Assembly: GCF_000204055.1 (NCBI RefSeq)
Contig: NW_006768802.1
Location: 660,344-724,343, forward strand
Length of the DNA stretch: 64,000 bases
Source: Melampsora larici-populina 98AG31
Taxonomy: Eukaryota > Basidiomycota > Pucciniomycetes > Pucciniales > Melampsoraceae
Direction: 5' to 3'
The number at the start of each line of letters is the position of its first letter. Position 1 is the stretch's first letter. The translations under genes were made by a program, and so were the position numbers. The notes under the pieces were generated by a model. That model was not told where the DNA came from and searched no databases. It saw only the letters and a program-made list of their open reading frames with translations. Positions 1-64,000 of this stretch are shown one piece after another.

Positions 1-902
1 ACATCATTATATCATTCAGCTGTTATAATCTATTCATGTAAATATATGAAGAATAAAAACAACACTCAAACAATTACTGCAGCCGTACTAGTGTGAACCG
101 AACTTGTGTTTTGCATCACTGGTACACGTTGTACTCGATGTACACCTGCCTCCCATCTCATCCTTTTATAGACATCTTCGCCTTCAATTTCTAATGTAGC
201 TTCTCTAAGACCATCCATACTGTGGCCACTGACCATAAACTCAACATTGACCGGTTTGACTTTCCATTTCTGTCGAAGAGCATGTCGATTATACAAATTC
301 ATGAGTGAGGTAGCAAAATGAGCAGCTTCAACCCCTCCTACACCCGGTTTGATCTCTACTAGAGCTGACTGTCGATGACTGATCGGGGTGGGGAAAAGTG
401 ATTCTAAAAGTCGTGATTTGATGTTTGAAAGGTTGTTTGATGATTCTTGATCTGATGATGAATATAGGCTTTCAAGTTCAGTTAAGGCTATCTGCCTCAT
501 ATCGGGATCCGGGTCCGTATTAGAAATCAGCTGAAGCTCTGATACCAACTGAGATAAACATGAAAGAAGTTGCTATTAGTATCCACTTGCAGTTATAGTT
601 TGGAAGTACTGCTATGAGAAGCTAACATTCATAACCCTTTCCCATTCCTCTAGAGTAGATTTAATTGAATCCACCCTTTTACTTTTTTTCAAGAATTCAC
701 CATTTGACCAAGACCCTTGTGAAGGTATAGTTTCATTAGTTTTGATAAACCTTTTAACAGCATGAATTAAAGCTTGATCTTCATCTTGTGAAGGTGTTGA
801 AGAGCTTGAGGATCTGGATAATATGTTGAAATGATAATAAGAATTATATTGGATTAGTCTTGAAGGTATTAATCGTCGTGTGATTTGATATCCTTTGAAC
901 AT
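1..902 (-). CDS. MRF1: Mitochondrial peptide chain release factor 1 (5' part, runs off the left edge)
   Basis: Class I release factor that would end translation at stop codons on mitochondrial ribosomes. Exon 1 (902-627) begins with a Met followed by a basic, Ser-rich, acid-poor leader typical of mitochondrial import. Intron 626-549 is 78 bases, GT..AG, with an ATACTAATAG branch site. Exon 2 (548-78) carries the PCRF domain, including the signatures IKPGVGGVEAAHFA, GEDVYKRMRWEAGVHRVQRVP and SSVHTSTAA. The GGQ hydrolysis domain normally follows directly and must lie left of base 1; exon 2 appears to end at base 78 before GTAATT. The frame stays open upstream of 902 as far as 1373, but that stretch is low-complexity and unlike the family, so the later Met is preferred. 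The family is certain; the splice limits are inferred. Confidence 0.88.
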
Positions 903-3900
903 CTCAGTCACCTTTCTTTTGTGAACTTTTGATGCTCGCAGACAATTTGTGGGGTTTTTTGACTCGTGTTCGGGTAGGATCGGTGCCTCGAGTAATGCTG
1001 CGGCGGCTGCTGTGGGGCCCTGTCTGATCGGAATCATTGGAAGCACCGGCCTTCCAGCCAGAGCCCGGTTAGTTTGATCAGTCGACAATAGGCATTGGGC
1101 GAAATTTTCGCTCTTTTTTCTATTTTTTTGACCGACCAGCGATGCGCCCCACGAAGCAATCCGAAGATTGCAGAAGCGAGTGAGTTTCACAGGTAAAAAG
1201 CCCTGTCGCTTTGCCCGGCTATCTTTTAGGGTCAGATGTTCATTTGCCTCGGTCCGATGACCGCTTGACTCTTGTCTTCGAGGTTTTTGCTCGTCAACTC
1301 CAGCAGTTTGTGACCAATCCAGAGGATCAAGATTTGAATCTTTTGATTTCAATTTCAGCTTGAAATTGGACAAGTCTGTCTAGTTTTGAGTCAATAAAAT
1401 GTTCCAATTTTGACTGCCACGTTAGAAGAAAAAGTCATCGGATGATAGATCACGGCTGCTGGGGGATACCCGGGTAGATTCAGAACGGGGGGCCCCAGGC
1501 AAGGTATGTGTGAAATGTCTGAAAGGTGTCTTTTGTGGCGCGATTAGGGCTTGTGGCTTTTACAGGTCAAGCAAGGATGCTCTACGCCCGATGAAATTTC
1601 AGAAAATTTTTGTAAAGCAAAACAAGAAATATTTTTTTGCTGTGCTTTGGGTGGCTTTGATATTGTGCCAGCCATCCCTACTCAAGCATTCCAAGAAAAC
1701 TGAACTACCTTTGAATTGGTTCCCGCAACCAAAAAACGAAAATTTTCAGAAACCTCGCCCAATGCCTAATAGAGCATGCAACTTTTACCAAGTCTCGACG
1801 TCCTCCAGTCACAATCAAATTGTCGGGGGCCCGAGCCTCCCATGCCTGTTGTTCATTTTTCTGGGTGCAAACCACCAACCGGTACTCAAAGGTACACGTG
1901 TGTATAGATTTTCAAAAACAGCTTTTTTGTTATTTTCAAAACTACACACGGGCTGGCATCATGGTAATTGGTACAAGTTTGCCTTTCACCAACACCAATT
2001 CAAATTGCCAGGTGGGAGACGTGCCCTTCTGTTTGCTGAAAGGGATATGTTCTGCCTTTGGGGCATGAGCCATAGATCCTATAACAGAGAGTCAAAAGGT
2101 GGTGATGGTGGCTGATGACGCATGCACAGGGTCCTCAGAGCTAGATAGGTTTGGACCAAGATATACTTTGTTTTCCCCGCCAAAAAAAACAACAAAACAA
2201 TATGAGAAAAATATGTACATGTGCCCACAAAAAGTTGATGCAACAACAATTGCCAAAAACTTTACAAAACCTGCAAAGCAGGACTCTGAATCAATCTGAG
2301 GTAGTACAATTGAAATTGAGGTGTTTCAAACCCTCATGATGTGCTTCACTTTACATGTGTAATTGGAAGCATTACACAGACGTTCTGTAGGGACAAGTAT
2401 ATGTCCAAATGTCACTTTGAGTACTAAAATTTTATCTTCAGTTGTTGCAAGCTTATAAAAGCAAATCCTCTGGGTTGGATCCATACTTGCTGACACTGCC
2501 ATCAAGTGTGGTGTAGTTTTGATGGGGGCCATACTCAATGTCCAAGATGGCCCCACAGCCCTGATTTTGCATCATGCTATATTATCAATGATTCAACTTT
2601 GGCAAGCCCTTTACTCAATCGACTCAAGCTTTTGGCCCCATGGTCACCTTCTGGCACTTCTTTTACCAGATTGGGCAATTCCAAAATGAATTCATGTAGC
2701 TAGTGAATGAAGAACATCAGTAGTTTCTGATGTTCTTATCATCAAAGGAAACAAGAACAGCTCTGAGATGTGCAAGTAGTCTGTGGATGCTGATTGATGG
2801 GATGACTGTAAATAAAATGCTCTACAAAGGAAGAGACTGGATTTCCATAGCCATGGTCTAAACCACACACTATAAACTTGATGATCTGCTGGTACAAAAA
2901 ATACAGAAAAAAAGCAAAAAAACTTTTGTTTTTCTTGTCCAATCTTGCTAAAAGGGTACTTTTGAAGTGCCATTGGTGTGAGGCTCCCAAAACAGCCTTG
3001 GATGATTCAAAGCTTGAAATACAAGAGACATTGACGTTTTTGGCTCTTGATCAATATCTATGAAAAGTTACAAGAGGCTTTAAGGTTTGTGGCAGCAACT
3101 ATAGTGTTTGACCTGAAGTGATATATGTGAACTCCCAAACTTGATAAAGTCCTTCAAATTTGTTTAGCCTGAAGGTTGCATAGTGACTTACTCTGAATGT
3201 GGTCCCTGGAGTGATAGGTTGTGAGACTTAGTTGTGGAAAATTGGACCTACAGAAGTAACTTTTCTGCAGGGTTTCCAAATTCTATCTGGTGAAGTTGAA
3301 GTACTGCTTCTTCCAAGCAGGACCCTTGAGTCAGATCCCTCTCACCTTGGCCATTCTCAAGATTCCATTGATTCCCAGAGTCCTTATCTTCAATTCTCAA
3401 ACATCCAAAGCCTGGGACAATATAAATCTAAGATACAAAAGGTGCTAAGAGCATCCCCAGCTGTGCCCTAAATCTGCGCTGTATGTAGTGGTTGCACAGA
3501 GAGGTAGGGAGGTGTTCAATGTATAAAACTTGGGTGATACACAGCTGTAATTCCCTACAGTATGGCTGGTAAGAATATTTGGAAATGAATTTCATGGCTT
3601 TGCTGATTATTGAAGTGTGTGTTTGGGGCAGGATCTAATTGCATTGATTGAAATTATGAGGAAAGCAAGGTACAGATGAATTTAGGGAACAAGCAGGACT
3701 GTAACAAATTTGTTCTATTATGGCTTGTACAGAGGGAAGTCTCTTGGCCATGTTTTAGGGCATCAGCTGTGGATTGTTTTGCCCTAAATTTTGGTACAAC
3801 ACAGTTTACGGCACTTGGCTGTGGAACCTGTAATATACTAGCAGGTCCTACATGTCATGTAATGTCCCTTCATGACATCAACAGCGATAAAAATCATGGG

Positions 3901-4472
3901 GAGGCAAGGACAAGATGGAGAGAGGAAGAAAACTAAGAAAACCCATTTTGACCAACAAGATGGTGGTGATAAAATTTTCAATGGTTTCCAAACCTGTCAG
4001 TACATATGGTACATGTCCTGTACATGTCATTGGTTGAAATCCTATGAGCTTCATCAAGCCCTTCCACAGAAGGTGTCCCCCAAAAAATGCTATACACAGT
4101 TGAAACTCTTAGTATTGATAACTAATATGAGGTAAGGGTTCAAGTTCAGTCCTTGGCTTTTCAACAAGGTCTCACTTGTCTGGTCAAGCATCTCAATGAC
4201 ATGTTGAATCATGCCCAGTATTCTACACCTTTCTATGTAGCATGTACACACAGGGAGCAACCAAGGTTCAAGTCACTGAAGTGGGGATGCAGTATGGAGT
4301 ATGAGAGGTTACAAATTGAAGGGATGAATGAAGTTTCAAGATGACATCATCTCTCATTTTACCACTCATCGACCGCGTCAAATTCTATCAACACTCCAGT
4401 TAATATCGCCCTTTCAACCATCCATCTCGATATATTAACGTCTTAAGAAGGCAGCCGATCATTGATGTTACG
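903..4472. other. Intergenic, no gene recognised
   Basis: About 3.5 kb between the divergently transcribed release factor and TMEM184 genes. Only short open frames occur, and none has a recognisable domain or a convincing chain of splice sites. The G/C-rich stretch at about 960-1500, next to the release factor start, may hold its promoter. From about 1500 to 4300 the DNA is AT-rich with many TG/CA steps and looks like old, decayed repeat sequence, but I could not assign a family. Confidence 0.5.
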
Positions 4473-7320
4473 ATGGAAATGAATTCAAATGAACATGGAA
4501 GTGGAAGTGGCTCAAGATTGGACCCAAAGCTGTTATACTCGGCTGGCCTTTCCGCTGGCTTTGCTACTTTACTCTCGTTAGTCAAAATTGAATAGTATAC
4601 TTCTACTGATGATCTTGATTTCAACTTTGATAGGTTAATGGATTGATGATTGAGCTCTTCAGGGTCTGGTGTGTTTGTCAACAGTTGAGGAATTATCGAA
4701 AACCGATTCTACAACGTTTTGTGGTTAGGATCTTGATCATGGTCCCGATTTATTCAATCTCATCTCTTATCTCACTTTTCTCCCTCGAGGCTTCCTTCTT
4801 TATCGATTTGGTCCGTGATCTCTATGAGGCATTCGTTATTTAGTAGGTCATCTAGTCGGTCATCTGGAAAAGTTTGATTCATAAACATGACTAACAAACT
4901 GATTGGCGATCTATGTCTCTTATCAAGTTGTTTCTTTGTACTTCTAGTCGAATATCTCGGTGGCGAACGTAGTTTATTGATCCTTCTTCATGGTCGACAA
5001 GTTCAGTATTCATTTCTTTTTGAAATATCACTCTGATGCATATATTGACTCAATTCCATTTACTGACTTTTGACTTTCCAACCCGACGGCGCATTCAGCC
5101 TACGCCCCATCCATGGCCAATCTCCAAATTTTTGCCTCCCATGGATATCTCTGACCCATATACCTTTCTCAATCTCAAACGCGGTATCTTACGTAAATCC
5201 CCCTTCCTGGCCATGTCTTTGCTTTTCTCGAGCCCTAACACTCTCAATCATGAAACCTTTGCTTCTGCTAGAATACGTTCAAATCAAGCCCATTCTAGCA
5301 ATTCTAACCGTAATCTTCAAGGCTACAAACACTTACAACGATGGGACTTTGAAGTCAACTAGTGGTTACACTTATGTCAGCCTTGCATACAACCTAAGTG
5401 TATCGTTATGTTGAGTTTTCGTTCTCGTTTATATACTTTACGGTTGGAATAATTTGCCCACTCCCTTACTAACATCATATTCCTTTGATCTCAGGCCTCT
5501 ACTGCCTTGCTATGTTCTGGGTTTGTACTGGTGAAGACCTCAAACCTTTTAGGTATGCTTCATGATACTTGGCGCATTTATTTTACTTGGCGTTGCGATC
5601 TAAACATCGACACGTACTTACTGTGAATTTGATACCATTCGTATAGACCGTTGCCTAAATTCCTCTGTGTAAAAGGAATTATCTTCTTTAGCTTTTGGCA
5701 AGGTTTCGGTATTTCGATCTTGGTAGCTGTCGGAGCTCTCAAATCAAGTTTAGTAGTGCAGCTTCTGTCTAATCTCTTTCCTTTCCATGATTCGGTCTTC
5801 TGATTGTTCCTATTTTTTAATTGTCACTAGCTCGTTACGACACCGAAACTCTCTCACTGGCTGTCCAAGACACTATGATCTGTTTCGAGATGCCACTATT
5901 TGCATTCTTACATCTCTATGCATTTTCACATCACGATTTTATCGATCGTGATGTGAATTATTGCGGACGACTTCCATTCATACATGCGTTCCGAGACAGT
6001 ATATTAGGTTTTAAGGACGTACTCGAGGATTCACTCTTGACTTTCACTGGAGCAGGTCTCAGTTACAAGACGTTCGAACCAGCCGAAGGAGCGTTACATC
6101 ATGAAGGCGTAGTGAGGGAACGTAGATTAAGAGCGGGGCTTCGGTATAGTAAAGGCGGTAAACATAAGTACTGGTTACCGATGGCAGGAGAAAGTGAAGA
6201 GGTCGCCCACGGCCGAAAGTTTTTAGAGAGTGGTGAAGGCAGCAGCAGTGGTGGCAGTAATCGCTGGAGTAAATTGATCAGAAAGATTGTCCCTAACGAA
6301 GAAAGTCGAAGAACGGAAGGTGGATACGCACCTCTATTACCTGATCAAGCTGCCGAAGTTGTTCATACTGACCAGCAGGTTACACCTAGCGAGATCGAAA
6401 CAGCTGGACATCGGTTGACAGATCATAAGATGAATACTGTAGGAAGATGGGACATGAACACCGCTCCCACCAACCTTGACGAGTCTTCTGATGAGTCATC
6501 AAATGGATCAGAGCTAGACGAAGTCGGATTCGGGGAACCTAGGATCGAAGAAGAAGATCTTTATTCGGATGCGCGAAGGTTGGAGTTCGGAGATTATAAT
6601 AATCCAGTGGTAGATGCATCTCAAGAAGACGCTAGAGCAGTCATGAGGGCACTCGAGGACGGAATCTTGAGCTCGCATCCATCCGCTCCTCCTTCCAAGA
6701 GAAAATTAAACAAGGGTAAATCGACTGCTATTGCTCCTAAACGATCTCTTCTACATGATGATCATGATGATCTAGAGCCGAGTAGTAGTAGCTACAGTAC
6801 CAGCACTCAACTGCCTAGCAGCAATCTCAGCACTCAATTGCCAACTAGCAACTCTTCCCGAACACAGCCTGCTGGCAGTAGAAGTAGTCAATCCACTAGA
6901 CGATCTATACTGTCACTCACCAGAAACAAAGAGCCGAAGCCCAAGGAAATACTTCCAGAAGGATGTGTAGATCTATTGATAGAAGACAAATCAGCCAACG
7001 AAAGGAAAGCCAAACGGGATAGACTAAAAGGAGAAGCCAATCGGTGGACTAACACATCTGGGCCTCAAAAGATTTTCAAAGTGGTGGATCGAGTAGAAGA
7101 ACAAAATGAAACGGAAGTAGTCGAAGAATCAGTAGTTGATCAATTAGTTGAAGTAGAAGCTACGGAAGTACCTAGACCTGAAGTTTTAGATATCAAGAGT
7201 CAAACACAAAAAGAATTAAATCGAGTCGTGGAAAGGGATCAAGAGGATCATCAGAGGAATGATAAAAGAGATGTTAGTTTGAGTAGTAGTCTGGTTCAGA
7301 ACCCATGGGGTGAATTCTGA
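4473..7320 (+). CDS. TMEM184 / DUF300 family multi-pass membrane protein
   Basis: Membrane protein of the DUF300 (Solute_trans_a, organic solute transporter alpha-like) family; fungal members are vacuolar or endomembrane proteins of poorly known function. Eight exons join in frame: 4473-4576, 4663-4842, 4928-5000, 5099-5192, 5272-5409, 5495-5552, 5647-5747, 5831-7320, giving 745 residues. The joined product shows the family core in order: LRNYRKPILQRFVVRI, YEAFVIYCFF, EYLGGERSLLILLHGR, PPMDISDPYTF, KRGILQYVQIKPILA, FWVCTGEDLKPFRPLPKFL, FFSFWQGFGISILVA and LAVQDTMICFEMPLFA. About seven membrane segments end near residue 290. The rest is a long hydrophilic, Ser- and acid-rich tail, longer than in animal members but usual in fungi. 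All seven introns are 79-98 bases. Exon 8 contains no intron. Confidence 0.93.
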
Positions 7321-8042
7321 TCACTCTTTTTGTTTTCTTTTGTTCGATTGGATTGGATTGGATTGGATTGGATTTCATGTAGGAACCCATGAAAGTGGAA
7401 AAGTTGTGACGAATTGAAGTCTTTGAAATGGTTTGAAAAGAATGTTGTAAATGTAAATAATCATTTGAACGTATATGTAGTACATTATCATCATGGCATT
7501 TTTGTAAGTTAGCATTACTTGTGTGTGTGGGTTTGTAATTTGCTTAAAATATGAGGAAGAGAACTCTTTGACGTTTTATGAAATAATAGAAATGACAAAG
7601 AAAAATTGAATTCTAGAGATGAATTGTTTTTGTTGGTTGATTGGTATTAATTATACGAAATGCAATGTCTTGATATACATATTCTTTCTCGAACGGGTAT
7701 TGTCTAGAAGGGAGTTGAGAAATGGAGACTGCAAATTGGCAAACTGCGAAGAACGAGGACTTGAACTTTTGAGGAATGTCAGAGAGCCGAAAGTGATTAG
7801 GATGAAAGGTGAATGATAACACCAGGATTAAGGATTGAAGGCGCATACATCCAAAGTCAATATTTACCAGCTGTTGACCTCTCACCTTTTTTGTCATCAG
7901 ACATTCTGCTGTTGACCTTCCTACTTTTAGCACATTTACATTCTCATTGAGTTCGAGCCGTACGCGTATTAAACCCGCACGACTGATTCATCTAATTAGC
8001 GTCCAAACCCAGCGCTTCTCTATCCCTCGAGAAAGACAGCCA
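7321..8042. other. Intergenic with a short GGATT repeat
   Basis: Lies between the TMEM184 stop codon and the next start. Bases 7347-7372 hold about five copies of the pentamer GGATT. The remainder is AT-rich and likely contains the 3' untranslated end of TMEM184 and the promoter of the 8043 gene. No further gene was seen. Confidence 0.6.
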
Positions 8043-9899
8043 ATGATCGGAACAGACTGGCTAGATAGCTTCAATGAGTATCAAGGAGATGATGACGAGG
8101 AGGAAAAAGAGATGGGTATCAGAACACGTCCTGTATTTCCTGTTAGCAGACAAAAGGACAAGTCTTCAGGTTTGATTTAAACTAGCCATCTTCATATCAC
8201 ACCCGTAGCACCTTTAGTTCTGCTGCATTATGGGGGTTTTTCTTCATCAAAGGCTTCATTTTCATGGCCACTGGTGACTGACGCACATTTCTTTGTACCC
8301 TATGTCTAAAGCCACATTGTCTTCGAGCTTGAACGACACACCTCAGATATACAATCAACCTTCTCAGCCATTATCACAATCAAATAATCAAACCGATTGC
8401 TTCGAACCAGAAATTTCAGATCCAATTGATATTGGTCAAATCGAAGAAGGACCACAAAAAGATTTCATCGATAACCCATGGACCATTGCTCATCGGAGAG
8501 CTATAGCTCAGAGAGAAAAAGTGCCACCAAATCCTATCAAATCCATCGAGAGGGAGGACGAAACATATAATACAAAGCGAACAACAAGAAGGGGTTCCAA
8601 AAGTACTACTTTTCTGCCATTATCAAGAAGAGGGCAAATATATCGAAATCAGCCAGGTGCTGAATCCGAGAATGTTTCATCAAGTTTGCAAAATCAATCT
8701 GAATTTTCACAACCGCCTTTGAACTTTTCGGAAGAGGAGAACGAGCCGGAGATCGAAATCATTCATCAAAGTGATCCAAAGCACAATCCATACAAAAAAC
8801 TAAGATTTGATGGTGAAACGAATCATTCGAAATCAAGTGTGGAGTTTGGTATTTCAAACTTTGGCTCCGATTCTATGGCTGTATCAGAGACTGGTACTCT
8901 ACTCACACATGGCCGTACTACCAACACAAGTGGATCAGCTCAGGGCTCAGGTCAGTATCAGCAAATATAAGCTTGCGTATTCACAGGGAAATCTGGCTAA
9001 TGATCTCCTTATTTTTCTTTTGCTGAACGTACGCAGAGCTTGACATGATCAATCCTGGTGTCGAGCAATTGAATAGCCGGGAATACATTGACGTTGACGA
9101 CGAGAGACGAAGTAGGATGATGAAAACGGTGCCTAAATTGACGCGTTCCCAACAGCAATCAAAATCTCACAGGAAGGCAAAGTCCATTTTGCGTCCAATT
9201 AAACATTTGGAGACAACCTTCAACGGGGTCAAAGCTGGTCATTCGATCAACCTCAGCTCACCACTGGTCCAGGTTCGTGAATTTGAAGTATACAACATCT
9301 TACGATGTTGACAGCTATGATACTCACATGAATCTCTTTTCCTATGCAAGCACATGAACCATATACCCAGCACAACTTCCACCTCAACATCAACTGCACA
9401 ATCAAATCACCTAAAACCTATCAAACCGCATCCTGCACTATCTGCCTTATATATGCCATCCAACACTCTCAACGAATTCAGATCGGGAAGAGGGAAACAA
9501 GTTGACGATGAAGAAATCACTCCAGTAATTAGATCAAGAGCTATGAAATCACAACCGAACAGAAGATCTAGTATTTCTAAAAGAAGGAAATTGTTGAAGA
9601 AAAACTCTGGACTTGAAAATCGACTGGAACAGGTTGGTCCATCGAGTCCCATTGATAACATAGCTAAAAGATCGATTTCTAAAAACAAAACTATCAAGAT
9701 GAAAGAAACATCAAAAATCTCAAAGGAAAAGGATAAGGATAATTTGGGACATGTAGTCAGAGGTCATGGATTAGATTCTTTGACTTCAGAATCATATGGT
9801 ATGATGAGAGAAATGCTCGAGATCCAGATTAGAGAATCGGATGAATGGCCATCTAGTGATCAAGTGGCTGAAGTTTTATTTGGACTTGCAGTACCTTGA
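8043..9899 (+). CDS. Hypothetical hydrophilic protein, likely nuclear
   Basis: Not recognised. Four exons join in frame: 8043-8169, 8312-8950, 9037-9272 and 9351-9899, coding for 516 residues. The product starts MIGTDWLDSFNEYQ, followed by an acidic run, and has no signal peptide or membrane segment. It is rich in Ser, Asn, Gln and charged residues, with basic clusters such as SISKRRKLLKK and RKAKSILRPIKHL that resemble nuclear localisation signals. The segment DFIDNPWTIAHRRAIAQ and the C-terminal WPSSDQVAEVLFGLAVP look the most ordered and could be short conserved boxes. This layout (disordered chain with short conserved boxes) is common among DNA-repair scaffolds and kinetochore proteins, but no such assignment is supported here. 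Each junction keeps the frame and uses GT..AG, so the gene model is firmer than the function. Confidence 0.6.
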
Positions 9900-10391
9900 T
9901 CCGATTTGGCTTCAAATAATTACAGTGGGTAAACCCGAGTACGTGTTCCGACCTGCCCTGCAAAATCCAATTTCACCTTTTGGGGCAATGTCGGGGCACT
10001 CAATCTGAATGTTTGAGACTGGCACCCAGACCATTGAAAAGGTATTGCTTTGATGAATCTAGGAATATGGTTTTGGAGACCAAAAATATGATTTTACTCT
10101 TTTAGGGGTTTGGATTTTCGGACCTAGGCCTCAATTAGGTACCTAGCTAGCTACTTAGCAACGCACTAGGCCCATAATTTGATGAATATGGTGGCTCAAG
10201 TGGCAAATAACCTCCAAATTTGCCTTTTTTTGAAAAAAAAACCAAACTTTTGCAACCTAGCACCACCCCTCGACCTTCTTCTCCCGCCAAAAAAAGCAGA
10301 AAAAATGGCAAAAAAATCTCAAAAATTTCGGACCCAAAGCTCTATGCAGGGTGGCTTGGAACACGTACTCGGGTTTACCCACTGTATCAAC
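9900..10391. other. Intergenic, left flank of the MULE element
   Basis: Spacer between the unknown gene and the transposon. The phrase reading about cccgagtacgtgttcc near 9934-9950 recurs in altered form near 10360-10375 (acacgtactcgggtttaccc, inverted), so a small decayed foldback may fill this gap. No gene was seen. Confidence 0.4.
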
Positions 10392-10770
10392 GGAGAGGGG
10401 GAATTTTACACCGCCTCCTTTACACCGAATCATCATGTGTAAAAGCAAGTCAGTGTAAAATTCCAAAAAAGGCGGGGGTTCTTAGATTTTTACACCTCTT
10501 TCGAAATTTTTATTCCGGTGTTAAAAATGACGGTGTAAAATATTCAGTGTAAAAATCATGTGGCCGGTCGTGAGGTTGAATTTTACATTTAAATCTTTAC
10601 ACATGTTACGGCGGTGTAAAAAATCTCGGTGTAAATTTCAAGTCTACACATGCAAAGTACATTTTTGCACGTCTAATCTTTACACCGGGAATACCTGTGT
10701 AAGCAGGCCATGTGCAAAAATCCAATTTTGGCACGCGTGAATTGATTTTTGCACAGAATATGTTACGCAG
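10392..10770. repeat. Left terminal region of the MULE, clustered gtgtaaaa motifs
   Basis: At least a dozen copies of gtgtaaa(a) or its complement tttacac, plus the variants tttttgcac and gtgcaaaaa, occur in about 380 bases in both orientations. Outer bases 10392-10590 match the inverted right end at 17640-17827. Clustered subterminal motifs of this kind are typically transposase-binding sites in DNA transposons; that role is inferred here. Confidence 0.65.
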
Positions 10771-10931
10771 ACTTGAGAAAAAAAACATGCGAGATAAACG
10801 CACAAGACCCCATGTTTTGGGTTTATAGTCGACACACAGGGAGACAGGAAATAAATGGAACTGAGAAAGAACAATAAGCACCACAGGCTAACCACTTAAG
10901 GCATTTGTTTGTTCGTTTGTTTCAAAGAAAA

Positions 10932-13900
10932 CTACTCCCTCAACTTCTTAAGCCGCTCGCGGTTCTCCGCTGCAGCCTGGCGCCGCTTTGCAGCTGCAGC
11001 TTTGCGCTTATCAGCTGTAGCCTTGCGCTTATCCGCTGTCGCCTTTTGTTTAGCCGCTGAAGAGCTGTCATCCGCTTGCGGGGTATCAGCCTTCTTTGTA
11101 GCTTTGCGTGTGCGCTTGCTCCCTGTATGCAGCACAGATGAGGTCAGTGTCCTACAGTACTGCAAAGAACAAAGAGAGTGTAGTGAAGGAAGGCAACTTA
11201 CGTGGTTGGACATCTGTGGAGGCTACTGGTGGTGAAAGGGCCTCCTCTTCAATTGACGGATTCAACTTTGGTATGGCCAACTTGATCTTCAATTTGAGAG
11301 GGTCCAAAGGCATCTTGATTTCCTCAGAAGGTTGATGAGATAGCTCATCAACCTCAATGTTGGCCTCTTCGGTTCCTATGACATCCACATCATCCAGAGG
11401 TACGATATTACCGTAGAGAAGCTTGTCATTTCCGTTCTGAGGTTCTTCACGGTTGAGCCTGTCGTAGAGAACGTCGTCGTTGTCATTTAAGAAATCTTCA
11501 TCTGCATCAGCGTCAATGCAAACTGGCAAAGAAGCCTCTTCTGGCAAGGTTGTGGTCAAAACGGCGTCGTCAGTTTCTTCAAGAGAAGGAAGGCCTCCTC
11601 CGAAAGGCATCGTGCTGGTAGGCATTGTGAAAGGTATTGAGAGGTGTCGGTCTGGAAACTTCTTCATCATGTCCAGAAGGGCATGTTTGATCTTGACAGT
11701 TTCCGCTTCAAAAGGGACCCGCGTGTAACACGTCCAGCTGGTGTTAGCAATACAACCAGAAAGGCTGTCTACGTCGCGGGATATGAGCTGGGAAAACCCT
11801 CCATTCTTGAGCTCGTCATAATGCCATACGCTCAAGACACCTTCTACTGATCTCACCACTTGGCACCAATAATGGTTCCCACCCCAGAAACCACGGGTGA
11901 CCATCTGATATTTGGCTTCACCTAATTCTAGACGCGCTGGCCAGTTGGTGTCTCCCATGTAACGTCCTCGTTCCTTGGAATCTAAGGCCATGACGTTGTC
12001 CATGAGAAAATAGAGATGCAACGGTAAGGATGTATCCTCAATCTTCATACGTTGATCATACAATGTCGGGTCCTCTTCCTCGTGGCCTTTTTCCTTGATT
12101 GGATGACATCCACGGCATACAAGCCCGGGTTCGGTTAGGACACCTTCAGAGAATAAATCTTGTAGCAAAATGTCCAGTTGTCCATAAGCAACGCCAGACT
12201 CCCTGAACATTGATGGGAAAAGCCGGAAACCGCCTAAAGATCTGGTTGTAGCTCGGTTGTGTTTGTCGTTGCGATGACATATTGATGTCTTAGTCACGTT
12301 GATAGCAAAAAGAGGCCTTGTGTGCGGGTGGTCTACTATCATGTCCATGAAACCATCGGCAGAACAAAACTTGTCGGACGTGTATGACTCGGGTTTGAGA
12401 GCTTGGATGGCCTTGTGAATAATGTTCTGACTGCGTTTCAATAAACTCCCGAGGTGTTTGCCTTCATTCAACTCGCCATCGCAACGTCCGGTGAAATGTC
12501 GAATGATGATCGTGGGCAAAGATGTCCCATTGACGTGCGTGTGGTCACTCCAAAGTGGACCCCACAGAGCGTAGAGGGATTCCAGCGTGGCAGTCTGCCA
12601 GCATCGATTGAGGGTGCCAATGGTGGTGCCTGACGTATAAGACTTGTAGGTTGTCAAAGCACTTCGATTGATGTTCAAAGAACCTTGAGGACGTCCTGGA
12701 CCTTTCTTCTTGGAGGGTTTGCCGGATTTAGGATCAGCACCGTCAAGTAGTTCTTTGGTGGTGTCCGGTGCACGGCCGTCGTTTGCAACGTATCGGCGTT
12801 TGGTGGGTTTGGCCATGCCTAAAGACGCAACGATGTCTTGCCAATTTTGATTGCTGGAACTGTAAGTCACCGAGATACCTTTGCATCTGGCCTCGTAGTC
12901 GCGCTCTAGACTCAAAACAAATGCAAATAGTTGAATCATCCCGGCGATGATCCCACACTTGCCATCACTAACATCATCATTTGACGAAATGATTCAATGT
13001 TAGACTCCTTACGATTAAATGGAAAAAGCTTTGATAAATAACTACCAGAGCATGTAGTAGACCCGGTGTAAGGATTCTTGGGCATTGGTCGTCTTCGGTA
13101 AATCAGCGCGCCGGCGTGGTTGAGCTTGATCTTCGTCATCTGATTCTTCTTCAGGTAATGGCGGGTCATCTTCAGGAATCCTCTTCCGCGCCTGGAAGAG
13201 CATGGCTTGGACATCCGCCGCATACCACCAGTCGATCCATTTTTTCGCCAAAGGAAATAATCTTCGCAAATCTTTGAATCTTTGTTCAAGATTTGGACGT
13301 CCAGGTTCATCCGGGAGAAGAAGCTCTCGGCACAGTGTCTTCCAAGTACCCTGCGTGTCAAAGGAACATGTAACACGTATATTGATTAGATGAATTAAAT
13401 CAAAACAATGTGACAGTTAATCAAAGTCCAAAGATTGAGAACTGACCACCATATTAACCTTCACTATTTTGTGATTTTTCGATATGCGAGTGACCGCCTG
13501 TTGATAATGCTGTTCGCAGCCGTGCAACTTAGAAAAGGCGATTTTACGATCATGTACCTTGAATACCTCCATGTATGCATCTATGAATCCGTTTTTCTGA
13601 GCTGCAGAAAAATCAACAACCTGTTCGACCAGGCGTCTCTTTTCCCTGTCTGACAAGTCAGTCTTCTGGATTTGTTTGAAGAGAGTGGCGAAATGGGTTT
13701 TGTAGTGTAAGGTAGACAGTCCTCCGAGCCACGACAGTAGGATCGGTATCCAGCGCTGGAGCTTCTCGTTGTACATCGACGTGGTTAATAGGTAACCGTT
13801 AAGGAAGAATTTGTATGTGACATCGGAGAGGAGGCCGCCAGAGTAGGCCTCCCCGTCTTCTTGTTTGAGTACTAGCATGTCGGCCATCCACTTCGTTTGG

Positions 13901-15349
13901 AAGGTAAAATGGTCATCGTCGTCCATTGCAACCGACACAATTTTCATTCCTTTCCTGTTGGAGGAAAACAGGAAAAGAAGGCAAGTTAGCCACGTCAAAA
14001 GGATGAAGGGATTGGAATACGAAATAATACAAAAATATGAAAGACTGGGAGTACGAAATAAAATCATCAATACTGACCTGGACCAATGTTTGATCTGTGT
14101 ATACCACCTGTCACCCCCTTCCTTGTCATTCTTATCGTCCATCAACCCGTGTTTGGCGAGAATTTCACGGCGCAAATAGCCGAGGCGGTCGGTATGTCCA
14201 AAAGATGAATGGATATCTGTTATTGAAGCAATCGGTTGGGTTCCAAGTCGGGCACGTCCAACCTTTCAGAGAGCAAACAGCAAGAGTGAGTATGTGCTTC
14301 ATGTTCTTCTGTGAACATAAGAGGATATTATTACATACCTTCATACCAAGTGGTCCCAGTTTCGGATCATTCAACACAGCCTCTTCCAGCTTTTCCTTCG
14401 CAAGAGGATCAGCCTTTTTGGGGTCAGGCCATCGGTGGGTGTGTTGTCCTTGGTGTCGCAACAAACACCATTTTTCGACCGTGTCCTCGTCAACGCGACA
14501 GCGGGCATAACACGCCAAGTGATTCACAAGGCCAGGACATCCAGAGACTGTGCAATTGGGAAACCTACCCAATAACCAAAGGGATCAATTTAGTTATTTG
14601 TCATATGATGATAAGTTTGAGATGACGTACTTTGAGAGATATTTCTCTATTGCCTTGTGGCCGGTGGGAGGCGATCCCGCCAGTTGGCAGCCTTTCTCAG
14701 AGCAAATTAAAATCCCAAGGCAGTAATAACGTCTAATAGTCCACTTGTTGTTGTGTTCAGTCCGCATCGTGTGAGTCCACGCAATCGTCGCAATCCCCTT
14801 TTTAAAGTTAGTGATTTGATCCTCGGCATTCTTCACAAACATTGTTTCCCCGTTAGGATATATGGGATATCCCTGTTCGTCGAGCTCACTGCCTTTGTCA
14901 ATCCATGTGGCGAACTTCCGTTTGTTGAGGGGAAGCTGCAATTGCCGGGTTTTGACTGGGCCAACGTCTTCATTGTCAGTAGTTTCACTAACATGAGATT
15001 GAGATATGTTGTCGACGTCTTTGAAAACATTTTGGGTCTTGGTGACTAGTTCAGATTGGGCTGACATTGTGATTACGCTTGGAGATTTATGATATCGACT
15101 ACGACTAGATTTTAATGGAGTAGTTTCTAAGGAACTTGATTGTAAGGGATCCAAAGAAGATTCTGAGCAGTCTGAAGTCGAAATAATGGTAAATGGAGAG
15201 CTAGGAGTGGTAGTGAACAGATTTTCCAAAGTGAGATCGGGAATAGCTTCTGAGGTATGATGCGAAGACGCATATGTGCACAAGTCCTCTTCTCCCTCTC
15301 CCGTATTTTCCAAGGGAGCGGCCGATGAAATGGAGAATGTCTGCCCCAT
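10932..15349 (-). CDS. Intact MULE transposase with GCM1/WRKY zinc finger, DDE domain and C-terminal peptidase-like domain
   Basis: Seven exons on the minus strand (15349-14631, 14564-14339, 14262-14078, 13954-13459, 13350-13046, 12967-11202, 11122-10932) join in frame into 1295 residues without a stop. Residues about 190-290 form a Cys/His finger (ICSEKGC, CTVSGC, CYARC) ending RHQGQHTHRWP, the GCM1/WRKY class known from MULE transposases. The DDE core follows: LLSDVTYKFF (Asp about 421), a second Asp about 491, LHGCEQHYQQAVTRI, and TTNAQESLHRVYYM with Glu about 634. After an AT-hook-like KKKGPGRPQGS comes a region with NRCWQTATLESLYAL (Cys about 766), CRGC, and GGNHYWCQVVR...WHYDELKNGG (His about 1009, Asp about 1028), a pattern like the C19 peptidase fold. 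The tail is Lys/Ala-rich coiled coil. It would cut and move the element in the nucleus. The family is strongly supported; the peptidase reading is inference. Confidence 0.9.
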
Positions 15350-15849
15350 GGTGGAAGTGATAGAAACCAAGTTGAAAGTACGAAAGCCTTAATTTGAAAG
15401 TACGAAAGCGTCAAGGGATGCTTTAAATGTAACCAATAGGAAAGGACGAAAGCGTCATCAATAAATGATTCGAGTCAAGATCAAAAGAGAAGGAACTAAA
15501 GGTTGTCAAAACCGAGAAACAGTTGTCAACAAAAGCGAGAAGTCTTTGAAATCTTCGTCGTGCAATCCGAAAGTGGTTGGAATTCATAGTTCCGATCCGG
15601 AATGATTCTGTTCATATGATCAGAACCGTAATGATCAGAACCGTAATCATATCACGAGGGCCTCCACTCCATGGATATGTGGATATGTGGGAATGTGGGA
15701 ATGGTGAAAGGGCGGCAGTTAATTTTTTTTGAAAGGCTTTTGCATGCCTTTGATACCATGCCAAACATCAGGTATATACGTCTGATGTTTGGGTTGCGTG
15801 GTATCCTTCAGGCATTCCATCATCTGGAGTATGTGCGTCGAAGTGTCGG
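15350..15849. other. MULE internal spacer upstream of the transposase, with a hairpin
   Basis: Probable promoter region of the transposase. Bases about 15736-15815 form an imperfect hairpin: gataccatgccaaacatcag pairs with ctgatgtttgg..gtggtatc around a short loop. Bases 15600-15650 hold a tandem duplication of atgatcagaaccgta. No other gene was seen. Confidence 0.5.
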
Positions 15850-16035
15850 TCGGATGCGGTGTAAAACTTCGGTGTAAAATTGAAGGTGAGCTCAGCAGAA
15901 TGGGATTTTTGCACCGACCAGATCTTACACATGGCAATTTGGTGTAGCCGGATCGGTGTAAAAATACACTTCGGGTCGGGGCCCGTGATTATTACACTGA
16001 CTATTTTTACACAGCCGTGCCATGTGTATTACCTT
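15850..16035. repeat. Second MULE terminal-type block with gtgtaaaa motifs
   Basis: Carries the same gtgtaaaa / tttttgcac motif set as the element ends. Read inverted, its cagtgtaataatca..ggcccc segment aligns with left-end bases near 10545-10590. It may be the inner part of the right terminal repeat, separated from the outer part (17640-17827) by an insertion. Confidence 0.5.
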
Positions 16036-17645
16036 TTCTAAAATGAATGGCACCCCTGGCCCGAAGAAAAAATATTTTTCAGCGCCGCAGTCTCCGCAGC
16101 CGGTGCAGTGGACTGTGACAGACAGATGCATTCAGATCAGCTGGCTGACGCGGCCTGCTGAGCACTGCTATTGGCAACCCCTCACCGAACGTTTTCTTTG
16201 TGAATCATTAGGGTTTTAATACCAATATGTACCAGTCGGTTTATAAGAAAGATTACCAGCAAAAATAAACGATCGACCATACCCATTCCAAAGAAGAGAT
16301 GAATCAGAAGTAAGTCATCTTTAACTTGAAATTCATGTTTTTTTCAATTTTGGATCGATTCATCATAATTTCTTCTTTGGGTATTTCCTTTTTAGACCTT
16401 ATTGACAAGTGGATCTTCAAAAGATTGGGTGAAAATCTCGACCTACACCAAAAGATTGGAATTTTATACCTCAACATAAAAGTAATTCCTGTGAAGAAGG
16501 AAATGGATAAAGTACACAACCAAATTCATCAGTCAAATCACTTTGTTTTCAATGTTTATTTTGTTTTCTTGAAGAGTTTGAGTTTTTTTGCAATTTAAAT
16601 TGGTTTTCACATTTTCATGATGATCATTTTGTTTGATCAAGAGTGTTATGAATTTCTTTCAAGATTGGTATTCAAGTAAAGCGCGAAAGCAGGTTTCTTC
16701 TTTTGCACACCATTCTTTCATTCAACTTATTTTAATCTTACATCAACTCTGAATTTCTTCAGATCATTATGAAGATTTTCAAAGTAAAGCCAGAAAAATG
16801 ATGTGATTAATCCAAGGTTTTTATCCTGTGTTTTTCTTTGTTATTCCGGTGTGTTCTTTTTGAACCAGAATCAATAAAACAGATAGGAATTGATATAATA
16901 ACAATAAAAAGATAGACAAGAGAAAGAGAAAAGTTACAACCATAATATGTATGCATGAAGAATCTGTCAGTAAATTAAAATCAAAGGATTTTGATTCAAC
17001 AAATAAGAGTTCTTTGAAATGAATGAAGAAAGAACGAAGAAGACAAAAGAGAATTTCAAAGATGTCTTCGATTATTACTACCCAAATTAAATTTCTTTGG
17101 ATTGAGGATTCTTGACGAGTAGCATAAGCTTAATCCGAAATATCATCAGCTAATCGATGAGACGAATGAATCCGATCCCAATCCCCTAAATGATGATCAT
17201 CGTCTGATTTGTTTTGTTTGACAACATTGCATCTCATGTCGTCAACCCCAGAGAGGAAGTCCCGCTTGATCTACATGGTCAAAAAAAGAAGACAAAATCA
17301 AAATCAAAGTCAAAGAAAAGAAAAAGAAAAAAGGTCAAAAATCAACATGAAATAGATGTGATAGAAAGTTGATAGGATGACATACGTGTGATCGATGAAG
17401 CGATTAGTTTGAGGCGTCAGGGAAAATGTTGAGGAGGTGGGTGTTGAATGCCCATCGCAGATGAGTAAACGTTCGGTGAGGGGTTGCCAATAGCAGTGCT
17501 CAGCAGGCCGCGTCAGCCAGCTGATCTGAATGCATCTGTCTGTCACAGTCCACTGCACCGGCTGCGGGGACTGCAGCGCTGAAAAATATTTTTTCTTTGG
17601 GCCAGGGGTGCCATTCATTTTAGAAAAGGTAATAATAAATTCTGT
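16022..17645. mobile_element. Nested non-autonomous element with about 185 bp inverted repeats
   Basis: Bases about 16028-16195 and 17465-17637 are near-identical inverted repeats (terminal attaccttttctaaaatg on each side, then a G/C-rich stretch containing gctgacgcggcctgctga). Only a few differences were seen by eye, so the two arms are young or gene-converted. The 1.27 kb between them is AT-rich, and no complete open frame was recognised. A short splice-like exon reading KRDFLSGVDDM...LGDWDRIHSSHR lies on the minus strand near 17275-17125 and could be a captured host gene fragment; this is weak. Its position between two pieces of MULE terminal sequence suggests insertion into the MULE right end. 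No clean target duplication was found. Confidence 0.55.
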
Positions 17646-17827
17646 GTAAAATTCAATCTTGCCACCGGCCACAAGAATTTTACACTGTTTTTTCAACACA
17701 GACAAAAAAAAATCGAAAGAGGTGTAAAATTCTAAGAACCCGACCACCTTTTGGAATTTTACACCGACTCGGTTTTACACAGAATGATCCGGTGTAAACG
17801 AGTCTGTGTAAAAATCACCTACCCCAT
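17640..17827. repeat. Right terminal region of the MULE
   Basis: The inverted counterpart of 10392-10590, by eye roughly three-quarters identical. Ends next to tatcaac at 17828-17834, which matches the sequence just left of the element. Confidence 0.6.
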
Positions 17828-17834
17828 TATCAAC

Positions 17835-18385
17835 TGTTACAGAGAAAATCGAAAGAATTTGCTTTGACTCATCAGATCAATTCGAAATCTATACTTTGCG
17901 CTGTGCATTCAGTGGTTTCTGCCATTATGTTTTTGCAGAAGTTGCTACGTTAACAAATCTCACTGAACGCTTCAAGTTCTCGCCATAACATTTCTCAAAA
18001 GATGTGGGATGTAGATAAGGAGTCATTAACCTTACGAGACAGCTGAGTACAAGCAGGGCATTTTTCGTGCTCCCCTTGATCATGATATACATGTTTGTCT
18101 GATTCAGGGACTCAAGCCACAACAAGTGATTTCATCATAATCTTACGACTGTCTTTGAGTGACCAGATGGTGATAATTTGTATAATGAAAGGAGAAAGGT
18201 AACAAAATAGAAATATGTATATTTATCAAATGAGGGTCCATAAAGTATGAGAAATCTAAAATATTCAGCTGTGTTTACATACAACTAGTTTTTTTCAGTA
18301 TACAATGTCTAATTCTACCAACAGAATTGAAGCCTGAAGTTTTTCCTAAAAAAATATCCAATGGACTTGATTTCGGATCCCTGAT
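17835..18385. other. Intergenic, no gene recognised
   Basis: Lies between the MULE right end and the 3' end of the 18386 gene. AT-rich, and it probably contains the 3' untranslated region of that gene on the minus strand. Nothing else was seen. Confidence 0.5.
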
Positions 18386-20458
18386 TTAAGATCCACGAGG
18401 TTGTGGAAGTGGTTGTGCATTTTGAAATGCATCAGGAGTGATACCACCCCCAGTAGATGATTTTGGAACCTGTGGTGTTCTCCGACCTCCTAATTTATCT
18501 AATGCCTTTAAGGCCGACTTATTGGGAGTGGCTACGTTTTTCAAAAATGCTTGATTTGGCGGGATAGGAAGTGGAAGTCCTGATGAACTACCTGCTGCTG
18601 GTCTTGTGAATAGTTTTGTTGCAAATCCGGTTGGATCAACTTGGACTTCATGTACTTCGCCCGGAGTTGGGAGTCGTCTAGCGCGACTCAGAGGGTCATC
18701 TGCGGGTGGAGTTTCTGGTTTCTTGGAGATCGTCGTAAGCTTCGGGGTTGGTTTCTGGCTAGATGAAGCTGCTTTGAAATCTTCAGGATGAGGAAGTTTG
18801 TTGACTGGATTCTTGAGGAGTCTCTGTACCTCCTTGACTTCTGCAGGACTTAGAAGTTTTGCTGGTCGGTTTTTGAGTCCAGGGAAGTCACTTGGAACGT
18901 CGGAAGTTGTAGCTTGGGAAACGGCTTTTGATCGTGCAGTTTCTTCAGCTAAACTTTGTTTCAACTTAGGATCTTGTTTCAATCTTTCTGTAACTTGTTC
19001 AGCTAGACTTGGCTTTGACTTAGCACCTTGTTGTGAGGTTTGTGCAGCTAATTGATCTTTCTTTTGCTGTTGGAAAACTGTGTCTAGAAGTTGCTTCTTG
19101 TCAGCAGGTAGACGAGAAATAAGGTCATCTTCTATGTTGATGGTCGGATTCGATTTCGGAGGTGCATTGCTGGTATGAGAAGCAGCATTCAGATTCGTTA
19201 TGACGGGTGCCTTGGTGTTTTGAGTTCCAAAGCCTGGAAAGTTTCTATTTGGACCTCGAGGCTCAGCGTCATAAGCCGCAGTTGCCAGTTGTTTTATGAT
19301 GGGATCGATGTCGGCATCTGATTTGAGATTTTGAAGATAAACATCACACAGATCTCTCAACTGTTCAAGTTCAGGCGTAGCTGCAGTAGTCGGTTCTTTT
19401 GCCCAATATAAAAATTGAGTCAAATGTATAGCTTTATAAGTGGTGCCTTGTGCGTTGACTTTTCCAGCCGTCTGGGCCGCCGTGTAAACTTTGTTAATTG
19501 CAGCAATTTTTCTATCAAGAGGTCCTTCTTGGTATACTTTTACAGCAACTCCAAGGTAACCGGGATCTTCTTTCAACATCTGTTCGGCATATGCGTCAGG
19601 GTGTTGAGAGACTTTAGCAGAAGAATGAGATACGAGATATCAGCAAGGTGAAAGTTGTGTAGAAGTCCCCCTTTTCTATGAACATTAAGGATTTGGATCA
19701 CTCACCACTTTCTATCATTACGGTTGCTGAATAATATATTGAACAAAGCGAAGATTTTTCTCAATACCAGAGTGATGTCGGATTCAAGTGGAAATTCAAA
19801 GCGAAACCACTTACATGACTCCTGTAATTCTGCCTCAGTAAGTTTTTTCGTAGTACCTGAGGCTGAGGCTTCCTGACCAGGTTCGGCGTCTAACAAAACA
19901 AGGGATTTAGTTTTATAGCCAAGTAGTGAGGACGTTGTGACAGAGTGAATATCTCACCGTATGTCAACCTTTTTGGAGATTCCGGTCTCGGATTGGTGCC
20001 TTCGTGAGAAGGATTGAAGAAATGACGCTTAGATCAGCTTTGGCTTTATTCTACGTTGCAAGATGAAATCATTCACATACCGAATGGGTCGTTTCTAGTT
20101 GCAGGACTATCTGCGAAATGATCTGATGAGTACCAGGCAAGGAAGCAGATAAAGGAAAAGGTTCAGTGTCACCTTCGAGCTTGGTATGGTGATTTTGATG
20201 AAACGTTGAGCATAAAACAGACTTACCATTATTTGCAAATTTCTCTATTCCAGAAAGACCCTCTCCCTCTTTACCTGCAAGTCTTGATTCCCTTGCTGCC
20301 TTAACCACTGTACTAAACTCATTTACGTCTGGAATGAGTGGTAAACCATTGACAGGATGGCTGAAAAGGAGCATTTGCCCGAATCCCCAGGTGATGATAC
20401 ATAGCTTTATGACTTTACGATATTGAATGAGAGAAAGACTTGTGACACGTATGATCAT
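18386..20458 (-). CDS. Hypothetical secreted or membrane-anchored protein
   Basis: Not recognised. Five exons on the minus strand (20458-20227, 20110-20081, 19999-19958, 19889-19815, 19611-18386) join in frame into 534 residues; exons 2 and 3 are only 30 and 42 bases. The N-terminus has a basic region and a hydrophobic stretch (IIRVTSLS..., KLCIITWGFGQMLLFSHP) ending near VNGLPL, which fits a signal peptide. A conserved-looking helical part (HPDAYAEQMLKEDPGYL, LDRKIAAINKVYTAA) follows. The remainder is Pro-, Lys- and Gln-rich with repeats of the type AEQVTERLKQDPKLKQSL. The small exons and secretion signal resemble secreted proteins of plant-parasitic fungi, but effector status is speculation. 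The start Met is the first in the frame and precedes the hydrophobic segment. Confidence 0.62.
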
Positions 20459-23400
20459 GTTGGCACCAGCGCTAAGATGATGAATGAAGATGAAAATAAA
20501 GAAAGTAAACGCTTAATGAAAGAAGACAAGCTTGGTTTGAAGAACGTAAGTGTACGACCAGCAATTTGTTGGAAGTAGGTAAGTTGGAGTGACCAGTCTT
20601 TGGTATAGAAAAGCAAAAATGGCGACGTTACGCGTACTAAGAAAATTCACGATGAGATACGGTTGTTTACCTTCATGGACTTTGAAGTGGAACTGTGGAT
20701 ATATACAGGTTCAGGCGGTGAGGAAGCTAGACAGCAATCAAGAAGAAACCATAAGTGCCAAGCGATTGTAGGGCAAAAAGGTGAGCTTACCATTTTAAGG
20801 AAATCTCATGGGTCATTGTGACATTTTCTGAAACAAGTGAGTCATGCGATTCTCATATTAGTTTGCCCGTGGTTCTTTTCCGCTGTATCGTTCGATTATC
20901 CTTGGAATTCCATGGTGATCAAACCATCCTTCAAGCAGGACCCGTGAATCAAGATTGCCCGTTGCCTTCGAAGATGAAATAGTAGTTAGATTCTGATGAG
21001 GTCGTAGTCAGATTGCACTTTTCAGGAGTACATAAGCTTAGATGATGCTCGGAATGAAGACTTAGGAAGTGCTTCATCAATTCTGCATACAGATTTTAGA
21101 GGGAGATCTCCTGTTTCAGACCGCGAAGGGTCGAGATACACAAACGCTATCCTGGATGGTGTAATCAGTATAACGCGATCACGTTAATGTATGTGTTGAG
21201 CAAGATCCAGCTGACTGTTTTGATTGAACCAAGTTTAAGGTGGCCTGAAGGAGGACCGGATGGTTTGAGGAGGTTTGATGCTACAATCGAGCCAGACATC
21301 ACTTCCAGCACACATGCGCTATTCGTCGGTTGAGGCCGCCGTCAATTTCATCCACTCTGAGAATCCAACCCGGTGTCTTGGGTCGCCACTAATTTTTCCT
21401 CCGAGACAAAGGGCACTAAACGTTTAACTAAATTGTCAAGGGTGGACCGGACGGATCAATCACGGCCGAGAAATCTGCTGGATCAACATTCCGAGTGTCA
21501 TCACCGGTGGATGCCCCAGGGTTGCTAACTTGCTCGGATCTTGGCATCCGAAAGCGCTACAAGCCTTGTAGGATCTCACACCCACCAATCATCATAGCAC
21601 CCACCTTACACCCCAATGCCTGTAGGCCACCAAACTTGGCTGAGCATTGAAATTATTCAGATCTGAAACTTGAAAGCTTGCTTGGCATCCACAGATCTTC
21701 CCGTTCTTCCTGACTGCATCTGGTGCTTCAGCTTTGACCAAAAGGTGAACCAAGCTCTACCGAGCTCCGGGGGATACGTATGTATGTACACATCGTGATG
21801 CGTGACCATCAGATTGCCATGTGAGACCCACACTTCATGTAGTCACCTCATAAAAGGACTCGACTCTTCTCTTTCCAAGCTTCTCCATTTCATTGAAGTT
21901 CTGGACGGCGCGCTTGTGAAGGATAATTTCAGTGAAGTACAAACCATTCAATTGCGTCTGATCCTGTCGGCTGCCATGTACCAAAAGTTGTGCAGAGTTT
22001 GATTGCTCAGTCAACTGCTGCAAGAGTTGCCAATCACTAATCAGTATACTGACTCTTTGATGCTTCTACTGCTCAGATAGAGAAGACCACAGGGAAGTGT
22101 CATGATTCAGCAAGTGCTAATTAGGCATACCACGAGCACTTTTTATTTCTTCATCTCTTTCGTCTTGTCACTATTTAATACAATTTAGATTTATGTTGAG
22201 TATGTTTTCTGAGCACAACTCAGATGAGTTATGTCCACACTGGACTAAGACCCCAGAAAAGATGGTGAGTCTGCTTCACTAAACCTGCGAATCAGACAAA
22301 CAGGAGCTCTACATACTGGATTCCACATTTTGAAATACCAGTATGAGACTCTAGAATCTAGATAGCACTTGCCACTTGCATGCAAAGAATCCTATGAACC
22401 CTTACATTGACCACCACCTACTGAAATATGGAGATGTCACTTACCAAGCGTTATACTATATATCATGACTCATACTATATATTGGGAGCATATGATGTGT
22501 TCCAAAACAACAGGATCAATTCAAATCTATCTGGTGACAAATTTGATTGAGGTCTCAAAGAAATCTTATCTTGTACTTCTTCTGGGGTGTCTTGCACCGG
22601 TGAAAAACCTGAATGTATGCACATCTGTTTGCTCAGCATATTCATCCAGTTTTCAATATACACTTTAGGCATCAAAGAGGACCTGCAAGAGTCAAGATTA
22701 TGTCTGTTTGTAGAAATCCTTCCACTCTTTTCCTCACACTAGAGAACATGCGGGCATGCCCGCCACAGCTAGACTGTCTGAATTTACCTACAGAAATTTA
22801 CATTTGCAAAAAGAAGCACTTTGTACCACCCACTTACGTAGCTCTGGCCACGATTGTCCACATCTTTCAAGAGACAAAGATGGACACTGTCACCTAGAGC
22901 ACACTTTGAAGTCATTGTAGACAACCAGGTGGTATAAGCTTGCAGACCACATTTGGCGCAACAGTTGGATGCAAAAGGAATGTTGTTCACAAAGATTCCT
23001 ATTATCACAAGGCAAGCCCAGTCAAAGGAGATATATAAAGGTTGGAGGTTGTAGGCTTAGCGTGAGATTCAAGCAAGCCAAGACAGGTACAAATAGGCCA
23101 AGAAGAAGAAAGAATACCAAGTAGTTATCAAAAAAAGGGCAGAAAAAAGAGTACAAAAGGAATTATCTGTACAGTGACTTGATGAATTAGGTGAAATATT
23201 GAGCTATAGGATTGGTTTTGAGGTGGGCAAATTTATTGGGAGAGTCAGTGTGACATGTTACCTTCTTATAAAGTAAAAAAAAGTATACCAAGGCAGAAAC
23301 ACACCATTTGGAGTCAGATTTTGCAAAGCTTGCTACCAAGAATTGCAGGTCACACCAAAAATGGATTTGTAAATGTATAATCAAATGCAAACAATCACAA

Positions 23401-24283
23401 AACATCAAGAGCAATCAAGATCGGAAAGTGTTAATCTAAAGCCGGGGTTGTCAGGCAATGTGGGAAAGTACAAGTGAGGCCGGAAAAGATACGACACCAG
23501 GTCACTCCGCTGGCCCCGACTGGTGGACTGGGTGGAGTAAACTGGTGTCGTATCTTTTCCGGCCTCACTTGTACATTTCCTTTCCACAAGGTGAGAGTAT
23601 GGTGCAAGGAAATTACTATGAGATGATGGTTTTTTATAATGGCTTGTTGGGTTAGGTGGATGGTTGCATTATAGAAGTTTCTTCATTATACAAAAATGTG
23701 ATGGGGAAACTATTATCCATCAAAAAAAGTAGAATAACTTACCTCTTTATAGGTCTAAGAAATAAATGCAAGGCTTGGCAAAGACACGACTTTTGAAGTG
23801 ATGCTTTCAAATGCTGAGAAGAAGACAGCTTTGAAAATGACTTTTTACAGGCAACCATCGAAGATAGCAGGTTGCTCGGAGCCTCACACAAGATGATGAA
23901 TCGGAACAAGGCAAATTAAGAATAAATAGCTTAACTTTTCAAGAAATTACAAAAACAAAAAAAAGAACAATAGAAATTGAAAGAAAGAAGAACAATACCA
24001 AATGAAAAAGCGCGATAAAATCGTTGATTGAAAAGTAGACATACAATCACAAACCCAACTTGAAAAGTACAAATCAAACTTGAAAAGCACCAAAACCAAC
24101 CTGATGGGAGGTGGACCAAAACAGAAGAGGATTGTACGGTACTTATGCAAGTTGATTCGACGTATTTATATTTTAGATTTGTTTCCGCAGATATACCTTG
24201 TGTGCTACAGTTGAGGTAAGAATAGGCAAGTCTTGGGGCCTCTATACACATTGTATTTGATTTTAATTTTATGCTCTTTGTCT
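20459..24283. other. Gene-poor region with short repeats and one perfect hairpin
   Basis: About 3.8 kb with only short, non-homologous open frames. The first few hundred bases probably hold the promoter and 5' leader of the secreted protein gene. Bases 21350-21640 are more G/C-rich than the surroundings. A 14-base palindrome gcgggcatgcccgc at about 22752 recurs at about 30350 inside a similar context (ctag-gaac-gcgggcatgcccgc), suggesting fragments of one repeat family. A 33-base-arm hairpin is listed separately. No gene is supported. Confidence 0.5.
23468..23574. repeat. Perfect 33 bp inverted repeat (hairpin) with 41-base loop
   Basis: Arms 23468-23500 and 23542-23574 are exact reverse complements, beginning gtacaagtgaggccggaa. 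The 41-base loop is G/C-rich, with the inner pieces ctggccccgactggtgg. The G/C content stands out from the AT-rich flanks. It could be a small foldback element or a transcribed hairpin; no coding role was seen. Confidence 0.85.
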
Positions 24284-24597
24284 CTTGTTCAACTCTTGTC
24301 TTCATCCGCAGGGATTTGGATACCGTAAAAAGCATTTGAACCAGCAGACAACATGGCGAAGAAGTGGGCAAGAAATTAAAAAGCCTATCACCAATTATGG
24401 TTCTCAAACCTGTGCAACTCCTGTGCAAGACCGAATTGCACTTGTTCAACTCTTGTCTTCATCCGCAGGGATTTGGATACCGTAAAAAGCATTTGAACCA
24501 GCAGACAACATGGCGAAGAAGTGGGCAAGAAATTAAAAAGCCTATCACCAATTATGGTTCTCAAACCTGTGCAACTCCTGTGCAAGACCGAATTGCA
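24284..24597. repeat. Exact tandem duplication, 2 x 157 bp, spanning the left end of the Harbinger element
   Basis: Bases 24284-24440 and 24441-24597 are identical as far as I can read. Each unit holds about 115 bases of flank followed by the element terminus ggttctcaaacctgtgca. The element therefore has two left ends in tandem. Confidence 0.9.
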
Positions 24598-24604
24598 AGA
24601 TCCG

Positions 24605-24644
24605 TGCAAGAATCGGTGCAAGAATTCTTGCACCGATTCTTGCA
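24605..24644. repeat. Perfect 40 bp palindrome
   Basis: tgcaagaatcggtgcaagaa is followed directly by its reverse complement, centred on an EcoRI-like gaattc at 24622-24627. It lies just inside the Harbinger left end and is built from the same tgtgcaag/tgcaag motif as the termini. Confidence 0.92.
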
Positions 24645-24939
24645 TTTATTTTTTTTCACAACCCCATCATAAAAGTCAATTTCACACATCATGCCACGCC
24701 TCTCGTCTTGAAAAAAAGTCATTTGAGCATTCAAGCGACTCGCCAGTCAAGTCCACTCTTCAACTTCTAGCCCTCACAGTCTAGTCCTCGGTGCAAGGCG
24801 AAAGCTCTTTAGCCGCTCGAACTCCGGTCTCTCTACCTTCTGCCAGCTACTACAGCTCCCATCAATTCAAGTGGTGTTTGATCTCAAACCTCATGTGTGT
24901 GTAACTCTCTGGACAATCTTTTGAAAACGACACAAGAGT

Positions 24940-26333
24940 TTGCTTAGATCATCAAGCAGCCAAGAAGACCAGCTGGGACCGTTTGATAATCCAGCCATAT
25001 GGTCACTTGCGGTCGACATGATCCAGCGCAAGCGATACTTCGAATCCAGGAGACGTGGACCTCAAGAGTATCAGACAATGTTCAATAGGATCTGGGCCTC
25101 AAGCGAAGCGACCTTTTTAAACCTGGTATGTTTGCTTCTCTGGGTTAGATCTCGTCTAGGTGATTGTTGGACTCACCAGTATGAAACATTAGGCACGAAT
25201 GAGCCGTTCCTGCTACTTAACTTTGCTTAACAAAATTGCAACATGTGATGTATTCCAGAATGAATCCACCTGTCCGCAGGCCCCAATCGAACTTCAACTC
25301 CTGGTCACTCTGGCTAATCTTGGACTTTCTGGAAATGGGGGGGGGGTTGGTGTTCTAGCGCATCTTTTTGGCATCTCACGTGAGCTCCTATGTACAACAA
25401 CAAACGAGATGTCTGCTTACTTCCAATTTTTGTGTTTCAGATGGGAGTATCGAGAATTTCACGTGGAGATGTGTGGTTGCTATCGTTTGAATGGAACACA
25501 AATATCTCTCTTGGCCATCATCCGCGGAGCGTCTCAACACGCGAAAAGCTGTTGGCGCAAACACACCTTTCAAAGGCTGCGTGGGTTTTGTTGATGGTAC
25601 ATTGATACCTCTTGCATTTGGTCCTCCCAAATGTAAAGAGGACTATTGGACTTGAAAGTACATGTATGCAGTTAACTCGATGCTGGTATGCAATCACGAG
25701 CGTAGGATTATGTTTGCTCGCCATGGATGGTGCGGCAGTGTCCATGACCAGCGAGTCATGCGTACTTCTTCGGTATGTTCAAGTTTTGGTATGTGTTCTC
25801 TGGAATTGATTAACACTGACAACTAATTGTGTTAATTGTTCGGATGGGCACATGACATCAATTGTTCAAATGGTACGTTCCAGATGTGGTCAGACCCGAC
25901 CAATTTTTTTTCAGATGGAGAGTATCTTCTGGCTGACTCAGGGTACAGCTCGAGCTCTTTCATTATTCCTGCTTTCAAACGAGTAGGAGGGATTCCTCTC
26001 ACACGCGAGAAGATGGCTTTTAACAAGGTCTTGAGTGAATTGCGTGTGGCAATTGAACACTGTAATGGTATGCTTAAATCACGATGGCAGTCTTTGAAAG
26101 ACTTACGATTATTGATAAAGAACGAGAAGTCTGTAAAGCGACTGAACGCTTGGATCTCAGCTTGTTGTATTCTGCACAATTTCTTATTGGAACAACAAGA
26201 TCAAAGTAATTTCAATTATAACATTACGACTCCTGTGGATCCCGAATTTCCTTTTGTATTGGATGAAATCCTACAAGATGATGATGAAGAAACACGAATG
26301 CGTGTATTTCGGTTATTTTGTGATTCCTTATAG
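24940..26333 (+). pseudogene. HARBI1-like (DDE_Tnp_4) transposase with two in-frame stop codons
   Basis: The reading frame, with at least three introns, gives the family in order: an N-terminal helical part (FDNPAIWSLAVDMIQRKRYF), LQLLVTLANLGLSG, WRCVVAIV-stop-MEHKYLSWPSS, FKGCVGFVDGTLIPLAFG, EDYWT-stop-KYMYAVN, GWCGSVHDQRVMR, DGEYLLADSGYSSSSF and LRVAIEHCNGMLKSRWQSL, then LNAWISACCILHNFL. The DDE residues (VDGT, VHDQR, LADSGY with a following Glu) are all present. Two TGA codons, near 25489 and 25653, interrupt it where the family has a variable or Arg position; both fit CGA to TGA decay. No ATG was found at the very start of exon 1 near 24940, so the N-terminus is uncertain. Intact, it would cut and paste the element in the nucleus. 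Confidence 0.82.
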
Positions 26334-26914
26334 TTTCTCTTCTTCCTTTGAAATTCTGCGAAAATTGTGATTTCTTATCGAGATGTCCTCAAGTGTCTTC
26401 TTACCTCCAAGTTTCAATGGTTGTGATTTCTTATAGTGTAACTCAACATACTATTACTTTAAGTGCGTTGCAATTAAAGTATTAATGGTTTCAAAAATTA
26501 AATACCTCTTGCAATTTAATGACGCGAGTCACTTTAATGAACAAAGTATAAGCAAAGGTGTTTGCATTTCTAAGTCACACCCAAACAGACAAATCAAAAA
26601 GTAACAAGTTTTTTTAAAGTATCAATAAACAGGTTTTCCCGGACCAAGTTGAAAAGAAAAAATTGAGATCCCATTCAAAAAAAGCTTTACATAATTTGTT
26701 TTTGATGATCAATCGATTGATTTTTTTGGATGTTTCATATGTTTTGATTGATGTAGGTGAAAGAATTCAAAATCAAGCATTGATTTTGAATTCTAAAATC
26801 AATCCTTTGAGTTTAATTGATCGGTCATTTTGGTTCATGTAGGGAATCTACAAGATCCCCTATGAGTGAAATTAGACAGGTCAGCAGGGTTATAAAGAGA
26901 TTTGAGTTTGTAAT
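26334..26914. other. Spacer between the convergent Harbinger genes
   Basis: AT-rich, with internal repeats: attgattttgaattc occurs near a reverse-complement copy at 26767-26800, forming a hairpin-like stretch. It probably holds both 3' ends. No gene was seen. Confidence 0.45.
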
Positions 26915-28653
26915 CTAAGAGATGAAGGTTGATAACTTACTTTGCATTTCCTCTTTGTCCTCTTGTATTTGCTTTTTCGCTTCCTCAATTGAAAATCCCA
27001 ACGCCTTGTACTTTGCTAACATAGCCAGTTTGCGATCACTTCTCGCAGTGAGGAGGTCTTCACGACTCCGAGCCAACTGAGATCGTGCCAGGTCCAGTTG
27101 AACTCGATCTTGCTCCAATTTGAGATGAGCACGTTCGGCACGTTCTGCTTCTTCTAAACCATCATTTCCTCCTGAAAGGTGGCGAGAGACTGCGTCGGCA
27201 AGTTTGGCCTGAGTTTTGAGCTCTTCTTGTCGTGCGTCTTGTTCAGCCTGCATGTACTTCTCTTCAACCCTCCATCGATTCTGCTCAAGCTTCTTTCTCT
27301 TGTTTTTTTCTTCACGTGAAGGCAGTTGAGAGGTTAAGAGGTTGTGAATATCGCTTGCTGATGTTGAGGTTGACCTAGAACTATCATTTAACTCGATATT
27401 AAGTGATCTTGGATGTTTGGCCCGTCTGCCACGAGTGCTTCGAGCTACAAAATTTCCGGAGTTGTTTGGAGAAGGTGAACCTCGATGGCTTTGAGCAGAA
27501 GATTGAGGATGTGGATCATAAGGCTGGTTGGTAAAATCCAAGTCCGGGCTGAGGTCTAAGTCGTCTAATTCGTTTTGGAAAGAAGTTTTGTGTTGAGATC
27601 TTTCAATTTCTTGAGTTTCATGTAACAATGATCCATTGCTGATAGGCGAAAGGTTGCGAGTGCGCTTGGTGGAGGGCAGAATGTCCTCTTCCTCTAAAAT
27701 ATCACCACTTTCACGCACAGATTGGGGTATGACATTAGTACGTGTGGACATGAAAGGGTGGAGATTGTAGTAGTAAGAGCTCTTCTGGAACAAAAGCTCT
27801 GTGTCAAGAATGCATCAGTATCGCATCAAAAACTGTGGGACCAAGGAGACTAAGCACATACGGTCAAACTTTGATTTTGTTGAATTTTCAATTGCCTTCC
27901 ATTCTTCACTATCAGAATTGTAGCCATTTTGAATTTTCTCTTCTCGTGCTTGTTGTTCGAAATTGTCCAAAATGCCTTGACCAGTTCCGTTGCGAAAGTC
28001 GTTAGCATTGGTAAAGCCTATTTCAAGGTTTTGAATCTACTTTGAAACACTTTAGCTCAAGTCTTCCAAAAGAAGAGATCATGTGTTTGACTCACCTGTG
28101 TTTCAACACCTTTCCCATCTTGGCCTGGCAAACCTTGATCAGTCAAGTGCTGAGCAGTCTTTTCACCGAGATCTTTTTTGCTATAGATTGTTCGCGTGTC
28201 CGTGTCCATCTCACCCTTCCACCAATCATATCGAGTCCCAGTGGAGGTTGCGGTTCCCAACCATTCGATTATTAAAATGATCCTACTTTTCCCTTCGGAA
28301 TTGAGTTCAGCTTTCCATGAAACGTTTTTTTTTGGATCAGTTGAATCGGTTGGCGCAGTCGATTGTTTTTTTGCTGTATCTGAGGTCTTCCGTTTTGTGT
28401 ATTTACGCTTCTTCTTTGTTGGTTCATCAGGAGTGGGTTGTGGTTTTGAAGGATCATTCATAGTATTTGACGGTGAGTCATTCATTTGATTTAGTTGAGT
28501 GAGACTGTTAGATCGGGATAAGCTCCAGGTAGGGGTGTTCATCGAAGGAGGTATGATTGCAAGCTGAAGGGGTTGTCCAGTGATTACACCTGTTGGACTT
28601 GGAACCCAGTTCGCCGGAGATACGATTTGGAGGGGGGAGGTGGCGATGGTCAA
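26915..28653 (-). CDS. Harbinger second gene, Myb/SANT-like DNA-binding protein
   Basis: Partner protein of the Harbinger transposase, expected to bind element ends and help nuclear import. At 28653-28057 the frame has a Ser/Thr/Pro-rich start, a basic run (KKKRKYTKRK) and a trihelix-like segment: EGKSRIILIIEWLGTATS, RYDWWKGE, KKDLGEKTAQHLTDQGL, KGVETQVSQTHDLFF. At 28018-27850 another frame continues with FRNGTGQGILDNFEQQAREEKI and EEWKAIENSTKSKF. At 27793-26915 the tail has a Ser-rich part, an RSTRGRRAKHPRS basic patch and a long Glu/Arg/Lys coiled coil (KLEQNRWRVEEKYMQAEQD onward). The exact splice joins and the true start codon were not settled; an ATG near 28890 (MSFADFPKIGAVQQWRSS) is a candidate. 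It may be intact. Confidence 0.6.
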
Positions 28654-29094
28654 AGTGGAAATGTGCGGGGAAATTACCTGCAGGGTTGGATCGAGATGTA
28701 TGGGACTTGGATAAGATTGAGTTTGATGCAGAGGGGGAGGACCGCCATTGCTGTACTGCTCCTATTTTGGGGAAGTCAGCAAAGCTCATGTTGTTGATCT
28801 CGAAGGCAGTAAGCCCTTGTTGCCACGGGGCTTTTTGACTTATGTAAAAGTCTGCAACTTTTGTACAACTTCTGTGCAAGATGTCAAAAGAATTCTTGTA
28901 GAAAACTTGCACAAATTTTTGCACAGGTTTGAGAACCATAAATATTGCTTTTGGTAACTCAAAATGCTGAGAGTCATCAGTCCCGGGTCACAAACGACAA
29001 CCCGGGGTTTTGGCCTTGGTTGAGATCCTGTATACTGATTACAAATGACTCAAACTCATCACCCAACCGATCTCGACTCTCTTGACTCCATCCA

Positions 29095-30022
29095 ATGTCT
29101 CCACGCACGGCAACCGGTTCTTCTGCACCTTCACCAGTACGACTTTCGGTCCTCTCGGGATCGATACTCCAATCGTTGCTAGAGCTCTCACGACTGAACG
29201 ATCTAAGTGTTACATCAAACCCAAGCACAAGAAGCAAAGTTATTCAAAACATAAATAATTTCAGATCTGGACTAATATATTATCGTGATACACAAGATGA
29301 CGAAATAATTGAAGAACTTCGGAGACAGTATGATCGGATCATTAAACTCGCAAGTGGTGTCAATGGACTAGAAGAATCTCTTCAAGAACTTGACCTCTCT
29401 TTACCTGGTCCCTCAAAAATAATGGATGATCAAACAGGAGATAGTCAATCAGAAGGAGGACAAGAAGAAGAACTTGTAGACATGAGTCATTCAGCGCGCG
29501 AGCGACAGCCCTTGTTTAATGGCTCACAATCTTTGGCTATCGATATTCATGACATTCCAAAACCTTCTACAAGACTCACGTCCCGGAAAACTATTGAAGA
29601 AGACCAGGAGATCATGAGGAGTCAGAATCAAGATGTTCAAATGATGCAACAAGCTGTGTTGGATGGTTCGCATATCCCACCTATCTCGCTTCTTGGACTG
29701 AACCTGAATTTCTGATTGCAGACACCTCATTTCTCTTTTTGCAGACCAAGATCGATCATTGGATGCATTGGCAAATGCGATATCCCGACAAAGGGACCTT
29801 TCCTTACATATCTCATCGGAACTTGAAGTTCAAGAAGGACTTTTATCCGAGTTGGACGAAAATATGGATTTTACTTCCAGCCGACTTAGCAAAGCAAACC
29901 GCAAGATGAACGGTTTATTTGACAAGATGGCACGTGATGGCGCCTGTTGGACAATATTCGGTTTGGTTGTTGTACTCTTGGTAAATTATGTCTTGATTTA
30001 CTTCACGTTTTCCCATTTATGA
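29095..30022 (+). CDS. Qc-SNARE (syntaxin 8 / Syn8-like)
   Basis: Tail-anchored t-SNARE for membrane fusion in the endosomal/Golgi system. Two exons, 29095-29665 and 29745-30022, give 282 residues. The N-terminal two-thirds is hydrophilic with helical stretches. The SNARE motif runs across DALANAISRQRDLSLHIS, SELEVQEGLLSELDENM and SSRLSKANRKMNGL, with Gln in EVQEGLL as the likely zero-layer residue. The C-terminus is a single membrane anchor, CWTIFGLVVVLLVNYVLIYF. The intron is 79 bases and restores Asp at the junction. An ATG at 29045 is out of frame, so 29095 is the start. The gene begins only about 157 bases from the end of the Harbinger element, so its promoter may have been altered by that insertion. 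The choice between Syn8 and Tlg1-type is not certain. Confidence 0.85.
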
Positions 30023-30893
30023 GCAACTGACGTTTGTTTTGATTCTTCGATTTCATTCATGATTGAATTGTATCGGTCAATCATGCACGCTCTCACGTAG
30101 ATCCTTATCATCATCTTGAAATGAACATTTCGCTCTTGAGTCACACTTCTAATAGTCTTGTATTTCGATCTCGAAACTATCGTTTGTATTTCAATATACT
30201 GTAATAACAATTCATCATCTTTTTGGTTTGCAGTCTTTGAATTCCGAGGATACTTGTTCAAGCGTTTGATGTTGACAGCTAAATACTGATCTTACCCGAC
30301 TCGAGGCTACTTTGCACATTCCTTTTTGTACATACTAGGGAACGGGCGGGCATGCCCGCAATAGGACACCCGCACGTTGGTTTCACCCAAATAATTTTGG
30401 TGCATTTTTCCACCTTCGTCAAGCTCCTCATGTACCACTCAGGTCAAGTGACCTGATTTTCCGCCTTCACATCCAAACTACTATCCCTCCCAGGGGACGT
30501 TATGGTTGCTCTAGCCTACGCTTTCCCTTATAATTAACAATACTCACGAATGTTTGACCTTTCACACCATGGTCAATTCACCCCTAGCTTCCTTAGGCAA
30601 ACACCACAGAAAAGTCACTACCTTAGATGTCCGACTCCCAAGTATGTTGCAAAAAGCATTGCCCAATGCTAACTTAACTAAGTCCCTCGTGCAGAGGTTT
30701 AAGACAGCAAGCAATCCCTGAGGCACGAGGCCAATGTCACCTTGTGGCCGTAGTTGTTGTAAGCCACAACATTTCACATTGGGGTGAGCATGGAAATTTT
30801 CTTGTTTTTTCAATGTTTGTTCAATTTTACTTCCAGATTATTTCCCTTTTCTTCCTGTTTTCTTCCTGCTTGACAGCTGATTACATGATAAAC
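30023..30893. other. Intergenic, no gene recognised
   Basis: Contains the SNARE 3' untranslated region and a fragment beginning ctagggaacgggcgggcat at about 30340 that resembles one at about 22738. Several short frames show no family resemblance. Confidence 0.45.
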
Positions 30894-32760
30894 AGGAACT
30901 GAGCGGATGAACTAGGCCTGCCTCAGGCATCATTCCTTAGCAAAGAAGCCTAACAAGCCTGAGGGAGGGCTGGTCCATCTGCTCACTTCATCTCAGCCAT
31001 TCAGCTGATCCTCAGTGGCATGCCTTGGAGCCTGCTGATCTGGGGTTTTGGACAAGGTGCTGAGCTGTTCTGAATATGCAGTGACTCATGAACTGATTCT
31101 GAGTACCCATCGGCAAGACTGAGCTCAAAGAATGCTCATCCAAGATAAAACTGAACATTCTCCAGCAATGTGGAGCAGAATTTGAGCAAATCAGGAACTG
31201 GGCAGATGACCTAGGCCTTTCTAAGGCCAACACTGCCACTATACTATACAGTACTGTGATACTGTAGTATAGTACTGAGTTTTCAATACTATACTTTGAA
31301 AGTATAGTATTGGACTACCTTTTTATATACTATACTTTCAAAGTATAGTACTGAAAACTCAGTACTATACCACAGTATCAAGTACAGTATAGTCAAGAGG
31401 GAAAAGCACCTATTTTTGGATCGATCATCAATCCAGTCTGCAATACGCATGCAACAAAACCGCATAGATCCTAAAAGAACACTCAATTGATCGATTCATC
31501 AAGCATTTAATCAATCATTTGAATCATCACACAAAGCAAATCACAAAAAAATGAATGTCAAATCAAAATCAAAACTGAATCAAATTCAAAATCAAAACTG
31601 AATCAAATTCAAAATCCAAATCAAATCAACAACAAATCAAAAACAAATCTAGTCTGAATCAAAATCAATGCAAAATGCAAAATCTAATTCAAATCAAGTC
31701 TTGATTTCAGTCTTGAGTTCAAGATGGAATCGAAAGGATTGAAAAAGGAAATCAGTTCAAGATTCAAATCAATTCAAGCTCAAAAACGAACAATCAATGA
31801 AGAAAATCGAGAGACTTTTGCTGATTGGGGCCTCTCAATCTACTCACATCCCCCATTAATTATCTCTCAAGTTCTTCAGCTCATCACTTTCAACTTACAA
31901 CTCAGTCAAAAACATGGCCAATCCTATCTCTTTTGTAGTACTAACCAGTCTGAAATGCTTTGCTTTTTATTGAAATACTTGAAATCAAGAAGATATCATC
32001 TTGTTTTTTGTGTTGGATTCTGACTATAGACAAGCTAACAAGAAAATGAAAAAAATTGAATTTGATTTCATCTATTGTGGTATCCTGATAAGGGGAAAAC
32101 TTCGCTGGGTTCTCCTTTATTCTTAGTGCCAATCAATCTTACATTAAGAACAATCAATAGAAAAACAATTGAACAAAATCATGTTTGCTGCTTAATCTTT
32201 GTGTCTACATGATTCAAATTGTTATGTGAGTTGGAAAACCAGGCAGTCTTGTCAAAACTTGTATTTTATCTTTGTCTTGTTGCTGACTGCTTGTTTCAAT
32301 TTTGACCAAAAGAGATTTTTTTGTAGTTAAGGTGATACTACAATACTATACTTGGTATAGTACAGTACAGTATAGTATAGTATAGTCAAGTACTATACTA
32401 TACTATACTGCCTTTACAAAGTATAGTCAAAACTATACTATACCTGGTATAGTGCTATACTGGTATAGTATAGTATAGTGGCAGTGTTGCTAAGGCTTCA
32501 CTCCTTAGAAAAAAGGCCTGAGGGGGGGGGCTAGCCCATCTGCTCACTTAATCTCAGCTGCTCAGCTGATCCTCAGCAGCAATCCTTTGAGACTGCTGAT
32601 CCGGGATTCTAGACAAGGTGCAGAGCTGTTATGAGTATGCAGTGACTCATGAACTGATTCCAAGTACTCATCTGAGAGACTGAGCTCAAAGATTGCTCAT
32701 CAATATGGAAATGGGCATTCTCCAGCAATCTACAGATAACTTTGAGCAAAACAGCCTGGT
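30894..32760. repeat. Tandem repeat of an about 300 bp unit, second unit split by an insertion
   Basis: Unit 1 runs from about 30894 to 31190 and starts caggaactgagcggatgaac. Unit 2 starts at about 31190 with caggaactgggcagatgacc, is interrupted at 31227 and resumes at 32490, ending about 32755. Matching pieces include gcagtgactcatgaactgatt and gactgagctcaaaga; the identity is roughly 80 percent by eye. No coding potential was seen. Confidence 0.75.
31228..32489. mobile_element. Non-autonomous DNA element with tatagta-rich ends and 7 bp target duplication
   Basis: Ends are exact inverted repeats of 22 bases: caacactgccactatactat at the left and the complement ending gtggcagtgttg at the right. 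It is flanked by the direct repeat ctaaggc at 31221-31227 and 32490-32496. Inside each end, tens of tatagta / tactata motifs form further hairpins, for example gtatagtactgagttttc paired with its complement 100 bases later (about 31270-31370). The core (31500-31720) is made of aatcaaa/aaatcaaaactg repeats. No transposase frame was found, so it depends on another copy for movement. Superfamily unknown. Confidence 0.78.
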
Positions 32761-33056
32761 CACCTGAGCACTACCAAAATCATCAATTGAAGGAATCTGA
32801 AAGGGAAACAATCTTTTTTGGAGAATTCATGAAAGTGTACAATGCTCACATGTATGTGAGCATCAATTTTGGACCCTGTGTACATACCATGTATGATTTG
32901 ATCAAGTTTGATTGTGGACTAAACAACAGACATGAAGTATTATGACTTGTGAGGTGACTTGTCAAGGGACTAGAGAGAAAGATGCTCTATAGTCTATAAT
33001 GTTATTGCAACATGAGGATAGGTAAAACCTCTGCACTCAACAGCACTGCCAGCATA
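32761..33056. other. Intergenic, no gene recognised
   Basis: Short frames only. Nothing beyond AT-rich single-copy-looking sequence. Confidence 0.4.
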
Positions 33057-33060
33057 TTAA

Positions 33061-33232
33061 CCTCGGATTGGGAAATCCGAGGCGTTCTTGGATCTGAAAA
33101 CTCAGACAGAAGCTATCCAAGGTTTTGATCTGAGGGGCGCATAATGATACCTCAGACAGAAACCTTGGATAAGATCTGTCCAAGGATTTGCATCCGACAA
33201 TACCTTGGATTGGGAGATCCAAGGCATCTATG
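33061..33232. repeat. Small foldback element with palindromic ends
   Basis: The left edge is the palindrome cctcggattgggaaatccga(gg) at 33061-33082 and the right edge is ccttggattgggagatccaa(gg) at about 33211-33232. The centre is a hairpin: 33114-33135 pairs with 33150-33171 at about 19 of 22 positions. It looks like a tiny MITE of about 170 bases. Confidence 0.65.
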
Positions 33233-34544
33233 TTTGTGGTGCAGATATGAGCGCCTGGAGTTCTAGTACAAGCATACACAGGTATAAGCATAGTCATGAA
33301 TGGGCTCATAACATGAAGCAACAGAGTAAAAGAACCTTGAGGTGAAAAGATATTGTTGCAGACTAACCAAAGAAACAGTGAGACTTTCTAAGTTATTTGA
33401 GTATGTAAAAGAAGAACATGCACAAGGGTTGAAGGACCAAAAAATAAAATAGGAAACTCAAAGACAGGAAAAATTTCATGCGGGTACCATTTACCTCTCT
33501 GATATTTAGACACAAGTCACATTTGAATTTGAATGAAGAAATATCAAGATCAAAAAGTCTTGACATAATCAGTTGTATAGGCATAATCACTGCAACCAAG
33601 CGTTTGAATTGGCCTTGCTAGTCTTTGACATGACAAACTGTGTTTTGGTCAAATCTGCCCTGCAGATGTATAACCTTGTGATATTAAACACCTAAATGTA
33701 ATAAACTAGAGATATGCCTTGTATTTTTTTAAAGGTAATATTATGAGTGCACACAAATTTGTGAATGTCAATTATGGAGGTTTCTGTCAAAAATTTTCAC
33801 CTCTGTCCAATTAGCCAAGACTTGGATGCAGCCACAAATATATTCCAAAGTTAAAGTGTTCTGGAAACATGAAATAGAGGACTGCATTTTCATGGCTCAC
33901 ATACTTGATTAATGCACTGGTCCATTGAGCTTGAAGTACAAGTCTACACATCAAGTATTTTAAGAGAGAATTTGATTAACATGTTTGCAATCAACTCATC
34001 TGTGATATGTAGATTTGATCCTAAACAATCTCAAACAACTTCTCCAAAATTTGTATTCATATTTCAGGTCTGTAATCACAGCTGTGACCTTTTAAAAGAT
34101 TGGCCATTGAAACCAGTTATGTTGGATTATGATGTTTGTGTGGTGGTCGAGTCTTTTCCAATTATGGCTCTTGCCAAATGATGTGTTAATGTGGTGCAGA
34201 GGGTGATTGACAAATTATTTGGTTGAGTGTGTATTGAGAGGTTGAAAACAGGGCCCTTTGTTTCTCTTTTTGTGTATGATCTTTTTGTTATGTGTACCAG
34301 AATCTTTTCTCCCTTTTTCAATTCTTGTTCCTCATATCTGTTGAATTCATGTTTTATCACGTACACTAGCAACCATCCCACTTATCCAGATTGAGAAACA
34401 CTTGTTCTTTTGGTTCTTTTGTTCCTTCCCCCTTGAGCCTTGTATCCACTCTTCCCAGTGTGGTGAATGATACTCACAACTACCACTGTTTGCATAACCT
34501 ATGTCTAGAAAGATCCTGCACTATATAAAGAGCTTATTTTTGTG
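33233..34544. other. Intergenic, no gene recognised
   Basis: AT-rich with short frames lacking family resemblance. A TATA-like tatataaag lies at about 34523, just upstream of the repeat array. Confidence 0.4.
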
Positions 34545-34564
34545 TGCATCAATTGTTTTTCTTC

Positions 34565-34942
34565 ACTCAAACATCTTTCTCTTTTTGTTTGTGCCACCTT
34601 ACAACAGGTGCTTCTTTCTTCCCTCACTTATTAGTGAACTCTAGCCATAGCACTTTCATATCACTAATACATGATTCTTTACCAGGTCTGCTCAGTGTTC
34701 TATGCTCTTTGTCATATTGTAGTTTTCGTGCTCATGGGAATATTACTCAAACATCTTTCTCTTTTTGTTTGTGCCACCTTACAACAGGTACTTCTTTCTT
34801 CCCTCACTTATTAGTGAAATCTAGCCATAGCGCTTTCATATCACTAATACGTGATTCTTTACCAGGTGCTTCTTTCTTCCCTCACTTATTAGTGAACTCT
34901 AGCCATAGTGCTTTCATATCACTAGTATGTGAATCTTTACCA
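34565..34942. repeat. Direct repeat array (two full and one partial copy)
   Basis: A unit of about 122 bases starting actcaaacatctttctcttt occurs at 34565-34687 and 34745-34866. A third, partial copy lacking the first part follows directly at 34867-34942. Copies differ at only a few positions. The plus frame stays open across all three, but the translated sequence is Ser/Phe/Leu-rich repeat without resemblance to a protein, so it is treated as non-coding. Confidence 0.8.
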
Positions 34943-35106
34943 GACACCTGCCGTTCTTTATTTTATCAATATCTAATATTAGGAATCAAGGATTTTCAAA
35001 GCTATGTAGAGTCACATTTGTTTCTCTTTCTCTCATACCTTTCATTTCAAACTCAACTCAAGCTGTGTGTGTCAATTCTCCTTCTGCTTTTCTCAGTCTT
35101 CTTTTC

Positions 35107-35350
35107 AATCTAACCATGTCTTTAGTTTAGTGAGCATTGCATCCTTGTGTTGAAGTTTTTCATCTCATTGGTGTCTTTTATATTACGTTTTGCTAAAGAT
35201 TTGTATACTTTGTTTTTCTCATCTTCTCTGCTAGTTCCACATCTCTGATATCAGGATCCCATAATATTGAAAGTCTTCTTTATATTCTAACCTCATCTTT
35301 AGGTTAGTGAGTGTTGCTCCTTGTTTTGAAGTTTTTCATCTCAATGGAAA
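35107..35350. repeat. Short direct repeat pair
   Basis: ttagtgagcattgcatcctt... at about 35119-35170 and ttagtgagtgttgctccttg... at about 35299-35347 are diverged copies that both end gaagtttttcatctca. Likely part of the same decayed repeat as the array just upstream. Confidence 0.6.
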
Positions 35351-36566
35351 ACCTTTGACTAGTAAGTACAACTCACTGGTCTAAAGATTTGTCACAAACA
35401 ATCAGTGTTTTCTGACATTGTTGGTGAGTAGTCTATATGATGATGATGAAACAATGCCTCTTGGGGCATATTTGAAGTGTTTAAATAAATGTGTAACAAA
35501 ATACCACAAAGATAATCTCAAATAAAACACAAGACAAATGAGACATTTGATCACAAAAAGACTTTTGTACGTGTACAAAAGGGGTCCCCTAGAGCCCAAT
35601 TTCTAGGAACTCACACTAAGTAAACACGCTCTGAGGCTCATTGGAGACTCCCTGGTAGAATTTTTTTGAGGATGTATCCTTAAGTACCTTTGGCTGATAT
35701 TAATGTAGCCAATATTTCATTTGTAAGAAAGGGGCAGTGGAATCCACAGGCTGGGGTGACTGATGTTACACCAATTGGGCATCTTGTTGGTGATATGGGA
35801 AAGGTTTTCAAGGTCATGAATGAACTGACTGACATATAGTTGTCTGATTTGATCAATGACAAGCAAACTCAGATAGGTTTCAATAAACACTGAATAGATT
35901 TGAAGAACTGTGTGATTCAAAAGAGAAAGAAGACCAATGATCATTACAATTATGCCATGAATGAGTGTCATTTGATTGTCTCTTGATATGTGTCAACACA
36001 TTTGACTGTGGCAAGTGTACTAGTGATCATTGAAGGACTGGATATGATATCCTGAAGTAGACTAGAATGTGGTCACACCAAGGTCTCCGTCTGCCGGAAA
36101 GTTTTTACATACTGAGTTTGATAAGAGGTGATGACCAGAGGGAGAGCCAATTAGATCACAGCAGCAAAATTGGTTGGGCCGCTGAGCAGCAACTCCGGGT
36201 CCAAACTAGTCAGAAATGATGTCAAGAAACTGTGTTGCCGGAGCACAATCCGGAAGTTGAACTGCAGTGTTTTAGTCAAAAGAAATCCACCATCTCCAGT
36301 GTGATGATTATCGGATTTCCATTGTGCCTGTTAATTGAATATCCCATTCTGGAGAGATATTCACAAGTTGATGTTAATCGGTTTAGCGTAAAGGGAAACA
36401 AATTGGGTCTAAAAACCAGATTAATGTAGTTTTACAACATTTAATTTGCGAAACAGCCTTTTTGACATTAATCCCAAGAAATTGAACTGATCAGTTCTTT
36501 TCTTGCTAGATTCTCATCCCACTTCCCTAAGCTGAACCTCAATATCATCATCAACACCAACTCAAG
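35351..36566. other. Intergenic, no gene recognised
   Basis: No recognised gene. The last 100 bases are pyrimidine- and CA-rich and probably hold the promoter and leader of the Mo25 gene. Confidence 0.45.
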
Positions 36567-38160
36567 ATGGCATTCTTATTCAAATCAAAAACTAAATCAC
36601 CACAAGAATTAGTTAAAATCATAAAAGATAATTTAGTCAAACTAGATCAATCAAATCAACCTGAACTCAATAAGAAAGTTAGTAAGCTATTCAACCAATC
36701 ATATCCTATATCACCACACTCACATTGATACTAACACTGGCTTCACTTCATCATAGATTCATGAAGACCTCACAAAGGCATTACAACTTATCAAATCAAT
36801 CCTATCAGGTTCAAATCTACCTACGATGATCGATCCAAGTAGTCTAACAAGTTCAAGCACTTCATCAAACTTGAATGCTTCAAGTGAAGATCCAACTTCA
36901 TCTTCATCAAATCAACCTAACACTTCACCTGAGATTGTAGCTCAATTAGCACAAGATATTTATTCAAATGATTTACTTAAAATCTTTTTATTAAATCTAT
37001 CTAAATTCGAATTCGAATCAAGAAAAGATGTAGTCAATATTTTTAATTTAATCCTTCGTCGTCAAATTGGAAATCGTTGGCCTACTGTTGATTATTTAGC
37101 TAATCATCAACAAATCATTTGGATTGCTCTTAAAGGGTAGGTTATTTTGATTTTCAAAATAGCTTGTGATCAGACAACCAATTGATATCATTTCTTATCT
37201 TTTTTCTTTGCGCTCTCGACAGATATGAAAACCCAGAGATAGCTTTGAATACTGGAATGATTCTGAAAGAAATGTTGAGACATGAAGTCTTGGCTAAAAA
37301 TTTACTCTATTCAGATCGGTTGGTCTATCACTATTTTCTATATCAGTCTGCTTGAAGTTTATCAGTTTGGTTTTGGAACAGATTATATGATTTTCCTCAA
37401 TATATCGAACAAACCACTTTTGGAATCGCTTGTGATGCAATGTCAAGTTTCAAAGAATGTTTAACACGTCATAAACCAATGGTCTCGGCATTTCTGGAAG
37501 ATAACTATGATCAAGTTTCGTCTTCTATCTATCTCTTTTTCTTTTGTGTCTCAACTTACTGAACCAATCTGACTTGATCTTCTCTTGATCCAGTTCTTTG
37601 GAATGTATTCTTCTCTAATCCAATCAACAAATTACGTTACGAAACGACAATCGATTAAATTATTAGGCGAAATCTTATTAGACAGATCTAATTATAATGT
37701 CATGAATAAATATATCTCAAATGAAGATAATTTGAAAATCATGATGAATCTCTTGAAAGATAAATCGAAAAACATTCAATTCGAAGCCTTTCATGTCTTC
37801 AAGGTTCAACCCCTTCACTTTCTTTCATCACAATTAGATATCACTATACTCAAACCTTTTTAAATTTTGATGTTCTTTAGGTCTTCGTTGCTAATCCACG
37901 TAAACCATTACCGATTGAAGCTATCCTACGACGGAATAAAGAAAAACTAATCGAATTCCTTCGAGGTTTTCATAATGACAAAGATGGTAAACTACCTTCC
38001 AGACTTTCTTTCTTTTCTATAAAAATCCTTCATACCTCTATCTATCATCTTCTAATCGTTTGTGCTTCTTATTCTTCTTTTTCTTTTTTTCATTCAAACA
38101 GACGAACAATTCAATGACGAGAAAGGTTTCTTAATCATTCAAATCGAGAACCTCAAATAA
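36567..38160 (+). CDS. hymA: Mo25 / HymA scaffold protein
   Basis: Armadillo-type scaffold that binds STE20/GCK-family kinases and acts in the RAM/MOR polarity pathway; cytoplasmic. Seven exons (36567-36677, 36757-37136, 37223-37318, 37382-37514, 37594-37803, 37881-37986, 38102-38160) give 364 residues. Family signatures in order: [169 protein letters not shown] and the C-terminal [14 protein letters not shown] Ser/Asn-rich insertion near residues 60-95 ([18 protein letters not shown]) makes it slightly longer than the usual 330-345. All introns are 63-115 bases. Assignment is firm. Confidence 0.97.
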
Positions 38161-39419
38161 ACCCACTGAATCCAAATCGATCTTCTCCTTTTTTCTTATA
38201 AATTGTAAATTTCATCCTGATGATGTTGTGTTTTTTTCTTCCTTTCTCACTAATTCCGCATGTTGTTCTCATTTGTACACCCTCTTTTAACTCAAGAAAA
38301 CCCCAACCCCATCCTTTTTTTGTGTGTTCTCTCTCTTTCTTTGAATTGTCTGGAATTCGAATTCTCTACTTTAGGTTTTCTTTTAGTAGTACTACTAGTT
38401 CTTTCTTTATTTTCATCTCTCAATGATGACTCGTGTTTCCTTCAAACCTTCTCTATTTTTTTTGCTACGATTACTTCGCCTCTCGATAGATAGAACTCAA
38501 TAAAGAAGAAAAAACTCAAATAAAAAAAACTTTTTAAAACTGTAACCAAAGGTTTTGCTTGAGTTGGATGAAGATGATGTGATTCATTTGTATCCAATGT
38601 CAATCTAATGTAGACCTTCAAGTAATTCTGATTCTACATTGATGTCCAGTTTTTAAATTCGTTTGCTTGATAACAGTCATCAAATCAGCTTGGTATCACA
38701 GTATATTCCCAGTGGCACCCATTGGGGACATGCGAGTTTCGATCAATGTCTGATCAAAGGGCTGAAAGCCAACTTAAGCCGGATGCTGGGTCATGTGTTG
38801 AGCTAGGGCTAGAGAGGTAAGCGCATCGATTTGAGCGCATCTCATGAGGGTCAAGGCATGCAAAGTCTACATATCAGGAACACGGTCCTAAAACACTTCT
38901 CAGAGGCGAACCTGCCTACCTCAACACAATAATCAAACACGAGTCTGGGGGAGGGAACGTTAAGGAAGATCATGTTTGATCGGCTGATGTCAGGAGTAAC
39001 TTGCATGTTTGGGTGCGATTGTGCGTAGCATCATACAACATCAAATGATCAATTCATGTGGTATACAATTGCGAGCTTCCAGACATTTTTCTTTTACAAA
39101 ACGCAGTCAGCCATCAACGACTACAATAAGGGATAGTAGCATAGATGTTGATGCTTCCGCGTTTGATCGTCTTGATTACAACGTTGGTCATAGCGGAAAA
39201 CAGGCATCATAGACTAAAACAAAAAACTTAAAAAGGAAAAGAGCAGAAACAAAATAGTGACAATGATATCATGAAGGCGACGCATTGGTCTCAGCCAAGA
39301 CAAGATGAGGCGTGACAAGACACTACATAGTTGGATCATCGAATGGATTAGAAGCTGTCATGAAACACTGATCAAAGGTTGAGTAACTTACGAAAGCAAC
39401 AGGTGTCACATTTTCATCC
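38161..39419. other. Intergenic, no gene recognised
   Basis: Holds the 3' ends of the convergent Mo25 and H3 genes. A T-rich stretch at 38080-38520 is followed by mixed sequence. A 67-codon frame at 39009 has no family resemblance. Confidence 0.45.
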
Positions 39420-40458
<1,039 letters not shown>

Positions 40459-40576
40459 GTTAAAAAAGAGGATTGGATTTTAGGATTTTAGGATGATAAG
40501 TTGGACGAGTGGAAAAATTTAAAATGATTTGAAGGATGGGAAGAGCGGGAGAAGCGAGTTGGAAGAAGAGCAAGCA

Positions 40577-40584
40577 GTTTTTAT
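40577..40584 (-). promoter_or_regulatory. TATA box of the histone H3 gene
   Basis: TATAAAAA on the minus strand about 120 bases upstream of the H3 start codon, consistent with a strongly expressed gene. Confidence 0.6.
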
Positions 40585-42365
40585 AGCGAAAAGTTCAGCT
40601 TTGGGGGGGGTTAACTTCTGAATGCGCAAGTTATCCTTCAGCGCCTGGGGCCGCTCTGATTGGTTGGAGTGTACAAAGTGTTTTGAGCTCAGAAAAGCTG
40701 ATGAGTTTTGCCTTAGAAAAATTGCTGATAGCAGTCTTGTAACTCATCACTGAGTTACAATTTCAATTTCATTTTAATTATTTTTTTGAATCACCCTTTC
40801 ACAAAAGAACTCAGGCAAGCCTTTGATTTTCCCTTTGTTTGTTGTTCAGCTCATAGACTGATGGCTGATATCTTGACTCCTCGTTCAGGCCTTCTATCCT
40901 ATGAGGTTGAGACCAAAAGACCATCTCCCATCACCGGCTTTGGCAAGTCTTTGGTAAACTCTTTAGTGGTCTTCATGATCTCAGAGGACTCCAGTTCTAA
41001 ACAGAACAATCTTGCTACATACAAAAAGTCTGCACATGTAACAAATTCCTGACCAATCAGAGCGCGCCATCAGTCCCGCCCCGACGCGTCGGGGTCAACT
41101 TTCGCGTTGTGCCTTTCACAATTGGCACATGTCGTATTCAAAGGTAAAGCTCAGTTGAAGATCAACCAAATGTGCGACCTTGTGATGTCATTCCTCACTT
41201 CTGTCTGTGCCTCTTCCTAGTTGGCGGCTCTAAACTAAATGATAGACTTCCTCACTCATGAAAGGGTGCTGAGATGCTTACATCCATTAACAAGAGCCCT
41301 TGACTCTTAGCACACTCACCACAACTTGCAAGCTTCTTGGAACTTGTCTGATCATCAGCTAATATTGGCTTGTGCTTGAGAGTCCGTCAAGTATCGTCCT
41401 CAAACTCACCTCAGGGTTATATTCGACCCAAATACCACATCACTGGCGGTGTACCAATGGAGGCGTCATACGTACACATTCTCCCTGACGGAATCAGCTG
41501 CCGTCAGCAATCGGGAGGTCTTTGGCTTGAAATTCTCTCATCACAGGTTCTTTGGTCGATTTCGAGAGTGATCACAACAGGAACTGCCAGGTGAAGACAT
41601 AAAGTCGTGTTACCATGCAATGAAAAAACCGAATGAGCAAGTTTTATCTTTACACACAGGCGCTTGGTTAAGCTGAGGTTCGAAACAAGGTTTGCTAATT
41701 CAACCCAACAACAGTGCTACATCCCAACAAACTCAGAGCAAGATTGTCATACTTTTATTGGTCAGTAAACCTTGAGCCCAGTGCATTTGCTGCCACCCTT
41801 CTTTTGCTGTGACCAGCCACTCAGAAAGCAGCGGTATAGCTTTCATACAACCACAGCGTTGGTCAAGCCGGACATTCAGGGGACATGTCCGGTGATACAT
41901 TCGAGTCTGCGGGCGCAGATGCGAATCGTAGCTTCGATTACCACGCAGAGCTCTGTTTCAATGTCATCAAGTTATCAGGGCAAGTCCGTGGAGGCGTCTG
42001 AAATATTGTATCGATTATGTCATCCTTGCATAATATTATCTGGGGCGATGATATCTCGATCGCCAGACAAGCGTAGTCAGGAGGGGTGTAATACGTAGGC
42101 GATATCAATTTGATTGCCAGACCTTACGTTCACTTTTGATGGTTGCAGTACCTGTACATCTTTCATCAAGAGTGCCAATATCGTAAAGACGATATTCAAA
42201 GGATAGTTAGAGCACCCTATTTCCAACAACAACAAGCCCTCTCGAATTCGCCACAAAGCGTAATCTAGAAAGACGTATCAGGTGAAACTACGACACTTAT
42301 CGCATAGTAAAACCACCTCAACTCGTCAGTTCACGTCACGCAATCCCATAGGAGCAGAATATCCA
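40585..42365. other. Intergenic with the upstream part of a segmental duplication
   Basis: No gene recognised up to 42366. From about 41930 the sequence is one copy of a duplicated segment whose second copy begins at about 45665 (shared stretches such as gagctctgt..tgtcatcaag and tagtcaggagg). Confidence 0.5.
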
Positions 42366-42803
42366 ATGCATCGTCGAATAAACTTTCAATATCTTGCTAT
42401 GCTAGTCATCCTGGCTTCAGTATGCTGGCTCACTTGGCAACTTCAATGTCTATCTTCAGAGAGAACACGATCAGATATATTCTTTGATGCTTCGAGTCCT
42501 ACAAGAAACTATATGCAAGAGGCGGTAGAAGGAGGTGGGAGTGGAGTCACCAACCTCTGGGCATTTCGGGGCTCACTTGTCAAGAGGAGTATGGAGATAA
42601 CTTCAGTGGCAGACGTTGAGAAAACACCAGGCTCAATCAATGAGTTAGAAAAACAGGCGAAGGGGGGAATGGCGATATCAGGCATCGGCACTGAATCAGC
42701 AGAAGGCGCTACCAGCTCAGTAGCGAGAGTAGTTCCAAAAAAACTCAAAAAAAGAGTGACGTTTGCAGACCAGGAAGGTTCTACTACTAGCAAAAGTCAG
42801 TGA
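42366..42803 (+). CDS. Small signal-anchor protein, 145 residues, unknown function
   Basis: Not recognised. The chosen start is the Met of MHRRINFQYLAMLVILAS, a short basic end followed by a hydrophobic stretch through CWLTWQLQC, which fits a signal peptide or type II anchor. An upstream in-frame ATG at 42282 would put the hydrophobic segment near residue 40 and is less likely. The remainder is hydrophilic, with Gly/Ser-rich parts and a basic end, VPKKLKKRVTFADQEG; RVTF resembles a PP1-docking RVxF motif, which may be chance. Intronless. A broken second copy lies at about 45.65-46.24 kb. The conserved stretch in both copies covers the anchor and the phrase reading NYMQEAVE, so the gene was real before duplication. 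Confidence 0.5.
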   Translation: MHRRINFQYLAMLVILASVCWLTWQLQCLSSERTRSDIFFDASSPTRNYMQEAVEGGGSGVTNLWAFRGSLVKRSMEITSVADVEKTPGSINELEKQAKGGMAISGIGTESAEGATSSVARVVPKKLKKRVTFADQEGSTTSKSQ

Positions 42804-44303
42804 AAGAGGCTTGTAGTTTTCACCTCTGAATAAAAAAAACTAACCAAATCTTATGTGAATGCCTATTTCCATCCCGCAAATGAAATAAAACCGCTATCAA
42901 AATAAACCATGTGATAGACTTGGAAACCTACGAAGACGAGTTTGTCATCAATCAAAAAAATTCACCAGCGGAAGCTTCAAGAACTTATGAATCTGGTCCA
43001 GATAAAGATTTTTCTTTTTGGTCTCGTGATAATTGAGTTGCTATACTGAACTCATTTGGGAATATAAGGAAAAGTTGAAGAATGATAACTTGCTCACGCT
43101 CTTTATATCTCTTAACACATTTGACCATCTTGAGAGCATGATCATCAACACACGCACATCTTTAGTCTTTTTGCTATTGATCTTGATCACATTTGTAGGC
43201 TTAGCCTTGTTGTTGTCTTGAGCTTATCAAGGAATTGGTGCTTTATTACTTTAATTTGGATTTCTCATCAAAAATTTATTTTGTTCTAAATGCTATTGGC
43301 CAGTTTTCATTGCACCCCAATTAACCACGCATTCTTTGCTAACTTTGTCAGATGACTATGTAGCATAGAATCTTACAGCTCTTGTTGACACAAAATCCAG
43401 CAAGTGGAAGTTGTAAAAGAACAGCACTAGGCAAGGTACGCAAGTGGCTAAGAGCCTCAAAGTTTTCGACAACCAGTGATTGTTGCTGGCATTAGTCCAA
43501 GCTCAAATAAACATCAGAACAAGCACCCAAACACCATGCATGTATGAGGGTAACACCGTAGCGTGAGCGCAAGGCAAGATTCATAAGAAAAGTCAAACAG
43601 TTTCAGGCAAATTGCAGTAAAAGCAGAGTAATTCACTCTGCCATATCTATTGGTTGTGAGAAAATTGCACTAAGCTCAGGAGTATCTACCCAAATCAAGT
43701 GGGACTTGGTCCCAAAAACCTCTCCATTGTCCTTTTCCTTGAAATTGAATTGAAAACTGTTGAAGGAACACATGAGATTCTGTCAGTGGTGTGTAAAAGG
43801 TGTGTTCTAGTCTTGTTAATCCCCTCTTGCAGAAAAGGACTCACTCCACAAGTGTTTGAAGACAAAAATGAAAGACCTTTTGTGTGTCATGAGAAGTTTT
43901 GTGTGTTTATGCCATGGTGGTACCCTCAGACATACATGGTTCAAATATATAAACAGAGATAAAAAATAGAAATATAAGAGATAATGAAACAAAGATATTA
44001 AAATGGAAAGAAAAGCATAGATCCTCATGCCTTGCCCAGAGAAATATCAGAACAAGCCCCCACATAGACACAAGACAGAGATATCAAGTAGAACAATAAT
44101 AGTAGGCAAGGAAATGAAAGAAACAAGAACAACCCCATATGTACAATTTGATGTGATTGAGTATCTCCCCTGCCACAATCTTGATTGTAATGTGTGACAT
44201 GACAGCAATGGGATGTTTCAGGCAGCTTGTTTAGATGAGTTCAAGATATTTTGAATATCCTTGTTGCCCTTGTGTGTTTCTATCAGATTGATGCAGCAAT
44301 GGG
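42804..44303. other. Intergenic, no gene recognised
   Basis: AT-rich. A hydrophobic 62-codon frame at 43033-43221 (ending LVFLLLILITFVGLALLLS) has no supporting features. Nothing else was seen. Confidence 0.4.
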
Positions 44304-45364
44304 CTATTCAGACAGAGGTTCAAAAAATCCCATTACCCTACACTCTATACTTTGTCTTGTATGTGATTCAGGGTTGTCATCCTTCATTCTAAAGGAAGCA
44401 TGTGGAACATTGATCCCATGCCCATCTTTTGCCCTACTATCATGTTGCATGAATACATAAGCTTCATCAGGTTTCTGTTCACTCAAGTAAAACCATTCTT
44501 GATGTGCTTTATATTCCCATGGCTGAACTGTAGTAGAGGCACTTTGTGGTTTGACTCCAAAATCCAAAACATCTTCTTCTGCAAGTGAATTCCATTTACA
44601 CAAACCTAGAGGATTGTTTTCAACAGTTTGAATTGGTCTCCACACATTCACAATGGCACAATCTTTATTCTTCTCTAAGTACTTTCCAAATTGAATCATC
44701 TCTGTATCCCCCAAATTCAACCATTGGTCTTGGAAGTGTTCCTTGAGAATTTTAGCTCCTTCTGGTGACATACCAGAGTGAATGATTGGAACTATTTTGC
44801 GTGATTCACTGTCAAAATTCCCTCTAAAAGTAGTATCAAAGACAATTGCTGATGTTGCACCAGTCCTAAGTTTTTTGAAATGCATAAGTCTCCTTTTCAC
44901 CATTGTTGGATTTCTTGGAGAAGAATCAAGTAAAAGTTCTCTTACAGATTTTTTACAAGGGCTACTGAATCTGCTTCTACTAATTCTTGGTATCCATCCT
45001 TGCTCAAATTTTCAGGGATGTGCCGTCCAGAAACATAAGTAAATCCTTCAATATCTAAAGTAGGTTCGAGTCCGGCAGTACGAAGGTCTTGGAGTCTGAT
45101 GAGTTGACAAGTGGATTCAGTTCCATGATATCCATCATGATTGGGATTTGGCCTGGCATGATAGGCATAACCCATAGCCGAGGCAGGACCTGAGACAAAA
45201 CCAAAAGGAGAATTTAAATGGAGGTCAGCAAGGTCAAAGATCAACTGAGGTTCTGGCATGGTCAATGAACACAAACTTCTTAGTTCCCATTTGGAAATAC
45301 TTGTGCAATTGATAAAAGAAAAAAGAAACAGAAGTGAAAGTAGTTGCAATGAGATTATGATCAT
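44304..45364 (-). pseudogene. CmcJ/AsaB-like oxygenase/methyltransferase-family gene with a one-base frameshift
   Basis: Resembles the CmcJ/AsaB family of fungal secondary-metabolism proteins. On the minus strand the first frame carries MPEPQLIFDLADLH, VIRLQDLR-type text (QLIRLQDLRTAGLEPTLD) and EGFTYVSGRH, then reaches a stop at 44942. A shifted frame resumes at once with SVRELLLDSSPRNPTMVKRR, GATSAIVFDTTFR, GKYLEKNKDCAIVNVWRPIQ, NNPLGLCKWNSL and WFYLSEQKPDEAYVFMQHDS and ends SIECRVMGFFEPLSE. The shift sits at a run of six T at 44949-44954; seven would restore the frame. The family-like start is Met 45259, but an in-frame Met at 45364 adds a hydrophobic leader (MIIISLQLLSLLFLFSF). There are no introns, unlike its neighbours. 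It could be a recent pseudogene or a homopolymer sequencing error. Confidence 0.7.
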
Positions 45365-45649
45365 TTTGATCTCTTCAGCCTTGATTATGGATGAAATGCA
45401 GGTGTGAGAGGTGTACAAAGCATTCTTGTTATGATTGGTTTCAATATTATTTCTGTTCCAAGAACAATCAAGCTTGAGCATCATTTTTGCCTCTGTCACA
45501 AAAATGGTTTTATTTGAATTTGAAGTATCAATCTTGAAACTTTCCTCAAACTCTTGTATACCAAATGCAAGACATGACAAAGCAGCGACCTCAAGTTTTG
45601 TTTTTGAAGTTTCAACAATCTGGTGTCAGAATTGCAAAGTCTTTGAGCA

Positions 45650-46240
45650 CAGATTTGGAGCGCAGCTTTGATCGCGACGCCACGTAGAGCTCTGTCTATT
45701 GTCATCAAGCTCTGAGGGCTAGCTCTTGCGGGTGACTAGTCAGGAGGAGTGCCGTACGTAGGTAAAGTCACGTTCAACTTCCAGGCGTTACGTTCACAAT
45801 CTATGGCAGCAGCACGTGTACTTCTTTCATCACCGTGCAATGTCACAAGGACAATATTCAAAAGATTGTTAGAGCAACATATTGCGTTAGATATCGGCAC
45901 AGAATGTGATTGCGTAAGGGTGTTCACTTTCGAATACGGCAGCTATCCTATGGAGACCTCATCTCGGCAGTTCACGTCACGCATTCCCATAAGAGTAGAA
46001 TACAACAATGCATCGTCGGATCGACTTTTGATATCTTGCGTTGCAAGTCGTCCTGGCTTCAGTATGCTGGCTCACTCAAGCACTTGGCAACTTTAATGTC
46101 TATATCTTCAGGGGCAACACGACCAGAGTTCGTGAATCCTTCGAGTTTTGCAAGAAGCTATATGCAAGAGACGGTAGAAGATGGTGCAAATAGGAGCACA
46201 ACCCTTTGGTTTCTTCGGAGCTCTTTTTGGTGAAAATGTT
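45650..46240 (+). pseudogene. Broken duplicate of the 42366 signal-anchor gene
   Basis: Aligns with about 41930-42590, including upstream sequence: gtcaggagg..gtacgtagg, cttacgttcac-like, agttcacgtcacgcattccc, gtcctggcttcagtatgctg and tatatgcaagagacggtaga. The reading frame after the equivalent start (MHRRIDF) hits a stop at once, and small insertions follow. It lies next to the 5' end of the AsaB-like gene. Confidence 0.72.
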
Positions 46241-47126
46241 ACATACTTGATTTGAGAAGAAGATAACTGTTGGTTATAAACTTGGAGACTGAGTCAAAGA
46301 CCTGGTCCATCCCTGTTTTTTTTTCAACAAATTGAACACCCCCTAATTTGAACCATTTGGTTTATGAATTGCTCTGTGGTTGATTTCTAAACGACTTGGT
46401 TCATGCTCCCAAAGAAGGGAACTTCTAGCTCGTTGGGCTTTTCTAACCCTACTTTGTTTTTACATAATATCTATTGATGGGTATTCTCGGTTGTGAACAT
46501 GACCTCGTCGGTTTGTTTGGCTTCAAGGCCCTCAGACTATCGTGGTGCATTTTTGATCCATTGAGAGTTGCAATATTTTAAAATTGATTGTAGTTTGATA
46601 ATGATATCAAAAAGTTTGTATGGTCAGATTCCTTGGTTGAACACGTTGTACAAACTGGTTTCTAACTTTGCATTCCGTCACCTGTCTGGTACATAAATCT
46701 CACTTAAAATAAAGTGAGTACCCCATGTTTGTCGGCTATTTGCTGATAAGAGAGCGAGATAAGGGCACCCTGGAATCTTGAGGAGGATATTTGATACGAG
46801 GAAATTTGAGCGAGTGATATATTCTAAATCCTCTTGGGTTCCACCAAAAACCAAAAGAAGTTCAAGCCAACATGTAAGATCAATCAAGGGAATTGCATAG
46901 AGTGAAGTCTAATAGGATAAATTATCGACTGAACACGTTTCAAATTGATAAAGACGAAGTTGGATATGACAATGAAGCTTGTGAATTGAATTTAAATGAG
47001 GATCGGTTTAAGAAGAAGCAGAAGGAAATCTTGAAGATTTTTGTTTACATACAATCAAAGCAAGCCAGCGATCCAAACTGAGATTTGATTTTAAAGTTTT
47101 ATTTACATAGAAACCTTTTAAATCCG
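46241..47126. other. Intergenic, no gene recognised
   Basis: A charged 62-codon frame at 46893-47081 has no family resemblance and is not called. The last 200 bases should hold the thioesterase promoter. Confidence 0.45.
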
Positions 47127-48557
47127 ATGATCCATCGTTCTTTAACTTTTATTATCCTCATCTTACTCTTTACTTTAGTCTTAATCTTTTATAAGCCATA
47201 CTTATCAGTTTTAGAAGTCGAACCCAGATCACCTTCTTCTAGTTTACCATCCAATTTACCATCTTCTTCATTTTCACTTCATCATCATCATCATCAAAAA
47301 ACTAACCATAAGATGAGCTCTAACACTACAAAGAAAACTGCTGTTGTGATCTTCAGTCATGGTTTAGGTGATACTTCAAGAGGTTGGACTTTCTTAGTCG
47401 AACAATTTCATTCTCGTATGCCTTGGATCAAATGGTCTGTTCCTATTCATTTTGATTTATAGAGCATTCAACACATCCAACTGATTGTAGTCGATCTGTT
47501 TACCATATTACATAGGGTGTAAGTTGAATTGAGATTATTCGCAATACATATCATTTCAATTCACCATTTAATGTTCTGTTCGTTCGTCTGTTCAGACTTC
47601 CTGATGCACCCGTTCAACCAGTCACACTCAACGGGGGTCTTCAAATGCCATCATGGTGAGCTTGTTCTAGTCGTACCGGGAAGATCAATCCAACTCCAAT
47701 TAATCCGATGCAATCCCACCCAATTCGATTCGATTCATAGGTTTGATATCGTCGCACTTGATCCAGCAGCTCCAGAGGATCAAAAAGGTCTATTAGAAAG
47801 TGTTGCAGTCAGTTGAATCAGCCATACTATTCCTATCATCTTGACTTCATAAGGCTGATTTGATCATCTGAAATAGCTTATCAACCAATACGTTCAACGT
47901 GAGATCGATAATGGTATTCCACCTGAAAGAATTATCGTCGGTGGTTTCTCACAAGGTAAGTCCTGTCATTTCAACCTACATCTTGCATTGTCTGACCTTC
48001 ATTCTCTTTGGATACCCAGGTGCGACTATCGGAATCTTGACCGGTCTTACCAGTCCACACAAGCTAGCAGGAGCGGTCTCGTTATCAGGCTTCCTACAGC
48101 TAGCAGATCAACTTAAACAGGTTAGTTCAAGCATACAAACCGTTCAATCAACGTGCCAAGAGTTCATCTCTGACAATTGACTGAAATAGCTTCGTAAACC
48201 TCATTCGGTCAGTTTACCAGTCTTTTGGGGTCATGGAACAGATGATCCATTAGTTAGGTTCGTTCTACTCTTTCTGCTCAAGCTTCATCTCTATCTAACT
48301 TTTGATTGGTTTCTTGTGTATAGGTATGATTGGGGACAAGAATCGGTTGACTTCTTGGTTAAAACCTTGGGGATGAAACGTGTTGACTTCAAAACTTATC
48401 AAGGTGAATTACCTCATCATACTTGACTTTATTATCATCTTGGTGCTTATCAATTCTCTTTGTTTTCGACCATCTAGGTCTTACCCACAGTGCCTCACCA
48501 AAGGAGATTGAAGATATGATGGCTTGGATAGGTTCTAAACTTCCTCAAACTGCTTAA
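47127..48557 (+). CDS. Acyl-protein thioesterase (APT1-like alpha/beta hydrolase) with a 3-base micro-exon
   Basis: Serine hydrolase that removes palmitate from proteins, or a lysophospholipase. Exons: 47127-47434, 47516-47518, 47596-47655, 47741-47807, 47877-47955, 48020-48120, 48190-48257, 48324-48403, 48478-48557, giving 281 residues. Signatures: AVVIFSHGLGDTSRGWTFL, LPDAPVQPVTLNGGLQMPSW, FDIVALDP, IIVGGFSQGATIG (nucleophile Ser about 171), FWGHGTDDPLV (Asp about 224), GLTHSASPKEIED (His about 259). The 3-base exon GGT is required to read IKWVLPDAP; joining its neighbours directly creates a stop. The flanking introns are 81 and 77 bases. Starting at 47313 instead gives a 219-residue cytosolic form near normal length; the earlier Met adds a membrane segment (SLTFIILILLFTLVLIFY). 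Which start is used is unknown. Confidence 0.92.
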
Positions 48558-49811
48558 AAGTATGTTTCCTCTGTCTTCAATTGACCATTCTCTTGGTACA
48601 GTTTGTTGATGTTTCCTTTGTTATAGCCTTGATGGTGTTTTATTACTGTTTGATTTTCGATTGTTTCGATTTTACTATTTTCTTCAATTTCTTTCTGGAA
48701 GATGAAAAAGAAATTTGAGGGGAAATTTGAGGTTGAGATATATATCGATATATCGACTTTGTTGATTGAAATCACGAATACCTTAGACCTCTACTATGAA
48801 CTATACACCCAAAACGGAAGGACGAAAAAAAAACTCCCCACTCAATTTTTGTTTGTCAATTTGTTGAAAATAATACCATACATGATATGATTTTGTATAC
48901 CTTGTAGGCTGGTGTTGTGAATCAGTATCTCAATTATGTTTTTGTTTGTTTTCCTAAGTGTGTTTGGTGATTATCAAGCCAGCTGATGTGTCTGACTGAC
49001 AACTATGATAAGTTGATGAGAGACCGTCCAACCTGAAGCAATCTATCTTTACTTGAGACTTGGTCTCCTTGAGGATTGCTTTTCCAACATCTCGAGTTCC
49101 TTTAAGGTCGATGAAGGGGCATATTGTCAACATATACTTCGTGGTGGTGGGAGGTATCCCTTGATTGATCTCTCCAGGAGTCCGGGTAAGATGGATAATG
49201 TTCTAATGACCCTTACTTGGAGTCTCAAAGAAATTCTCAGAATGATCTATGTACAGAGAGGAGAGTGACTAGATTTATAGGATGAGATTGATTATGAATC
49301 AGTGCTGGAGTACAAGGCGCAAGGTAGCTCTGGGATGTGATTGGGTATGAATCCTCCTTGATATCTTGTTAGCTTAATATCTTATGATGAATTCACTTTG
49401 CACTTTTGTTTGTTTTTGAATAGAAGTGTTCAAAATTCAATTGAATCTGAAATTGGTCATTTTTTTCAAGACTTCAAGACTTAATCTGATTTTAATTTGG
49501 TAGCCTGTAGGTGCCAGCTAGCAATAAGATCTTTGTTTTTCAATCAGTCACTGTCAATTTAGACTAGTTTGCTTTTTTTTTCTTTTCATCAACGTAATTT
49601 GTATTGGCCAATTGGTTTATTGTCTTTGTACTCATACTTTTTTTGGGTAAGTCGTTGATTCTTGTCTTTTGTTTCTGATTTGAGAAATAGCAATGCTTGA
49701 ATCCGGTTAACGGATTTTTGATTTTTTACTAAATTCCAGTCTCAGACCATTCGATTTTTACAACTTCAACTTTCAAATATCCATCCACTTTACCAAATCA
49801 ATCAATCTATC
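48558..49811. other. Intergenic, no gene recognised
   Basis: AT-rich spacer. The final 100 bases (caacttcaac..., CA- and T-rich) look like a promoter/leader for the DUF7918 gene. Confidence 0.45.
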
Positions 49812-51377
49812 ATGCCTTATCATCGACCCACCAATATCTCTTGTTCAATCTATCCACTCGATCATCCAACTCATCCAGTCGGTTTACCAGCTCAAGAACA
49901 TCATGTTCATTTAGCTTCATCTTCCATCACAGGTGCTATTCAACAAATCGCCACAATTGAATCCACACCAGATACGACATTTGAAATCAATGTAGAATTA
50001 GAACCTACTTCATATTCATTGGCTCATCGACCTGAATCACCAGAAGAGATGGATGATTTTTTAATTTTTATAACACTAGATGGAGTTGAAGTTCAAAGAT
50101 CAAAACGTCATCGATCTCAACGTGGTCCGACTCGAATCTCTGGATGTTTTACAGATGATGGTAGAAGTCGAAAGTTTCAGTTTGCTAAACTTACTTTAGT
50201 TGATCCGGATGATCCGATTGAAGGAAATCAAAATGAAAAAATCGAATCTAAGATTTGTATGGATGAAAAGATTTGTCAAGCTTTAGGTACGATTAAAGTG
50301 GATATCGTTAGATGTCGTTTAAGTGAAAAGAAACCTATCAATCCTCGTCATTCGAATTCCAATAACAATAATCATCATAATAATCGTAGACCTGGTAAAG
50401 ATTTAAAAACTACTAATCAAATGACCTTTTCAGAAAGAACTAAAAAAGTTTTGTTAAGTGATACCGCTGGATTAAGTGAAGCTAGTGTGGTGGCTAATGG
50501 GAATCGAGCTTCAGCTTTTAATGGAACTAAACGTTCGGTGAGATCAGTTGAATGGAAAGATAAAAATCCATTCTTACAAGTTTAGTTTTTGATTTCACTT
50601 TTTCATACCAATTTAAGTTTCATTCATTTTTTTCACTTCAAACCTTTGTGTTTACTTGTTCAACAGATTTACCTTCTTCCTACATCTTCTGACTTGTTTC
50701 ATCCGAGACGATCTTCTCTGCACCGGTCATTTACATATCAAGATATCTTTGTAGATCACTGACTTGAATTGTTTTGTTTCTAATCGTAGTTCATCTTTGA
50801 ATATAGTAGTAAAGCAGTACTCGAAGCCAAAGGTATCATTGTCAAACAAGCTGGACCACCTCCACCTCCACCTCCACCACGTCCTCTTTCTCCTGGTGTG
50901 AACCCTTCGAATGGAGATTCAAAGAAACGCGTCATAAGTGGATCCTCAAAGCTCAAAGAAGACGTTTCAACAGTTGGACACGGACATGGTTCTTATTTAG
51001 ATCGGATTGATCTTGGTGGTCCTTCTACTAGATCAGATGTAGTTGATGAACAAGTTGAGGATCTTTTTTTAATTTCCTTGAAAACCTAAACCAAAAAAAA
51101 TACCTATACCAAAGATGACTTATGTTTTCAATTTGTGTATTTTGTTACTTAGAAACCTAAAAAACCAATTGAATATATTTCAATTGATCTAGATGATGAT
51201 GTAGAATCTAAGAAACCAAGCTTAGAAACCAATCGAAATTCATCTTCAAAACGAATTAAAACTGAAGGATTAGCTAATCAAGTCACTCATTCAAATTCAA
51301 ATGAAAAACCGATTAAGAAGAAAGAAGAAGTGGTGATGATTGATTTAACTATGTTTGATGATAGTGATAGTGATTGA
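49812..51377 (+). CDS. DUF7918 family protein
   Basis: Member of a family widespread in basidiomycetes with unknown function. Three exons, 49812-50579, 50790-51053 and 51153-51377, give 418 residues. The N-terminal ordered domain includes FEINVELEPTSYSLAHRP, DFLIFITLDGVEVQRSKRHR, ISGCFTDDGRSRKFQFAKL and GTIKVDIVRCRL. Exon 2 opens with FIFEYSSKAVLEAKGII, the conserved box that closes this domain, then a PPPPPPPPRP run. The C-terminus is charged with KKPIEYISIDLDDD and VVMIDLTMFDDSDSD; both I-D-L patches resemble SUMO-interacting motifs, which is inference. A basic KRIKTEG segment suggests nuclear location. The stop codon abuts a GATT microsatellite, so the last residues may vary between strains. 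The first intron, 210 bases, is longer than usual here. Confidence 0.85.
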
Positions 51378-51378
51378 T

Positions 51379-51452
<74 letters not shown>
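51379..51452. repeat. GATT tetranucleotide microsatellite
   Basis: About 18 uninterrupted copies of ATTG/GATT start immediately after the DUF7918 stop codon. Confidence 0.97.
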
Positions 51453-51454
<2 letters not shown>

Positions 51455-52874
51455 AGAAGGCTCATGTTTTTTTATTTTTGAACAAAAATAGATTGAATTT
51501 CATTTCATGACTCTTTTCTTCATTTTTCTTTCATTTTTCTTTCATTTTACATTTTTTACATTTTTTACATTTTTTACATTTTTATTTTTTTGCCTTGATC
51601 ATGATTCATTTTTAATTTTATATTCAATTTTTATATTCATATTTCCTTTGATTTTGTTTTCTTGATGATTTTTTTTCTTTTAAGCTTAATTGTACATTTG
51701 AAATCTTTTCATAAAATAAAAATTAACAATTGCCACATTTAATTTTTTCATTCCATTGGTTTTGTTTGAATTTTTATAAAAAAAGAAAAGTATTTAAAGA
51801 GTTGATTTTTCATTGTGAATTTGGTGTTTTTTATTATCATGAAATTTTATGTGAATTTTTTTGAAGATTTGAAGAGGTCTGAAGTCCTGTACTATTATTT
51901 GAGGTTTGCTTAAAGGACCTGGGTTTATATCACTTTGATTATGATCATTTTGCAAATGAAGTGATTCAAGGGATCCCTTAAAGCTGGAACACCAGCATCT
52001 TACATTACCTTTGATCAATGAACAATCACATAAAGGTCAATGATTGAAATGAGTACATGAAAAAATCAAGTTCATTTTGTAAAACTTTCTCAGTAGAACA
52101 GTCAAAGAGGATATGAGCACTCTAAACTATGTAAAAGCATCCATCCTGGACCACTGGGCCCTACATGGAACTCAAGTGGTGAAGAAAGCAGGGCATGAAT
52201 GAATTGCTTAAATTTTTATTTTTGGACAAAAAACCAAATATGATCTTGAGAATGTGAGAAAGAAGTCAAAAATTTTAAGCAAGTCAAAGTAATGATATTC
52301 CCAATTAAAGAATGATGATCAATCTCATTTGATTGATATATTACATATTCCATTTGCTGATGTGATTATGACTTGAAGATGATATAAATGTGAAGGCACC
52401 ACTTGATTTTACTCATTTTTTGAGTCCCTTGAAATCCTTTTGAAAATTGCTCAAGATCAAGGAAGGTGAAATTTCTTATATCTCCTAAACACATCGTTGT
52501 AGAGATACTGAAGAGTGGTTATATATAACCTAAGAGGTAGGAAAGAACTTGCTAATAGCGGCTAGATACACCAGGAGAATTTTGTAACGCATTCAACTCA
52601 GAACAAAGGTTTGCAAAGGTTTGTCTTTTGTTTGGTACAGCAGAGTTTTATTTGTGAAATCTGAATGACAATTGAACTCAAAAGGCTTGAAGACTCAAGA
52701 GGTTTCTTTCATTATCCGATCGGGTCAGATCCGATCATCGGTGTCTCGATAATCCGATTGACGTCAAGAACGGTCAAGAAGGTCAACAAGAAACCTTCAA
52801 GTCTCAAGAATCCATACGATCATATTCGCATTGAAAAGAACTCAACTCAGCTTCAGAGAAAGTTATTCAAAAGA
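51453..52874. other. Intergenic, no gene recognised
   Basis: Very AT-rich. Bases 51530-51590 hold repeats of catttttta-like units (ttttacatttttt). An in-frame ATG at 52665 could extend tubulin cofactor A by 70 residues, but that stretch has no family resemblance. Confidence 0.5.
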
Positions 52875-53478
52875 ATGACCACTCAGCAACTGAAAATCAA
52901 AACAGGTGTTCTCAAACGGTTCGATAATCTTGATCTTTTGAGAAAACCCCCATGTAACAAAAAACTGATAATTGATTTTGGGTTGATTCTTTTGGGTGGT
53001 GTATAGATTGATAGCTGAAGAAAAATCGTATCGTCAAGAATTAATTGAACAAACTAAAGCTTTGAGTGGTTTTAAAAAAGTAGAAGGTGATGAAGATTAT
53101 GAATGGAAATTAAAAAAACAAGTTAAATGATTTACTTTCTTATGGTTCTTTGTTACTTGTTATTTGTGATAGATATACTGATAAGTTTTTGGATTATTTA
53201 AATAGAAAGAAGTGATTGAAGAAACTAAAAAAATGATACCTGATGCTCAACTACGACTTTCAAAATCTTTAGTTGAACTTCAAGAACTGGTTGTCAGTCT
53301 TATGTTTTTCTTGATCCTTTTGATACTTCGTATTCTGACTTGATTAATTTAATGAATTCTTTTCACATTCATTCAGGGTGCACATGAAGAAGAATGGGCT
53401 GGTACAGAAGAACTCTTAAAGGCAAAAGAATTAATCAAAGATGGTGAAGAAGCAGTAGAAGCGATTTCTAAAACTTGA
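52875..53478 (+). CDS. TBCA: Tubulin-specific chaperone A
   Basis: Small helical-bundle protein that captures beta-tubulin during folding; cytosolic, related to yeast Rbl2. Four exons, 52875-52918, 53007-53121, 53206-53289 (or 53292) and 53377-53478, give 114-115 residues, close to the usual 105-120. Signatures: MTTQQLKIKTGVLKRL, IAEEKSYRQELIEQTKAL, DYEWKLKKQKEVIEETKKMI, PDAQLRLSKSLVELQEL and EEWAGTEELLKAKELIKDGE. The donor of intron 3 is ambiguous by one codon because GTTGTC and GTCAGT both keep the frame. The start matches the usual family N-terminus; a longer in-frame start at 52665 is disfavoured. Lies tail-to-tail with RRP46, 156 bases apart. Confidence 0.93.
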
Positions 53479-53634
53479 TTTCATTTCTTTCTCTTACTTT
53501 CTCTTCATCATTTAGTATGTTTCCTTTTTTTGTATATTTTTATTGTGGGTAACCCCCCGGGGAGGTATGTCCTTCTTCGCTTATATATCTACACGACTTG
53601 ATATCCTATCTACATATGCAAAAAAAGTTTCATC

Positions 53635-54838
53635 TTAATTATTTGTCTTGTCCTTTTTCTTTTTCTTTTGTTTTGTAGTATCTGTTGTCTGAGTGTTAGG
53701 TGCTGATGCGGTTGAGGGAGGTGGTGGTAAACTAGAAGGGTTTAAAGTGCCTGGGCGGCTTAGAGTTTGAAGATATTGATGTTCAAGACTAGTACGGATC
53801 AATGAGTAAATCTGAGCAATTCCTGTTTGTGAAACTTCGAAAACCCCCTTAAGCTTGAAATCAAAGATCATAAAAAAGAGTGTCAAAAATTGATATCATC
53901 GGAATTGATATGGATGTTGGATTTTCTTTACCTGAGTTTGATCGAACGATCCATAAGATTCACAAAAGCACAGTGTAGGTTCACTTTGTCTGACGTTATC
54001 GATTATAGGATTTGAAGGAGTTGGATGAGAACCGAATTGATATCCTATCAGATGTAGGCTTGTAGCTTGTGCTTCTTCATTTGGACTTGGATCCAAAAGG
54101 ATTACCCACTCTTGATCTTCATCTTCTTTCATACGATCTTCGTCTTCTCCAATTTGTTGAACTAACTCACTCTTGACTATAGCTACAGCAACAGCAATAC
54201 CTACCCCACTCATTCCTACCCCACCATCTAATAATGCTATACTACTTGCGTTCATCAATGCAGCTCTTTCTGATATACTTTCGTTTTCTTCAAATCCTAA
54301 TCTTGAAGGTTTTCTTGTACTTGACCATCTTTCGGATGGTTTTGAAAGGGTTTGTAGATTAATTTGAATTAAAGATCTTGGATATTGTTCAAGATAAATA
54401 ATCGGACTAATGAAAGATTTGATTGATTGAGCACTTGATTTACTGGAAGGTCCTAATTTTGTAAAATAAATAAAAAAATCAAAGCAAGCTTAGTCAAATA
54501 TTTTCTTCCACGCGCAAGATAAACAAAGTCAAAGATAAAAACCTGGTAAGGATGATATTGGAAGAACGTTAACTTCTACAGTCGCATGTTTTGGTTTCTC
54601 ATCCCATACTTTAACTTCAGCTGGTCCAGTCATTGCACCCAAGACTTTCAAGTCACCTAAAACGAAATAAGAAGCAAATGATGAATTTCAGGAAGTGAAG
54701 TGAAGAGACTTGAGATAACCCTGATATCTTACCAAAAGCGAAGTTGCAAGACCCATCAGCTCTTGAAAGTGTTGAGAGTGAAATCGTAAGAGGTCGAATA
54801 TCGAGATTGGTACGTGCATCAGATCGTCTGAATAACAT
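53635..54838 (-). CDS. RRP46: Exosome complex component RRP46
   Basis: RNase PH-fold subunit of the exosome ring, which guides RNA to the catalytic subunits in nucleus and cytoplasm. Four exons on the minus strand (54838-54733, 54656-54543, 54452-53932, 53847-53635) give 317 residues. The N-terminal signature is clear: LSTLSRADGSCNFAFGDLKV followed by LGAMTGPAEVKVWDEKPKHA and TVEVNVLP. The middle has YLEQYPRSLIQINLQTL, AALMNASSIALLDGGVGMSG and EWVILLDPSPNEEAQATSLH, as in the family. It is longer than the usual 230-250 because of loop insertions (for example IGEDEDRMKEDEDQ) and a low-complexity, Lys-rich end (KQKKKKKDK). MTR3 is the nearest alternative, but the SRADGS box and short N-terminus favour RRP46. 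Confidence 0.88.
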
Positions 54839-55490
54839 CTTCAGGAGTCAGTTCTTGTGGATATGAATGAAGTGTGAGCTGCAAAAGTTAAGGAAGTGTG
54901 AGGTTTCCAGTCTGAAAGCTTTTGTTGGTTTCAAAATACAAAAATTTAGGTTTTCTGTACAGATTTTTTTCAAAACCCTTGCACATCAATCGCCCAAAAG
55001 GTGAGGGTATCTCTGTCCACCCGGAAAGCTCTCCTCATCTATAATCATTGCTTGTCTTTCTTTACGAGGTTCAAGCACTAACAGGCACTCATCCCAATCA
55101 TATAATTCTGACCTCCTTCTATAAATCATAACGCAAAATGTATTTTACAAACAAACTAAAACTTACAAGCTAACTAACAGGAATCACAGCATAATCAGAA
55201 AGATCAAATATACCAATCGATGCAACACAAGTTCCAATACATAAAAGATGCAAAGCCGTCTATCTACAAATGATACTACTCGTAACCGGAAATGAAAAGC
55301 ACAAAATGCGATCAGAAAAGTCAATTGAAAGATTATGCTACAGAACTTGCGAAGAATCAAAGACGACGAAGAAGTAGGACACTCAAACATCAACAGAGAT
55401 GAAAAGTTTACAAGCTGGGCTTCACTGAGGAGGCCGATTGATCGATTCAGTAAACGAATTCTTGGAGTTTGACTCTGATAAGTCATGCCT
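54839..55490. other. Intergenic, no gene recognised
   Basis: Promoter side of RRP46 and 3' side of the carrier gene, both on the minus strand. A 100-codon minus frame at 55184-55486 overlaps the carrier 3' untranslated region and shows no family. Confidence 0.5.
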
Positions 55491-56894
55491 TCATCCCTTG
55501 TATTCTATCATATCTGCCTTTAGCTTTTCGATGATACCTTTCATTTTCTCATAGACCTAGAAAACCGATCAACATGTTTGCGAGCTTAGCTCACGTCGAA
55601 GAACGGCTAAACACAATGAGGATTACAATCGACAGAACGTACAGTAAAGACCACAGCCTGGCCGGGAGCCACGCGCATGACTCTGGGAGTGATGCCCTTG
55701 TAAAAAGCCTTGGGTCCTTCTTGTACAAACATCTCAGTTGCTACAACCTTCAATCTCGTCCAAGCCGTTTCACCCTGAGTAGCAGTGGATTTCTGGATCC
55801 GAGTCTTGATAGTATCGATCGGTGCATTGGTGAAAGGCCCCACAGCACCTGAGATGAGTCCGAGAACCATGGTTTGATAAGAAGGTAATTCAGCGTGATG
55901 ATACTTGGGTTGGATCCGTTGACAGAGTGCCTTCAATTCCGTGTAAGCCGTAAAGTTTGCGGCTTGATTAGTTGCTTGTCGGAGCGCCGTTAGAGCTACA
56001 CCTCTGTAGAGGGTACGTGGACCTTCTTCTTTCAAAATCAAGTAAAGGGCATGTCCAGCATTACGGTCTGCGTAAATAGAATGTAGATCAATTGATCAGC
56101 AGCTACCTCACATGATTCGCGAGGGACCAATCATCGGACTTACATTTGGGAATATCCAAAGGGTCAGACATTGAATGCATCTGAGCCTGTAATCGAATCT
56201 TGACTACTTCCATTGGACAGACAATCGCTACGGCCTCAGTAGTTCCCGCTCCTAATCCTGCTGATAGCGCGGGCAATCACGAGTGGAAAATAAGTAAATC
56301 TTTTAGAAAGGAACGAGTGCGGGAATTCGATTTTTGTTTTCGACTTACAAAGGAAGATGGCACTGGATGATACTTTTCCAGTCTGTTTGTCGGCTAACCA
56401 ACCTTTGTAAGCCTCAAAGGAGGCAAATCTGATAGACATCTTGGGTACTATGCCTGTTATTGAATGATATTTGTATCAGTTAGTCAAAGGATAGACCGAA
56501 GAATGAGGGGGTTGTTAAGGCGTCTTACCTGAGATCACGGCACCAAGACCTTTGTAAAGACCCGCGAAACTTTCCTTCTGTGCAATCATCATACCAGTCT
56601 TGATAAACCCCCGACCTCTGCCCTGATCAAAGATGAATGATCGGATAAGTTTGAAGTTTTGGGACAGTGATTGATATGATGTAATTTACCTGTTTGCTTC
56701 TACTGAGTTGCATCCTGACTTTGATAGTATCCAGAGGATGACAGACACATGCCTATGAATCATGATGAGATTGGATGTTAGTGAAGAAGTGAGATATATA
56801 TATAATGAGAGTATGATATCCTTACTTCTGCGAACCCAGCCGTACCACCAGCTATGAGATGAATAGCCAGTGGAGTTGATGTTTTAGTTGACAT
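55491..56894 (-). CDS. SFC1: Mitochondrial succinate/fumarate-type carrier
   Basis: Inner-membrane carrier, most like yeast Sfc1/Acr1, which exchanges cytosolic succinate for mitochondrial fumarate in growth on two-carbon compounds. Seven exons on the minus strand (56894-56826, 56752-56690, 56622-56529, 56453-56349, 56260-56144, 56067-55643, 55556-55491) give 312 residues, normal for the family. The three carrier signatures are HPLDTIKVRMQLSR, CPMEVVKIRLQAQ and APIDTIKTRIQKS. Other typical stretches are HLIAGGTAGFAEACVCHPLD, IVPKMSIRFASFEAYK, RNAGHA, EEGPRTLYRGVALTALRQ, NQAANFTAYTELKA and the final GQAVVFTVYEKMKGIIEKL. Introns are 63-95 bases. The substrate is inferred from resemblance; the carrier family is certain. 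Confidence 0.92.
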
Positions 56895-57715
56895 TCTTTC
56901 TGTTTGAATTGACTTGATGAGTTACTTGATGAAGTGATGGTAATCAATGGTAAACAGCTTGATCCTCAATCAATGAATGAGGTAAACATGTAAAGAAAGC
57001 CTTGAACACGTGAAAGATTATCTCATCACCAATCCCAGCCACCGGTTATCTAACTTACCGGTACCAAATGACATCATCAAACCTTAAACCCTCCTCTGAG
57101 CTTTTGAATTCATTTTCACTTCATCGCATTCACCATTCACCATTCACCAGTCACTAGTCACTAGTCACCATTCACCAGTCACTAGAAATGAGAAATGAGA
57201 AATGAGACAAAGAAATCAAATCGATCAGAAATGATTGGCACCTTTCAAGCAAATTGACTTTTGAATGATTGAATCAAATGATACTCAGAGCTTTTGATCC
57301 AAGATTCGCTTGATGTTCTGACCATATCCGCTCATCTGCTATGATCCCTCTCTGCTAGCTTTTACTTGACTGACCGATTTGAGTAGTGCTGAGCAAATGT
57401 CACCACTCAAAATCAGGGAGAACATTGATTTCAATCAAACTTTAATCCTGACAAAAGCCTAAAAGTATGTAATTTGTGAGAAATGCACTTGTGCAAGGAC
57501 TGAGACGAGCTGAACTCTTCATCATCAGCCCAATGGGAAAAGTTCCTTCAAGAGTATATAAGGACCTGGCATTCGTCAAGGTATATTGGCCTCATCATCA
57601 TCACTCCAGCTTTGAGAACGCAAATTGACGCATAACTTCCATCACCACTGATCGACGAACCACCATACCTTTTAACAGACAAGAAGCTACTAACTATTTT
57701 GAAGTCTACTCCAAA
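56895..57715. other. Intergenic promoter region with a minisatellite
   Basis: Between divergent carrier and chitinase genes. Bases about 57129-57186 hold about seven short units alternating caccatt and cagtcacta. The chitinase TATA box is listed separately. Confidence 0.6.
57554..57562 (+). promoter_or_regulatory. TATA box of the chitinase gene
   Basis: gtatataagg at about 57553-57562, some 155 bases before the chitinase start codon, followed by a pyrimidine/CA-rich leader suitable for a transcription start. Confidence 0.6.
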
Positions 57716-59136
57716 ATGCCCGCTCAACTTTCCAAATCCAAACTCGCGCTCCTATCATTCATCTTGCTCGCATCATTTCTTCGAACTCACGCTGGCGTAT
57801 GCCGAAAGAAATCTAACACGAAATTAACCTTGGCCGCGTATTACCCCGTAAGTTGAAACCTCACACTTGATCTCATATATGCGCATGTGACTGACATTGA
57901 GTTTTTTTTACAGAGTTACAATTCCGATCTTTTACCAGTGGGAAAGATTCCTTGGGAAGATTACACTCACCTTGATTATTTCGTTATAAAAAGCCCTTCT
58001 AGCCCTGAAGCTGAATTAGAAATCGAAGATGAAGAAAACTTGAAAGAATTCGTTAAAGCCGGAAAATCTCACAATGTCACCATCTCACTTACCCTTGGTG
58101 GTTGGACTGGCAGTGTTTACTTTAGTTCATTGGTCTCTAGTGATTCTAATCGAAAATCGTTTGCTAAGAATATTGCTAAGACGATCAAGAAGTATGGATT
58201 TGATGGAATCGATCTTGATTGGGAATATCCAAATGTACCAGGTCAAGATGGAAATCAAATCTCGAAAGATGATTCGGCCAACTTTTTAAAATTCCTTCAA
58301 GTTTTAAGAATTGAACTCGGTCCTCAATCTCGTATCTCTGCAGCTGTTTCAGTTCATGGTTTTATGGGTTCAGATGGTGAATATTTAAAAGATCATAAAT
58401 CATACGCAAAAGTATTGGATTTTATTACTATCATGGCTTACGATCTCTATGGTCCCTCTAGTACGCCTGTGGTAGGTCCAAACGCACCTCTCTTCGATAC
58501 TTGCAATGATCCTGGTATGAAGTATTCAGTCGATCAAGCCATTCAAACTTGGACTTCAACCGGTTTTCCAGCTTCTCAAATCCTTTTAGGAATCCCAAGT
58601 TATGGTTATCAATATCAACTTGAGACTTCAAAGTTAAATGTCACTCATTTTTCTGACAAAACTGATCAAACTAGTTTATTCTTTGGTTCTATTGACCAAT
58701 CTAAACAGGGAAAAGGAGCCAAGAATGGACAACAAACCCCTACAAGCTGTGGAAGCCCTACTGATGATGGTAATTTTGTTTTTAAAGACTTGATGACTTG
58801 TGGATTCCTTTCTTCAGATGGTACGACTGGTCTTAATGGCTTCGAAAGACACTATGATAATTGCACACATACCGTAAGTTTTATTTCTCTCATTTCTTTT
58901 CTCTCTTTGATCAATGCAGAATACTAACTCTTATTTTTGTTTTCGAAACTTTTTAGCCACTTCTCTTCAATCCAACCAGTAAGCTTTTGATTGCATATGA
59001 TGATCAAGACTCATTAGCTGAAAAAACAAAATTTGCGAAATCTAAAGGATTAGCTGGAATAAATATCTTTGATGCTGCTGGTGACACTCAATCTAAATTA
59101 TTATTAAAATCTATCAAAAAAGCCTTATACTCTTAA
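57716..59136 (+). CDS. Secreted GH18 chitinase
   Basis: Glycoside hydrolase family 18 enzyme expected to cleave chitin by substrate-assisted catalysis outside the cell or in the wall. Three exons, 57716-57847, 57914-58873 and 58957-59136, give 423 residues. Residues 1-27 form a signal peptide (SKLALLSFILLASFLRTHAG). LAAYYPSYNS opens the barrel; SLTLGGWTGSVYFSSL is the substrate-binding strand; FDGIDLDWEYP carries the DxxDxDxE motif with catalytic Glu148. VLDFITIMAYDLYGP and GIPSYGYQYQL follow, and AGINIFDAAGD closes the barrel, where many chitinases have Trp in this last motif. No carbohydrate-binding module or GPI anchor was seen. It could serve wall remodelling or nutrition. Adjacent, on the same strand, to the amylase gene. 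Confidence 0.95.
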
Positions 59137-59728
59137 ACAATTTAATTTTAGCTTGTATATAGTTTCTTTCGTTTCTTGAGTTTTTTAAGTAGTTGCATAA
59201 TTTCGTATTTGAGATATGAATGTAATCAAAAGCAAATATAAGATATCCAAGCCTTCGGGCATCTTGCGAACTTGCCCAAGCCTCTATGCTCGTAGGGCGC
59301 TTTGAAAAGTGATTGATGTTTCACGACTATAAGGAGTGAGAGAGTGAGCAAACAACACCAAAATAAAGAAGCCCGGGTGGCATGGTGCCAAAAAACCGTG
59401 ATACTTACTACAAAAGAGAAACAGACCCTCCTTGTGTCGGAAGGATATCATTTCCGACGTCTCCTCTGTCTACTACATATATCATTTCCTTGGTTGTACC
59501 CACTTTCTGAGTGCGCTGGGGTTCCGGTCCAAATGGAAGCTGGGGTGAAAACAAGCGACGGTTTGAAGTTTGGCAAATCGTTCATATGTAGCTAAATTAC
59601 AGTTTGTAAATATGTATTGAGCGATGTCTCTGTTGTAAACCCAAGCTCCAAAACATGGTTGGACGGTTTTCAGCATCAACTCTGGGTCATCGAGGGCAAA
59701 GCACAAATGAAGTTAGACGTGAGCGAGA
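59137..59728. other. Intergenic, amylase promoter side
   Basis: Chitinase 3' region, then a stretch with gcccgggtggcatggtgcc at about 59372. No gene was seen; short frames show no family. Confidence 0.45.
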
Positions 59729-62372
59729 ATGTTATCTTCTTCGATCGCGAGTGCGATACGAGTTTATCCAAGGCTTCGGCTATTGGGCGGACCGCTCATC
59801 GCTGGTCTCTTTTTTCTAGCTCCTGGCATTCCTACCAACGTACGGCATCGATTTCTGGCCATCTTGAGCTTTCTTACGCTGGGATGTGGTCTTTTTTATC
59901 GCTCGCCGGAAAGCTTTCGTCGCGATGTAACTGTTCAGGTCAGCAGCGTCTCTCAAGTTACAATTCAAAGTTTATGCTTTGCTTACCCTCTGACCATTTA
60001 CCAACAACAGTTATTTCAATGGCCTCATATTGACGTAGCGAACGAGTGCGAGTCACATCTTGCACCTGCAGGCTATCGATGGGTTCAGGTCTCCCCTCCT
60101 CAAGAACACATCAGGGGACCACAATGGTGGGTGGACTATCAGGTATGATTTCCACTAAACCGAAATATGTGGAAGGAAACCGGTGCCACTCACTGACAGG
60201 ACGTGCAGCCAGTCAGCTACATTTTGAATTCCAAACGTGGCTCGCCTCAACAATTTGTAGAGATGGTCAATCGCTGTAATGCGGCAGGAGTAGGAGTTAT
60301 TGTGGACGCGTACGTATCGAAACGTTTGCGTTTGATTCACTTCGAGTCTTACATTCAATGCTTACATCCATCTCTCTCTCTCTTTGCATTAAAGGGTGGT
60401 CAATCATATGACGAGTGGTCGGCCAGAGGGTTTTGGAACGTCAGGCTCTTCCTTTTCACATTATTCATATGACGATGTATGTGAAGGGACCTCAAATAAA
60501 AGACATGTGACTCTATAATTGCTGATACCGGTCACTCTTGTCAAAGATTTATGACTATCACGACTTTCATCATTGTGCGTATTCCGAGGCTCTATTATGA
60601 TTGCAAACTTTTCATGGAACTCATAAAATGTAGGTGGACGCAATGGGAACGATCACATTTCCGATTACACCGATCGATACGAGTAAGTTGACCATCCTGC
60701 TATCTCCTATCGCTCGCTGAGGTCTCAACAAATTGAACATCATTAGGGTCCAGAATTGCGAACTGCTTGGCCTGGCTGATCTTGCCACTGAGACGACCAA
60801 GGTCCGCGATACTATTGGTACCTACCTAGATAGCCTCGCTCGAATTGGTGTCACTGGCTTCAGGATGGACGCTTCAAAGCACATGCCCGCGACCGATATC
60901 CGGGCGATTCTTCAGCGCGTTACTAACCGTGGCCGTATGCATATTGTGCAGGAAGTAATATTTGGATTTGATGAACCAATACGGCCTGAAGAATGTGCGT
61001 ATACCAGCTATGGACTCCCCCCTTTATATATGATTGAACTTCTGACTTGTTTGTGATGTCTGAAATCGCTTGAGTTACCTTCAGATATAATGAATGGCAA
61101 TGTGCATGTATTTCAAGGAGCTTCAGATCTGAAGCGGCTCTTCAAGGTACACCAAGCCACCTGCAGTATCTAACCCCATCAAAATGACATGTCTCGGCCT
61201 TTTTTCCAATGATGCTAACGTGTTATTGGCTTTCGTTCCTGGCTGCGTCAAGACGGACGGGATGGCTCATTTAGTACACGTCAGCCAGCTAGCTCCTCTT
61301 TCGTCAGCCGCACTTGATTTTCATGCCATCACCACTGACTCTTGAAATGAAGGATAGCCAGTGGGTTGGGGATCGGCCTGGGGGAATGGGTTTGTTTTGT
61401 TTTGTTCATTAATTTATTATATGCCAATCCGGGGTTTAGACCAACTAAAATCTCTTGATGCGCTACATCTCTAGCTACCTCGCGAGGTCAGCGAAGTCAT
61501 CACTCTCAGATTAGTTTGCACAGCATATCTCAACGTGACTGGCTTTATATGGTACTCTTCGAAAACACCTACACAGCGAACACAGCACAGTTTTCGTCAC
61601 AAATCACGACCTGGAAAGGAGCGGGGGATCCCTTGTTGCGGCTGATCCGCAATATTTGTTGGCCCATGTGTTCATCTTGACGTGGTCATATGGTCAAGTA
61701 GACATCCTAAGTGGCTATAACTTCACCAACTTTGATGATGGGCCAAGTCAATTTCGGGTGCACTGTGGCCAGTTCGTCTTTTCCCCATCAAATCTTTTGA
61801 TCCGACGTAACGTTTGATGTCTTTGAACCATATGCTTTCTCGCATTGTTAGATTCGGGTGGCGCTGTGAGCACCGTCACCCAATGATAGTTGGTGCTATC
61901 CAGATTCGTGGCAGATCAGGTTCACAGCCAGTGCGAAACATCATTACCGTGAGTTTATATCACTTCAGCTAGGTATCAACACCATGAAACATCTTGTTGA
62001 TATTACATCATTGAAATGTTGGTCTCGTCACTATTCTTTATATAAATTTCTCAACGGCGTGTTACAATGTTGAAGTCGGGTAGCAACCGAACTGCGTACT
62101 CTCGTGGTTCAAAAGGATTTATTGCTCTAAATAATGAGCCCGAAGAATGGATACTTCCACCCGGGACACAGATAGGTATGAAACCGGGTGATTATCCAGA
62201 GTTAGTCCTAGCTTCTCTTTTCCAGAGTTTCTTTTCACATCTGCTTAATTCTTCTCACTTTGGGTATAGCGTATTGGGATCGAATCAGATTGTGGTACGA
62301 GTTGGGGGTCGAGGTAGGTTGATTGACTCAATCGTTATCCCTGGGTTTTCGGCTGTAGGAATCCATCTATAG
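59729..62372 (+). CDS. Alpha-amylase, glycoside hydrolase family 13
   Basis: Endo-acting starch/glycogen hydrolase. Exons supported: 59729-59938, 60011-60142, 60209-60309, 60395-60476, 60547-60574 (28 bases), 60634-60682, 60747-60994, 61085-61146, about 61590-61771, 61852-61948 and 62076 onward. They read [87 protein letters not shown] (nucleophile Asp), [13 protein letters not shown] (acid Glu), [18 protein letters not shown] (third Asp), [20 protein letters not shown] and [19 protein letters not shown]. The pattern is closest to the animal/actinobacterial type (GH13 subfamilies 24/32). The join between 61146 and 61590 was not resolved and may be damaged. The N-terminus has hydrophobic segments ([29 protein letters not shown]) and may be anchored rather than cleaved. 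Confidence 0.82.
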
Positions 62373-64000
62373 ACAATGTCTCTCATGGAGTTAGATATAA
62401 TGTTGTAACCTTATGAGAAGACGAAAATAATTCTGTGCTTATAATAATTTGATAGAGTTTGATTGTTCTTTATACTTCCTTGATGTCTGCTAACCTGTAG
62501 ATAATAGATCACTTTTGAACAAAATGTTCATGTTGCTGAATATGATTCAGAGGCTGGGAACGGCGCCATACCATGTAGGTGGCCTGGAATTGCAAAATTC
62601 TCATGAATGTAAGTTTAACAGAGAAAGTTCATCTTAGAGTTTGTAAGATACACAATAGTTGGGTGGAGAGCCAACAATGAACCAAACAGCTCTGGAGAAA
62701 ATGTATATGATGAAGACTCATGTGAATCTGTGATGTATTGAGAAGAAACTTATAGTTGGGTCTCTCAAAGGATCATAGCTTTGGGCAAGGTGCTATCAAG
62801 GGTTTACATTTCTTGTTAGTGATACCACTAGGAACTGGGCACCCAGCCGCTGCAATAGTCTTATTTTGGAGTACAATTGCACCAACAATGCCGTAATGTA
62901 ATGCAAAGTCATCACAAAAATGTCATTATCATTGCCATTCTGTTCCGCCTTGGCGGATTAAAATTTTCTACACTTGCGCACGGTAGGTGTAACATCATTC
63001 TTAAGCTGATACCAAATTCTGAAAAACATGCTCTCCAGCTACAATGATTGAATACCCAATACATAACAAAGTAACCAATTCCTGTTCGGCATCAATCATC
63101 ATCAGCTCCAAGTGTCATGGAGCATTTGCCCAAGATTACAACATGAACATGAGGCAGTCTCAGCTTGCTAAGAAAGCCAGGCGGATCAAAAGAAGGCAAG
63201 TTTGGGCAAAAAGTGAGTGGCTATAAATAGAGAGATTAGCTATGATGTCCATCCAATGGGAGAACACTTTGTTGGGCTGGACAGACAGCTGGTCAGGAAT
63301 TTGACTACACAACACCCAGTGGTTCTATGACAAAGTTGCAGGGATGAAAGTGCAGGTTCATATTGTGCATGGTTGACATTGAATGAAAAGGCTAGTCAGG
63401 AATGGGGATACTTGATGCGCAAACACATTAGGCCTTATATAACAAAGTTGAACATAGTAAGTTTGGTTTCACATTGTGGGGTTGACAATCAATGGCTGAT
63501 CACAGATGTCATATGCAAAAGAAGGCTGGCATGTCTACCTGGGAGAGTCAGCTGATGATTGGACTGAAGTACTGATCACAGACATCATGTGTGAAAGAGA
63601 GCTAGCATTGCAAGTACACCTGAGAGAGTCAGTTTCCAAAATGCTTGTTTTACAATTGGCTTGGGGGCTAAGACTCAAAAACACTACAAGGGATGTGTCT
63701 TGCATGTCATGGAGCATTGGCCCTGTTTGGCTTGGCAATCTCACGGTGCAGTTACGCAAAGCCGCACCGGCGGGGAACATGGGCATTTTGCATTGGGAGG
63801 CACCCCTTGGGGAGGACCAAGGACAAAAAGCAAGGACCCAACAAAAAACCTAAGAAAAAACAAGAAAGAAAACACCACAAGATCAACCCGGGTGTACTGA
63901 CCTGCAAGAAAGTGCTGTACAAGAGGTGACATTCAAGGGGAAAGAGGCGAGGAAAGGCAAGAAGGAAAGAAAAGAGAAGAAAATGAAAGAGGCTATCTAT
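62373..64000. other. Right-edge intergenic, no gene recognised
   Basis: Short frames only. A repeated phrase with variants (aagtgtcatggagcatttgccc at 63109 and catgtcatggagcattggccc at 63704) suggests old duplicated repeat sequence. Bases 63760-64000 are A/G-rich with aagaaa runs. Confidence 0.45.

What the first reader, a model, noticed from the sequence alone, without database searches (positions are those of the whole stretch)
10932..13046. MULE transposase fused to a ubiquitin-specific-peptidase-like domain
Downstream of the complete DDE domain, a region of about 270 residues shows an N-x-C-W-x(2)-A-x-L-E-S-L-Y box, a CRGC pair, then G-G-N-H-Y-W-C-Q-V-V-R and W-H-Y-D-E-L-K-N-G-G. Order and spacing resemble the Cys box, finger, His box and Asp/Asn of C19 deubiquitinases. 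A transposase carrying its own deubiquitinase-like or de-SUMO-like module could shield itself or host factors from degradation or remodel silenced chromatin. Seen: motifs and their order. Known: C19 peptidases use Cys-His-Asp/Asn. Inference: homology and function.
Basis: partly seen in the sequence, partly recalled or inferred. Interest (0 to 1): 0.85.

Follow-up and report, generated by a model that had tools for sequence, protein, structure and literature searches.

The report
Rust-fungus jumping gene carrying a deubiquitinase
A family of jumping genes in rust fungi encodes a transposase with a ubiquitin-specific-protease domain fused to its tail, and the protease's catalytic residues are kept in most copies examined, which suggests that this transposon exploits the cell's protein-tagging system to move or survive.

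The parts
10392..17825 (-). MuDRF-type (Mutator superfamily) DNA transposon copy, gene on the minus strand, with a nested element inside its 5' end
   Evidence: Ends set by homology with the 97%-identical copy L045, which has a perfect 9-bp duplication ATAGTTTAT; the window flanks agree at 7 of 9
10392..10634 (.). 3'-side terminal inverted repeat with TTTACAC/GTGTAAA subrepeats
17633..17825 (.). 5'-side terminal inverted repeat, separated from the rest of the element by the nested insertion
16027..17634 (.). nested element with 171-bp inverted repeats (98%), absent from L045
10932..15349 (-). transposase gene, several exons; boundaries by homology, approximate
14336..14944 (-). GCM-like zinc-finger region, two exon pieces
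   Evidence: tblastn with P0012, P0014, P0037; Pfam GCM below cut-off
13450..13955 (-). DDE core, first exon: D 13822-13824, D 13612-13614, GC-x2-H with Cys 13516-13518
13075..13077 (-). third acidic residue of DDE (NAQES)
12688..12696 (-). GRP motif, invariant in the 29-member alignment, resembling an AT-hook (my reading)
11710..12663 (-). USP (peptidase C19) domain, model residues 103-420
12601..12603 (-). catalytic Cys131
   Evidence: 44 of 44 copies; position
12259..12279 (-). finger Cys239 and His245
   Evidence: 43 of 44 each
12106..12117 (-). finger CRGC (Cys293, Cys296)
   Evidence: 42 and 43 of 44
11872..11874 (-). catalytic His374
   Evidence: 44 of 44
11815..11817 (-). third catalytic residue Asp393
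   Evidence: Asp 36, Asn 8 of 44
10932..11069 (-). basic C-terminal tail on its own exon, to the stop codon

Best explanation
This is the C-terminal part of the transposase of a MuDRF-type (Mutator superfamily) DNA transposon in a rust fungus. SHOWN by computation: a GCM-like N-terminal region, a DDE core with a GC-x2-H motif, and a C-terminal USP-fold domain with a Cys / His / Asp-or-Asn triad and a Cys3-His finger; the USP part is held by selection and has descended together with the DDE part in Melampsora and Puccinia. INFERRED: the USP domain is an active cysteine isopeptidase that the DNA-binding part brings to the element's ends, where it removes ubiquitin, or a ubiquitin-like protein such as SUMO, from the transposase itself or from chromatin or repair proteins at the site. 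I rank protection of the transposase from ubiquitin-dependent removal first, and histone or repair-factor deubiquitination next; the data do not separate these.
Against: No enzyme assay. The window protein has no Pfam or PDB sequence hit of its own, and only 2 of 29 family members touch UCH, one above the cut-off. The residue five before the Cys, usually Asn in C19 (recalled), is Gly here. P0052 has Ala at the Cys and P0034 Glu at the third site; 10 of 48 have a gap at one of the three. L031-L044 were picked mainly because one search showed no in-frame stop, which favours intact copies; 13 of L001-L030 do carry stops.
Confidence: 0.72

Rival explanations
1. Pseudo-enzyme: a USP fold kept as a protein-binding scaffold, as in Pan2, for example to bind ubiquitin or a transposase partner.
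For: Pan2 pseudo-hydrolase is among the fold matches; Gly instead of Asn at -5; substitutions in P0052 and P0034.
Against: Cys and His are the only invariant Cys/His in the core and the third site accepts only Asp or Asn, the two residues that C19 uses (recalled), in 44 copies.
Confidence: 0.13
2. The domain is active but its target is SUMO or another ubiquitin-like protein, as with USPL1 or USP18, rather than ubiquitin. This is a variant of the best explanation; its odds overlap with it.
For: USPL1 bound to SUMO has the highest target-normalised TM-score among the 50 rows shown (7zju_C, 0.71); Ulp1 MULEs carry a peptidase of the SUMO-protease family (PMC6117577 passages).
Against: USPL1 is a short chain, which raises that score; by Z, ubiquitin USPs rank higher and many rows are tied.
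Confidence: 0.25
3. Passenger: a captured host USP gene piece with no role for the transposon.
For: Transduplication of Ulp-like genes by plant MULEs is published (PMC6117577 passages).
Against: Low dN/dS in the core against 0.80-0.82 in the tail; retention in 83 of 94; congruent DDE and USP trees across two genera.
Confidence: 0.05
4. Chance motif resemblance without C19 homology.
For: No Pfam or PDB sequence hit for the window protein.
Confidence: 0.02

Closest known systems
MuDRF elements (Cantu et al. 2011, PMC3164196; passages seen)
   Same: One transposase with GCM and DDE, 9-bp duplications, Mutator superfamily; reported in Puccinia, M. larici-populina and other Basidiomycota
   Different: The text has no occurrence of ubiquitin, protease, peptidase or USP; here the protein ends in a USP domain. 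I could not compare with the Repbase entries themselves
Ulp1 (C48) MULEs such as Kaonashi and VANDAL (PMC6117577, PMC2836005; passages seen)
   Same: Mutator-type transposons that encode a Ubl-protease domain
   Different: C48 peptidase in plants, hydra and lancelet; here C19, in fungi, with a GCM-type transposase
Ginger1 with OTU or Ulp1 C-terminal domains (Bao et al. 2010, PMC2836005; passages)
   Same: Ubl-protease fused to the C-terminus of a DDE transposase
   Different: Other superfamily and other peptidase families
Trichomonas vaginalis XP_001314237.1, transposase_11 with Peptidase C19 (named in PMC2836005; sequence not seen)
   Same: C19 domain on a DNA transposase
   Different: Other transposase type, one protist protein mentioned; here a Mutator-type family in two rust genera

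Membership tests
Peptidase C19 / USP | USP fold | tested here: met
Peptidase C19 / USP | Cys, His, Asp/Asn in that order | tested here: met
   44, 44 and 44 (36 D, 8 N) of 44 copies; 36 of 48 database proteins complete
Peptidase C19 / USP | Sequence profile match (Pfam UCH) | tested here: inconclusive
   Window protein 0 hits; 2 of 29 members match, one above the cut-off
Peptidase C19 / USP | Zinc-binding finger Cys pairs | tested here: inconclusive
   Cys3-His set conserved in 42-43 of 44, not the usual four Cys (recalled); metal binding untested
Peptidase C19 / USP | Ubiquitin or Ubl hydrolase activity | not testable with these tools
   Needs an assay
MuDRF (Mutator superfamily) | GCM domain at the N-terminus | tested here: inconclusive
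   Pfam GCM 14.4 bits against a cut-off of 25, best relative 17.4; UniRef names many relatives GCM domain-; one Cys column is Thr or Ile in 4 Puccinia rows
MuDRF (Mutator superfamily) | DDE motifs with GC-x2-H | tested here: met
   D, D and E in 15 of 15 aligned relatives, C and H in 14 of 15; present in the window; no Pfam MULE hit
MuDRF (Mutator superfamily) | 9-bp target site duplication | tested here: met
   Perfect in L045; 7 of 9 in the window copy; two copies examined
Ulp1-type (C48) MULE peptidase | His-Asp-Cys order of the triad (recalled) | tested here: not met
   The order here is Cys-His-Asp
OTU peptidase | OTU fold | tested here: inconclusive
   The rows listed are USP-type; absence from the list does not exclude it

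The most novel reading that the evidence does not exclude
A widespread cut-and-paste transposon family has kept, since before Melampsora and Puccinia split, its own catalytically active deubiquitinase or deSUMOylase as an integral transpososome module that removes Ub/Ubl marks at its ends to escape degradation or silencing; these transposon-borne USPs outnumber the host's own USP genes and are almost invisible to current domain annotation.
Probability: 0.5. Interest if true: 0.78.

Novelty: new variant of a known kind. Interest (0 to 1): 0.62.

Why it matters
Ubl-protease domains have been joined to unrelated transposases several times (Ulp1, OTU and here C19), which hints that ubiquitin or SUMO control of transposition is general; Bao et al. 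2010 proposed this without a test (PMC2836005). A family with a conserved triad, and a USP domain on one contiguous exon, makes the idea directly testable by a Cys-to-Ala change. It also shows an annotation gap: of 34 Pfam UCH matches in this genome only one (C64:400576) overlaps a place of this family found, although 83 DDE copies are followed by the domain. Counts of GCM or USP genes in rusts may therefore include transposases.

Tried and rejected
Pfam on the five window ORFs and ten relatives gave no peptidase or MULE hit, nor did two further sets of 9 and 8 relatives. Sequence searches of the PDB found nothing relevant. Homologue searches returned, where an organism was named, only Melampsora and Puccinia; sensitivity is limited, 17 of the 137 hits were not listed and some listed hits carry no organism, so absence outside rusts is not shown. 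Whether MuDRFs of other Basidiomycota or Naegleria carry a USP is open. The UCH match at C32:910007 is PAN2-like (UCH_1, 294.7 bits), not this family. The rows of the fold search with the full-length model covered only the USP part; the DDE and GCM parts were not searched on their own. Babu et al. 2006 on WRKY-GCM1 fingers (recalled) is not held and was not read. PMC12730594: term search only, no occurrence. PMC4164029: two passages, one naming a GCM-motif protein. The count uses a 3-kb limit: C16:69350 has a USP match about 3.4 kb away and counts as without.

Full report
What was checked. The finding lies on the minus strand of a 64-kb window that the genome search places at G000:C38:660344-724343; the protein search returns a Melampsora larici-populina protein at 98% identity (P0001), so the window is poplar rust. 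The motifs are in ORF 11152-12993, with codon positions.

The element. Comparison with the sister copy L045 (97.2% over 5644 columns) sets the ends of the transposon near 10392 and 17825. L045 is flanked by a perfect 9-bp duplication, ATAGTTTAT; the window flanks agree at 7 of 9 positions when placed at the same ends. Terminal inverted repeats of roughly 240 bp, 77% alike, contain TTTACAC/GTGTAAA subrepeats. A 1.6-kb element with 171-bp inverted repeats (98%) sits at 16027-17634 inside the 5' end and is absent from L045. The gene starts at about 15349 (MGQ, as in P0012, P0014 and P0037) and ends at 10932; the parts that align with relatives are open in the window copy, with stops only in stretches that align to gaps, which I read as introns.

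Domains. From the N-terminus: a GCM-like finger (Pfam GCM below the cut-off; UniRef names many relatives 'GCM domain-'); a DDE core with SDVT, VVDF, GC-x2-H and NAQES; an invariant GRP motif resembling an AT-hook (the resemblance is my reading); the USP domain; a low-complexity stretch; and a basic tail. This matches MuDRF of Cantu et al. 2011 (PMC3164196, passages seen): one protein with GCM and DDE, 9-bp duplications, in rusts and other Basidiomycota. That text has no occurrence of ubiquitin, protease, peptidase or USP.

Is the active site kept? I counted 44 distinct genomic copies (50 loci less 6 repeats; one search lists 86 match rows, some of them pieces of one copy). L001-L030 are the best-scoring ones and 13 of them carry in-frame stops; L031-L044 were picked mostly for open frames, so intact copies are favoured. 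Cys131 and His374 are 44 of 44; the third site is Asp in 36 and Asn in 8; finger ligands Cys239, His245, Cys293 and Cys296 are 43, 43, 42 and 43 of 44. Of 9 Cys and 16 His in the core no other is invariant, and mean column identity is 0.50. Among 126 database proteins, 71 match the USP profile and 48 span it nearly whole: 36 have C-H-D or C-H-N, 10 have a gap at one of the three positions, P0052 has Ala for Cys and P0034 has Glu at the third site. In a 15-protein alignment His and D/N are 15 of 15 and Cys is 13 of 15 (one gap, and one Arg in P0037, where the predicted protein departs from the family). Against: the Asn that C19 enzymes usually have five residues before the Cys (recalled) is Gly here.

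Is it selected? Of 34 pairs above 60% identity, 17 gave a finite dN/dS for the USP core: 16 at 0.07-0.21 and one, a 99%-identical pair, at 0.59. Many dS values exceed 1, so the figures are rough. Where the tail could be compared at useful divergence (L001 and L002 against L005) the core is 0.18 and 0.16 and the tail 0.82 and 0.80.

Is it part of the family? Of 133 DDE-exon matches in the genome I took the 94 that cover at least 142 of 164 residues; 83 have a USP match 383-2580 bp downstream on the same strand, median 453 (USP places; these lists are lower bounds). Of the 11 without, 10 carry in-frame stops, against 16 of the 83. Trees of the DDE and USP parts of 22 proteins, 12 from Melampsora and 10 from Puccinia, share 15 of 19 splits, the split between the genera among them (support 0.99 and 0.98), with no conflict at support 0.9 or more. 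The simplest reading is that the USP joined this lineage before the genera split and the two parts descended together; a later transfer between them is not excluded.

How it probably works. Shown: architecture, fold, conserved triad, selection, linkage. Inferred: isopeptidase activity, tethered by the DNA-binding part to the transposon ends. Candidate substrates are the transposase itself, histones near the insertion (SAGA DUB chains are among the fold matches) and repair factors (USP1 with FANCD2 likewise); a fold match says nothing on substrate. Bao et al. 2010 (PMC2836005, passages) suggested that the Ulp1 and OTU domains of transposases act on repair factors. I rank self-protection first only because a domain acts most easily on its own chain.

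What is new. Fusions of Ubl-proteases to transposon proteins are known: Ulp1 on MULEs, OTU or Ulp1 on Ginger1, OTU on Helitrons, and one Trichomonas transposase_11 with C19 (PMC2836005 and PMC6117577, passages). Ten library searches listed no paper that I could recognise as describing a USP on MuDRF or another MULE; the library holds only open-licence papers, I judged most listings by title and abstract start, and Repbase could not be read. I therefore call it a new variant of a known kind.

Noticed in passing
window 16027-17634: A 1.6-kb element with 171-bp inverted repeats (98%) and an apparent TA duplication, nested in the 5' end of the transposon and absent from the sister copy L045.
   Followed up: partly
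window 9921-10386: A 466-bp palindromic, MITE-like stretch (42-nt arms, 90%) that abuts the left end of the transposon.
   Followed up: no
L042:4484-6682: A distant relative whose tail carries a CCHC-knuckle-like motif after the USP; the same locus holds a second, partial copy of the USP exon at 2942-3736.
   Followed up: no
window 12688-12696 and relatives: An invariant GRP motif resembling an AT-hook sits between the DDE core and the USP domain in the 29-member alignment.
   Followed up: no
one search list (MELLADRAFT, PGTG, PTTG, PSTG names): Many predicted rust genes named 'GCM domain-' by UniRef belong to this transposase family, so counts of GCM transcription factors in rusts may be inflated.
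   Followed up: partly
window 57857-58927: An open frame with a DGIDLDWEYP motif that looks like a GH18 chitinase (motif recalled).
   Followed up: no
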